Below, piece after piece: positions 1-50,261 of a stretch of 50,261 bases of DNA. This DNA comes from Bacteroidales bacterium (GTDB taxonomy: Bacteria > Bacteroidota > Bacteroidia > Bacteroidales > UBA932), in NCBI GenBank assembly GCA_030695025.1, contig JAUYTX010000078.1, forward strand, positions 1 to 50,261, written 5' to 3'. A program made the translations under genes and the position numbers. Below the pieces are notes generated by a model. The model saw only the letters and a list, made by a program, of their open reading frames with translations, was not told the origin of the DNA and made no database searches. Position 1 is the first letter of the stretch; the number at the start of each line of letters is the position of its first letter.

Positions 1-36
1 ATCCTCTAATTTTTTTTTCGCCGTTTGGATATCCAT
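1..36 (-). CDS. 5' end of a leftward gene cut by the window edge (tentative)
   Basis: An ATG on the minus strand at 36 opens a frame that stays open to the window edge, giving only twelve codons (MDIQTAKKKLED). The lysine-rich start is compatible with a real protein, and the reading direction matches the four genes that follow it upstream. No function can be proposed from so short a piece, and it may be chance. Confidence 0.3.
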   Translation of the reverse strand, partial: MDIQTAKKKLED

Positions 37-101
37 ATTAAATGATTTTAGTGTTTAAGAAAAATGTATTTCAGAATTGATATGTTAAAATGTTGATGGA
101 T

Positions 102-461
102 TTAGAAACCAAACATTTTATCGATGTCCTTCATTGCTTGGTCAACGAAGGCACTTCGATTCTTATTTTCTGTATCCTTCCCCAAAATACTGTTATTATT
201 TACTTTGGTTAAAAATTCTGACTCTGTAATGCTTTTTACTCCATTTGGTAGAATAGGAATAAATACATTTTTTAGAACTTCAATTACCAATACAGCACCA
301 CAATGCATTTGTCCCTCAGCAATTACCGCCCCGACTATTCCCTTGCGAGGGTAAAAATTATGTTTTTTCCATTCATCGCTGCATGCTGGAATTCCGTTGA
401 TAACTGCACTAGTAAAAGGTTGGCACGCATTTTCGTTAATAATTTCCACAAATTTTATCAT
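102..461 (-). CDS. Hypothetical protein, 119 aa, last gene of a four-gene cluster
   Basis: I do not recognise this family. The protein is small and soluble-looking, with no signal peptide or membrane segment. Its middle (about residues 38-75) alternates beta-type hydrophobic stretches with glycines (GIVGAVIAEG, then GAVLVIEVL), suggesting a small beta-barrel or SH3-like fold. The C-terminus is charged and helical. The ATG lies 26 nt inside the end of the upstream gene (436-1389), so the two are probably translationally coupled. Base composition is AT-rich like the rest of the cluster. A stand-alone small domain at the end of an operon could be an immunity or accessory protein for the larger neighbour, but that is conjecture. 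Confidence 0.7.
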   Translation of the reverse strand: MIKFVEIINENACQPFTSAVINGIPACSDEWKKHNFYPRKGIVGAVIAEGQMHCGAVLVIEVLKNVFIPILPNGVKSITESEFLTKVNNNSILGKDTENKNRSAFVDQAMKDIDKMFGF

Positions 462-1389
462 AAAGCAATTTATTTAAGTTACCTAATTCTTTGTCAAGCA
501 ATGAAGGATAAATGGGCTTTAAGACAAGCCATTTTTTTCTTATCCTGTTAAATATCCAATCAATCTCTGAATCTGAAAGATACAACTTACCATTAATAAA
601 TGAATCTAATAAAAAAGAATAGAGTTGTTTTGAACGAAAAACCCCTCCATTTACAACATCTTGAAAAGTGCCATCACCTCCCATCGTCAAACCGTTGCCA
701 GTCACTCTTTTTACTGAACCATTTTGATACATCATCAACGCATCTTTATGAAAATCTTCTCGAAAGGGATTATCCTCACCAACAACAAATGCTAAATATT
801 TATCTGACAAATAATTGAAATCTACGTCTATTGAACCAGATACACCCGAAAAAATACCATTAAAATCATCATAATAGGCGTGCATTAACCTCGCTCTGTT
901 TGAAAATGCATCTGACACCATTATATTTCTTCTTTTCTCTTGTGAAACAAGAATAAACTGTGTTAAAAAGAGATAAGCCAATTCCAGAAGTTTCCACCAA
1001 TTTACAGCTTCAACGTTCCTGCTTTTTTCGCTTAAGTCAATTGCTGCTAAGAGTGAAAATGCATAACCATACATGTAGTCAGCATCAAAACACTCAGTTG
1101 AAAAGTCCATATTGGAAAATCTATTAAACACTCGCTGTAAATAATCTATTTTATCACCATATATACTTGAAATAAATTGAAAAGTCCAATTGATATATGG
1201 ATGTTGGCAATCAGTATAGGTCAGTTTTAGGTCATTGATTTTGTTTAAGTTATAAAATCTATTTATAGAATAACTTATTTTTCTTCGGTCTCCATAAAAT
1301 TGTGATGAATCAACAAGGTTTTCAATTTTGCAATTATTTATCTGTTCATCAAATTGACTGATAAATCTGTTTGTTTCATTTTTTTTCAT
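436..1389 (-). CDS. Hypothetical protein, 317 aa, largest gene of the cluster
   Basis: Not recognised. The protein is rich in aromatic and asparagine residues, has no signal peptide, and looks mostly helical. A hydrophobic helix-rich stretch lies around residues 110-145. A glycine-rich segment near residues 230-250 (VTGNGLTMGGDGTFQDVVNG) is the most motif-like region. The ATG overlaps the end of the upstream gene (1376-1738) by 14 nt, and the next gene starts inside its 3' end, so these genes form a tight operon. AT-rich codon use differs from the housekeeping genes to the right and suggests acquired accessory DNA. It could belong to a defence, toxin-immunity or mobile cargo system; nothing in the sequence decides this. 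Confidence 0.7.
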   Translation of the reverse strand: MKKNETNRFISQFDEQINNCKIENLVDSSQFYGDRRKISYSINRFYNLNKINDLKLTYTDCQHPYINWTFQFISSIYGDKIDYLQRVFNRFSNMDFSTECFDADYMYGYAFSLLAAIDLSEKSRNVEAVNWWKLLELAYLFLTQFILVSQEKRRNIMVSDAFSNRARLMHAYYDDFNGIFSGVSGSIDVDFNYLSDKYLAFVVGEDNPFREDFHKDALMMYQNGSVKRVTGNGLTMGGDGTFQDVVNGGVFRSKQLYSFLLDSFINGKLYLSDSEIDWIFNRIRKKWLVLKPIYPSLLDKELGNLNKLLYDKICGNY

Positions 1390-1738
1390 CCGACCTTCTC
1401 TTATTTCTGATTTCTTCTACTAACGTTTCCAATCTCAAGCTAAGGTCGTAACCATAAATATTATTTTCATACTGGAAGTCGTAATTTATGTTATCAAGAC
1501 CTCTAAGAGCAAGTCTTTCTGCTTTCTCATATTTATGTAAATGAAGGCATGACAAAGAATAATTGAATAATAATAGTGATTCATATTTATGAGATTTTGA
1601 ATATTCATTACTGTTGGGTTCTCCGATATGGTTTTTATCAATTGTATTGAAATATTTATCAAAAAGATTTTCAGCAAGCAACCAATCCTCCGTAATAAAA
1701 GACTGGTAAAGATTCCCTATTAGTTCTGATAATCTCAT
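1376..1738 (-). CDS. Hypothetical protein, 120 aa, TPR-like helical
   Basis: A small protein with no recognised family assignment. Its pattern (LLLFNYSLSCLHLHKYEKAE, followed by LALRGLDNI) resembles a tetratricopeptide helix pair, in which regularly spaced small and aromatic residues pack antiparallel helices. One to two repeats at residues 50-85 are plausible, which would make it a protein-interaction adaptor. There is no signal peptide. It overlaps the next gene (436-1389) by 14 nt. The TPR reading is inference from pattern, not a firm domain call. Confidence 0.65.
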   Translation of the reverse strand: MRLSELIGNLYQSFITEDWLLAENLFDKYFNTIDKNHIGEPNSNEYSKSHKYESLLLFNYSLSCLHLHKYEKAERLALRGLDNINYDFQYENNIYGYDLSLRLETLVEEIRNKRRSDEKK

Positions 1739-1801
1739 AGAACATTCAAATTAACACATTTATAAACTCATTTTATTTTCATGAGTTTTTTACTTTAAAA
1801 A

Positions 1802-2083
1802 TCATCTTTTTAGCTGTATTTTTACATTTGGAAGAATAAATTCCGAAATCATTTCGTTTGGATATTGAAACATTTTTTGCATTGTCCGACAAACCAAAAA
1901 AACTTCTTCCTTTATCTGAAAATCAGTTAACTGATTATGATTTTCATTCTTAATAGACAAGCATCGATTTACACATAATTCAATTAAGGAATTTATGATT
2001 TCTTGTCTTGACACCATCCCGTTTGATTTCTTTTTTTTATCTGCAATTATTTTAAATTCAGATAAGATGACTTCTTCTTTCAT
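1802..2083 (-). CDS. Hypothetical protein, 93 aa, first gene of the cluster
   Basis: Short, helical, lysine- and glutamate-rich protein of unknown family, with no signal peptide, membrane segment or recognisable DNA-binding motif. It starts with ATG at 2083 and is separated from the next gene by 63 nt, unlike the overlapping genes that follow. It is probably the promoter-proximal member of the leftward cluster. A cysteine-containing central part (ELCVNRCLSIKN) is visible but does not form a clear metal site. It could be a small regulator or partner of the downstream proteins. Confidence 0.55.
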   Translation of the reverse strand: MKEEVILSEFKIIADKKKKSNGMVSRQEIINSLIELCVNRCLSIKNENHNQLTDFQIKEEVFLVCRTMQKMFQYPNEMISEFILPNVKIQLKR

Positions 2084-2146
2084 CTTTAGTTTTGTTTTTA
2101 TTTAATTATTAATTTCAAGATTGCAGTATACTTTCACGCTTGGCCA

Positions 2147-2205
2147 TAACTTGTTTATTCCTGTACAAAAGTTAAGGTTAGCTCCCGAAATATGGTTGGC
2201 TAACC
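2147..2205. repeat. Two adjacent hairpins with 16-nt loops
   Basis: TAACTT (2147-2152) pairs with AAGTTA (2169-2174), and GGTTAGC (2176-2182) pairs with GCTAACC (2199-2205). Each stem encloses exactly 16 nt and the two hairpins are one base apart. They lie 64 nt upstream of the first gene of the hypothetical cluster. They could be an operator, a boundary element or recombination-site debris. Confidence 0.4.
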
Positions 2206-2510
2206 AAACCTTTGTGGGGTTTATATTTTAGCCAAAAATCAAGGTTGCAGGTGGGGTTGTTTAGGTTTTAGGGTTGTTTAGGTGGTGCGGGTATATGTTT
2301 TGGGGGTTAGGTTGCTTAAGTGGGTATGCAGCAAGGCGATGTAAAGATATGTTAAAGCAACGAATTTGCCAAGTGGTTGGGCAGTAAATTTTTAGAGAAA
2401 AGTTAAAATATTCGTAAAAAGTTAGGAATGCCTTGCTGTGGTTGATATTCAGGAGGGTAGGGTTGTGTGAAAATTTGAAGAGAGTTTGCTGTTTTGTCCG
2501 GTTTGAGTGG
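2206..2510. other. Gene-free spacer with strand-biased G-rich sequence
   Basis: I see no gene in these 305 nt. The plus strand is strikingly G- and T-rich, with several runs of three to five G. A 13-bp word GGGTTGTTTAGGT occurs twice, at 2254-2266 and 2271-2283, with a 17-bp period. An open frame at 2433-2630 on the plus strand is antisense to the end of the TonB-C-like gene and is not convincing. Confidence 0.5.
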
Positions 2511-3332
2511 CTATTTAGTGCGGTTGGGGGAGTATTTTGCTCTGTTTTTTTCGTTGAAATTGATTGGCAGAGTATATATCTGCTTATGAACCTCTCCGAG
2601 CTTGTAATAGACGTCCCATTCGGGGATTAGTTTGGCCACTCTAAGAGCTTCCTGGGTTAGGAATTCATTGTCAGATGCTCTTGCAACAAAAATAGTATCT
2701 GCTTTGCTTGTTGCGCCGGAGTGAATTGTAATCAAAACTCTTATTGTTTTGTCTTTCAAGTCGGGAACCTTGTTCCAGTCAACGTTTGAATAGATGAATT
2801 TATTCAGACTGTCTTGATTTTGAATGAATTTAGAAGTGCGTGTTTTTGTATTATCACACTCCTTATAAACTATCAGAGCACCCTCCTTAAAAGTCAAGAC
2901 TACTTCAAATTCATAAAAATGGGATCCGAAGAGAATGCGTTGTAATATTTTACCTTTTGGCACCGTAAAATCCCCGGTTATCCAGTCGGCTTTTACCCTT
3001 CCATTTTTACATTTATCTCCAAAAAGAGTCTTTAAGTCAGATTTGATGCTGTCTTGATAATACTGACAACTAAATATATTGGTCAGATAGATTTCATCTT
3101 CAATAATTGACCATTCTGCCATGTATCCACGCCCACAAACAATGTGTGTGTCAGTCTCCTTTTCTCCAAAAAGTTTTGACCTTAATGAGTTAATATCACT
3201 GTGACGTTCTAAAGGAACGGCAAATATGTATGAAGTGTCTCCCTTCCAAATCAGTATATCAGGGATTTGTTCGGTTGCAGAACCGCAAACCGGAATGATC
3301 AGAGCAATTATAAAAATGATAATATTTTTCAT
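2511..3332 (-). CDS. Secreted protein with a TonB C-terminal-like domain
   Basis: The 273-residue protein begins with a clear signal peptide (MKNIIIFIIALIIPVCGSA), so it is exported to the periplasm or envelope. The last 70 or so residues resemble the TonB C-terminal domain as it occurs in many Bacteroidota secreted proteins: a beta strand (RVLITIHSG), a helix with EALRVAKLIPEWDV, then a strand ending in YTLPINF. The middle is unassigned. There is no TonB-type N-terminal anchor followed by a proline-rich linker, so it is not a classical energy transducer. Its leader and first codons are nearly identical to those of the gene at 5099-5941. The very C-terminus runs into the G-rich spacer. Confidence 0.8.
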   Translation of the reverse strand: MKNIIIFIIALIIPVCGSATEQIPDILIWKGDTSYIFAVPLERHSDINSLRSKLFGEKETDTHIVCGRGYMAEWSIIEDEIYLTNIFSCQYYQDSIKSDLKTLFGDKCKNGRVKADWITGDFTVPKGKILQRILFGSHFYEFEVVLTFKEGALIVYKECDNTKTRTSKFIQNQDSLNKFIYSNVDWNKVPDLKDKTIRVLITIHSGATSKADTIFVARASDNEFLTQEALRVAKLIPEWDVYYKLGEVHKQIYTLPINFNEKNRAKYSPNRTK

Positions 3333-3394
3333 AAAGCATTGATTTTAATTGCTGAAAAGCATCATTTTATGATTTCTCACAACAATAATGCCAG
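3325..3394 (-). repeat. Leader repeat, copy 1
   Basis: The 24 nt at 3325-3348 are identical to 5934-5957, and ACAATAATGCCAG at 3382-3394 recurs at the same distance from the start codon in copy 2 (5993-6005). The repeat covers the first codons and upstream leader of a secreted-protein gene in both places, in the same orientation. It flanks the segment carrying higBA. Confidence 0.75.
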
Positions 3395-3601
3395 TGAGAA
3401 TTGACTGCAAAAAAAAGAGCTGTCATCTCTCTTGATGGCAGCCCTTTTACTTTGGTTGCGGTTATAAGCCTTTTTGGACTTGTGAATCATCCGTCGTAGT
3501 TGTACGGGGTGGCCGTGCTCCTGAATCTCCTCGAGCCTTGAAGCTCTGCGGTTGGCAAGAAGAAAGTCGGCCTCAGTGATTGTTAACTTCCTCTGTTTCA
3601 T
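3377..3601 (-). CDS. Small conserved-type basic protein, 74 aa
   Basis: A short basic protein with a conserved-looking core: ITEADFLLANRRASRLEEI, then a glycine-histidine-proline turn, then HKSKKAYNRNQSKRA. My recollection is that similar small proteins of unknown function occur in many Bacteroidales. A TAccTTTG box lies at 3621-3628, about 20 nt before the ATG. The last residues (about 58-74) are odd: they are encoded by an intrinsic terminator hairpin and then by the duplicated leader of the next gene. The natural stop codon may therefore have been lost and the C-terminal tail may be new. Confidence 0.6.
   Translation of the reverse strand: MKQRKLTITEADFLLANRRASRLEEIQEHGHPVQLRRMIHKSKKAYNRNQSKRAAIKRDDSSFFCSQFSLALLL
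3409..3448 (-). terminator. Intrinsic terminator inside the 3' end of the small basic-protein gene
   Basis: GCTGTCATC (3419-3427) pairs with GATGGCAGC (3434-3442) with one G-T pair and a 6-nt loop. Read leftward, the stem is followed by eight T (A run at 3409-3416). It lies within the open frame 3377-3601. Confidence 0.7.
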
Positions 3602-3620
3602 GTTTTCATTAATTGAGATG

Positions 3621-3628
3621 CAAAGGTA
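3621..3628 (-). promoter_or_regulatory. -7 promoter box of the small basic-protein gene
   Basis: TACCTTTG on the minus strand matches the Bacteroidota TAnnTTTG consensus and lies 20 nt upstream of the ATG at 3601. It is back-to-back with the higBA promoter. Confidence 0.5.
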
Positions 3629-3661
3629 AAACTATTTATAGAAATAATTAAAATATTCTTA

Positions 3662-3696
3662 AAAATTCCATAATATGGGAATTTTATTTATCTTTG
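3662..3696 (+). promoter_or_regulatory. higBA promoter with dyad operator
   Basis: TATCTTTG at 3689-3696 matches TAnnTTTG. Immediately upstream is a perfect inverted repeat, AAAATTCC (3662-3669), 8-nt spacer, GGAATTTT (3678-3685), sitting where the -33 region would be. HigA-type antitoxins usually repress their own operon at such dyads, so this is the likely operator. Confidence 0.6.
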
Positions 3697-3717
3697 CAAT
3701 ACATTATCTGACTGTGT

Positions 3718-4038
3718 ATGCAAGTTAACATTTCGGACAGAGACATCGAAGAGCTTATCTTAACAGGTAAAAACAACAAGTATAAGGTGTATTCTAAAGA
3801 CAAGAGGTTTATGGCGGGATTGGCACGGGCGTACAAAATTATGCATATTGTTGCTAACGCAGAAGGACTTCGTCCATACAGTTTCTTGCACTATGAAAAA
3901 CTAGCTCATAAAGTTAATCTAAGCTCTGTTAGAGTAATGAATGGTAGAGTTGAAAGACTATTGTTCAATGAGATTAACGATGGTATTGAAATTACAATTA
4001 TGGAATTAAATTCTAATCACTATGGCAGCAAAAAATGA
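3718..4038 (+). CDS. higB: HigB/RelE-family toxin
   Basis: This 106-residue protein has the size and pattern of the RelE-superfamily HigB toxins, ribosome-dependent mRNA endonucleases that act in the cytoplasm. A central RFMAGLARAYKIMHIVANAE helix region is followed by a strand-rich C-terminal half. The diagnosis rests mainly on context: the stop overlaps the start of a HigA-type antitoxin by 17 nt, in the toxin-first order typical of higBA modules. A promoter with a dyad operator precedes it. The C-terminus (residues 70-100) forms strands ending in EITIMELNSNHYG. Catalytic residues cannot be assigned confidently by eye. It may work as a stress or plasmid-style addiction module. Confidence 0.75.
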   Translation: MQVNISDRDIEELILTGKNNKYKVYSKDKRFMAGLARAYKIMHIVANAEGLRPYSFLHYEKLAHKVNLSSVRVMNGRVERLLFNEINDGIEITIMELNSNHYGSKK

Positions 4039-5104
4039 AGCACCTGCTTTGATGGCCATTCATCCAGGCTATATCCTGAAAGAAGAGATCATTGAACGTG
4101 GAATTTCCCAGAAAGATCTTGCAAAAGGTATTGGGATGCAACCGTCACATCTTAATGAAATTATAAAAGGAAAACGCTCTATCAACAAGCAGGTTGCAGA
4201 CAAATTAGAAGAAGCGCTGGGGATCCCTTCAATTGATTGGATTAATCTCCAAATCAAGTTTGATTATGATACAAATCAGGGAGAAGCAAGACAAATTATT
4301 GAGACGGCAGCCTATGGAGAATATCAGGAGTATAACAAGATTTTTGATGTAAAAATCCTCACATCAAGACTCGGATTCCACTCATCCCGGTGTTCCAGTA
4401 TTATCTCTTTTCTTAAGGAGTCATTTATGCTTCCTGAACCGGCACGTTTCCAGGTACAAGTAAGTGGATTATTTAAGAAATCTGATAAGGTTGGTAAAGA
4501 CCCACGAAAGATTATGTCATGGATTCTGCTTGCTAAGTATTTTGCTTATTCGAGTAGTTTCTCTGGTGCTTATGATGAGTCAAAACTAGAAGAAGTAATA
4601 CCCCAAATCAGTTCGATTCTTCACTCAAACGTTAATACTCTGAATCGGCTGGAAGAGACATTTGCCAAATATGGGATATTGTTTGGCGTTGTTAAGAAAG
4701 TTGATGGAGCGGCAATTGATGGTTATTCGTTTATACATAATGGCTACCCTTGTATAGTGGTAACAACGAGATATGATAGGATTGATAATCTTGCATTTTC
4801 CGTTATGCACGAACTTGCGCACATTAAAAACCACGTTCATGAGGAGTTCAGAGTAAATTTGGCTGACTATGATCATGAAAGTCATGAGGAAAAAGTTGCA
4901 AATGCATTTGCTGCAAATGCTTTAATTCCGGATGGTGTGTGGAAGAAAATGCCAAAAGCTCAACTCTTCCCTGCAAACATTCAGAGAATTTGCTCCAATT
5001 GGGCGGAATCAAATAGTTATAACAAATGGATAGCTATTGGCCGGTTAAGCCACGAGACTGGAATGTACAAGTTTAAGTCGGATTCTACAAGAAAATTATC
5101 ATAA
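4022..5104 (+). CDS. higA: HigA antitoxin fused to an ImmA/IrrE zinc metallopeptidase
   Basis: Two modules are fused in 360 residues. Residues about 13-66 are a HigA-type helix-turn-helix (HPGYILKEEIIERGISQKDL, then NEIIKGKRSINKQVADKL), which should neutralise HigB and repress the operon. The C-terminal half is an ImmA/IrrE-family peptidase with the zinc motif HELAH at residues 263-267 and a downstream EEKVANAFAANALIP stretch that supplies the third ligand region. The end (GRLSHETGMYKF) is typical of that family. ImmA/IrrE enzymes cleave repressors or antitoxins, so the fusion could let the antitoxin remove itself or its partners. The protein is much longer than a plain HigA (about 100 aa). 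The gene overlaps higB by 17 nt and the convergent gene by 6 nt. Confidence 0.85.
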   Translation: MAAKNEAPALMAIHPGYILKEEIIERGISQKDLAKGIGMQPSHLNEIIKGKRSINKQVADKLEEALGIPSIDWINLQIKFDYDTNQGEARQIIETAAYGEYQEYNKIFDVKILTSRLGFHSSRCSSIISFLKESFMLPEPARFQVQVSGLFKKSDKVGKDPRKIMSWILLAKYFAYSSSFSGAYDESKLEEVIPQISSILHSNVNTLNRLEETFAKYGILFGVVKKVDGAAIDGYSFIHNGYPCIVVTTRYDRIDNLAFSVMHELAHIKNHVHEEFRVNLADYDHESHEEKVANAFAANALIPDGVWKKMPKAQLFPANIQRICSNWAESNSYNKWIAIGRLSHETGMYKFKSDSTRKLS

Positions 5105-5941
5105 TAAATAACCTGAAAGGTATAGAGACATTCCTCCTTTTCCGGTAGTCCAATCTCCCAGTGCTTTGTCTCTTCTTAGGAGTCCGTTTTTGCTGAACAT
5201 TTTTGCATAGATGAAAAACTGATCCTTATTGGTTTCATCCAAAGTCATCAGCGTAACGGCAATTTGTTCTCCTTTATTAAACCGGATGTTATGCTGAGAA
5301 AGGTCAATGGTTGCCCATCCTTTTTTCTCAGTTACATTGAAAATTATATTACTGTTTACGATTATTTCTTTGGGCAATTCATTCTCGACATTATAGAATA
5401 GTGCCCTCATTTTAATGCTGTCATATTTGTTAACAGCAACAAAAATATGGAGAGCCTTTATTATGCAATCTTTATCAATACTTAAGATTGTTCCGATCTC
5501 TCTCCCTATGAGATTGTTGTTGCTAAGTTCCTTGTTTGTAAACAACGGAATAAAAAGGGTCTTAGTTCCTCCATTTGTTATCCCTATTTTCACCTCTTTA
5601 GCACGTTTTGCAACGACTGTCACTTCAGCTAGCTGAATGGGTAGAGGTTGAATAAAGATATTCTTTTGGTTAAACCACCCTTTGACAGAGAGTGTTATTG
5701 GTTTAAAACCAAGGCAGGTGATTACCAATGAGTCGTTAATCTCTATTCCGCTATTCAGTAATGTGAATTCACCATTCTCATTGCTCACAACGCCAATATT
5801 CTTGTCTTTGACTTTTACAATTGAGTAAGGGATTGCTGAATTTGTGTTCTCTTCGAAGACTGTTCCTGAGAAAGAGTTTTGTGAGATTGCGATGTTGGAG
5901 ATGCCAAGCAGAATGATAAATAATAATGAAATCTTTTTCAT
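5099..5941 (-). CDS. Secreted protein with a carboxypeptidase-regulatory-like (CarboxypepD_reg) domain
   Basis: A signal peptide (MKKISLLFIILLGISNIAIS) is followed by a domain at residues 22-110 with the CarboxypepD_reg-like signature: FSGTVFEENTNSAIPYSIVK, VVSNENGEFTL, then SLVITCLGFKP. This beta-sandwich is common at the start of SusC-type proteins, but here there is no receptor barrel; the protein ends at 280 residues. The C-terminal half is beta-rich and unassigned. It is expected to be a periplasmic or surface-anchored protein. It shares its leader and first codons with the gene at 2511-3332. A TAAATTTG box is present about 100 nt upstream on the minus strand. The 3' end overlaps higA by 6 nt, tail to tail. 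Confidence 0.8.
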   Translation of the reverse strand: MKKISLLFIILLGISNIAISQNSFSGTVFEENTNSAIPYSIVKVKDKNIGVVSNENGEFTLLNSGIEINDSLVITCLGFKPITLSVKGWFNQKNIFIQPLPIQLAEVTVVAKRAKEVKIGITNGGTKTLFIPLFTNKELSNNNLIGREIGTILSIDKDCIIKALHIFVAVNKYDSIKMRALFYNVENELPKEIIVNSNIIFNVTEKKGWATIDLSQHNIRFNKGEQIAVTLMTLDETNKDQFFIYAKMFSKNGLLRRDKALGDWTTGKGGMSLYLSGYLL

Positions 5942-6005
5942 AAAGCATTGATTTTAACGAATGAAAAAACACCATTCGATGTTTGCAAATCAATAATAAT
6001 GCCAG
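5934..6005 (-). repeat. Leader repeat, copy 2
   Basis: Identical over 24 nt (5934-5957) to 3325-3348, and sharing the ACAATAATGCCAG element (5993-6005). The distance from the start codon to the shared element is within 2 nt of that in copy 1. The rest of 5942-6105 holds a possible -7 box but no gene. Confidence 0.75.
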
Positions 6006-6105
6006 GGTTTATACTTTAGATTTTCATGCTAAAATAAATTACAAATTTAGATATTCACGAAAATTGGGTCATTTAGATGTGACGTTTTCTTAAAATCACA
6101 AACTG

Positions 6106-6429
6106 CTAGTATGCCAACTTCTTATTGTTTAGTTCTACGTTAAAGTTGACTTTCGCACCTAATGCGTCAAAGACTTTCAAAATTGTCTCAAACCTCGCAT
6201 TCTTAACACTGTTTTCAATTTTTGAAATTTGTGCTTTCTGAACACCTACTATTTCACCTAATTGTTCTTGTGTTAAATTGAGTTCTAACCTTGCCTGTTT
6301 AATTGCGTTCCCTAACAGGTCAATTCTCAACTCGTTTTCAAATGCCTCTCTTCTATCTGTTCCTTTCCTTCCAATGTGTTTGTCAATCATTGTGTTAAGC
6401 GAAACAGTTTTATATTTATCTTTTGTCAT
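6106..6429 (-). CDS. XRE-family regulator, antitoxin-like
   Basis: A 107-residue protein with one helix-turn-helix of the Cro/C1 type at about residues 41-95 (NLTQEQLGEIVGVQKAQISK, followed by KNARFETILKVFDALG). An N-terminal 40-residue extension with RKGTDRREAFENEL is typical of XRE antitoxins that pair with Gp49-like/HigB toxins. It should bind DNA and probably represses its own promoter, because a dyad and a TAnnTTTG box lie directly upstream. No intact toxin gene is present on either side. A short open stretch just before its start resembles the C-terminus of such a toxin. It may be an orphan antitoxin or a plain regulator. Confidence 0.85.
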   Translation of the reverse strand: MTKDKYKTVSLNTMIDKHIGRKGTDRREAFENELRIDLLGNAIKQARLELNLTQEQLGEIVGVQKAQISKIENSVKNARFETILKVFDALGAKVNFNVELNNKKLAY

Positions 6430-6431
6430 AA

Positions 6432-6527
6432 TTATCTGTTATTTAATTTGTTGTTAAAATATTGTTTACGTATTTCTTCAGCTATTTTAACAAATATAAA
6501 AGTTTCCTTAATGGGAAACAAGTGTTT
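6432..6527 (-). pseudogene. Possible 3' relic of a Gp49/HigB-like toxin gene
   Basis: A 31-codon open stretch ends with TAA two bases before the XRE start codon, the usual toxin-antitoxin spacing. Its translation ends FVKIAEEIRKQYFNNK and resembles the C-terminal helix (about EIEKAIKIREEYF) of Gp49-like toxins. No start codon or upstream domain is present, and a promoter box overlaps it, so chance resemblance is a real alternative. Confidence 0.25.
6491..6519 (-). promoter_or_regulatory. Promoter and dyad operator of the XRE gene
   Basis: TATATTTG on the minus strand (6491-6498) matches TAnnTTTG. Just upstream lies the dyad GTTTCC (6502-6507), 6-nt spacer, GGAAAC (6514-6519). The layout mirrors the higBA promoter, with the same TTCC/GGAA half-site cores. 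Confidence 0.5.
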
Positions 6528-6550
6528 TTAAGAATAGATCAAATATTTTT

Positions 6551-6558
6551 TATGTTTG
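6551..6558 (+). promoter_or_regulatory. -7 box of the secreted SHOCT-tailed protein gene
   Basis: TATGTTTG fits the TAnnTTTG consensus 55 nt before the ATG at 6613. It is back-to-back with the XRE promoter. Confidence 0.4.
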
Positions 6559-6612
6559 AGATATTTGATTTATATTTATTGAAAATTAATCACTTAGCAT
6601 AACTAACGAAAC

Positions 6613-7281
6613 ATGAAAAAACTACTCACCTTAATTCTATTAACAATCCCAATAATTGGCATGTCCCAGAGTTATGTTTTCTGCCCAGAGATTAAAACTG
6701 AGCAAAGACAAGGGTTTAACGACATAAAAATATCAGTTGTTTTTAAGGATAGTAGGGAGTACGATAAAAGGGTAATAGAAAAATGCACCAAAGAGGATAT
6801 TTTTAACTCTTTCACAAATTTTATTAGCCAAACATTTCCAAGCTTTGATTTGGCTGTATTATCTGAAGATAAATTTCAGGAAGATGCTGCAGAGGGAGAA
6901 GTAAGGTTAAAGATAGATATCTTGAAATGCGATGCAACTTTTTATCCTGGTGTTTATGTTTCTAATACTAGTTATTTTGTAACCATGATTGACAATAGGA
7001 GTGGGCTTAAAATATATCGGGACTCAATAAAGGGTGCTGGAAACCAATTTAACCTATTGGGTATGAAGAGCGGTAAAATAGCTTTAAATAGCAGCTTTCA
7101 GAGAGCTTTCGATCAGTTTGTACTAATGTTTGATAAGTTGTTGCCAAATTATGTTGAAAGCTATACAAGTGAGCAGGCAATAGCTGAGCTTAAGAAATAT
7201 AAAGAGAAACTTGACCTTCAGATTATATCTCAAGAAGAATATGACAAGAAGAAGCTAGAGTTGATGAAGTTCATACAATAA
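6613..7281 (+). CDS. Secreted protein with a SHOCT-like C-terminal helix pair
   Basis: The 222-residue protein has a signal peptide (MKKLLTLILLTIPIIGMSQS) and a mixed alpha/beta central part of unknown family. The last 35 residues (IAELKKYKEKLDLQIISQEE, then YDKKKLELMKF) match the short C-terminal SHOCT pattern, a small helix hairpin thought to mediate oligomerisation. It is expected in the periplasm or as a membrane-associated protein. A TATGTTTG promoter box and a strong downstream terminator show it is transcribed alone. Composition is AT-rich as in the rest of the accessory segment. Confidence 0.75.
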   Translation: MKKLLTLILLTIPIIGMSQSYVFCPEIKTEQRQGFNDIKISVVFKDSREYDKRVIEKCTKEDIFNSFTNFISQTFPSFDLAVLSEDKFQEDAAEGEVRLKIDILKCDATFYPGVYVSNTSYFVTMIDNRSGLKIYRDSIKGAGNQFNLLGMKSGKIALNSSFQRAFDQFVLMFDKLLPNYVESYTSEQAIAELKKYKEKLDLQIISQEEYDKKKLELMKFIQ

Positions 7282-7324
7282 ATAAATGTTCTCCAAGTGT
7301 CTTTCGGCTTTAGAGCCAATCTCG

Positions 7325-7358
7325 ACCATTTTCCCGACGTCAGGAAAATGGTTTTATT
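7325..7358 (+). terminator. Terminator after the SHOCT-tailed protein gene
   Basis: A perfect 10-bp stem, ACCATTTTCC (7325-7334) with GGAAAATGGT (7343-7352), 8-nt loop, followed by TTTATTT. It ends the transcript of 6613-7281. Confidence 0.7.
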
Positions 7359-7374
7359 TGACTTGTGCTGCGCA

Positions 7375-7507
7375 GGGGATTGCCTCACTTTGTTCGGCGT
7401 TCCCCTGGGGGGAGGCCTCAAAACAATAAAAGCCACGGCTGATGATCATGGGATTACTCCGCTTCGCGTCGTGATCCCCTAGGGGGGGCCTCAAAGTGGA
7501 AAAAGCC
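7375..7507. repeat. Two imperfect direct copies of a GC-rich hairpin element
   Basis: Copies at 7375-7433 and 7450-7507 share GGGATT at the start, a central TCCCCT-GGGGGG core, then GGCCTCAAA and AAAAGCC at the end, but diverge between. In each copy the start (GGGGAT or GGGAT) can pair with the internal TCCCC, giving a stem-loop. The block is far more GC-rich than its surroundings and lies next to tRNA-Ser, resembling REP-type elements. A perfect small hairpin, ATCTGCC-gtgt-GGCAGAT, follows at 7509-7526. Confidence 0.55.
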
Positions 7508-7540
7508 CATCTGCCGTGTGGCAGATTAAGCAAAAAAGAA

Positions 7541-7582
7541 AAGACCGCTTTTGAGTGAACTCAAGCGGTCTTCCTTTTTTTT
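7541..7582. terminator. Bidirectional terminator beside tRNA-Ser
   Basis: AAGACCGCTT (7541-7550) pairs with AAGCGGTCTT (7563-7572), with a GAGT/ACTC inner extension. A T8 tract follows on the plus strand and a T-rich tract follows on the minus strand. It should end tRNA-Ser transcription and block readthrough from the left. Confidence 0.7.
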
Positions 7583-7615
7583 GCTTTGCCCTTTCGGGCT
7601 GGGCTTTTTCTTCTT

Positions 7616-7705
7616 TGGCGGTGAGGGGGGGATTCGAACCCCCGGAACCCTTACGAGTTCGGCAGTTTAGCAAACTGCTGGTTTCAGCCACTCACCCACC
7701 TCACC
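7616..7705 (-). tRNA. tRNA-Ser(GCU)
   Basis: Read on the minus strand, the acceptor GGTGAGG pairs with CCTCACC, the anticodon stem GCAGT/ACTGC encloses loop TTGCTAA with anticodon GCT, a long variable arm is present (GAAC/GTTC stem), and the T arm is GGGGGTTCGAATCCCCC. It decodes AGC and AGU. The 3' CCA is encoded (7618-7616), unlike the tRNA-Gln in this window. Confidence 0.95.
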
Positions 7706-7760
7706 AAAAATCTTGCGGGTTGGCCGAAAGGACTGCAAATATACGAATTCTTTTAAATCT

Positions 7761-7906
7761 GCAAATAAATGTCTAACTCTTCTTGTGTAAAATGTTGGCT
7801 ATGTGTTGTATATGTATAAGTGGTTTTTATGTTTATTAAAAACCATTCATGCGTAAAACGCACATTTTAAATTAGATACACCAAATAAGTTAGACATAAT
7901 ATTTGC
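7761..7906. repeat. 146-bp near-palindromic element, MITE-like
   Basis: The left end GCAAATAAATGTCTAACT and the reverse complement of the right end GCAAATATTATGTCTAACT match over about 17 bp with a small indel. Similarity continues inward (TTGTGTA...AAATGT against GGTGTA...AAATGT). The centre folds as TGGTTTTT (7821-7828) with AAAAACCA (7838-7845). There is no coding capacity. A further copy of TGTCTAACT occurs at 7933-7941 in the adjacent terminator. It may be a MITE or decayed IS ends. Confidence 0.5.
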
Positions 7907-7910
7907 GGCA

Positions 7911-7955
7911 CAAAACAAACCCCAAAAGCTTTTGTCTAACTTTTGGGGTTTTGTA
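7911..7955 (-). terminator. Terminator of the floA-nfeD operon
   Basis: A perfect 12-bp stem, AAACCCCAAAAG (7917-7928) with CTTTTGGGGTTT (7940-7951), 11-nt loop. Read leftward it is followed by a T-rich tract. It lies about 50 nt past the floA stop codon. Confidence 0.7.
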
Positions 7956-8004
7956 AAGGAGTATTGCTGTTGGGTTTAACCGTCAGCAATGAAATTGGTT
8001 AAAA

Positions 8005-8970
8005 CTACTTTTGCGGCTTGGCGATGTTGTCGCGCATTTCGGTGTCTGCCTGAATGTTGCGAAGCTTGTAGTAGTCCATGATTCCGAGGTTGCCGGCGCG
8101 GAATGCTTCGGCTATTGCCATTGGAATTTGTGCTTCGGCTTCGATAACCTTGGCGCGGGCTTCCTGTGCTTTGGCTTTCATCTCTTGTTCAAGGGCTACT
8201 GCCATTGCGCGTTTCTCTTCGGCGCGTGCTTGTGCAATGTTCTTGTCGGCATTTGCCTGATCCATCTGCAGGGCGGCTCCGATGTTACGTCCGATGTCTA
8301 TGTCGGCGATGTCAATTGAGAGAATCTCAAATGCGGTTCCTGCGTCAAGTCCTTTTTCAAGTACTACTTTAGAGATTGAGTCAGGGTTTTCAAGAACTGA
8401 TTTGTGGCTTTCGGCCGATCCGATGCTCGATACGATTCCTTCACCTACACGTGCTAGGACTGTCTCTTCGCCTGCTCCTCCTACAAGTTGTTTGATGTTT
8501 GCGCGTACTGTTACGCGGGCTTTGGCAATAAGCTGAATACCGTCTTTGGCTACGGCTGTTACCGGTGGGGTGTTTATAACCTTTGGGTTAACCGACATCT
8601 GAACGGCTTCAAATACGTCACGGCCGGCCAGGTCAATGGCGGCGGCCATTTTAAAGTTGAGGGCGATATTTGCTTTGTCTGCCGAGATGAGGGCGTTAAC
8701 AACCTTAGATACATTACCTTTTGCAAGAAAGTGTGCCTCAAGTTCGTTGGGGTTTAGTTGCAATCCTGCCTTGGTTCCTGTAATCATTGCCATTACTATT
8801 GTTCCGGGAGGTACTTTACGCCAACGCATTAGAACGAGTTGCAGAAGTGACATTTTGACTCCGGAGATGAGTGCCTGAAACCAGAGTGTTATGGGGAAAA
8901 ACCATAAAAGGATGGTTAATCCTACGAGGGATATTCCTATCCAAACCAGAAATACTGTGATCTGTTCCAT
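8005..8970 (-). CDS. floA: Flotillin-like protein FloA
   Basis: The 321-residue protein matches the bacterial flotillin-like FloA/UPF0365 family along its length. An N-terminal hydrophobic hairpin (residues 1-35) anchors it in the membrane. A Band-7-like domain follows ([40 protein letters not shown]). The C-terminal Ala/Glu-rich coiled coil ([20 protein letters not shown]) drives oligomer formation. FloA proteins organise membrane microdomains and influence membrane fluidity and signalling complexes. It follows an nfeD gene by only 5 nt, the conserved flotillin-NfeD pairing, and is closed by a strong terminator. Confidence 0.93.
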
Positions 8971-8975
8971 AAAAT

Positions 8976-9440
8976 TTAATCTATTTGTTTTACAATAATT
9001 TTACTGTCGTCTGTAGTGACAATTTCTATAGCCTTTCCGCTGTCAATCATTCCTGATCTTGAGCGAACTTCGGTATCTGTTTTGCCAAATCTTGCCATTC
9101 CGCCCGGTGCTAGTCTGCTTATCGCTACTCCTTTAGTGCCAACTGTTAGTCCCTTTTCTGAGGGGTCTGAGTCAACCTTTGAGCTGATAATGTCTTTAAG
9201 TGAGATATTTTTCCAGGTATTGGAGCGGAGGATAAGCCAGGTGGCTACAGATGTGATAAGGATTACGCATCCCAGTACGATAAGCCCGGTAACCTGTCCG
9301 TATTCTACAAAGGCCAGAATTACTGCTCCGATTATGGATAGTAATCCTATAACTCCGGCAAAACCGAACCCGGGTATAATAAGCACTTCTATTGCAAGCA
9401 ACAATATCCCTACAGCAATAAGGGTTATAATAAGTGTCAT
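8976..9440 (-). CDS. nfeD: NfeD-family membrane protein
   Basis: A short (154 aa) NfeD protein with about four closely spaced hydrophobic helices at residues 1-80, including glycine-rich [19 protein letters not shown], and a C-terminal OB-fold domain (about 95-154: [20 protein letters not shown], ending [15 protein letters not shown]). This is the short form without the ClpP-like protease domain. NfeD proteins work with flotillins or stomatins encoded next to them, here floA directly downstream. The OB fold is thought to mediate the interaction. I found no strict TAnnTTTG box in the 70 nt upstream. Confidence 0.88.
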
Positions 9441-9514
9441 TGGTTATATAATTTAAGAACGTTTAGAGTATAGTATGAGCGAAAATTTTAAAACGGAGAG
9501 CAATATACGAAATT

Positions 9515-11386
9515 TTATTCCGGAGTGGAATTAATTTCTTCAATAGTAAGCCTCTCAGCACCTACGCCCGACAAAAGTGTCACCATCTGTTCGGCTTGCT
9601 GCCTGTTGGCAAATGGCCCGATAAAGAATATCTCTCTGCCGTCTAGAACTTTTTTGGCAATGTCTCGTTCGGTGTTTTCTCTAATGATGTCCAGAACAGG
9701 TTGCGGCATGCCGGCCGGGTAGCCTTCAATCTTAACCTGGAATGATGAGCGGGCTTCGTTTTTCTCTTCCAGAAGGCGTGCATTACGAATTGTTATGCTC
9801 TTGCCGTCGTTGTAGGCGACAATAATGGCAGTTGGAAAGCCGGCTCTTTTGACCTTAACCAGAGCCTCTGCAGCAGCTGCATAGTTAAAAAACTGGCCGG
9901 CGGTGTAGAGCCATTTGCCGGTTGGGGTGCGGTTTTCAAAAACGGGGCGCAACCCTTTGAAGGCTTTAAGGTCGGGCTTGTTGTTTACAACAAAAAGTTG
10001 GACCCTGTAAACAAGACGGTCTGGAATTGAGTTGTCCTCTGCCATTACGGCTTCACTGCCCACAGCAAATGCGTAATCAAATAGTTTGATTGGCTCCATT
10101 ATGGTAATCTGTGGAAATTGAGCGAACTCTCCCCTTACAGGTGTGAATGGTTTTTCGGCAGGAGTCTCAGGTTCGTTCTGTTTGTCGCTAAAAAAATCAT
10201 CTCTTCTTGGCATGATGGCGCCTTTGCTCAAAAACTCCATCTCTCTCACCTGCAGCATCTCGTTTGCAACTCTAAGTCGTGATTGTGTGTCAATAAGGGC
10301 TAGTTCTCCTTCAAATATTCTCTTTTCAAGAAGCACTCTGTCATCTTCGTTTGTTAGGGAGTTGTAAAGCGATCTGTTATTTGCAATACTTCTGTTTACG
10401 CTGTCTATATCTCTCTGAAGCTGCCTTACCTGAGCAATCATCTTTGTGTAAGCTTCGGTCTCGGGTGTTGTGACAAAATCCAGCTCGGTCTCTATGCTGT
10501 CTTTAGCCTCTTTTGAGGGTATCGCCAGAGAGGCTGTTTTAATGATTTCGGAGATCTCGGTTATTGCTCTTCTTACCGGAGTGTTTTCGTATTCAAAGCG
10601 GTATATAACAACAGAGTCTTTGTTGTTTGTGTTTCGGTCGGTAACCAGGTATGTGAATTCACCATCTTCTGAGTGAATGAGCATTAGGTCGTCATCTACA
10701 GAGGAGTAGGGGAACCCCAGGTTTTGCGGCAAACCCCAGTCGTTGGCCTTGTCGTCCCAGTTGCTCACATAAATATCAAAACCTCCGATTCCAAAATGGC
10801 CCGATGAGGCAAAGTAGAGCTGCTTTCCGTTGGGGCTCAATACCGGGTATAGTTCGTCACCTGAAGAGTTTACATATGAGTTAAGAGGTTCGGGCGCAGA
10901 CCAGTTGGCCCCGTCAACCTGCTGAATACGGTAAATGTCCCAGCCACCATCCTGATCCTGAGCCGAAAAATAGATTGTGCGGTCGTTGCGCCTAAGCAGT
11001 ACCGGGTTTGGAGAGGTATGTTTTTGAATATTGCTGTTTAAAGAGTCGGGAAGATTTGCCCAGTAACTCTTTTCAAGACCGGGTATGTAGAGGAAAAAAT
11101 CTTTGCGCGGAGCGGTAATTTTTGCAGTAACCAGAGGCCGGGATGCGTACTGTAACATCTGGATTCCGTTCTCGCTTTTTGCTATAAGAAGGTCAAGAGA
11201 TCTGATGTAAACAGAGTCTGTGCTCTCCTCCCGTATCTCTTTGAATAGCTTGATAGCATCAACGAAACGGTACTCTCTTCGCAGAGATTCCGCCCTCTCA
11301 AATTTAACCGCGCCCCCCTGAGTCTGTCCTGCCGCCAGGCTGTATGCCATTACGAAAAACAAGGGCAAGAGTATAGACTTTTTCAT
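9515..11386 (-). CDS. Secreted PD40 beta-propeller protein with C-terminal SPOR-like regions
   Basis: I start this gene at the ATG at 11386, because a longer frame would begin with TTG inside the promoter's -7 box. The 623-residue product has a signal peptide (MKKSILLPLFFVMAYSLAAG), a short TPR-like helical stretch (about 25-70), WD40-like PD40 blades (DRTIYFSAQDQDGGWDIYRI, GKQLYFASSGHFGIGGFDIY), a coiled coil around residues 310-385, and a C-terminal third with SPOR-like segments (VYRVQLFVVNN; EIFFIGPFANRQQAEQMVTL). This layout resembles Bacteroidota OmpA-associated and gliding/T9SS-type envelope proteins, but no OmpA peptidoglycan-binding motif is present. SPOR domains bind denuded septal peptidoglycan, so a periplasmic, possibly division-linked role is plausible. 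Confidence 0.82.
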   Translation of the reverse strand: MKKSILLPLFFVMAYSLAAGQTQGGAVKFERAESLRREYRFVDAIKLFKEIREESTDSVYIRSLDLLIAKSENGIQMLQYASRPLVTAKITAPRKDFFLYIPGLEKSYWANLPDSLNSNIQKHTSPNPVLLRRNDRTIYFSAQDQDGGWDIYRIQQVDGANWSAPEPLNSYVNSSGDELYPVLSPNGKQLYFASSGHFGIGGFDIYVSNWDDKANDWGLPQNLGFPYSSVDDDLMLIHSEDGEFTYLVTDRNTNNKDSVVIYRFEYENTPVRRAITEISEIIKTASLAIPSKEAKDSIETELDFVTTPETEAYTKMIAQVRQLQRDIDSVNRSIANNRSLYNSLTNEDDRVLLEKRIFEGELALIDTQSRLRVANEMLQVREMEFLSKGAIMPRRDDFFSDKQNEPETPAEKPFTPVRGEFAQFPQITIMEPIKLFDYAFAVGSEAVMAEDNSIPDRLVYRVQLFVVNNKPDLKAFKGLRPVFENRTPTGKWLYTAGQFFNYAAAAEALVKVKRAGFPTAIIVAYNDGKSITIRNARLLEEKNEARSSFQVKIEGYPAGMPQPVLDIIRENTERDIAKKVLDGREIFFIGPFANRQQAEQMVTLLSGVGAERLTIEEINSTPE

Positions 11387-11410
11387 ACATTGCTTATATA
11401 TATAGAGTAA

Positions 11411-11456
11411 CAAAAGTACGAATTTCTTTATATTTTGGGAAAAAATACTACTTTTG
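11411..11456. promoter_or_regulatory. Divergent promoters of the PD40/SPOR gene and secDF
   Basis: TACTTTTG occurs on the minus strand at 11411-11418 (25 nt before the ATG at 11386) and on the plus strand at 11449-11456 (43 nt before secDF). Both match TAnnTTTG exactly and are arranged back to back. Confidence 0.6.
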
Positions 11457-11498
11457 TGCTCTAATTTTCGTTGAATTATATAATTTAAACACGATCAT

Positions 11499-14400
11499 AT
11501 GCAAAATAAAGGAGCCATCAGGCTTGTGGCAGTTTTAATCGCAATCGCCTGTATTTATCAACTCTCGTTCACCTGGGCTACCAGAAACCAGGAGAAGAAA
11601 GCAAAAGCTTACTCACAAAGAATGGTGGAGCTTGAGCAGAAGTTACCCTCTTTCAGTCTGATATCAGATTTTAACAAGGCCTACTATCTGGATTCACTTG
11701 GAAGGGCAAAGGAGAGATTTTATATCGATTCAATAACAGCAGAAAAGGTATTCCTCGGCTTTACCTACAAAGAGATCAAAGAGAAGGAGATAAACCTTGG
11801 TCTTGACCTTAAAGGTGGTATGAACGTTATGCTTGAGGTGAGCGTGCCGGAACTGGTTATGGCCATTTCGGGCAACAGTACCAATGCTCAGTTCCTTGAA
11901 GCGATGAAACTTGCAAAGTCAAATCTGTCTCCTTCGCGTACAGATTTCATAGCCATCTTTGGAGAGGCTTGGGAGCAGGTGGCACCGGGTCAGCGTATGT
12001 CGCAAATTTTCGGAACATACGAAATGAGAGACAGAATTAAACCTGAGACCTCAAATGCAGATGTTCTTAAAGTTATCAGAGAGGAGTCTGAAAGTGCAAT
12101 TTCAAACTCATTTAACGTACTGAGAAACCGTATCCGCCGTTTTGGAGTTACTCAGCCGAATATTCAGAAAATTGGAAGCACAGGAAGAATTCTGGTAGAA
12201 CTTCCGGGAGTTAAAGAGCCTGCTCGTGTAAGAAAGCTTCTTCAGGGAACAGCCTCTCTTGAGTTCTGGGAGACTTACGAAAATCAGGAGGTTTATCCGT
12301 TTCTGATTGAGGCAAACAGAGTTGTAAAAGAGATGCTTGATGTTGATAAGGAGATTGCTGCCATTTCAGGTGGTACTCAGGATTCAACAGCAGTTGCAGC
12401 CGATACTGCAAAGACAGATGCTGAGTCGCTTCTTAGCCAGATTCAGGCAGAAGATTCACTATCTGTTGCTGATGCGCAACTTGCAGAGCAGAACCCACTG
12501 TTCTTTGCTTTGAATCCGAATGTAAGCCAGGGTCAGTTAATCCCGGGTGCTTGCGTAGGTAGGGCTCACTACAGAGATACAGCAAAAATTGGTGCATGGC
12601 TCAGAGCTCCTCAGGTTCAGGCGGTATTCCCTGCAGACATTAAACTTATGTGGACTGTTAAGCCGATTGATGCGGCCGGTATAATTTACGAACTTGTTGC
12701 AATCAAGAGCACAACACGTGACGGTAAAGCTCCGCTAGACGGAGGTGTTATTACCGATGCTTCAAAATCATTTGGTCAAACATCAGGTAACCCTGAGGTT
12801 GACATGGCAATGAATGCCGAGGGTGCAAGAATTTGGGCAAGCATGACAGCAAACAATGTTGGAAGATGTATTGCAATTGTTCTTGACGGAATGGTTTACT
12901 CTTATCCGAGAGTTAATTCGGAGATAACCGGAGGTCGTTCGCATATCTCAGGAAAATTCTCAATATCAGAGGCTGATGACTTGGCAAACGTGCTTAAGTC
13001 AGGTAAATTGCCGGCTCCTGCAAGAATTGTTCAGGAGGCTGTTGTAGGGCCAAGCCTTGGTAGCGAGTCTATCAACGCAGGTCTTATCTCGTTTGCACTT
13101 GCATTTTTGCTGGTACTTGCTTACATGTTGTTCTTCTATAGTGGTGCAGGTATCGTTGCAAACATTGCTCTACTTACAAACGTTCTCTTCCTGTTTGGTG
13201 CCCTTGTTTCGTTCGGTGCTGTTCTAACCCTTCCGGGTATTGCAGGTATCGTTCTAACGCTGGGTATGGCAGTGGATGCTAACGTAATTATTTACGAGCG
13301 TATAAAAGAGGAGTTGAGAGCAGGGAAAGCACTTAGGCTTGCAATATCGGACGGATACAAAAATGCATATTCAGCCATTATTGACGGTAACCTGACCACA
13401 ATTATAACCGGAGTTGTTCTTGCAATTTTCGGATCGGGTCCGGTTCAGGGTTTTGCAACAACACTTGTTATTGGTCTGATCACATCACTCATCACTTCTA
13501 TCTTCATTACTAGGTTGGTATTTGAGTGGAGACTTGGAAAGAACAAGAACATTACTTTTGGTAATAAACTTACCAACAATTTCATGCAGAATAGTAAGTT
13601 TAATTTTATTTCATTACGCAGATATGCTTACATATTCTCGATAGCTGTTACCATAATCGGAGTAGGATTCATTTTTGGTAAAGGTTTCTCATACGGCGTT
13701 GACTTCACAGGAGGTCGCACCTATGTAGTAAGATTTGACCAGGATGTTACCACTGGTGATGTGAGGACTGCGTTGCTTCAGGAGTTTGATGGATCGATTG
13801 AGGTAAAACAGTTTGGTGGAGGAAGCCAGATGAAGGTTACTACCAAATATATGATTGAAGATAACTCTGAGGAGACAGATGCATTGGTTGACGGTAAGAT
13901 TTACAACGCTCTAAAAGGCTTTTTCACTCATGAAATGTCACTTGAAGAGTTTACTGCAACAACTGACAACCCTAACGGAATTGTAAGTTCAGAGAAGGTT
14001 GGTCCAACCATTGCGGATGATATAAAGAGAGATGCTTTAATTGCGGTAATAATTGCCCTCTTTGCAATATTTGCCTACATCGCCATCAGGTTCAGAAACT
14101 GGACCTGGGGAACAGGAGGTCTTGTTGCTTTGATACACGATGCAATATTTGTAATGAGTTTCTTTGCAATATTCACAGGTATCCTTCCTTTCAGTCTGGA
14201 TGTAGACCAGTCATTCATTGCTGCGGTTCTGACGATTATCGGTTACTCAATTAATGACACCGTGATTATATTTGACCGTATCAGGGAGTACAAAACACTC
14301 TATCCTAAGAGAGATCTGAAAGATAATGTTAATGAGGCTCTTAACAGTACAATTACAAGAACTATCAACACAAGTGCTACTACACTCATCGTTCTGTTTG

Positions 14401-14555
14401 CAATAGCAATCTTTGGCGGTGAGGTTATCAGAGGTTTCTCGGTAGCGTTGATCGTGGGTATTCTGATTGGTACATATTCATCACTATTCGTGGCATCACC
14501 TATAGTATATGACCTGTTCAACAAGCTGCACGCAAAACAGGCAGCCAAGAAGTAA
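11499..14555 (+). CDS. secDF: Fused protein-export subunit SecDF
   Basis: A single 1018-residue protein joins SecD and SecF, the usual form in Bacteroidota. It uses the proton gradient to help pull preproteins through SecYEG. SecD features are an N-terminal membrane helix, the LGLDLKGGMNVMLEV motif near residue 105, a large periplasmic region including the P1 base and head, and a membrane block with LGMAVDANVIIYERIKEEL. SecF starts around residue 700 with YGVDFTGGRTYVVRF and has IIGYSINDTVIIFDRIREY in its membrane block. These Asp and Arg residues are the conserved RND-type coupling sites. The gene stands alone between a -7 promoter box and a strong terminator. Confidence 0.97.
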   Translation: MQNKGAIRLVAVLIAIACIYQLSFTWATRNQEKKAKAYSQRMVELEQKLPSFSLISDFNKAYYLDSLGRAKERFYIDSITAEKVFLGFTYKEIKEKEINLGLDLKGGMNVMLEVSVPELVMAISGNSTNAQFLEAMKLAKSNLSPSRTDFIAIFGEAWEQVAPGQRMSQIFGTYEMRDRIKPETSNADVLKVIREESESAISNSFNVLRNRIRRFGVTQPNIQKIGSTGRILVELPGVKEPARVRKLLQGTASLEFWETYENQEVYPFLIEANRVVKEMLDVDKEIAAISGGTQDSTAVAADTAKTDAESLLSQIQAEDSLSVADAQLAEQNPLFFALNPNVSQGQLIPGACVGRAHYRDTAKIGAWLRAPQVQAVFPADIKLMWTVKPIDAAGIIYELVAIKSTTRDGKAPLDGGVITDASKSFGQTSGNPEVDMAMNAEGARIWASMTANNVGRCIAIVLDGMVYSYPRVNSEITGGRSHISGKFSISEADDLANVLKSGKLPAPARIVQEAVVGPSLGSESINAGLISFALAFLLVLAYMLFFYSGAGIVANIALLTNVLFLFGALVSFGAVLTLPGIAGIVLTLGMAVDANVIIYERIKEELRAGKALRLAISDGYKNAYSAIIDGNLTTIITGVVLAIFGSGPVQGFATTLVIGLITSLITSIFITRLVFEWRLGKNKNITFGNKLTNNFMQNSKFNFISLRRYAYIFSIAVTIIGVGFIFGKGFSYGVDFTGGRTYVVRFDQDVTTGDVRTALLQEFDGSIEVKQFGGGSQMKVTTKYMIEDNSEETDALVDGKIYNALKGFFTHEMSLEEFTATTDNPNGIVSSEKVGPTIADDIKRDALIAVIIALFAIFAYIAIRFRNWTWGTGGLVALIHDAIFVMSFFAIFTGILPFSLDVDQSFIAAVLTIIGYSINDTVIIFDRIREYKTLYPKRDLKDNVNEALNSTITRTINTSATTLIVLFAIAIFGGEVIRGFSVALIVGILIGTYSSLFVASPIVYDLFNKLHAKQAAKK

Positions 14556-14570
14556 TAGAAATAAACACCT

Positions 14571-14607
14571 AAAAAAAGGATGGCCAGAAACTTGGTCATC
14601 CTTTTTT
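14571..14607 (+). terminator. secDF terminator
   Basis: An A-rich left arm followed by GGATGGCCA pairs with TGGTCATCC and six T at 14602-14607. It sits just after the secDF stop and before the tnaA promoter. Confidence 0.75.
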
Positions 14608-14641
14608 GTTTTCCTGGAAAGCATAATTCACTTAAAAATGA

Positions 14642-14649
14642 TAACTTTG
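14642..14649 (+). promoter_or_regulatory. -7 box of tnaA
   Basis: TAACTTTG matches TAnnTTTG and lies 27 nt before the ATG. The implied 5' leader is only about 20 nt, leaving no room for a TnaC-type leader peptide. Confidence 0.55.
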
Positions 14650-14676
14650 TGAAAATATCAATTAAAAAGTAATAAT

Positions 14677-16056
14677 ATGGAACTTCCTTTTGCAGAATCC
14701 TATAAAATTAAAATGGTTGAGAGCCTCAGACGAAGCACCCGCGAACAGAGAGAACAGTGGATAAAAGAGGCGGGATACAACCTCTTCAATCTTAAGAGCG
14801 ACTATGTGTTTATTGACCTTCTCACTGATTCGGGAACCGGTGCCATGAGCGACAAACAATGGGCTGCAATGATGGAGGGGGATGAGAGCTATGCAGGAGC
14901 ACGTTCATATTACAAATTAAAGGAGAGTATTAAAGAGATTACGGGTTTTGACTACTTCCTGCCTACCCATCAGGGAAGAGCTGCCGAGAATGTACTTTTC
15001 TCTTCGTTGGTAAAAGAGGGCGACATACTTCCGGGTAATTCGCACTTTGATACAACAAAGGGACATATAGAGTTTCGTAAAGCCATTGCTCTTGACTGTA
15101 CAATCGAAGAGGCTAAGGATACAACCCTTGAACTGCCTTTTAAGGGCAATATGGATCTTAATAAGCTTGAGAGTGTCCTCAGGCAGTATCCTGCCGAAAA
15201 GATCCCTTGTATCGTGTTAACAATTACAAATAACACTGCCGGAGGCCAACCTGTATCAATGGAGAACATTAAGGGTGTCTCTGCACTGGCTAAAAAGTAT
15301 GGTGTTAAGCTGCTTTTCGACTCAGCCCGTTTTGCCGAAAATGCATATTTCATAAAGATTCGTGAGAAGGGTTATGCCGACAAGACCATTCCGGATATTT
15401 GCCGTGAGATGTTTAGCCATGCCGACTTTATGACAATGTCTTCAAAGAAGGATGCTATTGTGAATATGGGTGGCTTTATTGCTTTTCGCGATGAGGAAAC
15501 CTGGCAGGGCTGTCAGATGTATAACATTATGTACGAAGGTTTCATTACCTATGGCGGAATGTCGGGTCGTGACATGAGTGCGCTTGCCCAGGGGCTTAAA
15601 GAGGGCACCGATTTTGACTATCTTGAAACCAGAATTTCGCAGGTTGCATACCTTGCCTCAAAGCTGGACGAGTATGGAATTCCTTTCCAGAGGCCTGCCG
15701 GTGGACATGCAATATTCGTTGATGCAAAAAAGATTCTGACAAACGTTCCAAAGGAGCAGTTTGTTGCCCAGACATTGGGAATAGAGCTCTATATAGAGGG
15801 TGGAGTAAGGGGAGTGGAGATAGGAACTCTGCTGGCAGACAGAGACCCTGTAACAAGAGAGAACCGCTTTCCGTCACTTGAGCTGCTAAGGCTTGCAATA
15901 CCAAGAAGGGTTTACACCAATAACCATATGGACTTCATTGCTGCTGCTCTGAAAAACGTTTTTGACCGAAGAGATTCCATCACCAGTGGCTACATAATCA
16001 AAAAGGAGCTGCCAATAATGAGGCACTTCACCGTTGAGCTAGAGAAAGCCGACTAA
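14677..16056 (+). CDS. tnaA: Tryptophanase (tryptophan indole-lyase)
   Basis: A 459-residue PLP enzyme that splits L-tryptophan into indole, pyruvate and ammonia in the cytoplasm. IDLLTDSGTGAMSDKQWAAM, PTHQGRAAEN and TITNNTAGGQPVS mark the tryptophanase/tyrosine phenol-lyase family. The PLP lysine is K258 in SSKKDAIVNMGG. Three places decide for tryptophanase over tyrosine phenol-lyase: DSARFAENAYFIK (phenol-lyase has DATRCVEN), VEIG where phenol-lyase has MERG with its substrate arginine, and RHFT near the C-terminus, whose histidine is Phe in phenol-lyase. It is monocistronic with its own -7 box. No tryptophan permease gene or TnaC leader is adjacent, so regulation differs from the E. coli operon. 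Confidence 0.95.
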   Translation: MELPFAESYKIKMVESLRRSTREQREQWIKEAGYNLFNLKSDYVFIDLLTDSGTGAMSDKQWAAMMEGDESYAGARSYYKLKESIKEITGFDYFLPTHQGRAAENVLFSSLVKEGDILPGNSHFDTTKGHIEFRKAIALDCTIEEAKDTTLELPFKGNMDLNKLESVLRQYPAEKIPCIVLTITNNTAGGQPVSMENIKGVSALAKKYGVKLLFDSARFAENAYFIKIREKGYADKTIPDICREMFSHADFMTMSSKKDAIVNMGGFIAFRDEETWQGCQMYNIMYEGFITYGGMSGRDMSALAQGLKEGTDFDYLETRISQVAYLASKLDEYGIPFQRPAGGHAIFVDAKKILTNVPKEQFVAQTLGIELYIEGGVRGVEIGTLLADRDPVTRENRFPSLELLRLAIPRRVYTNNHMDFIAAALKNVFDRRDSITSGYIIKKELPIMRHFTVELEKAD

Positions 16057-16075
16057 CTAGACGACTCACAAAAAA

Positions 16076-16212
16076 TCTCCGCGCCACTTTTGGACATATA
16101 CTTGCCCAACAGACACTTACAAAAAAGACTTTGGTGAAAATGTTTCAAATTTCCAAAAGTCTCATTTGTAATACGCTTAATATGAATCGGTTGTCCAAAA
16201 GTGGCGCGGAGA
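16076..16212. mobile_element. 137-bp MITE-like element with perfect 21-bp terminal inverted repeats
   Basis: The 21 nt at 16076-16096 are the exact reverse complement of 16192-16212; the outer half is GC-rich (TCTCCGCGCC) in an AT-rich setting. A second, imperfect inverted repeat lies inside (TTACAAA...GACTTT against its complement), so the whole element can fold into one long hairpin. It has no coding capacity and fills the gap between the convergent tnaA and ABC permease genes. AACTAG occurs just outside the left end (16055-16060) and at the right end (16212-16217). It could be a MITE or a large bidirectional transcription barrier. Confidence 0.6.
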
Positions 16213-16213
16213 A

Positions 16214-17395
16214 CTAGCGCGGGTTCTTCTCTTTTTTTACAACTAAATTAAGGGATACACTTGCTGTAAGAAGGTAAAATCCTGCTTGCAACCAGAGTTG
16301 TATATATTCAAATCTTACCTGCGAAAGGTTAGCTCCCAGAGTGTTAATCTTGATGTATCCCTGAATTCCACGAGTTGAAGGAAACAGATATGAGATCCAT
16401 CTCCAAACATCCGGCATATTTTGCCTTGGCCACGAAAATCCTGACAGAAAGAGAAGAATTACTGTAAAGAAGAGGAATGTGATTAGTCCTGTCTCTCTGT
16501 TTTTGACAAACACCGAAACAGTCATCGAGAAGAAAATCGCTGCCAAAAGGAAGGGAACCATAAAGCTGAATAGAGTCCAAATGTTTCCAATATGTGGCAG
16601 ATTAAAGAACTTAGGAATGAACCCTACTATATAGGCTGTTATTGGAATATAAAGCAGGAAGTATGCAAAAGCCTTCCCAAATACCACTTTGTATATTCCT
16701 TTCCCATGCAAATGGTCGGGTATTTGCGAATGAGTACGACTCTCTTCCCGGGCCGTTCCTGCCATCATTCCTATCCCAAAAAAAAGTGTCTGGTGTATGA
16801 TGAGAATGAGAAGAGCGGGTAGTAAAAAGCTGGCAAATCCACCACCTGGATTGTATAAGGCAACATCATTTCCCGGGATAGCTTCAACTAGTTGTTCTGC
16901 CTGCTCTCCTCCAATTCCTGCTGCATTGTAGCGATTTATCTGAATACTGCGTAGCTCGTCAAGCATTGTGTAGTTGGTTGCCATCATAAGCCCCTTGTAG
17001 TAGAGAAAACTGCTCATATCGTTATAGATTGAGATGGTTGCCTGCTCCATCCGAGCAAGTTTGAGGTGATAATCGGACGGGATAAATACAATGCCGTGGA
17101 CCTTTCCTTCCATGAAAAGTGCTTTCGCCTCCTCCATATTAAGGCATCTTTTGCTGATCTTTACCTCCTGTGTGGCATTGAGCTTTCTAAGAAACTTTCC
17201 GCTCTGTGCTGAGTTGGATTGATCTACTACAGCTATTGGAATCTCATAGATAGATTCATTGTTGTAAATTCCATTGTAGAGGAGCGGGTATGCTATACCT
17301 GCTACAAAAAAAATGAGAATAACACCTTTGTCTCTGAAAATGTGCCACAGCTCATTTGTCATTACCCAGTAGAGATCCTTTAATGTTTTTTTCAT
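16214..17395 (-). CDS. ABC-2 type efflux permease (second of a pair)
   Basis: A 393-residue integral membrane protein of the ABC-2 (YhhJ/DrrB-like) permease family. It has one N-terminal helix (VILIFFVAGIAYPLLYNGIY), a large extracytoplasmic domain (about 45-175) and five more helices, with the typical SGFSWPRQNMPDVWRWISYL loop near the end. Such permeases form the channel of drug, antibiotic or polymer exporters and need an ABC ATPase. It is 2 nt from the paralogous permease gene upstream and is the last gene of the marR-tolC-hlyD efflux operon. No ATPase gene is in the operon. The stop codon lies next to the 137-bp palindromic element. Confidence 0.88.
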   Translation of the reverse strand: MKKTLKDLYWVMTNELWHIFRDKGVILIFFVAGIAYPLLYNGIYNNESIYEIPIAVVDQSNSAQSGKFLRKLNATQEVKISKRCLNMEEAKALFMEGKVHGIVFIPSDYHLKLARMEQATISIYNDMSSFLYYKGLMMATNYTMLDELRSIQINRYNAAGIGGEQAEQLVEAIPGNDVALYNPGGGFASFLLPALLILIIHQTLFFGIGMMAGTAREESRTHSQIPDHLHGKGIYKVVFGKAFAYFLLYIPITAYIVGFIPKFFNLPHIGNIWTLFSFMVPFLLAAIFFSMTVSVFVKNRETGLITFLFFTVILLFLSGFSWPRQNMPDVWRWISYLFPSTRGIQGYIKINTLGANLSQVRFEYIQLWLQAGFYLLTASVSLNLVVKKEKNPR

Positions 17396-17397
17396 AT

Positions 17398-18567
17398 TTA
17401 TTTGAGAGGATAATTCTGATTAATTAGTGCCTTTTTTAGCCTGTTCCAGACTATGAGAGGCAGTAGAAGGAAGAGAAATATTGCTGCATAACTTAGCGAT
17501 GAGTTTACAAATGGAGTTCCCCAAAGTGCCTCATTTACATATATGTTAAAATAATGGCGTATTGGAAATAGCACGCTGGCTCCTTGTGCAAGAGGAGGCA
17601 TCGCCTCAATTGGGAATGTAAAGCCTGCATAGGTGAATGACAAGATTCCATATAGCGCGGCAAAGCTTATACCTACGCGCAGTACCGGGAACAATCCAAT
17701 CATTAATATACCTATTGCTTGATGAGCAAGAACAAACAAAACAGTAGCTGCCGAAAATCTTAAAAGAGATCCATTCATTGGGAATCCTGTAAATTTGTAA
17801 AGAAGCACATTGCCAGCAAGACCTAGTATAATGAATATTACGGAGTAGGGTAGTAGTTTTCCGCTAAGAGCGACAGTAAGAGAGCCATTTGATTCAGCCA
17901 ACCACTCTCGTGAACTTTTATTCTTGAGCTCTAGGCCTATCGGATAAACTGTCATAAGCAGTATAACCAATTGAAGTATCCCGGGCAAGAGAACATTTAT
18001 CAGGTAGACTCCGTAATTGGCCCAAGGGTTGCCTATATGATGAGTGTCTATTACAATAGGCTGAATCCTTCCCATGATTGCCTTCTCATCCATTCCTTTT
18101 GCGCGGAGAATCTCCCTCTGGTAGGCAGAGGAAGCGAGGGTGGACATCGTGAGCATATCCTTGTAGCTGAGCGTTCCCGCTATAAGGTACGAGTTGTTTA
18201 CATAGAATGATACCTCAGGTCGTTTGCCGACTAGGAGGTCTTTGTAAAAATCACGCGGGATATCAATAAATCCGTAAACCTCTCCTCTCTGCATAAGATC
18301 TCTTGCCTCAGCAAAATTTGCACAGCCTGCAACAACTTGAGTCATTGGAGTTGTGTTTAGTTCGCGAGCAAACCTTCTCGATATTACCGAATTGTCGCTG
18401 TCTATAACTGCAACAGGAAGCCTTTCGGGTAGACCTTCATTGAGGAGGGTGAGAAAAAAGAGATACCCGAATGCTACCACAAATACCGTAGAAAAAAGGT
18501 AAATAGGTCTGCCGAACATCATTTTGATCTCACGCTTTAGAACCTGTTTTAGTGGATTGAGGCTCAT
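17398..18567 (-). CDS. ABC-2 type efflux permease (first of a pair)
   Basis: A 389-residue paralogue of the downstream permease, with an N-terminal helix (YLFSTVFVVAFGYLFFLTLL), an extracytoplasmic domain (about 40-170) and a C-terminal block of five helices containing the FTYAGFTFPIEAMPPLAQGA loop. The pair probably forms a heterodimeric transmembrane channel. The start codon overlaps the stop of the hlyD-like gene by 4 nt, a sign of translational coupling. With the HlyD-like adaptor and the TolC-like channel it should build a tripartite exporter across both membranes. Substrate unknown. Confidence 0.88.
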   Translation of the reverse strand: MSLNPLKQVLKREIKMMFGRPIYLFSTVFVVAFGYLFFLTLLNEGLPERLPVAVIDSDNSVISRRFARELNTTPMTQVVAGCANFAEARDLMQRGEVYGFIDIPRDFYKDLLVGKRPEVSFYVNNSYLIAGTLSYKDMLTMSTLASSAYQREILRAKGMDEKAIMGRIQPIVIDTHHIGNPWANYGVYLINVLLPGILQLVILLMTVYPIGLELKNKSSREWLAESNGSLTVALSGKLLPYSVIFIILGLAGNVLLYKFTGFPMNGSLLRFSAATVLFVLAHQAIGILMIGLFPVLRVGISFAALYGILSFTYAGFTFPIEAMPPLAQGASVLFPIRHYFNIYVNEALWGTPFVNSSLSYAAIFLFLLLPLIVWNRLKKALINQNYPLK

Positions 18568-19568
18568 TTCCCGTTAACTACAGTTTTAATTATTACTGTC
18601 ATTCCAGGGCGAAGAGCTTTGATGGGGGTGATAGGAGTTGCCTTTAATTCAAAAGATTTTGCGTCAAATCCACCGCTTACCTTTGTGGATCTCCATGTTG
18701 CATAGGATGCCATAGCCTTAATAAAAGTAACCTTTGCTTCATACTCTTCCTTTCCCAAAGCTGGGATCTGAACTTTAACAACGGTTCCTAAAGTGAGGCC
18801 ATTGAGCAGATCTTCGCGTACACTGAACGTAAACCACATCTGGGTAAGGTCTGTTATGCTCATTATGGGTGCTCCTGTTCCAACCAGAGATCCCTCTTCG
18901 GGAAAAATTTCGCTGATTTCTCCTGATGATGGTGCAACAATATAGGCCTCATCAAGATAGGACTCCACCTCTTTGATTGCTCCGGTTGCTCTGTTTACCA
19001 GCGCTAGTGCCGCTTCGCGATCCTCTTTTTCTGCTCCGTTAATTGCCATCTCATATTGTGATTTTGCCGCCTTTGCAGTTGCAATTGCTGCTTTATATTG
19101 AGCTTCGGCTTCGTCACGTTTTTGAGCAGGAACTACCTTTTTTTCAAAGAGTTTATCTACTCTTTCGTAAGACTTGGCAGAAATATCTACTCCAACTTCT
19201 GCCTTTTGCCAGAGCTCGTATGCACCCATAATCTGCTCTGGTCTTGCCCCTTTGATTGCTTTACGGTTCTGCGCCTGAGCAGCATCACGGGCAGCAATTG
19301 CCTGTTCAAGTTTTGCATTTAGTTCGGGGCTCGAGATTATAGCCAAGGTATCTCCCTTGTTAACCCAGGCGCCCTCTTCTGTCAGTATCTCACTTACTCT
19401 TCCCGGAATTTTTCCCGACACTCGATACTCTTTAGCCTCGGCCTCTCCCTGAATTATTACTGGTTCTGGTTTGGTCGCATACAGCCCTATCAATGATACG
19501 ATTACTATAACGCCAAGCAATCCTGCAAGCCCAGCTAAAAGGTTGTTATTGTTCTTTCTTGTTTTCAT
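18564..19568 (-). CDS. HlyD-family membrane-fusion protein
   Basis: The 334-residue periplasmic adaptor has an N-terminal membrane anchor (NLLAGLAGLLGVIVIVSLIG) and a biotinyl-lipoyl-like half-motif (YRVSGKIPGRVSEILTEEGA). A helical hairpin (about 80-205) reaches the outer-membrane channel. The second lipoyl half and beta-barrel follow (EAYIVAPSSGEISEIFPEEG; MWFTFSVREDLL). It links the inner-membrane permeases to the TolC-like protein. The gene is 9 nt after the tolC-like gene and overlaps the permease gene by 4 nt. YhiI/YbhG-like adaptors have the same size. Confidence 0.9.
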   Translation of the reverse strand: MKTRKNNNNLLAGLAGLLGVIVIVSLIGLYATKPEPVIIQGEAEAKEYRVSGKIPGRVSEILTEEGAWVNKGDTLAIISSPELNAKLEQAIAARDAAQAQNRKAIKGARPEQIMGAYELWQKAEVGVDISAKSYERVDKLFEKKVVPAQKRDEAEAQYKAAIATAKAAKSQYEMAINGAEKEDREAALALVNRATGAIKEVESYLDEAYIVAPSSGEISEIFPEEGSLVGTGAPIMSITDLTQMWFTFSVREDLLNGLTLGTVVKVQIPALGKEEYEAKVTFIKAMASYATWRSTKVSGGFDAKSFELKATPITPIKALRPGMTVIIKTVVNGK

Positions 19569-19577
19569 ATATTTATT

Positions 19578-21059
19578 CTAGTTTTTCAATGATATCCCTA
19601 ATGACTCCTTTAGATACGACTGACACATCATAATGTCAATCTGAGCATCAATTTTTTCTGATTTTGATAAAAGCCAGCCGTTGTGTGCCTCCATAAGATC
19701 TGTGCTCCCTGCGACACCTGCTTCAAATGCCTCTTTGGCAAACCGAAGGTTCTCCTCTGCCTTCTCAAAAGATGCCTCTGCCAACTCAAGACGTCTGACA
19801 GACTCATCCATTCTGAATTTTGCCTGATTTATCTGAAGACCTATTTTCTCTCTCGCCTCTTCATTCTGTAAACGGATAATTTTCTGCTGACTCTTGGCTG
19901 CATTTAGAGTATGTACCTTTTCTCCAAAGTGGAACAGGGGGATGTTTATGCCTACTCCAAATGAAAACATTCCCCCGAAGGAATAACTCACTCCATGATT
20001 AAAATTGGGGTTGGATATGATGTAGTTTCCGTTGAGTACAACATTGGGAAGGAATCTTGACTCCATAATCCTGACAGTTGAATTGGCAATCTTAGTCGCT
20101 TCACCGAGGGCCCTTATTTCGGCCCTGTTTTCAATTGCTTCATCAATGTTATCGGTTATTTCAATCGAGTGAACTGCAATATCGGGGGTGTCGGGGAAGA
20201 GATACTCTCCCGTGGGATCCAATCCACAAATCTGGAGTAGTGCCATTTTTGACAAAGCCAGGCCATTATTTGCCTTTGCCTGCATCATCTTCGCCTCATT
20301 AACCTTTACATTTACCTTAAGAATATCTCCTTTAGTGGCAACACCCTCGTCTGCCATTATTGATATATTTACTGCAATTGATTCTATAAGTCGCAGATAT
20401 TCTGCAGCAAGCTCACATTTTGATTTAAGAGAGACAACTCTCCAGTATGCCTCGTCTGTGTGACTCAAGAGCTCCTCTTCTGCTTTCTCTGACTCTATTC
20501 CGGCAAGCCTTTCGCTGCTTTTTGCAATATTATACAACTCTCGAATCTTACCTCCCAGATATATAGGTTGAACAAATCCGGCTATACCGGCAAAAATGTT
20601 TCTTGACTCCATCTCCATTGCCTCTTTGGGGAGTAAAGCGTAATTTTTCCACTCAATTTTTTCCGGATTGGTTTTAGGGTCAAACGGTTTGCCTTGTGAA
20701 TCAACCGGGGCGTATTTACCTGGAGCTATCTGAATCCAGTTATTGTTAATCTGATCCTGACGAAATCCGAAAGAACCATCTTCCATTTTTGTACCGACTG
20801 GCAGCAAAGCATCTTCACCCAGTAAAGAGATGTTTTTCTGGTTGTGTACGTAGGTTCCATTGATAGAAAATCTTGGAAGGAAATGGGTAAATGCAGCCTT
20901 TCGCAACTCAGATGCGATAACCTCTTTCTCCTTGCTTTTCTGCAGAGATCTGTTGTTTTCAACTGCAAGCCTTCTACAATCGTTAATAGTAAGTACATTC
21001 TGCCCGGAAAGTTGGCCGGTGATCAAAATGCATAACAAAAACAGGGCTAATTGTCTCAT
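19578..21059 (-). CDS. TolC-family outer-membrane efflux protein
   Basis: I use the ATG at 21059, which places a signal peptide (MRQLALFLLCILITGQLSGQ) at the N-terminus; the open frame extends 28 codons further upstream but without such a signal. The resulting 493-residue protein has the duplicated helical outer-membrane-efflux architecture: LTINDCRRLAVENNRSLQKS in the first half and ENRAEIRALGEATKIANSTV in the second, with long coiled-coil helices. It forms the trimeric exit duct of the export system encoded downstream. The 99-nt gap to marR contains a small hairpin (CAACC/GGGTTG) near 21105-21120 that may be an operator or leader structure. Confidence 0.9.
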   Translation of the reverse strand: MRQLALFLLCILITGQLSGQNVLTINDCRRLAVENNRSLQKSKEKEVIASELRKAAFTHFLPRFSINGTYVHNQKNISLLGEDALLPVGTKMEDGSFGFRQDQINNNWIQIAPGKYAPVDSQGKPFDPKTNPEKIEWKNYALLPKEAMEMESRNIFAGIAGFVQPIYLGGKIRELYNIAKSSERLAGIESEKAEEELLSHTDEAYWRVVSLKSKCELAAEYLRLIESIAVNISIMADEGVATKGDILKVNVKVNEAKMMQAKANNGLALSKMALLQICGLDPTGEYLFPDTPDIAVHSIEITDNIDEAIENRAEIRALGEATKIANSTVRIMESRFLPNVVLNGNYIISNPNFNHGVSYSFGGMFSFGVGINIPLFHFGEKVHTLNAAKSQQKIIRLQNEEAREKIGLQINQAKFRMDESVRRLELAEASFEKAEENLRFAKEAFEAGVAGSTDLMEAHNGWLLSKSEKIDAQIDIMMCQSYLKESLGISLKN

Positions 21060-21158
21060 ATAAAGTAATATATTATTTGTTGTATGTTCGATAGTTGAAT
21101 ATGCAACCAAATGGGTTGTCAGAAAGTGAGTGTGCAGTTGCATTTTTAGTAAATTGGA

Positions 21159-21602
21159 TTAACTGATGTTGTTGAGGAGTTTTACAATCACCTGTTTGGC
21201 GTCAAGAAGTTCTTTCGGTGTGATTCCGGAGACAGCCTGGTCAAATGACTCTTTTACAATTTGCATTGCTCGTTCTTCCATCTTATGCCCCTTGTTTGTC
21301 AGGTGGATTTTGTTTATTCGTCTGTCTGCCGGGTCTCCATGTCTTTCGATCAGACCATGTTTTGACAATGTGTCAAGCAATCGGGTTATGCTTGTTTTAT
21401 CCTTAGAGGTTTGTTCACTAAGTGATTGCTGGGTTTGACCGTCTTTGTTCCAAAGGCACACCAAGACGATCCACTGCTCAGTTGTTATTTCAAGTTCGGC
21501 AGCTCGGAACTTTCTGTTCAAATGGCGGCTCAAAGAAGCAGAAAGCTGTCCGCTTAACACAGACAGCAATTCATTAGTTTTTACAAACTCTATTAGTTGC
21601 AT
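21159..21602 (-). CDS. MarR-family regulator of the efflux operon
   Basis: The ATG at 21602 gives 147 residues. A longer reading would need a TTG at 21623, which falls at about the predicted transcription start and is unlikely. The winged helix-turn-helix is clear: LEITTEQWIVLVCLWNKDGQ, QQSLSEQTSKDKTSITRLLD, then the wing ERHGDPADRRINKIHLTNKG. MarR proteins are dimeric repressors released by small ligands, often the exporter's substrates. It is the first gene of the efflux operon, and a perfect palindrome over its own -7 box points to autoregulation. Confidence 0.92.
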   Translation of the reverse strand: MQLIEFVKTNELLSVLSGQLSASLSRHLNRKFRAAELEITTEQWIVLVCLWNKDGQTQQSLSEQTSKDKTSITRLLDTLSKHGLIERHGDPADRRINKIHLTNKGHKMEERAMQIVKESFDQAVSGITPKELLDAKQVIVKLLNNIS

Positions 21603-21628
21603 ATACAATGGTTGGTTGTTCAACGGCC

Positions 21629-21645
21629 CAAAAGTATATACTTTT
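21629..21645 (-). promoter_or_regulatory. marR promoter with overlapping palindromic operator
   Basis: AAAAGTATATACTTTT at 21630-21645 is a perfect 16-bp palindrome, and the minus-strand -7 box TACTTTTG (21629-21636) lies within its right half. A MarR dimer bound here would block RNA polymerase. Confidence 0.6.
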
Positions 21646-21681
21646 TTTCAAAAAAAATAATTTTTCGCGCCAGTTTGCGCG
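21645..21681 (-). terminator. Weak rnr terminator
   Basis: Directly after the rnr stop, CGCGC (21666-21670) and GCGCG (21677-21681) form a short GC hairpin, followed leftward by A5, then a T-rich tract. The T run is displaced from the stem, so termination may be partial. Confidence 0.35.
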
Positions 21682-24054
21682 TTACCTGTTGCCCGAAGAC
21701 CTTTGTGAGCCTCCGCGGGAGTTGCCGCTGGATCTGCCGCGTGAATTGCCACCGCCTCTGGTGCCAAATGAATTTTGTGAACTGCTTCGCGAGTTCTTTT
21801 CAGATCTGCTGCGTTCAGAGGGTGTTTTGCTGAAAGAGCTGCTGCGTGATTCGCCTTTTGATTCGCCGGCTGACTCACTTCGTGCAGAACCATCTTTAGA
21901 TGAATCGCTTCGTGACGAACTGCCTCGCGATGAACCTCCCCTTGATGACCCTCCTCTCGACGAACCGCCTCTCGATGAGCCTCCCCTTGATGATCCACCT
22001 CTCGATGACCCACCCGATGTGTCGCGGGAGCTTTTGCGGCCTGAGCCGGAGTCGTCTGTGGGGCCGCCCCAGGATTCGTCCCAGATGAGGGCGAAGTCGA
22101 GTTGCTTCTGTTCCAGATTGGCGCGGGTTACCTTGACCTTAACGGGGAATCCCAGAACAAAGGTTTGTCCGGAGCTCTTTCCTTTAAGTGAGAATGACTC
22201 TTCGTTGAATACAAGGAAGTCCTCTTTAAGATCTCTGAGGCTGACAAGTCCTTCGATGCGGGTTTCGGCAAGCTCAACAAACATTCCCCATTCGGTAATT
22301 CCCGAGATGACTCCGTCGTATATGTTGCCAACTTTGTCCTGCATAAATTCAACCATCTTGTACTTGATGCTTGCGCGTTCTGCTTCGGTTGCCAGTTGCT
22401 CTCTTTCGCTTGAGTGTTTGCAGCGCTCTTCGTAAACCTTTGCATCCATTGATTTGCCGTTGTCCAGATAGTGGGCAAGCATTCTGTGTACCATCATGTC
22501 TGGATACCTTCTGATGGGTGATGTAAAGTGTGTATAGTAGTCGAAGGCCAATCCGTAGTGGCCCATATTTTCTATTGAGTAGCGTGCCCTTGCCATTGAT
22601 CTTAGGGCCATAATCTCGATCGCTCCCTCTTCTGGCTTACCTTTGGCTACTGCCAACAGGTTGTTAATTTCACCTGAGAGTTCACGCGGACTGTTTGTCG
22701 GACGCATGTTGTAACCAAGGTGGTTAATAAAGGTGCGAAATGCCTCAATCTTTTCCATGTTAGGCTCTTCATGAATACGGTAAACAAAGGTTTTTGCCTT
22801 TTTGCCTTCACCCGGCATACCAATCAGTGAGGCCACCTCTCTGTTTGCCAGCAACATAAACTCTTCGATGAGCCAGTTTGCCTCTTTGCTTATCTTTTGA
22901 ACAACATTGAGCGGTTTGCCATCTTTGTCAACTTCAACCTTCATCTCAGGTCTTTCAAAGCTTATCGCTCCTCTTCTGAACCTCTCCTGACGCATTATTG
23001 TTGCCAGTTCGTGAAGTTTTAAAATTTCATTTGTCAAAGGCCCTTTGCCAGTCTCTATAACATCCTGTGCCTCTTCGTAACTAAAGCGGTAATCCGAATT
23101 AATTACTGTCCGTCCAAACCATCTTTTTAGTACATGACCTTTATCGCTGATCTCAAATACTGCAGAAAAGCATAGCTTCTCCTCTTTTGGGCGGAGCGAA
23201 CATAGTCTGTTTGAAAGTTTCTCAGGAAGCATTGGTACAGTGCGGTCTACAAGATAGACCGAGGTGGCCCTGTCCAGAGCCTCTTTGTCAAGGGCTGTTC
23301 CCGGAACAACATAGTGGGTAACGTCAGCGATGTGTACGCCAACCTCCCAATTGCCATTATCAAGCTTTTTGAGCGAGAGTGCATCGTCAAAATCCTTTGC
23401 ATCTGCAGGGTCAATAGTAAGTGTTGTAATATTCCGGAAATCTCTGCGGAGCTTTATCTCTTGTGCGGTTATCTCTTCGGGAATATTTGCGGCATCTTTC
23501 TCTACCTGTGGGTCAAACTTGTATGGAAGGCCAAATTCTGTAAGAATGGCGTGCATCTCGGTGTTATTGTCGCCGGGCATACCAAGAATATCGATAATAT
23601 GTCCCGATGGTTCGTCTGAGTGGCGTGACCAGTCATCAACTATTGCGGCAACTTTTTGACCGTTGGCCTCTCTTAGAGACTCTTCAAAAGGAATTCTTAT
23701 ATCGTATGGCATGTTTTTACCCTCGGTAATTACCCACGCCTGGCTGCCTGTAACCTGTAAAACACCTATGTGAGGCCTCTTTGACCTCTCGGTTATCTCT
23801 ATAACCTCGCCCTCTTTCCTCTGGCCGCCTCTTTTGCCGAATACGGCCACTCTGACCATATCACCGTGAAGAGCTCCTCTTAGTTTACGAGCCGGTACGA
23901 AAATATCGTCCTCACCAATTCCCGCAGCAATAAATGCATAACCCTCTCTGGTCATCATTACCTTCCCGCTTATCTCAATTTTGCTTTCGCTTCTTTGTTC
24001 CCGTTTCGGAGATTTTGCTGTTCCACCTCTTTCCGGTTTTTTCTTATTACGCAT
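21682..24054 (-). CDS. rnr: Ribonuclease R with an RG/Ser-rich C-terminal tail
   Basis: A 790-residue 3'-5' exoribonuclease of the RNB family that degrades structured RNA. Order of domains: two N-terminal cold-shock-like OB folds (YAFIAAGIGEDDIFVPARKL; HIGVLQVTGSQAWVI), the catalytic RNB domain (about 215-545) with the metal-binding TIDPADAKDFDDALSL, and an S1 domain (YDGVISGITEWGMFVELAET). After the S1 domain comes a tail of about 110 residues that is mostly Ser, Gly, Arg and Lys, containing GGSSR units encoded by a 15-bp tandem repeat. The tail is probably disordered and RNA-binding. The promoter is interleaved with that of gpmI. Confidence 0.95.
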   Translation of the reverse strand: MRNKKKPERGGTAKSPKREQRSESKIEISGKVMMTREGYAFIAAGIGEDDIFVPARKLRGALHGDMVRVAVFGKRGGQRKEGEVIEITERSKRPHIGVLQVTGSQAWVITEGKNMPYDIRIPFEESLREANGQKVAAIVDDWSRHSDEPSGHIIDILGMPGDNNTEMHAILTEFGLPYKFDPQVEKDAANIPEEITAQEIKLRRDFRNITTLTIDPADAKDFDDALSLKKLDNGNWEVGVHIADVTHYVVPGTALDKEALDRATSVYLVDRTVPMLPEKLSNRLCSLRPKEEKLCFSAVFEISDKGHVLKRWFGRTVINSDYRFSYEEAQDVIETGKGPLTNEILKLHELATIMRQERFRRGAISFERPEMKVEVDKDGKPLNVVQKISKEANWLIEEFMLLANREVASLIGMPGEGKKAKTFVYRIHEEPNMEKIEAFRTFINHLGYNMRPTNSPRELSGEINNLLAVAKGKPEEGAIEIMALRSMARARYSIENMGHYGLAFDYYTHFTSPIRRYPDMMVHRMLAHYLDNGKSMDAKVYEERCKHSSEREQLATEAERASIKYKMVEFMQDKVGNIYDGVISGITEWGMFVELAETRIEGLVSLRDLKEDFLVFNEESFSLKGKSSGQTFVLGFPVKVKVTRANLEQKQLDFALIWDESWGGPTDDSGSGRKSSRDTSGGSSRGGSSRGGSSRGGSSRGGSSRGGSSRGSSSRSDSSKDGSARSESAGESKGESRSSSFSKTPSERSRSEKNSRSSSQNSFGTRGGGNSRGRSSGNSRGGSQRSSGNR
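21935..22009. repeat. 15-bp coding minisatellite in rnr
   Basis: Five successive 15-bp units of the type CCTCCTCTCGACGAA (plus-strand reading), with degenerate copies on both sides, encode repeated GGSSR in the RNase R tail. The copies differ mainly at synonymous positions, so the peptide is conserved more than the DNA. Confidence 0.8.
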
Positions 24055-24063
24055 ATTTTTGTC

Positions 24064-24096
24064 TATTTTTGCAGGGAGTATTAATTGACAAATGTA
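24064..24096. promoter_or_regulatory. Interleaved divergent promoters of gpmI and rnr
   Basis: TATTTTTG at 24064-24071 (plus; a second copy at 24054-24061) is the gpmI -7 box, and TACATTTG on the minus strand at 24089-24096 is the rnr -7 box. The implied start sites are within a few bases of each other, so each transcript runs through the other's promoter. Confidence 0.55.
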
Positions 24097-24104
24097 ACAT
24101 AAAT

Positions 24105-25622
24105 ATGGATAAGAAAGTACTGTTAATGATTCTTGACGGTTGGGGAGAGGGCGTTAAAGATGAATCAAATGCAATATACGTACAGGGTTCTCCTAACCTG
24201 GATTCAATCAGAAATAAATATCCCAATTCACTTCTTGATGCAAGTGGCGAAGATGTTGGCCTCCCTGAAGGTCAGATGGGTAACTCGGAGGTTGGCCACC
24301 TGAATATTGGTGCCGGCAGGGTTGTATATCAGGATTTGGTAAAGATTAACAAAGATTGTAATGAGAAGAAACTCATAAACAACAAAGAGATAAGAGAGAC
24401 ATATAACTATGTTAAAGAGAGCGGTAAATCGCTTCATTTCATGGGACTTATGTCAAATGGAGGGGTTCACAGCTCAATGGAGCATTTGTTCGCATTTCTT
24501 GAACTTGCTAAGGATAGTGGCATTGAGAAGGTGTACGTTCATGCCTTTATGGATGGGCGGGACACAGATCCAAGAAGCGGAAAGGGCTATGTAGCTGAAC
24601 TTGAAGAACGTATGAAGACGACCGGAGGTAAGCTTGCCTCTATTATCGGCCGTTACTATGCCATGGACAGAGATAAGAGATGGGAGAGAATAAAAGAGGC
24701 ATATGATCTTCTTGTGTTCGGTACGGGAGAGCCATTCACCAGCGGTCCCGAAGCTATGCAAAAAAGCTACGACAATGGAGTTACAGATGAGTTTGTGAGA
24801 GCTCATGTGGCGGTAGACGCCGAGGGTAATCCGGTAGCAACGCTTAAAGAGGGCGATGCCGTTATCTTCTTCAATTTCCGTAATGACAGGGCGCGCGAGC
24901 TGACGACTGTTCTGACTCAGGAAGATCACGACACTCCAAAAATGAAGGTGATTCCTCTCTACTTTTCAACCCTCACCCCTTATGACGAAAAATTCAGAGG
25001 ACTGCATATTCTTTATGACAAAGAGAATGTTAAAAATACTCTAGGAGAGGTAATTTCAAAAGCCGGCAAAAAGCAGCTTAGAATAGCCGAAACAGAAAAG
25101 TACGCTCACGTAACCTTCTTCTTTTCAGGGGGGAGAGAGTCGCTGTTTGACGGAGAAAACAGAATTTTGGTTTCGTCGCCATCTGTACCGACATACGACC
25201 TAAAACCTGAGATGAGTGCAATTGAGGTAAAGGAGGAGCTAATCAATGAACTTCAGGGAAGCAAGCCTGATTTTATTGTACTTAACTTTGCAAATTGCGA
25301 TATGGTAGGCCATACCGGTGTTTTCAGTGCAATTAAAAAGGCAATTAAAACAGTTGATTTGGCTGTTGCAGAGCTGGTTAATATCGCAAGGGAGAACGGA
25401 TACTCCATCATAATTACTGCAGACCACGGCAATGCTGACAATGCAGTAAATCCTGATGGCTCTCCAAACACCGCCCACTCGCTAAACCCAGTACCAATTG
25501 TAATAATAGACAAAGATGTGCACATGGTTAAAAGGGGCAGGCTTGCAGATATTGCACCAACAGTTCTTAAAATAATGAATATTCCCGCTCCTGCAGAAAT
25601 GACAGGGGAACCACTGGTTTAA
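24105..25622 (+). CDS. gpmI: 2,3-bisphosphoglycerate-independent phosphoglycerate mutase
   Basis: The ATG at 24105 gives 505 residues, the normal GpmI length. The open frame extends 57 codons further upstream, but that part is antisense to rnr and lies before the promoter. The enzyme interconverts 3- and 2-phosphoglycerate in glycolysis and gluconeogenesis using two Mn ions. The alkaline-phosphatase-like core begins with LLMILDGWGEG, and the catalytic serine is S61 in GNSEVGHLNIGAGR. Metal ligands are visible in IIITADHGNADNA and in the C-terminal NTAHSLNPVPIVI. It is followed by dnaE after 12 nt, so the two are probably co-transcribed. Confidence 0.96.
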   Translation: MDKKVLLMILDGWGEGVKDESNAIYVQGSPNLDSIRNKYPNSLLDASGEDVGLPEGQMGNSEVGHLNIGAGRVVYQDLVKINKDCNEKKLINNKEIRETYNYVKESGKSLHFMGLMSNGGVHSSMEHLFAFLELAKDSGIEKVYVHAFMDGRDTDPRSGKGYVAELEERMKTTGGKLASIIGRYYAMDRDKRWERIKEAYDLLVFGTGEPFTSGPEAMQKSYDNGVTDEFVRAHVAVDAEGNPVATLKEGDAVIFFNFRNDRARELTTVLTQEDHDTPKMKVIPLYFSTLTPYDEKFRGLHILYDKENVKNTLGEVISKAGKKQLRIAETEKYAHVTFFFSGGRESLFDGENRILVSSPSVPTYDLKPEMSAIEVKEELINELQGSKPDFIVLNFANCDMVGHTGVFSAIKKAIKTVDLAVAELVNIARENGYSIIITADHGNADNAVNPDGSPNTAHSLNPVPIVIIDKDVHMVKRGRLADIAPTVLKIMNIPAPAEMTGEPLV

Positions 25623-25634
25623 CATACTCTCTCT

Positions 25635-28600
25635 ATGCCCTTTGTTCATCTTCACGTACACACGCAATATTCAATACTGGACGGGGCTGCTAATATAAAG
25701 AAGCTCTTTAAGGCTGCTCAGGATGACAATCAGAGAGCACTTGCCATAACCGACCATGGGAACATGTTTGGGGTAAAAGAGTTTCTTGAGACAGCAGCTA
25801 AGTTTCCCTCTGTAAAACCTATAGTGGGATGCGAGGTTTATGTGGCAAAAAATTCTCGTTTAGAGAAGAGAGGAAGAGAAGATCAGGGCAGCTATCACCT
25901 GGTTCTTTTGGCCAAAAATTACGAGGGATACAAGAATCTTGTAAAGCTAACATCCAACGCCTTTATTGAGGGCTTTTACTCAAAGCCGAGAATTGACAGA
26001 GAGTTGCTGGAGAGGTACTCTTCAGGGCTAATCTGTTCATCGGCTTGTCTGGGAGGAGAGGTCCCTCAGGCAATATTGGCCGGAAATATTGAGCTTGCCG
26101 AAGAGACAGCAAAGTGGTACAAAAATCTCTTTGGAGATGACTACTACCTGGAGTTGCAGCGTCACGAAACTGATCTTCCTGGAGCGGACTCGAACACATA
26201 TCTGACTCAATGTAAGGCAAATGAAGCAATTTTGGAAATTGCCCGTAAACTGGAGATCAAATGCATAGCAACAAATGATGTCCATTTTGTGAGCGCTGAC
26301 GACAGAGAGGCTCACGACAGGCTTATCTGTCTAACTACAAATGCCGACATTGATGATCCGCAAAGGCTTAGGTACACCAAACAGGAGTATCTCAAGAGCC
26401 AGGCAGAGATGGAGCAGATTTTTTCAGATATACCTGAAGTTCTGCTAAATACTCAGGAAATAGCAGACAAGGTTGAGGGTTACGATATTAATTCGAAGCC
26501 CATAATGCCCAACTTTGAAATTCCCGAGACCTTTAAAAATTCAGACGACTATCTAAGAGAGCTATCCTATCAGGGGGCATTAACCAGATATAAAGAGATA
26601 ACACCGGAAATAACAGAAAGAATTGATTTTGAGTTGGCCACAATTCAGAAGATGGGTTATCCTGACTACTTTCTGATTGTTCAGGACTTTATTGCTGCGG
26701 CAAGATCGATGGGAGTCTCTGTGGGGCCGGGCAGAGGTTCGGCAGCGGGTTCAGTGGTTGCCTACTGCCTGAGAATTACAGATATAGACCCCCTTAAGTA
26801 TGATCTCCTCTTTGAGCGTTTTCTAAATCCGGACAGGATTTCGATGCCCGATATCGACATTGATTTTGATGATGACGGCAGACATAAGGTTTTAAATTAT
26901 GTAGAGAAGAAGTACGGTAAGGACCATGTTTCTCATGTTATTACATTTGGAACAATGGCGGCAAAGAGTGCCATAAGAGATATTGCCCGTATACAGCGTC
27001 TTCCATTGCAGGAATCTGACAGGCTTGCCAAGATGATTCCAAATCGCTTTCCTACTGACGATGACGGCAATACTGTTGATGTTACAATTGAGAACTGCCT
27101 TAAGTTTGTTCCCGAATTTGCTGATGCCTACAACAATGGTGATCCTTTGCTTAAGGAGACTGTTGATTATGCAAAAAAGCTGGAGGGGAATGTACGGAAT
27201 GTGGGTGTACATGCATGTGCAATCATTATAGGAAAAGACGACCTGCGCGAATTTATTCCAATAACCACTGCCAACGACAAGGAGACAGGAGAGAAGATAT
27301 GGGTTTCGCAGTATGATGGTTCACAGATCGAGAAGGTGGGCATGCTCAAGATGGATTTTCTGGGGCTCAAGACGCTCTCGGTTATAAAAGATACAGTTGT
27401 TAATATCAAAAAATCACGCGGAATAGATATTGATATTGATACAATTCCGATCGATGACTCTTTAACCTATGAACTGTTCAGCAGGGGTGATACTGTAGGT
27501 ACATTCCAGTTTGAAAGTGACGGAATGAGAAAATGGCTAAGGGAGCTTAAACCGACTCGCTTTGAAGATCTTATTGCGATGAACGCCCTTTATCGCCCGG
27601 GTCCGATGGAGTATATTCCGGACTTTGTTAACCGCAAACATGGAGTAAAACAGATAGAGTACGACCTTAAAGAGATGGAGGAGATTCTCTCGGATACTTA
27701 CGGTGTAACTGTCTATCAGGAGCAGGTGATGCTTCTTTCTCAGAAGCTTGCAGGTTTTTCGAGGGGAGATGCCGACTCTCTGCGTAAGGCAATGGGTAAG
27801 AAGACAAAATCGGTGATGGACGAGCTTAAACAGCAGTTCATCAAGGGGGGAGAGGATAACGGACACAAGGCAGTTATGCTCGAAAAGATATGGAAAGACT
27901 GGGAGGCATTTGCCCAGTATGCTTTCAACAAATCGCACTCTACCTGTTACGCATGGATAGGCTATCAGACAGCATATCTTAAGGCAAACTATCCGGCTGA
28001 ATTCATGGCGGCTACACTCAGTAGGAACCTTAATGATATTGAGGAGCTTACCAAACTTATGGATGAGTGTAAAAGGATGAAGATCCCGGTTATGGGTCCG
28101 GATGTAAACGAGAGCCGCGATAATTTTACCGTAACCAAAAAGGGAAACATCCGCTTTGGTATGGCAGGAATTAAGGGAGTCGGAGGAGCAGCTGTAGAGC
28201 ATATTATAAAGGCACGTGAAGAGAAGGGAAGCCCGTTTGAGTCAGTCTTTGACTTTGTAGAGAGGGTAAATCTGAATACCGTTAACAGGAAAACCATCGA
28301 ATCGCTTATATATGCCGGTGCTTTTGACAGTTTCGGGCAGGTTGCCCGTCAACAATATCTTGGTACTACCTCAAAGGACGAACTCTTTCTTGATGCTCTG
28401 ATAAAGTATGGTAACAGATTTCAGAACGATACTGTGAACGGTGGAAATTCTCTGTTTGGAACGAGTGAAAGCATTAAGTTGGTACCTCCCGATGTTCCGC
28501 TCTTTATGGAGGCAGATACTCACGAAATTCTTAAAAGAGAGAAGGAGCTTGTGGGGATGTACCTGTCGGCCCATCCGCTTGATATATACGCATTTGAAGT

Positions 28601-29225
28601 TAAAAACTTTACAACCGCAACACTTTCAGACGCTTCTGATATGGTTGACAGGGCACCAAAAGATGAGTCGTTGCAGGGTAAAGAGATTATTATTGCAGGG
28701 TTGGTAACATCTGTAAAAATTTCATATACAAGAAGTACCGGGAAGCCTTTTGCAAATTTCACTGTTGAGGATTTTAACGGTTCGCAAAATTTTGCTGTTT
28801 ATGGGAAAGATTATGAGGGCTTTATGCAGTATTTACAACCAAATCTTCCTCTTATAATCAAATGTGCAATCAACCCCAGATTCGGCTATGCCTCTGCAAA
28901 TAAAGACGATGGCAAATCTGTTGACTACGAACTTAAAATCAAGAGAATAAGGCATCTGGCCAATACAAAAGAGGATTTTGTCAGGGATATTACCATTGAT
29001 ATTCCTGTTAAGATGATAACTCCGGGATTCAGGGGAGAGTTGGTTAAGAAGCTGAAGGAAAATAAAGGTAAAACTTCGCTGATAATAAAACTGGTAGATT
29101 ATGATAACCAGGTTGCAGTTGAGCTAATTTCTACCAAATATCAGATTTCATTAAATAATGATCTTCTCGATTACTTCGATTCAAGGGGAATATCATTCCG
29201 TTTCGTTCCAAGCCTGAGCTTTTAG
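25635..29225 (+). CDS. dnaE: DNA polymerase III alpha subunit
   Basis: The replicative polymerase subunit, 1196 residues, of the DnaE1 type. The N-terminal PHP domain (FVHLHVHTQYSILDGAANI) retains His residues of the ancestral phosphoesterase site. The polymerase active site is marked by GPGRGSAAGSVVAYCL and PDIDIDFDDD at residues 405-414. Then come the fingers (YQEQVMLLSQKLAGFSRGDA), a helix-hairpin-helix region (GIKGVGGAAVEHIIKAREEK), and the OB domain near residue 1010 (GLVTSVKISYTRSTGKPFAN). It follows gpmI by 12 nt. The last 33 nt overlap the convergent ThiL-like gene, leaving no terminator between them. Confidence 0.97.
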   Translation: MPFVHLHVHTQYSILDGAANIKKLFKAAQDDNQRALAITDHGNMFGVKEFLETAAKFPSVKPIVGCEVYVAKNSRLEKRGREDQGSYHLVLLAKNYEGYKNLVKLTSNAFIEGFYSKPRIDRELLERYSSGLICSSACLGGEVPQAILAGNIELAEETAKWYKNLFGDDYYLELQRHETDLPGADSNTYLTQCKANEAILEIARKLEIKCIATNDVHFVSADDREAHDRLICLTTNADIDDPQRLRYTKQEYLKSQAEMEQIFSDIPEVLLNTQEIADKVEGYDINSKPIMPNFEIPETFKNSDDYLRELSYQGALTRYKEITPEITERIDFELATIQKMGYPDYFLIVQDFIAAARSMGVSVGPGRGSAAGSVVAYCLRITDIDPLKYDLLFERFLNPDRISMPDIDIDFDDDGRHKVLNYVEKKYGKDHVSHVITFGTMAAKSAIRDIARIQRLPLQESDRLAKMIPNRFPTDDDGNTVDVTIENCLKFVPEFADAYNNGDPLLKETVDYAKKLEGNVRNVGVHACAIIIGKDDLREFIPITTANDKETGEKIWVSQYDGSQIEKVGMLKMDFLGLKTLSVIKDTVVNIKKSRGIDIDIDTIPIDDSLTYELFSRGDTVGTFQFESDGMRKWLRELKPTRFEDLIAMNALYRPGPMEYIPDFVNRKHGVKQIEYDLKEMEEILSDTYGVTVYQEQVMLLSQKLAGFSRGDADSLRKAMGKKTKSVMDELKQQFIKGGEDNGHKAVMLEKIWKDWEAFAQYAFNKSHSTCYAWIGYQTAYLKANYPAEFMAATLSRNLNDIEELTKLMDECKRMKIPVMGPDVNESRDNFTVTKKGNIRFGMAGIKGVGGAAVEHIIKAREEKGSPFESVFDFVERVNLNTVNRKTIESLIYAGAFDSFGQVARQQYLGTTSKDELFLDALIKYGNRFQNDTVNGGNSLFGTSESIKLVPPDVPLFMEADTHEILKREKELVGMYLSAHPLDIYAFEVKNFTTATLSDASDMVDRAPKDESLQGKEIIIAGLVTSVKISYTRSTGKPFANFTVEDFNGSQNFAVYGKDYEGFMQYLQPNLPLIIKCAINPRFGYASANKDDGKSVDYELKIKRIRHLANTKEDFVRDITIDIPVKMITPGFRGELVKKLKENKGKTSLIIKLVDYDNQVAVELISTKYQISLNNDLLDYFDSRGISFRFVPSLSF

Positions 29226-30176
29226 CTCTATTTCAGAGCCATCGGGAGTTATGAATTTGGTTCCTGCCGAAATATCACAAAGGTGCCCTACGATGTCAAG
29301 TTGTGGAAGCTCCTTTAGAACAGCCTCATATTGAGATTGTGGAATTGCAAAAAGGATTCTGTAATCCTCACCTCCGTTCATGGCGGCTGTCATTGGGTCA
29401 ATATTAAGCTCTTCTGCAACCTCCATTGCTGCAGAGAATACAGGTATTCTGTTCATAAAAATTTTGGCTCCAAGGTTATTTCTGCCACATATCGACTTAA
29501 CAGAATCGGCAAGCCCGTTAATAACAAAATCTCCCTCACTCGGGAAGATTCCTGCAGAGGTCATCAGATCAGGAAGTGTCTTGTCCAGCTCTGGGTTAAG
29601 GAAAGCCCTTAAAATGGGTTTGTATTTTTCAAGCTTCGGCTGAACTCCCCTCTCCTCAAAAATTCTCTTCTCCCGCTCAAGTATCTGAAGCCCCAGATAT
29701 GCAGCCCCTACGCTACCTGTCAAGCATAGCAGATCGCCGGATTTGCAGCTGTTATGTTGAACAAAGGTCTCCCTTTTTTGTTTTCCTTGGGACGAAAGGC
29801 TAATGGTGAGACCGGTGAGAGAAGATAAAAGGTCAAGTTCGATATATTCTGCAGAGTGCTCCTTAAGAGCAGCAGAGATACCTTGCCAAAGCTCCTCAAG
29901 CTGAGTAGTGCCAATTTTTTTTGACATACCAATTCTGACAGAGAGCGAATGAGGAGTAAACCCCTTTGCGTACAGAGGACCAAAGGCACTTAATACAGCT
30001 TTGTAACCGAGATGGTTTAGTGGTGTATAAACCAGGTCAAAGTCGGTACCCTCCAGCAAAAGCTTATGTGAGCTTGTGAAAACATACTCCTGGGTGTCAA
30101 AAATAATGTTATTGAAAGGAGACGCAGTGGTTTGTGAAAGAAGCTCCTGAATTAGTGAAATTTTGCTTTTGGCCAT
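29193..30176 (-). CDS. ThiL/AIR-synthase-related protein lacking apparent kinase residues
   Basis: The 327-residue protein aligns along its length with thiamine-monophosphate kinase ThiL, an AIR-synthase (PurM)-fold enzyme. Matches include LLEGTDFDLVYTPLNHLGYK, LCLTGSVGAAYLGLQIL, MTAAMNGGEDYRILFAIP and the C-terminal VGHL. Several expected Mg/ATP ligands seem lost. The N-terminal GDDAAV motif is replaced by NNIIFDTQEYV, the NISDIAAMGA motif after LGYKAV reads LSAFGPLYAKG, and the ISDGL motif reads VINGLADS. It may be inactive, regulatory, or act on another substrate. A -7 box (30194-30201) gives it a very short leader, and it is divergent from sufB. A true ThiL elsewhere in the genome would be expected. 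Confidence 0.75.
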   Translation of the reverse strand: MAKSKISLIQELLSQTTASPFNNIIFDTQEYVFTSSHKLLLEGTDFDLVYTPLNHLGYKAVLSAFGPLYAKGFTPHSLSVRIGMSKKIGTTQLEELWQGISAALKEHSAEYIELDLLSSLTGLTISLSSQGKQKRETFVQHNSCKSGDLLCLTGSVGAAYLGLQILEREKRIFEERGVQPKLEKYKPILRAFLNPELDKTLPDLMTSAGIFPSEGDFVINGLADSVKSICGRNNLGAKIFMNRIPVFSAAMEVAEELNIDPMTAAMNGGEDYRILFAIPQSQYEAVLKELPQLDIVGHLCDISAGTKFITPDGSEIELKAQAWNETE

Positions 30177-30193
30177 ATCGGATTATTTGATGA

Positions 30194-30222
30194 CAAAAAT
30201 AGTCTAAAAAGATTTAACTTTG
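30194..30222. promoter_or_regulatory. Divergent promoters of the ThiL-like gene and sufB
   Basis: Minus-strand TATTTTTG at 30194-30201 lies 17 nt before the thiL-like ATG. Plus-strand TAACTTTG at 30215-30222 lies only 7 nt before the sufB ATG, so the sufB mRNA may be leaderless or nearly so. Confidence 0.5.
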
Positions 30223-30229
30223 CACCGCA

Positions 30230-31663
30230 ATGAACGATAACGAAATTATTCAGAAGATAACAGAGTCCGATTACGAACACGGGTTTGAAACGGAGCTCGA
30301 ACAGGAGTACTTCCCCAAAGGACTCAACGAAGATATTATTCGGAGAATCTCTCAGATTAAGGGGGAGCCTGAGTGGATGCTTGAATTCCGCCTTAAGGCG
30401 TTTAACAAGTGGCTCACTATGAAGATGCCCGCGTGGGCACAACTTAAGATACCGGCAATAGATTATCAGGATATCATATACTTTTCAAGACCGAAAAAGG
30501 TGATGGAGAGTGGCGAGATTGATCCTGAACTGGCGGCTACTTTTGAGAAGCTGGGAATTCCTCTTCACGAAAGAAATGTGCTTGCAGGAGTTGCCGTTGA
30601 TGCTGTTTTTGACTCGGTTTCGGTTAAGACCACCTTCAGGGAGCAACTTGCCGAAAAGGGCATCATATTTTGTTCGTTTTCAGAGGCGGTGAGAGATTAT
30701 CCGGATCTGATTCGCCAGCATCTGGCAACAGTTGTTCCGTACGGGGACAACTATTTTGCAGCACTAAACTCGGCTGTTTTCAGCGATGGGTCGTTCTGCT
30801 ATATTCCCAAAGGGGTGAGGTGCCCAATGGAACTTTCAAGCTACTTCAGGATAAATGCAAAAGGTACAGGTCAGTTCGAAAGGACGCTCATTGTGGCCGA
30901 AGAGGGGTCATATGTGAGTTATCTTGAGGGTTGTACTGCTCCGCAAAGAGATGAAAATCAACTGCACGCAGCTGTTGTAGAGATTATTGTTCTCAAAGAC
31001 GCCGAGGTTAAATACTCAACTGTTCAAAACTGGTATCCGGGTGATGCTTCAGGTAAAGGGGGTATTTTTAATTTTGTAACCAAGCGGGGTATCTGCAAAG
31101 GTGAAAACAGCAAACTATTCTGGGCACAGGTTGAGACCGGTTCTGCAATCACATGGAAGTACCCGAGCACAATACTCAGGGGAGACAACTCAATATCTGA
31201 ATTCTATTCTGTAGCCGTAACCAACCATCATCAGCAGGCCGATACCGGAACCAAGATGATACATATTGGTAAAAACACAAAAAGCAGAATAGTGAGCAAG
31301 GGTATCTCTGCTGGGGTAAGCCAGAACAGTTACAGAGGATTGGTCAAAATTCTGCCCAATGCCGATAATTCAAGAAACTATACTCAGTGTGATTCTCTGC
31401 TTCTGGGCGACAAATGCGGAGCACACACATTCCCATATATCGAGAACGAGAATCAGACCGCAATACTGGAACATGAGGCTACAACCTCAAAAATAAGTGA
31501 AGATCAACTCTTCTACTGCCAGCAGAGAGGAATCGGCACCGAAGATGCTGTGGGTCTTATCGTAAACGGATATGCAAAAGAGGTTCTCAACCAGCTTCCT
31601 ATGGAGTTTGCTGTTGAGGCACAAAAGCTTTTACAGATAACTCTTGAGGGTAGCGTAGGATAA
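30230..31663 (+). CDS. sufB: Fe-S cluster assembly protein SufB
   Basis: A 477-residue scaffold subunit of the SufBCD complex, which assembles Fe-S clusters in the cytoplasm. The family pattern is complete: an N-terminal helical part ([18 protein letters not shown]), the core beta-helix ([39 protein letters not shown]), and a C-terminal section with [20 protein letters not shown] and [20 protein letters not shown]. The cysteine in the LGDKCGAHT region corresponds to the one proposed to hold the nascent cluster with SufD. It heads a sufB-pnuC-sufC-sufD operon. No sufS, sufE or sufU gene is present nearby. Confidence 0.96.
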
Positions 31664-31678
31664 TCAATCAGAAGACAT

Positions 31679-32332
31679 ATGACAGAACTTTTCAGCATAG
31701 ATAATATACTATTTTCAATTGGAGGACAGAATGTCTCTATTATCGAAACCATTTCTGTGGTTTCGGGGCTGACTTGTGTCTATCTTGCCACAAGGGCCAA
31801 GGTTGCCAATTTCTGGGTAGGTTATCTGTACAATATACTTCTCTTTATTCTTTTCTATCAGAAGGGACTCTACTCAAGCATGCTTGTACAGCCTGTATCT
31901 TTTGTGATCAACTTTTATGGTCATTACAGGTGGACACACCCGAAAAGCGGAGAGGAGAATAGTAAAAAACAACTTAAAATAACGCTTTTAACCAATAAGC
32001 AGCGGGTTTACTTTGTAGTTCAGCTTTTTGTGCTCGCAGCAGTTTGGGGCTTTGCCCTTACAGGACTTGACGATCTCTTTCCTTCAATTTTCAGGGAGGC
32101 AAAGAGACCATTTCTGGATGCATTTGTCACTGTGGCAATTTTGACTGCCCAGTATCTCTCTGCACAGAAAAAGCTTGACTGCTGGGCAGCCTGGTTAACA
32201 GTAAACGTAACAAACATTACACTATATTTACTGGCAGGAATGGTCTTTCTGCCGATGGTAAGTGCCGGATACACAATTCTCGCCTTCTTCGGATTCAGAA
32301 TGTGGAGAAAACAGTGGCGGCAAAACAATTAA
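31679..32332 (+). CDS. PnuC-family vitamin transporter inside the suf operon
   Basis: A 217-residue membrane protein of the PnuC family (facilitators for nicotinamide riboside, and in related subgroups thiamine or riboflavin). About seven hydrophobic helices are visible. Family motifs are FVINFYGHYRWTHP after the third helix and the aromatic-rich LDCWAAWLTVNVTNITLYLL. It sits 15 nt after sufB and 18 nt before sufC, so it should be co-expressed with Fe-S assembly genes, although PnuC has no known role in that process. The ThiL-like gene just upstream hints at a thiamine-type substrate (PnuT-like), but the substrate cannot be decided by eye. Confidence 0.85.
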   Translation: MTELFSIDNILFSIGGQNVSIIETISVVSGLTCVYLATRAKVANFWVGYLYNILLFILFYQKGLYSSMLVQPVSFVINFYGHYRWTHPKSGEENSKKQLKITLLTNKQRVYFVVQLFVLAAVWGFALTGLDDLFPSIFREAKRPFLDAFVTVAILTAQYLSAQKKLDCWAAWLTVNVTNITLYLLAGMVFLPMVSAGYTILAFFGFRMWRKQWRQNN

Positions 32333-32350
32333 TTTGAAAAACAAAACAAT

Positions 32351-33094
32351 ATGTTAGAGATAAAAGGCTTACACGCTTCAATAAACGGTAAAGAGATTCT
32401 TAAAGGAATTGATATCTCTGTTAAGGCTGGTGAGGTGCACGCAATTATGGGTCCGAATGGTTCAGGAAAGAGCACCCTTGCATCTGTACTTGCAGGGAGA
32501 GATACATTTGATGTAACAGAGGGGGAGGTATTGTTCAATGGTATAAATCTTCTGGAATATTCTCCGGAGGAGAGGGCAAGAGAGGGTCTGTTTTTAGGAT
32601 TCCAGTATCCCGTAGAAATTCCAGGCGTAAGCAATGTTAACTTTATGAAGACTGCAATTAATGAACAGAGGAAATTCAGAAATCTTCCTCCTGTTACTGC
32701 AGCTGAGTTTCTAAAGATGATGAGAGAGAAGATGGCTGTTGTTGAGATGGACAGCTCATTTTCGAGTCGCGGAGTAAATGTAGGATTTTCGGGTGGTGAG
32801 AAAAAGAGGAATGAAATTTTTCAGATGGCAATGCTTGAGCCTAAACTGGCAATTCTTGATGAGACCGACAGTGGGTTGGATATTGATGCCCTCAGAATTG
32901 TTGCAGCAGGTGTAAATAAACTCAAAAGGCCAGATAACGCCTTTGTTGTAATTACTCACTATCAAAGACTTCTCGACTATATTATTCCCGATGTAGTACA
33001 TGTGCTTTATGACGGAAAAATTATCAAATCCGAAGGAAAGGAGCTTGCTCTTGAGGTAGAAAAGAGAGGATATGACTGGTTGATTAACGCTTAA
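32351..33094 (+). CDS. sufC: Fe-S cluster assembly ATPase SufC
   Basis: A 247-residue ABC-type ATPase that powers conformational change of SufB-SufD. Walker A is GPNGSGKST (residues 34-42), the signature is [10 protein letters not shown], and Walker B is [16 protein letters not shown], with the SufC-typical Asp-Ser-Gly instead of the transporter sequence. HYQRLLDYI supplies the switch histidine region. There is no membrane partner, as expected. It lies 18 nt after the pnuC-like gene and 5 nt before sufD. Confidence 0.97.
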
Positions 33095-33099
33095 TAGTA

Positions 33100-34140
33100 A
33101 TGACAGAGACAAAATATACATATACACCTGATATTCCGGAGGTATTCCGATGCCGGGTTCCCCTGCCGGGTACTCTTCAGGCATTTGTGAATAACGGTGC
33201 ACTCAGGGAAAATCTTGTCAATGACAGATTTACTCTTAAATCCCAGGGTGCTGCAGGTATTGAATTCAATGTTGCCCCTGCCTGTATAGTTGACGATACT
33301 ATTCAGGTTATCAGCTTCAGGGATTCATCGGATACATCGGATATTAACTTTATAAGTAATATAACATTCGGCAGGGAGAGCAGTTCAAGCACTCTTCTCT
33401 GTACACACACCCTCTCTCTTGATAAATTCAAGACAGATGAGGTGATAAATATTAAAGCAGAGCAAGGTTCAAGGTCTCATATTGTCATAATGCAGAATGA
33501 GCATAATGAATCTGCTCATAAGTTTCAAATAAACATTTCGGTTGAAGAGGGGGCTTTTTTAAGAATTAACTTTATAACACTTCACGGAGCACTTCTTGAA
33601 AACGAGGTTGTTGTAAACTTAAATGGTAAAGGAGCTTCGTGTGAACTTAATGGAGCCTATCTGATGGATGGTTCACAAATCATTAAGACAAATATTATGA
33701 TGAATCACCTTGAGCCGGAGTGCTACAGCAGCCAACTGTTCAAGGGAATTCTGGATGATAGTGCAAAGGCCTATTTTTCAGGAAGGATTGTTGTTGCTAA
33801 AGATGCTCAGAAGACTCAGGCATATCAGGCAAATCACAACCTGCTGATATCTCCCGCAGCAAAAGCTTATGCCCAGCCACAACTGGAAATTTACGCCGAC
33901 GACGTTAAATGCTCTCACGGAGCAACCAGCGGCAGACTTGATGAGATGGGGCTTTTCTATATGCGCTCAAGAGGCATATCAGGAACCGAGGCAAAACTGC
34001 TTCAACAGCTTGCCTTTGTGTATGATGTGCTCGAAAAAATTGAAAATCAACACCTCAGAGATAGGCTGCACGATCTTGTGGAGTCAAGATTAAGGGGTGA
34101 ATTTGGTCATTGTACCAACTGTAGCATGAATTGTTGTTAA
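33100..34140 (+). CDS. sufD: Fe-S cluster assembly protein SufD, short form with Cys-rich tail
   Basis: The 346-residue protein forms the heterodimer with SufB. The SufD core and the diagnostic QLEIYADDVKCSHGAT with its conserved His and Cys are intact, followed by FYMRSRGISGTEAKLLQQLA. It is clearly shorter than the roughly 420-450 residues usual for the family: most of the N-terminal helical domain is absent and the protein begins at KYTYTPDIPEVF. I see no upstream in-frame extension because sufC ends 5 nt before the ATG. The C-terminus ends HCTNCSMNCC, four cysteines in ten residues, which could bind a metal or nascent cluster. Confidence 0.92.
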   Translation: MTETKYTYTPDIPEVFRCRVPLPGTLQAFVNNGALRENLVNDRFTLKSQGAAGIEFNVAPACIVDDTIQVISFRDSSDTSDINFISNITFGRESSSSTLLCTHTLSLDKFKTDEVINIKAEQGSRSHIVIMQNEHNESAHKFQINISVEEGAFLRINFITLHGALLENEVVVNLNGKGASCELNGAYLMDGSQIIKTNIMMNHLEPECYSSQLFKGILDDSAKAYFSGRIVVAKDAQKTQAYQANHNLLISPAAKAYAQPQLEIYADDVKCSHGATSGRLDEMGLFYMRSRGISGTEAKLLQQLAFVYDVLEKIENQHLRDRLHDLVESRLRGEFGHCTNCSMNCC

Positions 34141-34160
34141 CCAATTAATACTTAATTAAA

Positions 34161-34607
34161 ATGAAAAATCTGGCAAAACTTTTACTGGTGTCCATGATAC
34201 TTGTTCCGACTCTGATTTTTGCCCAACCGGCAAAAATTGCAGCAAAGTGGTACTCAATAGACGAAGACGGGAATAAAAAATCGCTGGTTTCTATTTATAA
34301 AACAACCTCAGGAACCTACGAGGGGGTAATCGAAAAACTTCTGACAGGTGATACAAAGAGAAAATGTGTTAATTGTACAGGAGACGATAAGGATAAGCCT
34401 ATTGAGGGTATGAAGATATTAAAGAACTTTAAGGCCGATGGTGAAAAACTTACCGGAGGAACCATACTGGACCCTGCAAATGGAAAAATTTACCACTGCA
34501 CAATTCAGATAGATAAAAAGACAGGAATGCTCAAAGTTAGGGGCTCATTGGACAAAACAGGAATCATAGGAAGAAACCAAACATGGGAACCTGCTGGAAA
34601 TAAGTAA
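34161..34607 (+). CDS. Secreted DUF2147 protein
   Basis: A 148-residue exported protein with signal peptide MKNLAKLLLVSMILVPTLIF, followed by a single DUF2147 domain. Typical features are the opening KIAAKWYSIDEDGNKKSLVS, a CVNCTGDDKDKPIEGMKIL loop, then GGTILDPANGKIYHCTI and the strand ending LKVRGSLDKTGIIGRNQTW. The fold is a small lipocalin-like beta barrel; its biochemical role is not established. It starts 20 nt after sufD and is probably the last gene of that transcript. A small perfect hairpin (GTGACA-ttc-TGTCAC, 34620-34634) follows. Confidence 0.88.
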   Translation: MKNLAKLLLVSMILVPTLIFAQPAKIAAKWYSIDEDGNKKSLVSIYKTTSGTYEGVIEKLLTGDTKRKCVNCTGDDKDKPIEGMKILKNFKADGEKLTGGTILDPANGKIYHCTIQIDKKTGMLKVRGSLDKTGIIGRNQTWEPAGNK

Positions 34608-34694
34608 TATAATCAAAAAGTGACATTCTGTCACTGTTCATTACCTTGTTGATAAATTAATAATATAAAACAGGGTTAATAGGGCTATTTAGTA

Positions 34695-34702
34695 TAAATT
34701 TG
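34695..34702 (+). promoter_or_regulatory. -7 box upstream of nrdJ
   Basis: TAAATTTG matches TAnnTTTG, 56 nt before the nrdJ ATG. The predicted start site falls inside or just before the hairpin at 34705-34732, so the box and hairpin partly compete as explanations. Confidence 0.4.
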
Positions 34703-34704
34703 TC

Positions 34705-34735
34705 AAAGCCGAAGGAGCTATCTCTCGGCTTTTTC
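34705..34735 (+). terminator. Terminator-like hairpin before nrdJ
   Basis: AAAGCCGA (34705-34712) pairs with TCGGCTTT (34725-34732), followed by a T-rich tract. It probably ends the suf-DUF2147 transcript. If transcription starts at the box just upstream, it could also act as a leader attenuator for nrdJ. No cobalamin riboswitch features were seen in 34608-34758. Confidence 0.65.
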
Positions 34736-34758
34736 TTTCCACTTAACATTTTACCGCT

Positions 34759-37281
34759 ATGAAAATTTACACCTATGAAGAGGCGATGTCAGCTAGTCTT
34801 CGTTATTTTAATGGAGATGAACTCGCTTCGTCTGTTTGGATTAACAAATATGCGATGAAGGATTCATTCGGAAACCTCTATGAGGCCTCTCCCGAAGATA
34901 TGCATCGCAGACTTGCAAAAGAGTTTGCAAGAGTAGAAGCAAATTATCCTAACCCAATGAGCGAACAGGAGATTTTTGACCTTCTAAGCGAATTTAAGTA
35001 CATCATTCCTCAGGGCGGGCCTATGACAGGTATAGGTAATGATTATCAAATTGCTTCACTGTCAAACTGTTTTGTTATAGGTCACAAGATTCCTGCAGAC
35101 TCATATGGTGGAATTATGAGAATTGACGAAGAGCAGGTTCAGCTTATGAAGCGCCGCGGAGGAGTAGGGCACGATCTTTCGCACATCAGGCCGGCGGGCT
35201 CTCCGGTTAAAAACAGTGCTCTTACCTCAACAGGGGTTGTCCCTTTTATGGAGCGTTACTCAAACTCTACAAGAGAGGTTGCTCAGGATGGAAGAAGAGG
35301 TGCCCTAATGCTCACCATCTCAATAAAACACCCTGATTCAGAGAAGTTTATTGATGCCAAATTGGAGCAGGGTAAAGTGACAGGTGCAAACGTATCTGTA
35401 AAGATAGATGATGAATTCATGAGGTGTGCTATTCACAATAAACCATACAAGCAGCAGTATCCGATAGATTCCGATGAACCTACCCACGTTATGGAGGTTG
35501 ATGCAGCAGCTTTGTGGAAAAAGATAGTTCACAATGCATGGAAATCTGCCGAACCAGGAGTTCTGTTCTGGGATACTGTTATACGCGAGTCAATCCCTGA
35601 CTGTTATGCAGATCTCGGTTACCGTACAGTTAGTACAAACCCTTGCGGAGAGATACCTTTATGTCCATATGACTCGTGTCGTCTTATCGCCATTAACCTC
35701 TACTCATATGTAGATAATCCCTTTACCGCAAAAGCAACTTTCAATCTAGAAAAGTTTAAAGATCACGTAAGGAAGGCCATGAGGCTTAATGATGACCTTA
35801 TTGACCTTGAGATGGAGAAGATTGAGGGAATAATTGAAAAAATAGCTAAAGACCCCGAAGATGAAGAGGTTAAACTTGCTGAAATCACCCTTTGGAAGAA
35901 GATAAAAGAGAAAACACTTGGTGGAAGAAGAACCGGCCTGGGTATTACAGCCGAGGGAGATATGCTTGCAGCACTAGGAATGAGATATGGTGACGATAAG
36001 TCTACCGATTTTGCAGTAGAGATTCAAAAAATGCTTGCTATTGAGGCATATCGTTCATCTGCTCAAATGGCAGAGGAGAGGGGGGCATTCCCGATATTTG
36101 ATTCAAACAGGGAGTCGAATAATCCGATGATTGCACGTATTAAAAAAGAGGACGAAGCCCTCTACGATCAAATGGTTCGTCAGGGAAGAAGGAATATCTC
36201 TATGCTTACAATAGCCCCTACCGGAACAACATCTCTAATGACACAGACTACATCCGGAATTGAACCGGTATTTATGCCGTTTTATAAAAGGAGAAGAAAG
36301 GTTAACCCTAACGATAAAAATGTTACTATAACATTCAGAGACGAGGTAGGGGATGCATGGGAGGAGTACTATGTTTTCCACCACAACTTTATGATTTGGT
36401 GTGAGAAAAATGGTTATGATCTGGAGAAGGTGAAGGCTATGCAGGCTTCAGAAATTGAAGAGCTTGTATCAAAATCGCCATACTATAAGGCCACATCAAA
36501 TGATATTGACTGGACTGCCAAGGTTAAAATGCAGGGTAGGATGCAAAAGTGGGTTGACCACTCTATCAGCGTTACCGTAAATCTTCCGGCCTCTGCTACC
36601 GAAGAGCTGGTTGCTGATGTTTATAAAACTGCATGGGAGTTTGGTTGTAAAGGGGTAACTGTATACAGGGACGGGTCAAGATCGGGAGTTCTAGTTTCAA
36701 CAAAAGAGAATGAATCAAAAGAGGCATCCGTAAAGAGAAAAGAGCGGCCTAAATCTCTTGATGCTGAGGTTATTCGTTTTAAAAACGGAGCTGAGCAGTG
36801 GATAGCGCTGGTGGGGCTTATGAAGGGTTCTCCATATGAGATATTTACAGGTCTTATTGACGAGGATACCAGAAGCATCCCTAAGTCGGTAACAATGGGT
36901 TATATTGTAAAAGAGAAGGACGATAACGCCAATACCCGGTATGATTTTCACTATATAGATAAATACGGCTACAGGAATATTGTTGGAGGCGTCTCTCATA
37001 TGTTCAACAAGGAGTACTGGAACTACGCCAAACTAATATCTGGCGTGCTTAGAAACGGGATGCCTATTGTTGACATTGTTAACCTTGTTAGTGGTCTGCA
37101 GCTGGACAGTGAAGCAATCAACACCTGGAAAAACGGAGTTGAGAGAACTCTTAAAAGATATATTCCGGACGGAACAAAGGATGACTCCGGAAGGAAATGT
37201 GAGAAGTGTAATTCCGATAACCTTGTTTATCAGGAGGGATGTCTCACATGTATGGCTTGTGGAAACTCTAAATGCGGATAG
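34759..37281 (+). CDS. nrdJ: Adenosylcobalamin-dependent (class II) ribonucleotide reductase
   Basis: The 840-residue enzyme makes deoxyribonucleotides using B12, with or without oxygen. The ten-stranded barrel is marked by SLSNCFVIG, the RRGGVGHDLSHIRP loop, NPCGEIPLCPYDSCRLIAIN with the radical-site cysteine, and TIAPTGTTSLMTQTTSGIEP. A class-II-type segment CKGVTVYRDGSRSGVL follows. The C-terminus ends in a zinc-ribbon-like CEKCNSDNLVYQEGCLTC plus CGNSKCG, whose Cys pairs probably shuttle reducing equivalents. No N-terminal ATP-cone is evident and no small subunit gene (nrdB) is adjacent, both consistent with class II. ispE starts right after the stop codon. Confidence 0.95.
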   Translation: MKIYTYEEAMSASLRYFNGDELASSVWINKYAMKDSFGNLYEASPEDMHRRLAKEFARVEANYPNPMSEQEIFDLLSEFKYIIPQGGPMTGIGNDYQIASLSNCFVIGHKIPADSYGGIMRIDEEQVQLMKRRGGVGHDLSHIRPAGSPVKNSALTSTGVVPFMERYSNSTREVAQDGRRGALMLTISIKHPDSEKFIDAKLEQGKVTGANVSVKIDDEFMRCAIHNKPYKQQYPIDSDEPTHVMEVDAAALWKKIVHNAWKSAEPGVLFWDTVIRESIPDCYADLGYRTVSTNPCGEIPLCPYDSCRLIAINLYSYVDNPFTAKATFNLEKFKDHVRKAMRLNDDLIDLEMEKIEGIIEKIAKDPEDEEVKLAEITLWKKIKEKTLGGRRTGLGITAEGDMLAALGMRYGDDKSTDFAVEIQKMLAIEAYRSSAQMAEERGAFPIFDSNRESNNPMIARIKKEDEALYDQMVRQGRRNISMLTIAPTGTTSLMTQTTSGIEPVFMPFYKRRRKVNPNDKNVTITFRDEVGDAWEEYYVFHHNFMIWCEKNGYDLEKVKAMQASEIEELVSKSPYYKATSNDIDWTAKVKMQGRMQKWVDHSISVTVNLPASATEELVADVYKTAWEFGCKGVTVYRDGSRSGVLVSTKENESKEASVKRKERPKSLDAEVIRFKNGAEQWIALVGLMKGSPYEIFTGLIDEDTRSIPKSVTMGYIVKEKDDNANTRYDFHYIDKYGYRNIVGGVSHMFNKEYWNYAKLISGVLRNGMPIVDIVNLVSGLQLDSEAINTWKNGVERTLKRYIPDGTKDDSGRKCEKCNSDNLVYQEGCLTCMACGNSKCG

Positions 37282-38064
37282 ATGATTTTATTCCCAAAAT
37301 CTAAAATTAATGTAGGTCTTCAGATTATTGAAAAACGGCCGGATGGCTATCATAATCTGGAGAGCCTCTTTTTAGGTTTGGCACAATTATCTGATATTTT
37401 GGAGATAGTGGAGAGCGATAAGCTCTCCTTGTCATTATATGGCATGATACCGGATTGCCGGATAGAGCAAAATCTGTGTATTAGAGCATACAGACTTCTT
37501 GAGTGTGACTTTAATCTTCCTCCGGTCGAAATACATCTGCATAAAAATATTCCAACAGGCGCCGGCCTGGGAGGAGGCTCTTCGGATGGTGCTGCCGCTC
37601 TTATAATTTTAAACAGGCTGTTTTGTCTCGGAATGGATAACCTTACCCTGGCAGATTACGCCTCCCGTATTGGAAGTGATTGCCCTTATTTCATCTATGC
37701 AAACCAGGCACCTGAAGAGAGCCTTACACCGATGCTTGTTAGCGGAAGAGGTGAACTTCTTGAGCCGGTGGAGGTTCCGGCCCTGGAGGGGATATCGGTA
37801 AAGATTGAGACGCCAAATGTTTTCATCTCTACTGCTGAGGCCTATCGGGGAGTCGTACCCGAAAAGCCGCAGGTTCCTTTGCGCAAACTTCTAAAGTTGC
37901 CTCTTGATCAGTGGAGGGGTGCAATTAAAAACGACTTTGAAAAGACTCTTTTTGATAAGTATCCTCAACTCTCTGAATGTAAGGAGAGTTTTTATAGAAA
38001 AGGGGCAATATATGCATCAATGAGCGGCAGCGGTTCGTCTGTTTTCGGCCTTTTTGCAAAGTAG
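37282..38064 (+). CDS. ispE: CDP-methylerythritol kinase
   Basis: A 260-residue GHMP-family kinase that phosphorylates CDP-ME in the non-mevalonate (MEP) isoprenoid pathway. It begins with KSKINVGLQIIEKRPDGYHN, which carries the conserved Lys and Asn and the GYH substrate motif. The ATP loop is GAGLGGGSSDGAAAL (about residues 93-107), and the C-terminal GHMP motif is MSGSGSSVFGLF. The ATG directly abuts the nrdJ stop, so translation is likely coupled. The stop codon is one base from that of the convergent asparaginase gene. Confidence 0.95.
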   Translation: MILFPKSKINVGLQIIEKRPDGYHNLESLFLGLAQLSDILEIVESDKLSLSLYGMIPDCRIEQNLCIRAYRLLECDFNLPPVEIHLHKNIPTGAGLGGGSSDGAAALIILNRLFCLGMDNLTLADYASRIGSDCPYFIYANQAPEESLTPMLVSGRGELLEPVEVPALEGISVKIETPNVFISTAEAYRGVVPEKPQVPLRKLLKLPLDQWRGAIKNDFEKTLFDKYPQLSECKESFYRKGAIYASMSGSGSSVFGLFAK

Positions 38065-39105
38065 TTAATACTCTTTGAAAATTCTCTGAATCTCTTTTGA
38101 ATCTTTAGTTTTGGTCAAGGCAAGCATTAAAAGTATGCGTGCTTTCTGAGGGTTTTTGTTATAACTCACAGGCCATCGTGTATCATACTCTTCAGCAGCC
38201 TGGTCAACACCACCGGAGGCTATACGGGAACTTCTTACAACCATTATTCCCCTTGCATAGGCCTTTTCAAGCCCCTTTGAGATTGCTCTGTTGTAATTTC
38301 CATGACCAACCCCAGCCACAACTATTCCGTCTGCTCCGGAATCAACAATTGCGTTGATTGCAACATCAGATGCAAAGGCATATGAGTATATTATCTCTGT
38401 TTTTGGAAGCGACACAATGTTTGTTATGTTAAACTCAGACGATGCTGTGTGTCTGAAAGGGCTCTCCCTAAAGAAGATAGGTAAACCGTCCCGCATTATT
38501 CCCAAAGGCCCGTAATTTGGACAGGAGAATGCGTTTGGATTAACAGTATTTGTTTTTGTTACATCATCGGCCGATAAAATATAGTCGTTCATAACAACCA
38601 TTACCCCTCTGTTTTGGGCTTCCGGTGATGATGCAAGGGCAACAGCATTGAATAGATTAAAAGGACCATCTGCACTAAGGGAGGTGGCAGGTCGCATAGC
38701 TCCTGTTATAACAATTGGTTTAGTGTGTCTGACGGTGAGATTGAGAAAATAGGCTGTCTCCTCCATGGTATCTGTGCCGTGAGTTATTACCACGCCGTCG
38801 CATAGGTCGTGTGTAAAAAGATTGTCAATTGTTTTAAATAGTTCCAGCCAGATTCTCTCCTCCATATTCTGACTTGAAATATTGCAAACCTGTATTCCTT
38901 TTAGTTCTGCCAGTTGTTCAATATCGGGCACTGATGCTATAATTTGCTGTATGCTTAAAACACCCGGCTGATAAGATGCCTGTGCTGCTCCTGAGGCAGA
39001 TCCGGCAATTGTTCCCCCGGTTGCCAATATTACAATTCTTGGTTTAGCAGAAAGTGAAAGGGCAAGAATAATAAGAAATCCTGCAATTAATAATCTTTTA
39101 TACAT
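38065..39105 (-). CDS. ansB: Secreted L-asparaginase (type II)
   Basis: The 346-residue enzyme hydrolyses L-asparagine to aspartate and ammonia. A signal peptide (MYKRLLIAGFLIILALSLSA) places it in the periplasm, the hallmark of type II enzymes. Active-site motifs are ILATGGTIAGSAS with the nucleophilic Thr, and VITHGTDTMEETAYFL with the Thr-Lys-Asp site. SSRIASGGVD is present near the end. It has its own -7 box and no operon partner. With tryptophanase it fits an amino-acid-fermenting lifestyle. Confidence 0.94.
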   Translation of the reverse strand: MYKRLLIAGFLIILALSLSAKPRIVILATGGTIAGSASGAAQASYQPGVLSIQQIIASVPDIEQLAELKGIQVCNISSQNMEERIWLELFKTIDNLFTHDLCDGVVITHGTDTMEETAYFLNLTVRHTKPIVITGAMRPATSLSADGPFNLFNAVALASSPEAQNRGVMVVMNDYILSADDVTKTNTVNPNAFSCPNYGPLGIMRDGLPIFFRESPFRHTASSEFNITNIVSLPKTEIIYSYAFASDVAINAIVDSGADGIVVAGVGHGNYNRAISKGLEKAYARGIMVVRSSRIASGGVDQAAEEYDTRWPVSYNKNPQKARILLMLALTKTKDSKEIQRIFKEY

Positions 39106-39127
39106 AGTTTGAATTTTTCTCTTTAGA

Positions 39128-39135
39128 CAAATATA
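39128..39135 (-). promoter_or_regulatory. -7 box of the asparaginase gene
   Basis: TATATTTG on the minus strand matches TAnnTTTG exactly and lies 22 nt before the ATG, implying a leader of about 17 nt. Confidence 0.55.
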
Positions 39136-39156
39136 GCAAGAGAAATGTGAAAAAAT

Positions 39157-39195
39157 AAAAAGGCCGACCCCCTGCTACAGAAACCGACCCCTTTT
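39157..39195 (-). terminator. Possible weak terminator of the tyrS-rbfA-lolC/E operon
   Basis: An AAAAAGG (39157-39163) and CCTTTT (39190-39195) pair encloses two direct copies of CCGACCCC (39164-39171 and 39184-39191). Read leftward it is followed by TTTTTATTTTTT. The stem is short, so this is tentative. Confidence 0.35.
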
Positions 39196-39262
39196 CTTGT
39201 GTATTAAAACCTAAACCTACATATTATAGATGCACGAGTTGCAGAAAATGTTGCACGAAAAT

Positions 39263-40474
39263 TTAAAAATTTTCAAACTTTTTTACGATAACAAATGGGA
39301 GTCTTGCTGCTAAGAGGCCTATTAGTGCTATTCCACAGATAGTTAGAAGCACATCAGACAGTTTAACGATAACCGGATAACTCTTTACGATGAAGTTTCC
39401 CGGCATAGGTATTATACCAAAGGTTTGCTGCAGAAAACAGAAGAATAGCGCCAGAAGAGTTCCGGCAACAATGCCAAGCAGAGATATCATCCACCCCTCA
39501 AGGAGAAAGATTCTCTTTACAAGTGAATCTTTTGCCCCAAGTGAACGAAGTGTGCCGGCATCTTCTCTCTTTTCAATTATTAACATCGAGAGCGATCCAA
39601 AGAGGTTGCAGGAGATTATTATGAGAATAAAAAAGAGTATAATGTAGATCGTTAACTTTTCGGATTTCATCATCTTATAAAGAGTTTCATTCTGTTCAAA
39701 ACGGTCTTTAATTATAAAATCAGTACCAAGCACTTTTCTAAAATCATTTTTAACTTGCTGAATGTCTGCGCCAATTGCAACATAAACTTCAGCAGAGGTG
39801 ACTTCATTGTCGTACTCAAGAAGATCGCGGGCTATTTCAATGGGAATGAATATATATTTTTTGTCGAAACCTTGTTCAAGGGAGAAAATTCCGGCAGGAA
39901 AGACTCTTTGAGTATTTAGTGAGGATGCGGGGTTCAGTAATGAAACGGGTGTAAAGCGTGAAGGAAAGTAGAGATAGATGGGATCAACAAAATGGACCCT
40001 TACTCCAAGGTTAAAAGCCATGGTGCGACCCAGTACTGCCTGAGGAATTTCGCCATGCCAAACAGAAAAACTCCCCTCTTTTATAAACTCATTAAGTCGG
40101 GTTACTGTTGTAAATGTACTGTCAATACCCTTAATTGTGGCGACGGATTCCTGTTCTCCATATTTTACAAACACATTCTCTTCAATTGCTTCGCAAAATG
40201 CCTTAACACGTGAGTCACCTTTTATTATGTCAAAGGATTGTCCGTGAGGTATAAAGCTCTTTCCTGTTGAGGGGGTGATAAGAAGGTCGGCCTCGTATGT
40301 TCCGTAAAGGTTTGTTATCAGCCCTTCAAATCCATTGTAAACCGAAAGGATTATAATTAGAGCAGCTGTACCAAGTGCTATCCCTATCGCACTTATCAAC
40401 GAAATGATATTGATTACGTTGTGCGATTTCTTTGCAAACAGGTATCGTTTGGCTATGAAGAGAGATAGCTTCAA
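39263..40474 (-). CDS. LolC/LolE-family ABC transporter permease
   Basis: A 403-residue inner-membrane protein of the MacB/FtsX permease superfamily. It has one N-terminal helix (NVINIISLISAIGIALGTAA), a periplasmic MacB-PCD-like domain (about 55-260), and three C-terminal helices in the FtsX domain (ILFFILIIISCNLFGSLSML, GTLRSLGAKDSLVKRIFLLE). LolC/E proteins extract lipoproteins from the inner membrane with the ATPase LolD, which is not encoded here. It follows rbfA by 8 nt in the order tyrS-rbfA-lolC/E. The FtsX superfamily is wide, so the Lol role is likely, not certain. Confidence 0.85.
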   Translation of the reverse strand: MKLSLFIAKRYLFAKKSHNVINIISLISAIGIALGTAALIIILSVYNGFEGLITNLYGTYEADLLITPSTGKSFIPHGQSFDIIKGDSRVKAFCEAIEENVFVKYGEQESVATIKGIDSTFTTVTRLNEFIKEGSFSVWHGEIPQAVLGRTMAFNLGVRVHFVDPIYLYFPSRFTPVSLLNPASSLNTQRVFPAGIFSLEQGFDKKYIFIPIEIARDLLEYDNEVTSAEVYVAIGADIQQVKNDFRKVLGTDFIIKDRFEQNETLYKMMKSEKLTIYIILFFILIIISCNLFGSLSMLIIEKREDAGTLRSLGAKDSLVKRIFLLEGWMISLLGIVAGTLLALFFCFLQQTFGIIPMPGNFIVKSYPVIVKLSDVLLTICGIALIGLLAARLPFVIVKKFENF

Positions 40475-40482
40475 TCCAGGTT

Positions 40483-40827
40483 TTATTTTTTAAGTAACTC
40501 GTCTATGTGTTCGACATAGTCAAGCGAATCGTCAATCAAAAAATTGAGATCAGGTACAATGCGAAGTTGTTTTGAAACTCTTTTGCCCAACTCTCCTCTT
40601 ATGCTTTTTGCAGATGCTTCGACAATCGCAAAAGCCTCTTTAACTTTTGAAGATGGGAATATACTAACGTAAACCTTAGCTACCGAAAGGTCGGGGCTTA
40701 TCCTTACGGCGGTAACTGAGATCATTGCTCCTCCGAAAACGGCAGTTCCCTTTGCGCGTATAATCTCTGCAAGATCTCGCTGCAGTTGTCTTGCAACCTT
40801 TTGTTGCCTTGTGCTTTCACCCTCCAT
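40483..40827 (-). CDS. rbfA: Ribosome-binding factor A
   Basis: A 114-residue KH-fold protein that helps mature the 16S rRNA 5' end and is needed for 30S assembly. Family pattern: an N-terminal helix (RQQKVARQLQRDLAEIIRAK), ISVTAVRISPDLSVAKVYVS in the centre, and a C-terminal RVSKQLRIVPDLNFLIDDSL strand-helix. It lies 1 nt downstream of tyrS and 8 nt upstream of the lolC/E-like gene, so the three form one operon. Confidence 0.93.
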   Translation of the reverse strand: MEGESTRQQKVARQLQRDLAEIIRAKGTAVFGGAMISVTAVRISPDLSVAKVYVSIFPSSKVKEAFAIVEASAKSIRGELGKRVSKQLRIVPDLNFLIDDSLDYVEHIDELLKK

Positions 40828-40828
40828 A

Positions 40829-42118
40829 TCAGCTGATTTTTAGAATAAAGTAATTTTTCTTGCCCTTTTGAACAAGAATGTATTTGTCGTTTAACAGGTT
40901 GCTCTCTGTGATGATCTCCTCGGCATTGTCAACCTTGGTCTTATTGATGCTAACGCCTGATGCCTGTACCATTTTACGACACTCTCCTTTTGATGGGAAG
41001 ACAGTACTTTTGGCGGCCAGCAACTCAATTATGTTGACAGGCAAATCCTCTTTTGAGATTTTAAACTGCGGAACGCCTTCAAAAACAGAGAGAAACGTTC
41101 TCTCGTCCAGCTCCTTAAGTGTCTCGTAGGTCGATTGCCCAAAAAGTATGGCCGAAGCCTTAACGGCATTTTCGTATTCTCGTTCTCCGTGAACCATAAT
41201 AGTGACCTCTTTTGCAAGAAGCTTTTGCAGCTCTCTCATGTGGGGGGCCTCTTTGTGTTTGCTAACTTCTGAATCAATAACCTCTTTTGGAAGCATTGTG
41301 AAGATTTTTATGTACCTATCAGCATCATCATCACTCACATTCAGCCAAAACTGATAAAATGCGTATGGTGTTGTATATCTTGCGTCCAGCCAGATATTGC
41401 CTTGTTCTGTTTTGCCGAACTTACCTCCGTCTGCCTTGGTAATTAGAGGGCAGGTTAGGGCATAGGCCTCCCCATACTCTTTACGGCGAATCAGTTCGGT
41501 ACCTGTAGTGATGTTGCCCCACTGGTCGCTGCCGCCCATCTGAAGTCTGCATCCGTAGTTGTTGTAAAGGTGCAGGTAGTCGTATCCCTGAACCAGCTGA
41601 TATGTAAACTCTGTGAATGACATTCCCTCCTTTTCGTCTCCGGTAATCCTCTTCTTAACGGAGTCTTTGCTCATCATGTAGTTTACGGTAATATGCTTAC
41701 CTATATCTCTTATGAAATGGAGAAAGGTATAGTCCTTCATCCAGTCGTAGTTGTTAACCAGTATTGCAGCGTTAGGCGCTTTTGAATCAAAATCCAGAAA
41801 TAGCGAGAGTTGGTTTTTAATAGACTCCTGATTGTGTCTAAGGGTTTTTTCGTCAAGAAGATTTCTCTCCGAAGATTTCATAGAAGGGTCTCCTATCATA
41901 CCGGTTGCTCCCCCTACCAATGCTATCGGACGGTGACCGGCTGCCTGAAAATGCTTTAACATCATTATGCTTACCAGGTGTCCGATATGGAGAGAGTCTG
42001 CGGTTGGATCTATTCCCACATATGCCGAGGTCATCTCTTTTTGAAGTTGTTCTTCGGTCCCGGGCATAATATTGTGGACCATTCCTCTCCAGGTGAGTTC
42101 CTTTACAAAATTGCTCAT
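40829..42118 (-). CDS. tyrS: Tyrosyl-tRNA synthetase
   Basis: I start at the ATG at 42118 (429 residues), because the longer open frame would begin upstream of the promoter's -7 box. It is a class I synthetase that charges tRNA-Tyr. The HIGH motif appears as [14 protein letters not shown], and the KMSKS-equivalent as [11 protein letters not shown]. Tyrosine recognition lies in [20 protein letters not shown] and [12 protein letters not shown]. The last 65 residues form an S4 RNA-binding domain ([17 protein letters not shown]). It is the first gene of the tyrS-rbfA-lolC/E operon. Confidence 0.96.
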
Positions 42119-42131
42119 TAATGCTCTAATT

Positions 42132-42169
42132 TTGGGCAAAAGTAAGGTTTTTTCTTTACTTTTGCCCAA
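42132..42169. promoter_or_regulatory. Symmetric divergent promoter of tyrS and the S37 peptidase gene
   Basis: TTGGGCAAAAGTAA (42132-42145) is the exact reverse complement of TTACTTTTGCCCAA (42156-42169). Each arm contains a TACTTTTG -7 box, minus strand 42137-42144 and plus strand 42157-42164. Each box has a TTG 22 nt upstream, contributed by the opposite arm. Confidence 0.6.
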
Positions 42170-42219
42170 TTAGTTGATACTAAGTTAACACTCACATTAA
42201 TAAACAGAGCAGTAAAAAT

Positions 42220-43551
42220 ATGGCAAGAAAATTAAGATTAAAAATCAACGGATTTATATCCCTGCTTGCTTTCTCATCAATTTTACTATTTACCCCTGTA
42301 ATTTCGTTCGCTTCAGTTTCGTTAAGCCAGAGTGATACTCTGATTTCGAAAGTGGAGTCTATAAAGGGAATTAGTGATGTAAAAAGCCTTGAGAGCCGCC
42401 ACTTTAATCAGAAATACACACTCTTTATTGATCAGCCTCTGGATCATGATAATCCGGCTGCCGGTAGATTCAGACAGAGGGTTTTTGTGATGAATATTGC
42501 GCAGGATAGGCCTACGGTTATTGTGACAGAGGGCTATGGTGCCGGTTATGTTGTAAATCCTGCTTACAGGGAGGAGCTTTCCAGATTGCTTGACGCAAAT
42601 ATAGTATTTGTTGAACACCGTTTTTTCCTTGCATCTACGCCGGAGGATAAAAACTGGAAATACTTAACGGCAAAAAACTCTGCATATGACCTTCATAATG
42701 TTAGAAAGGCATTTGGTGAGCTTTACAAGGGAAAGTGGATTGCAACCGGAATAAGCAAAGGAGGCCAAACGGCATTGCTCTATAGGGCTTTCTTCCCAAA
42801 TGATGTAGATATAACCGTACCATATGTGGCTCCTTTATGCCGCGGAGTTGAAGATGGTCGTCATGAGCCTTTTTTGAGTAAAAAAGCCGGTACTCCTCAG
42901 GAGAGAGCGTTGCTTTATGAGTTCCAGAGAGAGGTGCTTAAAAGGAGAGCCGAACTTCAGCCAAAATTCGACTCTCTGTGTGAGGTTAAAAAGTATAAAT
43001 TCAATATTCCTCTTGATGAGGTTTATGATTTTTCAGTTTTGGAGTTTCCTTTTGCTTTCTGGCAGTGGGGGAGCCCTGTCGCTGAGGTGCCTGCCCGTGG
43101 CTCATCTGCAGATGTTATTTTTAAGTACTGGATGAAAATTAGCTCCCCGGATTATTTTGTGTCCGAAACTCCGGTTACTCCGTTTTTTGTTCAGGCCGGA
43201 AGAGAGCTTGGCTATTACGGATATGATATTAAGCCTTTTAAAGGGCTGTTAAGGCTCAAAAAATCAAAAGGTTATCTTGACCGAATATTTATCCCGGATG
43301 GAGCAAAAACTAAGTTTGACAAGGGTTTGTACCGGAAGTTAAAGAGATTTGTTGCTACTACAGATCACAAGATTATGTTTATTTATGGTGAGTTTGACCC
43401 GTGGAGCGCTGTAATGGTAAATGAACCAAAAAAGGAGAATGTTGTTCTCTTTATTGAACCAAAGGGAAGTCACAGAGCCAGGATTTCCACATTACCCGAA
43501 GAGATGAAAAAAGAGGCTGTTGACATTTTAAACAATTGGCTTTCACAATAA
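42220..43551 (+). CDS. Secreted S37-family (tripeptidyl aminopeptidase-like) serine peptidase
   Basis: The 443-residue protein has an N-terminal signal segment (INGFISLLAFSSILLFTPVI) and an alpha/beta-hydrolase fold typical of peptidase family S37. Matches include FVEHRFFLASTPEDKNWKYL and YKGKWIATGISKGGQTALLY, with the nucleophile at S179 in GISKGG. The acid is probably in IYGEFDPWS, and the histidine in EPKGSHRAR. Family members release tripeptides or dipeptides from protein N-termini, so a periplasmic or secreted role in peptide feeding is likely. It starts from the symmetric promoter shared with tyrS and leads into the DUF2156 gene after 4 nt. Confidence 0.87.
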   Translation: MARKLRLKINGFISLLAFSSILLFTPVISFASVSLSQSDTLISKVESIKGISDVKSLESRHFNQKYTLFIDQPLDHDNPAAGRFRQRVFVMNIAQDRPTVIVTEGYGAGYVVNPAYREELSRLLDANIVFVEHRFFLASTPEDKNWKYLTAKNSAYDLHNVRKAFGELYKGKWIATGISKGGQTALLYRAFFPNDVDITVPYVAPLCRGVEDGRHEPFLSKKAGTPQERALLYEFQREVLKRRAELQPKFDSLCEVKKYKFNIPLDEVYDFSVLEFPFAFWQWGSPVAEVPARGSSADVIFKYWMKISSPDYFVSETPVTPFFVQAGRELGYYGYDIKPFKGLLRLKKSKGYLDRIFIPDGAKTKFDKGLYRKLKRFVATTDHKIMFIYGEFDPWSAVMVNEPKKENVVLFIEPKGSHRARISTLPEEMKKEAVDILNNWLSQ

Positions 43552-43555
43552 CTAT

Positions 43556-44443
43556 ATGCTTGAATTTAAGGTAATCGAAACAGATGACAAGGCCTGGGCA
43601 GATTCCCTCCTGAAGTTTTCGGACTTCAGGGGTGCTGAGTATTGCTTTACAAACTTGTTTATCTGGGATGGAATATACAAATCAAAAATTGGCAGGTATA
43701 AAGATTTTCTGCTTCTCAGAACGGGAGAAGAGAATGATTATCATTACTTGTACCCTGCAGGGAGAGGAGATAAGAGGGAGATAATTGAGCTTCTGATAGA
43801 GGACTCGCAAAAATGGGGTCAAAAGCTGAGTTTAATAAGCTTGACAAATGAAACGCGGGCAGAATTAGAGGGGTTGTTTCCAGGAAAATTTGAATTCACT
43901 CCTGCAGAGAATAGTTTTGACTATGTGTACGAAAGCGAAAAGATGATTACTCTTTCCGGCAAAAAGCTGCAACCTAAAAGGAATCACATCAATTATTTTC
44001 TGAATAATTACAATTGGTCATACGAGGATTTTACTCCGGACAAAATTGACGAGGTTACCAGCTTCAACCTGGAATGGTGTAAAATGACAGATTGCCGGCA
44101 GTACGAAACCCTTATGTGGGAGAGCTGTGCTGTTGAAAAATGCCTTTCCCACTTCCAGGAGTTGGGCGTAAAGGGAGGAATATTGAGGGTTGATGATAAG
44201 ATTGTGGCCTATACAGTCGGAGAGGTAATTAACTCTGATACAATTATTGTTCATATTGAGAAAGCCTTCTCGGAGTATCGTGGAGCTTACCCTATGATAA
44301 ACAAAGAATTCGCATCAAGAATAGCTCCCGGCTATAAATTTATAAACAGAGAAGATGACATTGGTGACGAAGGTCTTAGAAAAGCCAAAGAGTCTTATTA
44401 TCCCGCATTTATGTTGGAAAAATTCCATGCTAAATTATTTTAG
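43556..44443 (+). CDS. DUF2156 (GNAT-fold) protein
   Basis: A 295-residue soluble protein of the DUF2156 family, related to the C-terminal aminoacyl-transferase domain of lysylphosphatidylglycerol synthases. It shows the duplicated GNAT-like arrangement: the N-terminal half with EYCFTNLFIWDGIYKSKIGR and YHYLYPAGRG, and the second half with LQPKRNHINYFLNNYNWSYE and GGILRVDDKIVAYTVGEVIN. It ends FINREDDIGDEGLRKAKESY. Its substrate is unknown, and lipid or peptide aminoacylation is only suggested by homology. It lies 4 nt after the peptidase gene. Confidence 0.85.
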   Translation: MLEFKVIETDDKAWADSLLKFSDFRGAEYCFTNLFIWDGIYKSKIGRYKDFLLLRTGEENDYHYLYPAGRGDKREIIELLIEDSQKWGQKLSLISLTNETRAELEGLFPGKFEFTPAENSFDYVYESEKMITLSGKKLQPKRNHINYFLNNYNWSYEDFTPDKIDEVTSFNLEWCKMTDCRQYETLMWESCAVEKCLSHFQELGVKGGILRVDDKIVAYTVGEVINSDTIIVHIEKAFSEYRGAYPMINKEFASRIAPGYKFINREDDIGDEGLRKAKESYYPAFMLEKFHAKLF

Positions 44444-44444
44444 T

Positions 44445-44452
44445 TATATTTG
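44445..44452 (+). promoter_or_regulatory. -7 box of the GldE-like gene
   Basis: TATATTTG matches TAnnTTTG, directly after the DUF2156 stop and 25 nt before the TTG start at 44478. Confidence 0.5.
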
Positions 44453-44477
44453 CGACAATAACTATTAAGAAAGAAAA

Positions 44478-45437
44478 TTGGAACCTCCCAGTAGCGTTTT
44501 AGATGATTACTTCTCCAGGGGAATAGCTCTTATTCTCATTCTGCTGGTCTTTGCCCTTATTTCGGGTATTGATTATGCTTTTCGCGCTCAAAACGAACCA
44601 TCTTCAGACAAGACAGGGGGCAAGCACCTCCCCGAAGCACTTATGCTGTTTCTTTTGCTATTCAAGATTGCTGTTATTATTCTCTCATCATCACTACTTG
44701 CGCTGATTTATGCCGTTCCTCTTGCATTTACTCTTATGTTGGCTACCGAAAGCTCTGCAATACATTTGATTTCGGGCCGGGAGAAAAGTTATCTTAAAAA
44801 ATGCCACCCCTTAATATGGTTTATGTGTGCAATTACCTCTCCTTTAAGTGCGTTTATTGCCAGATTTTCTGAGGTAGGAGAAGAGGAGAAAGAGGATCGT
44901 GATGCCCAGGAGTTTGAGGAGATGTCAGAGATTATTGATGAGGCAAACATTCAGGGTCAGGAGGAGAAGAAGATGCTTAAAGGGATTGCTGCACTTTCGA
45001 ACACCTCTGTTTATGATATAATGCGACCAAGGGTTGAGATGGTATCTCTTAGTACATCTATGTCCTCTCGCCAGGTAATGGAGACCGCAATTGAGTGTGG
45101 TTACTCAAGACTTCCTGTTTACGATGGCTCTCCCGACAATATTAAGGGCTTTTTATACATAAAGGACCTTGTTGGGTACCTCAGGGATGGTGTGAGTGAT
45201 TTTCAGTGGCAGAGACATATCAGGAGGGCTTATTTTGTTCCCGGAAGTAAAAAGATAAACGATCTGCTTGAGGAGTTCCGTCAAAAGAAGATTCACCTCG
45301 CTATGGTGGTTGACGAATATGGAGGAACAGATGGAGTTGTAACTCTGGAGGATGTGCTGGAGGAGATTGTAGGAGAGATTGAAGACGAGTCAGATAAAGA
45401 GGATTCAGAAGCAACAATAGAGCAGGTTAGTCAATAA
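44478..45437 (+). CDS. GldE-like CNNM/CBS-domain membrane protein, short form
   Basis: The 319-residue protein appears to use a TTG start, fitting a -7 box 25 nt upstream; no earlier start is better placed. The N-terminal part has three to four membrane helices (IALILILLVFALISGIDYAF, EALMLFLLLFKIAVIILSSS, WFMCAITSPLSAFIARF), a reduced CNNM/DUF21 domain. A CBS-domain pair follows (about 175-300: VYDIMRPRVEMVSLSTSMSS, MVVDEYGGTDGVVTLEDVLE). It ends just after the CBS pair and lacks the CorC/HlyC domain usually present in GldE and related transporters (about 430 aa). In gliding species GldE acts with T9SS genes; in others, Mg/Co transport is proposed. Confidence 0.8.
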   Translation: MEPPSSVLDDYFSRGIALILILLVFALISGIDYAFRAQNEPSSDKTGGKHLPEALMLFLLLFKIAVIILSSSLLALIYAVPLAFTLMLATESSAIHLISGREKSYLKKCHPLIWFMCAITSPLSAFIARFSEVGEEEKEDRDAQEFEEMSEIIDEANIQGQEEKKMLKGIAALSNTSVYDIMRPRVEMVSLSTSMSSRQVMETAIECGYSRLPVYDGSPDNIKGFLYIKDLVGYLRDGVSDFQWQRHIRRAYFVPGSKKINDLLEEFRQKKIHLAMVVDEYGGTDGVVTLEDVLEEIVGEIEDESDKEDSEATIEQVSQ

Positions 45438-45458
45438 AGATTTAAAAATACTTTTAAA

Positions 45459-46094
45459 ATGGGACTGTTTTTTAGCACAGAGACCGATAACGGAGCAACA
45501 ATTTCGGTTTGGGAAATAACTGAAAGTGAAGATGAGCTTCTAAAGCTTTGTTCTGTTCCTAGTGAAGATCTGGAGGAGCTGCAGTATACCCGCAGTGCTG
45601 CCAGGAGAAAAGAGCTTCTTGCCGTAAGAGCGCTTCTTAATGAGAGGTTTGAAGGTAAGGTTTATTTGGGGCATCATGACAACGGAAGGCCGTTCCTTCA
45701 GAACAGCCTCACCGAAATAAGCATATCTCATACAAGCAGATACGCTTGTATAATTACTCATCCCGAAGAGAGTGTAGGAATTGATATTGAATCTGTTAAA
45801 AGGAATTTTACTGCGGTTGAAAAGAAGGCGCTTTCAGAAGAGGAGCGGGAAGATGTAAACGAAAAGAATCGTAATACCCATCTGGCAATATATTGGTGCG
45901 CAAAAGAGGCTGTTTATAAAAGGATGTCACGATCAGACACCGATTTTGCAAAGCAGATATTCATAAAAAAATTCACCCCCAGAGACGAGGGTGTAATAAC
46001 TGCCTATTTTACAGACAAAGAGGGAAACGAGGAGGAGTTCGAACTCAGTTACCAAATCTTTAACGACCATGTAATGGCGTGGATAGTAGGGTAA
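45459..46094 (+). CDS. 4'-phosphopantetheinyl transferase
   Basis: A 211-residue enzyme of the Sfp/AcpT-type superfamily, which transfers phosphopantetheine from CoA to carrier proteins. The Mg site is VGIDIES (D109 region), and the second motif is IYWCAKEAVYKRMS (about residues 150-163); both are standard. ISISHTSRYACIITHPEE precedes the Mg site. It is larger than AcpS (about 120 aa), pointing to the two-domain Sfp-like form. It lies 21 nt after the gldE-like gene, and I see no polyketide or peptide synthetase gene nearby. Confidence 0.9.
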   Translation: MGLFFSTETDNGATISVWEITESEDELLKLCSVPSEDLEELQYTRSAARRKELLAVRALLNERFEGKVYLGHHDNGRPFLQNSLTEISISHTSRYACIITHPEESVGIDIESVKRNFTAVEKKALSEEEREDVNEKNRNTHLAIYWCAKEAVYKRMSRSDTDFAKQIFIKKFTPRDEGVITAYFTDKEGNEEEFELSYQIFNDHVMAWIVG

Positions 46095-46117
46095 TTAATT
46101 CGGTGATTTGAGACGTT

Positions 46118-46561
46118 TCAGATTATCTGTGCTGAATGTTTTTTGGTATCAACCTTTTCAATAATGTCTTTGATAATGCCGTCCGGCCCGATTACAAAGG
46201 TTTTGCGAATTATTCCATCATACTCTCTGCCCATAAACTTCTTTCTTCCCCACGCTTCATAGGACTTTAAAATTGTTGCCTCAGTGTCTGAAATCAGCGC
46301 AAAAGGCAAATTATACTTCTCAATAAAGCCCTTGTGAGATTTCTCGTTATCCTTACTAACCCCCAAAATTTCATACCCCATAGCCTTAAACCTGTCGTAA
46401 TTGTCACGCAGGTCACATGCCTCAGCAGTGCATCCCGGAGTATTGTCTTTAGGGTAGAAGTAGAGCACAAGGTTTTTACCTTTAAAATCCTCGAGTGTTA
46501 TCTCTTTACCATCCTGATTCTTGCCCGAAAAGTCGGGTGCTTTATCACCAATTTTTAACAT
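46118..46561 (-). CDS. bcp: Thioredoxin-dependent thiol peroxidase (Bcp/PrxQ)
   Basis: A 147-residue peroxiredoxin that reduces peroxides and alkyl hydroperoxides. The peroxidatic cysteine is C44 in KDNTPGCTAEACDLRD. The resolving cysteine C49, five residues later, marks the atypical 2-Cys Bcp subtype. The family ending (FVIGPDGIIKDIIEKVDTKK) is present. The gene is monocistronic and convergent with the phosphopantetheinyl transferase gene, 23 nt away. No perfect TAnnTTTG box was seen before it. Confidence 0.95.
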   Translation of the reverse strand: MLKIGDKAPDFSGKNQDGKEITLEDFKGKNLVLYFYPKDNTPGCTAEACDLRDNYDRFKAMGYEILGVSKDNEKSHKGFIEKYNLPFALISDTEATILKSYEAWGRKKFMGREYDGIIRKTFVIGPDGIIKDIIEKVDTKKHSAQII

Positions 46562-46613
46562 AATTTTGTTTTTGTTTTTATAACAAATATGTAAGCAAAT
46601 AGTTAGCTGTTTA

Positions 46614-46656
46614 ATAAAAAAATAAAGCCGGATTAAAATTGCTTTTAAACCGGCCT
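46614..46656 (-). terminator. groES-groEL terminator
   Basis: Read leftward, GCCGG-TTTAAAA pairs with TTTTAAT-CCGGC around a GCAA loop (46627-46654), followed by TTTATTTTTTT. It lies about 20 nt after the groEL stop. Confidence 0.8.
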
Positions 46657-46676
46657 CATTTTCATGCAGAAAGATC

Positions 46677-48645
<1,969 letters not shown>

Positions 48646-48764
48646 AATTAAACGATTTTAGATTATTATGTTGTAAATAAATTTATATAATGTTTCCTGG
48701 TTGGATAACACAAAATGGGTGCCACTGAAATTAACTGACAAAATGTCGTAACGGCTTAACAAAG

Positions 48765-48790
48765 CAAATGTAAAAATATGAATATATTTG
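48765..48790. promoter_or_regulatory. Divergent promoters of groES-groEL and tadA
   Basis: Minus-strand TACATTTG (48765-48772) points to groES, and plus-strand TATATTTG (48783-48790) points to tadA; both match TAnnTTTG and are ten bases apart. They form part of a GCAAAT/ATTTGC inverted repeat. The implied leaders are long, about 115 nt each. The rest of 48646-48909 holds no gene. Confidence 0.5.
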
Positions 48791-48909
48791 CATGTGTATG
48801 ATGTTTGACAGATAATTTATGATTTAACACAAGATCGATCTCGTTTAAGAAATGATAGATGTGGTTAAAGACAAGATAGAGTACATAATTGAAGAGAAAA
48901 CGGTTATAT

Positions 48910-49347
48910 ATGGAGCAGCATGAAAGGTTTATGAAGGAGGCACTTGCCGAAGCAAATAGGGCTTTGGCGAGAGATGAGGTTCCAATTGGTGCCGTTGTTG
49001 TTTGTGATGGTAAGATAATTGCCCGGGCGCATAACCTTACCGAGACACTGAGCGACCCGACTGCACATGCTGAGATGCAGGCCATTACGATGGCAACAAA
49101 TGCTTTTGGAGGTAAATATCTCGAAAGGGCAACTATTTATGTAACAATAGAGCCTTGCCCAATGTGTGCTGCTGCTCTGGGATGGGCGCAGATGAAGGGT
49201 GTGGTTTACGGTGCTGCCGATCCAAAGAGAGGCTACTCTCTGTTTACTCCGTCACTCCTGCATCCCAAGTGTGAAGTTGTTTCGGGAGTAATGGATAAGG
49301 AGTGCGGTGAGATAGTAAAACAATTCTTTAAGTCAAAAAGAGGCTGA
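48910..49347 (+). CDS. tadA: tRNA adenosine(34) deaminase
   Basis: I use the ATG at 48910 (145 residues) in place of a TTG seven codons upstream. TadA converts A34 to inosine in tRNA-Arg(ACG). Zinc-site motifs are HAE (residues 53-55, with the catalytic Glu) and EPCPMC (C83 and C86). DEVPIGAVVV and HNLTETLSDPTAHAEM are typical. It is an essential tRNA-editing enzyme. It overlaps the downstream yqaA-like gene by one base. Confidence 0.93.
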   Translation: MEQHERFMKEALAEANRALARDEVPIGAVVVCDGKIIARAHNLTETLSDPTAHAEMQAITMATNAFGGKYLERATIYVTIEPCPMCAAALGWAQMKGVVYGAADPKRGYSLFTPSLLHPKCEVVSGVMDKECGEIVKQFFKSKRG

Positions 49348-49817
49348 TGGTAGAGTTTCTGCAGAGTTACGGTCTTATTGGGCTCTTTTTGGGCTCATTT
49401 CTGGCGGCAACCGTCGTACCTTTCAGTTCCGAGATTTTGTTGACAGGGGTTCTTCTGGCGGGCATTAATCCATATGAAGCATTTGTGGTAGCTACTGCCG
49501 GTAACTGGTTGGGGGGGCTTACCTCTTATTATGTGGGGCATTTGGGAAAGTGGGAGATAATTGAGAAGTGGTTCAGGGTAAAGGAGGAGACTTTACTAAG
49601 GCAGAAGAGCAGAATAGAGAAGTATCAGAGTCTTGTCGCTCTTATTACGTGGTTTCCTATAATTGGCGATGTGCTTGCAATTGCCCTGGGATTTTACCGG
49701 GTAAACTTCAGTAAAAGCGCTTTATATATGTTGCTGGGCAGAGCTTTGCGTTTTGCCACATGGATTTCATTGTATTATTTGATAGGAGAGGGCATTCTTA
49801 GGTATAAGTTATTTTAA
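49347..49817 (+). CDS. yqaA: YqaA-like DedA-superfamily membrane protein
   Basis: A 156-residue inner-membrane protein of the YqaA subgroup of the DedA/SNARE-associated family. Hydrophobic segments are near residues 5-45, 48-65 and 88-112, with a glycine-rich AGNWLGGLTSYYVGHLGKWE and the conserved WFPIIGDVLAIALGFYRVNF. DedA proteins support lipid-carrier recycling and membrane homeostasis; the specific role of YqaA is not defined. The ATG overlaps the tadA stop by one base. A tRNA-Gln gene follows after about 55 nt with its own promoter. Confidence 0.88.
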   Translation: MVEFLQSYGLIGLFLGSFLAATVVPFSSEILLTGVLLAGINPYEAFVVATAGNWLGGLTSYYVGHLGKWEIIEKWFRVKEETLLRQKSRIEKYQSLVALITWFPIIGDVLAIALGFYRVNFSKSALYMLLGRALRFATWISLYYLIGEGILRYKLF

Positions 49818-49820
49818 AAT

Positions 49821-49851
49821 TTTGGATGTTTTAAAAAAAGCAATATATTTG
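49821..49851 (+). promoter_or_regulatory. Promoter of tRNA-Gln
   Basis: TTTG at 49821-49824 (-33), 19-nt spacer, TATATTTG at 49844-49851 (-7). This is the closest match to the full Bacteroidota promoter consensus in the window. Confidence 0.75.
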
Positions 49852-49872
49852 CACTCCCAAATTATAGAGCAC

Positions 49873-49943
49873 TGACCTATGGTGTAATGGTAGCACTACT
49901 GATTTTGGTTCAGTCAGTCTAGGTTCGAATCCTGGTAGGTCAA
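49873..49943 (+). tRNA. tRNA-Gln(UUG)
   Basis: Acceptor TGACCTA pairs with TAGGTCA. The anticodon stem ACTGA/TCAGT encloses loop TTTTGGT with anticodon TTG, and the T arm reads CTAGGTTCGAATCCTGG. Discriminator A is followed by CAT, so the CCA end is not fully encoded, unlike tRNA-Ser in this window. Confidence 0.95.
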
Positions 49944-49945
49944 CA

Positions 49946-49986
49946 TAAAAAGAGGATGTACGATATTTCGCACATCCTCTTTTTTA
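49946..49986 (+). terminator. tRNA-Gln terminator
   Basis: AAAAAGAGGATGT pairs with ACATCCTCTTTTT around a short inner loop, with a T run at 49981-49985. It lies directly after the tRNA. Confidence 0.8.
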
Positions 49987-50006
49987 TCTCCGAGCCATTT
50001 TCTTGG

Positions 50007-50173
50007 ATCACTCAACTCCGGCAACCGATTGTTTTAGGGTACCCTCAAATTTTCCTGGTACTTTTCGGCGACTGCGGAACTCCTCCCTGCGGTCGTCAAA
50101 CAGTCCTCGTCGTTTCCGAAAAGTAGCCGCGGAAAATTATCGGAAAACAAATGTTGCCTTTGAGTTGAGTGAT
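50007..50173. repeat. 167-bp near-palindromic element after tRNA-Gln
   Basis: Nested inverted segments pair in order from outside to inside: ATCACTCAACTC (50007-50018) with GAGTTGAGTGAT (50162-50173), CAAC with GTTG, AATTTTCC (50048-50055) with GGAAAATT (50131-50138), and TACTTTTCGG (50059-50068) with CCGAAAAGTA (50116-50125). The centre is GC-rich with CTGCGG/CCTGCGG words. There is no coding capacity. It may be a MITE-like or REP-like element. The final 50174-50261 shows nothing further. Confidence 0.55.
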
Positions 50174-50261
50174 TTATGAGATTATTGGGAGAGTGCCCAT
50201 TCCCGAAATTTAAGTGCTTACATAACTATCTGACTAAGTGGGCTATAAAAAACAAGATTGC

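Follow-up and report, generated by a model that had tools for sequence, protein, structure and literature searches.

Vitamin transporters usually sit with the pathway or the riboswitch of their own vitamin. Why, then, does a Bacteroidales bacterium keep a gene of the Pnu transporter family in the middle of its suf operon for iron-sulfur (Fe-S) cluster assembly, and which compound does the encoded protein carry? We approached both questions from one window, that is, the whole stretch of 50,261 nucleotides that was analysed, and from the genomes related to it.

The suf-linked gene and its product

Four genes follow one another on the plus strand of the window: sufB (30230..31663; TIGR01980, 636 bits; NF008773, 885 bits), a Pnu-family transporter gene (31679..32332), sufC (32351..33094; TIGR01978, 356 bits) and sufD (33100..34140), the latter scoring 215.6 bits with TIGR01981, just below the cut-off of 222, and 216 bits with PF01458. 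The gaps between them measure 15, 18 and 5 nt, and the coordinates confirm exactly the 15- and 18-nt spacing around the transporter gene that an earlier note on this DNA had described. With sufB, sufC and sufD in one direction, the locus is a SUF operon; sufS is not beside sufD in the window. Between sufB and sufC, the plus strand showed no terminator-like site, and the transporter is probably made from a sufB-pnu-sufC-sufD message. A promoter scan was not informative, returning 13 sigma-70-like sites against 10.1 expected. A DUF2147 gene (34161..34607, plus strand; PF09917, 88 bits) begins 20 nt past sufD, is kept 3' of sufD in near relatives and may also be on the suf transcript. The operon holds no FMN, NAD or TPP riboswitch and no rib genes, neither FMN nor TPP riboswitches were found anywhere in the window, and no thiamine pyrophosphokinase gene lies between or beside its suf genes.

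The inserted gene starts with ATG and encodes 217 amino acids. PF04973 matches residues 20-211 over its full length (profile positions 1-175 of 175) with 150 bits, against a cut-off of 27.3, and the profile TIGR01528, named nicotinamide riboside (NR) transporter, scores 103 bits, above its cut-off. An AlphaFold model (AF2) built from a 36-row alignment of relatives reached a pLDDT of 91 and a pTM of 0.86. Its sole strong solved match is PDB 4qtn, an NR transporter PnuC that we take to be from Neisseria mucosa (Foldseek E 2.7e-6; VIA Z 13.5 over 191 residues); the next best VIA match has a Z of 6.8, and rows after 4qtn (Z < 7) were not used. Moreover, the WxxWxxxN motif of the Pnu family (W169, W172 and N176; codons at 32183..32206, plus strand) aligns with W182, W185 and N189 of 4qtn. 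On the whole-domain profile match, the PnuC fold and this motif, the protein belongs to the Pnu family (PF04973), and the gene encodes a Pnu-type transporter.

Although the fold is shared, identity to 4qtn is 27% over chain residues 41-231, and several positions differ: N91 of 4qtn corresponds to Q71, Y95 to S74, Q99 to N78, F103 to H82 and T192 to N179. The second helix of the model bears a clade-specific stretch, N44-F45-W46..Y49..Y51, that opens with the N44 codon at 31808..31810 on the plus strand; N44, F45, Y49 and Y51 are invariant and W46 is nearly so among 36 aligned homologues. H82 (codon 31922..31924, plus strand) is mostly replaced by Trp or Phe in the NR and thiamine paralogues, and Q158 (codon 32150..32152, plus strand) is invariant in the 36-row alignment. 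Y49, Y51, L55, Q71, H82, Q158, C168 and N179 are among the positions that vary little or not at all in these 36 members of the clade, and no assigned reference has all of them as a set. Six (H82, Q158, N179, Y49, Y51 and L55) serve as markers of the suf-type clade. Judging by the alignment with 4qtn, these positions presumably line the pocket. E. coli PnuC, encoded in the nadA-pnuC operon, is 32% identical, lies outside the suf clade and has M for Q158, W for H82 and S for N179. NadA is an Fe-S enzyme, and E. coli pnuC therefore resembles the suf-linked gene in being beside an Fe-S related gene.

Conservation of the arrangement and position of the clade

Searching GTDB genomes with the suf-linked protein yielded 304 relatives, and we analysed the best 80. 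The order SufB-Pnu-SufC is found in 67 of these best 80 of 304, with identities down to 47%, much more often than chance would allow; 60 of the loci were identified by script, six have overlapping sufB/pnu pairs and one (L053) was read by inspection. As for the other loci among the best 80 of 304, four have Pnu and SufC with no SufB found upstream (L037, L038, L041, L073), one lies on a contig that ends right after Pnu (L058), and eight show neither the SufB nor the SufC arrangement. The window's family consists of uncultured gut and sediment bacteria and comprises 119 genomes in 25 genera. After adjacency had been completed by reading extra regions, Pnu was found directly after sufB in 70 of the 119 (46 by coordinates, 8 and 16 more from region reading), a count that scores as "not after sufB" four genomes with a contig break past sufB (G177, G201, G226, G257) and the 15 without a full-length SufB, except G187, where a sufB fragment 2.5 kb before Pnu was scored as "after sufB". 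The arrangement occurs in all nine genomes of the own genus and in 17 of the 24 SufB-bearing genera of the family.

Across the order the picture is different. In an even sample, SufB was present in 145 of 148 genomes and PF04973 in 110, but Pnu lies beside sufB in only 4 of the 145 SufB genomes, as read by eye from coordinates: three of the own family and one of another family (G101). No Pnu gene was found in any of 30 order-level SufB loci read with 1.5 kb flanks; the suf operons of other Bacteroidales thus share the sufB and sufC neighbours seen here and differ in having no Pnu (30/30 loci). The possibility of a strain-specific insertion, raised in the earlier note, is ruled out by conservation over many genera. 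Loci without Pnu often have sufB and sufC side by side (L157, L163, L165, L235, L240, L243, L251). Because a clean loss of the gene is thus possible, retention of the suf type looks selected.

The own genome carries three PF04973 genes, namely a PnuT (L002/L084), a second paralogue (L001/L085) and the suf-linked one. In trees of 145 and 55 rows, the suf-linked proteins group in a single clade, which arose once and shows a few departures. This suf type is monophyletic (100/100), and PnuT stands on the other side of a 100/99 branch. It falls on the E. coli PnuC side of the tree, yet as a separate 100/100 clade. The structurally solved 4qtn nests in the clade of the second paralogue (100/100 group), which has the N64, Y65, N91, Y95, Q99 and N189 of 4qtn. 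The basal neighbours of the suf clade (G101, G152, G153, G165, G226) have residues that differ at many of the compared positions. The suf-linked Pnu is a distinct clade, apart from the PnuT and the NR-type PnuC of its own genome, and labels reading "nicotinamide riboside transporter PnuC" cover at least three types in one genome in Bacteroidales. Among the listed titles and abstract beginnings of open-licence PMC papers, including those on riboflavin transporters with suf and on FMN riboswitches with TonB receptors, no description of the sufB-pnu-sufC arrangement was found. The one paper listed there for sufB together with pnuC concerns Lactococcus transcriptomes. Altogether, the suf operon harbours a genuine and conserved subfamily of Pnu proteins that is not described in the open-licence PMC literature searched.

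Two further observations concern other Pnu clades. The NR-type PnuC of the second paralogue (L001:1477-2166; L085:7295-7984) occurs in genomes where no NadR-type kinase could be recognised, and genes of this type follow a large same-strand gene in six loci. In one 22-row clade of the order (L086-L115 and others), seven genes lie beside a thiamine-kinase-like gene and seven beside one for a NadR-type kinase, assigned by motifs. Since both kinds of neighbour occur in one clade, Pnu cargo appears to switch repeatedly within it.

Candidate cargoes

The earlier note leaned towards thiamine on account of a neighbouring ThiL-like gene. This gene (29193..30176; TIGR01379, 126 bits, below the ThiL cut-off of 184) is transcribed away from sufB on the minus strand, and ThiL adjoins sufB in 10 of the 30 order-level loci that lack Pnu. 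The pairing is therefore independent of Pnu; we rejected it as a thiamine clue, and the ThiL-like gene is an old sufB neighbour outside the suf operon. A need for the vitamin is clear enough, as the own genome is without thiC and must therefore import thiamine or its parts, and in G164, which lacks thiC and has ribE and nadA, the only PF04973 gene is of the suf type. However, the own genome already has a PnuT within a thiamine-uptake operon (plus strand, in the region L084:4311-8486 of contig C5) composed of a TPP riboswitch, a TonB receptor, PnuT and a BadF-type kinase-like gene. A layout of TPP riboswitch and TonB receptor is described for thiamine uptake in Bacteroides (PMC5613172). PnuT shares family and fold with the suf-linked protein but differs in this operon context and in E37 and W45, residues that are usual among PnuT proteins and missing from the suf type, which falls outside the PnuT clade in the 145- and 55-row trees and has neither a TPP riboswitch nor a thiamine kinase in its operon. 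Thiamine is thus an unlikely cargo, and the earlier preference for a thiamine transporter retains little credibility. As to the PnuT operon itself, RNase P RNA precedes it on the minus strand, no thiamine kinase lies beside it, and its BadF-type gene was named by eye. No FMN, NAD or TPP riboswitch was detected on 40 short paralogue loci of ~3-5 kb each; such short flanks miss the TPP riboswitch of PnuT because it lies before the TonB receptor.

The other cargo considered in the earlier note, an NAD precursor, agrees with the automatic annotation as an NR transporter, and the tie to suf could then run through the 4Fe-4S cluster of NadA. The protein passes TIGR01528, E. coli PnuC is among its closer references, and nadA is absent from 17 of 27 representative genomes, hence an NAD precursor is needed there. 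TIGR01528, however, is also passed by the TPP-riboswitch PnuT of the own genome (100 bits), for which reason we rejected it as proof of NR specificity, and it is the second paralogue that shares a clade with 4qtn. A NadR-type AAA_28 kinase was found by motif downstream of one Bacteroidales PnuC clade in 13 of 15 loci (three of the 13 kinases Pfam-checked), and for six NadR-type kinases, drawn from two clades, PF13521 gives 84-133 bits. Against an NR cargo, an AAA_28 kinase above the cut-off is absent from 26 of the 27 representatives, the lone one past the PF13521 cut-off (G202, 41 bits) being a protein that looks unrelated; NadR above the cut-off is found in 0/27, and the own genome has neither. 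Nor does the suf type follow the absence of nadA, missing from 12/18 representatives with it and 5/8 without (p 1.0; 26 of the 27 used, with G159 left out because its genus, g141, with 8 genomes, has untyped PF04973 genes). We also rejected a backup role, with NR imported when the NadA cluster fails, as a general reason, for nadA is missing from 12 of 19 representatives in which Pnu follows sufB, a set made up of G101 and 18 genomes of the family, two of the latter from the own genus. The NAD-precursor idea is weakened; NR is probably not the cargo, and the NR transporter reading as a whole is doubtful. Another nucleoside- or vitamin-like compound, such as a deoxynucleoside (as proposed for PnuN) or a queuosine precursor, would fit a pocket-residue set matched by no assigned reference. 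In addition, a nearer reference, the Salinivibrio PnuC (33%), is followed by a nucleoside phosphorylase gene, and nrdJ is downstream of suf in near relatives. But nrdJ is not kept beside suf in many rumen lineages, no neighbour gene indicates another compound, and we consider such a cargo unlikely.

Riboflavin is the most likely candidate that remains, a substrate that we infer with moderate confidence. The biosynthetic gene ribE is present in 8 of the 27 representatives and absent from the own genome and from the single-contig genome G156, while ribH is found in 34 of the 119 genomes of the family but not once in the nine of the own genus. FMN riboswitches occur in 8 of the 27 representatives. 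In four ribE-bearing genomes they precede ribD-like genes (read by eye), and in four ribE-lacking ones (the own genome, G156, G158 and G186) they precede a lone TonB receptor. In the own genome (L229:1033-3518, contig C40), the riboswitch lies directly before a monocistronic TonB-dependent receptor gene with a Plug domain and is the only FMN riboswitch there. No transporter gene lies next door to these receptors in the four ribE-lacking genomes, and in the own genome no inner-membrane transporter gene follows 3' in the same direction. We predict that they are outer-membrane riboflavin receptors. From the absence of ribE together with such a receptor, the auxotrophs appear to take riboflavin through the outer membrane. 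In agreement with a flavin cargo, Pnu follows sufB in 61/85 ribH-lacking and 9/34 ribH-bearing genomes (Fisher p 9e-6, kinship ignored; G152, with ribE and no ribH match, was scored as ribH-lacking). In the 26 representatives, among which related genomes are not independent, ribE is missing from 15/18 with the derived suf type and 3/8 without (p 0.06), and thiC from 16/18 and 5/8 (p 0.28); the derived type goes with the lack of ribE rather than with that of thiC or nadA.

Riboflavin would enter the periplasm through the TonB receptor that the FMN riboswitch controls, cross the inner membrane by way of the suf-linked Pnu and then be trapped by phosphorylation to FMN/FAD, the kind of trapping that other Pnu systems use. 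PnuX/RibM of Actinobacteria is described as a member of the same family with the same proposed cargo (PMC4418817 and PMC7749635). PnuX genes can carry FMN riboswitches, whereas the suf-linked gene has none and sits in suf. According to PMC4418817, RibM is difficult to distinguish from PnuC on sequence. Several findings speak against riboflavin. The operon lacks the FMN riboswitch or rib genes by which PnuX/RibM is recognised. A derived suf-type Pnu is kept in 10 ribH-bearing genomes, of which eight have it after sufB (the type follows from the tree or the best match in six, and from position alone in G008 and G220), G164 has a relocated, typed copy, and G182, of the same genus, is inferred. 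Conversely, G174 is without ribE, ribH and any PF04973 gene, and the association with ribE is weak at the level of representatives (p 0.06). In human gut genomes, moreover, facilitator-type (PnuX-like) riboflavin transporters were found only in B2 prototrophs (PMC6593275), and this too argues against riboflavin. Weighing these points, we assign a probability of roughly 0.42 to the reading in which the protein, an inner-membrane facilitator of Pnu type from a distinct clade, carries riboflavin and its co-expression with suf ties flavin supply to Fe-S assembly. More tentatively, the genes fixed in the suf operon of this one Bacteroidales family may constitute a new Pnu subfamily, the inner-membrane riboflavin carriers of flavin auxotrophs, paired with the FMN-riboswitch TonB receptor and with import wired to Fe-S assembly. 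In any case, the protein is a testable candidate for vitamin B2 uptake by riboflavin-auxotrophic Bacteroidales.

Flavin supply, Fe-S assembly and the place in suf

Flavin-based electron carriers serve under iron stress. Iron or oxidative stress could raise the need for SUF and for flavin-based carriers together, and expression of a riboflavin facilitator from the suf message would tie flavin supply to cluster assembly. A more direct connection is offered by the complex itself. In PMC6006206, SufBC2D is reported to co-purify with one flavin per complex and to bind only FADH2, and iron reduction is proposed as the role of this flavin. The one FADH2 held by each SufBC2D complex may be why flavin supply is tied to suf, and we regard this as a plausible reason for the linkage.

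A fair rival to this explanation is that the gene is a passenger, which landed once between sufB and sufC and was kept for strong operon expression with no link to Fe-S assembly. It concerns the tie to suf, leaves the question of cargo unchanged and is compatible with riboflavin. A single origin does account for the distribution in the 145-row tree, and in eight loci (L045, L049, L055, L060, L062, L064, L066, L200) the gene left suf and survived. Unrelated genes, a restriction-modification pair and DUF4954, are found at the same spot too. On the other hand, Pnu is kept in most genera even though it can be lost cleanly, and this long retention in an Fe-S operon suggests that a cofactor is hard-wired to Fe-S biogenesis, possibly through the flavin of SufBC2D, whose purpose is debated. 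The neighbours of departed Pnu genes (L045-L066, L200, L209), identified by eye as FtsX, UppP-like, ABC-F and others, gave no vitamin clue.

The neighbourhood of sufB and pnu shows some further variation. In L069 (4020-5982), genes for a cytosine methylase and a restriction enzyme of EcoO109I type lie between sufB and pnu, and gaps of ~2 kb are present at the same site in L075, L078, L081 and L083. A DUF4954/DUF6819 gene lies directly 5' of a suf-type Pnu, or overlaps it, in L037 and L039 (Pfam-checked) and in L038, L040, L041 and L206 (by eye). Finally, the locus of G101, of another family, reads as one run (L172:247-6503) of sufB, a basal-type pnu, a small membrane gene, sufC and sufD, ending in SufS-like and SufE-like genes, both named by eye.
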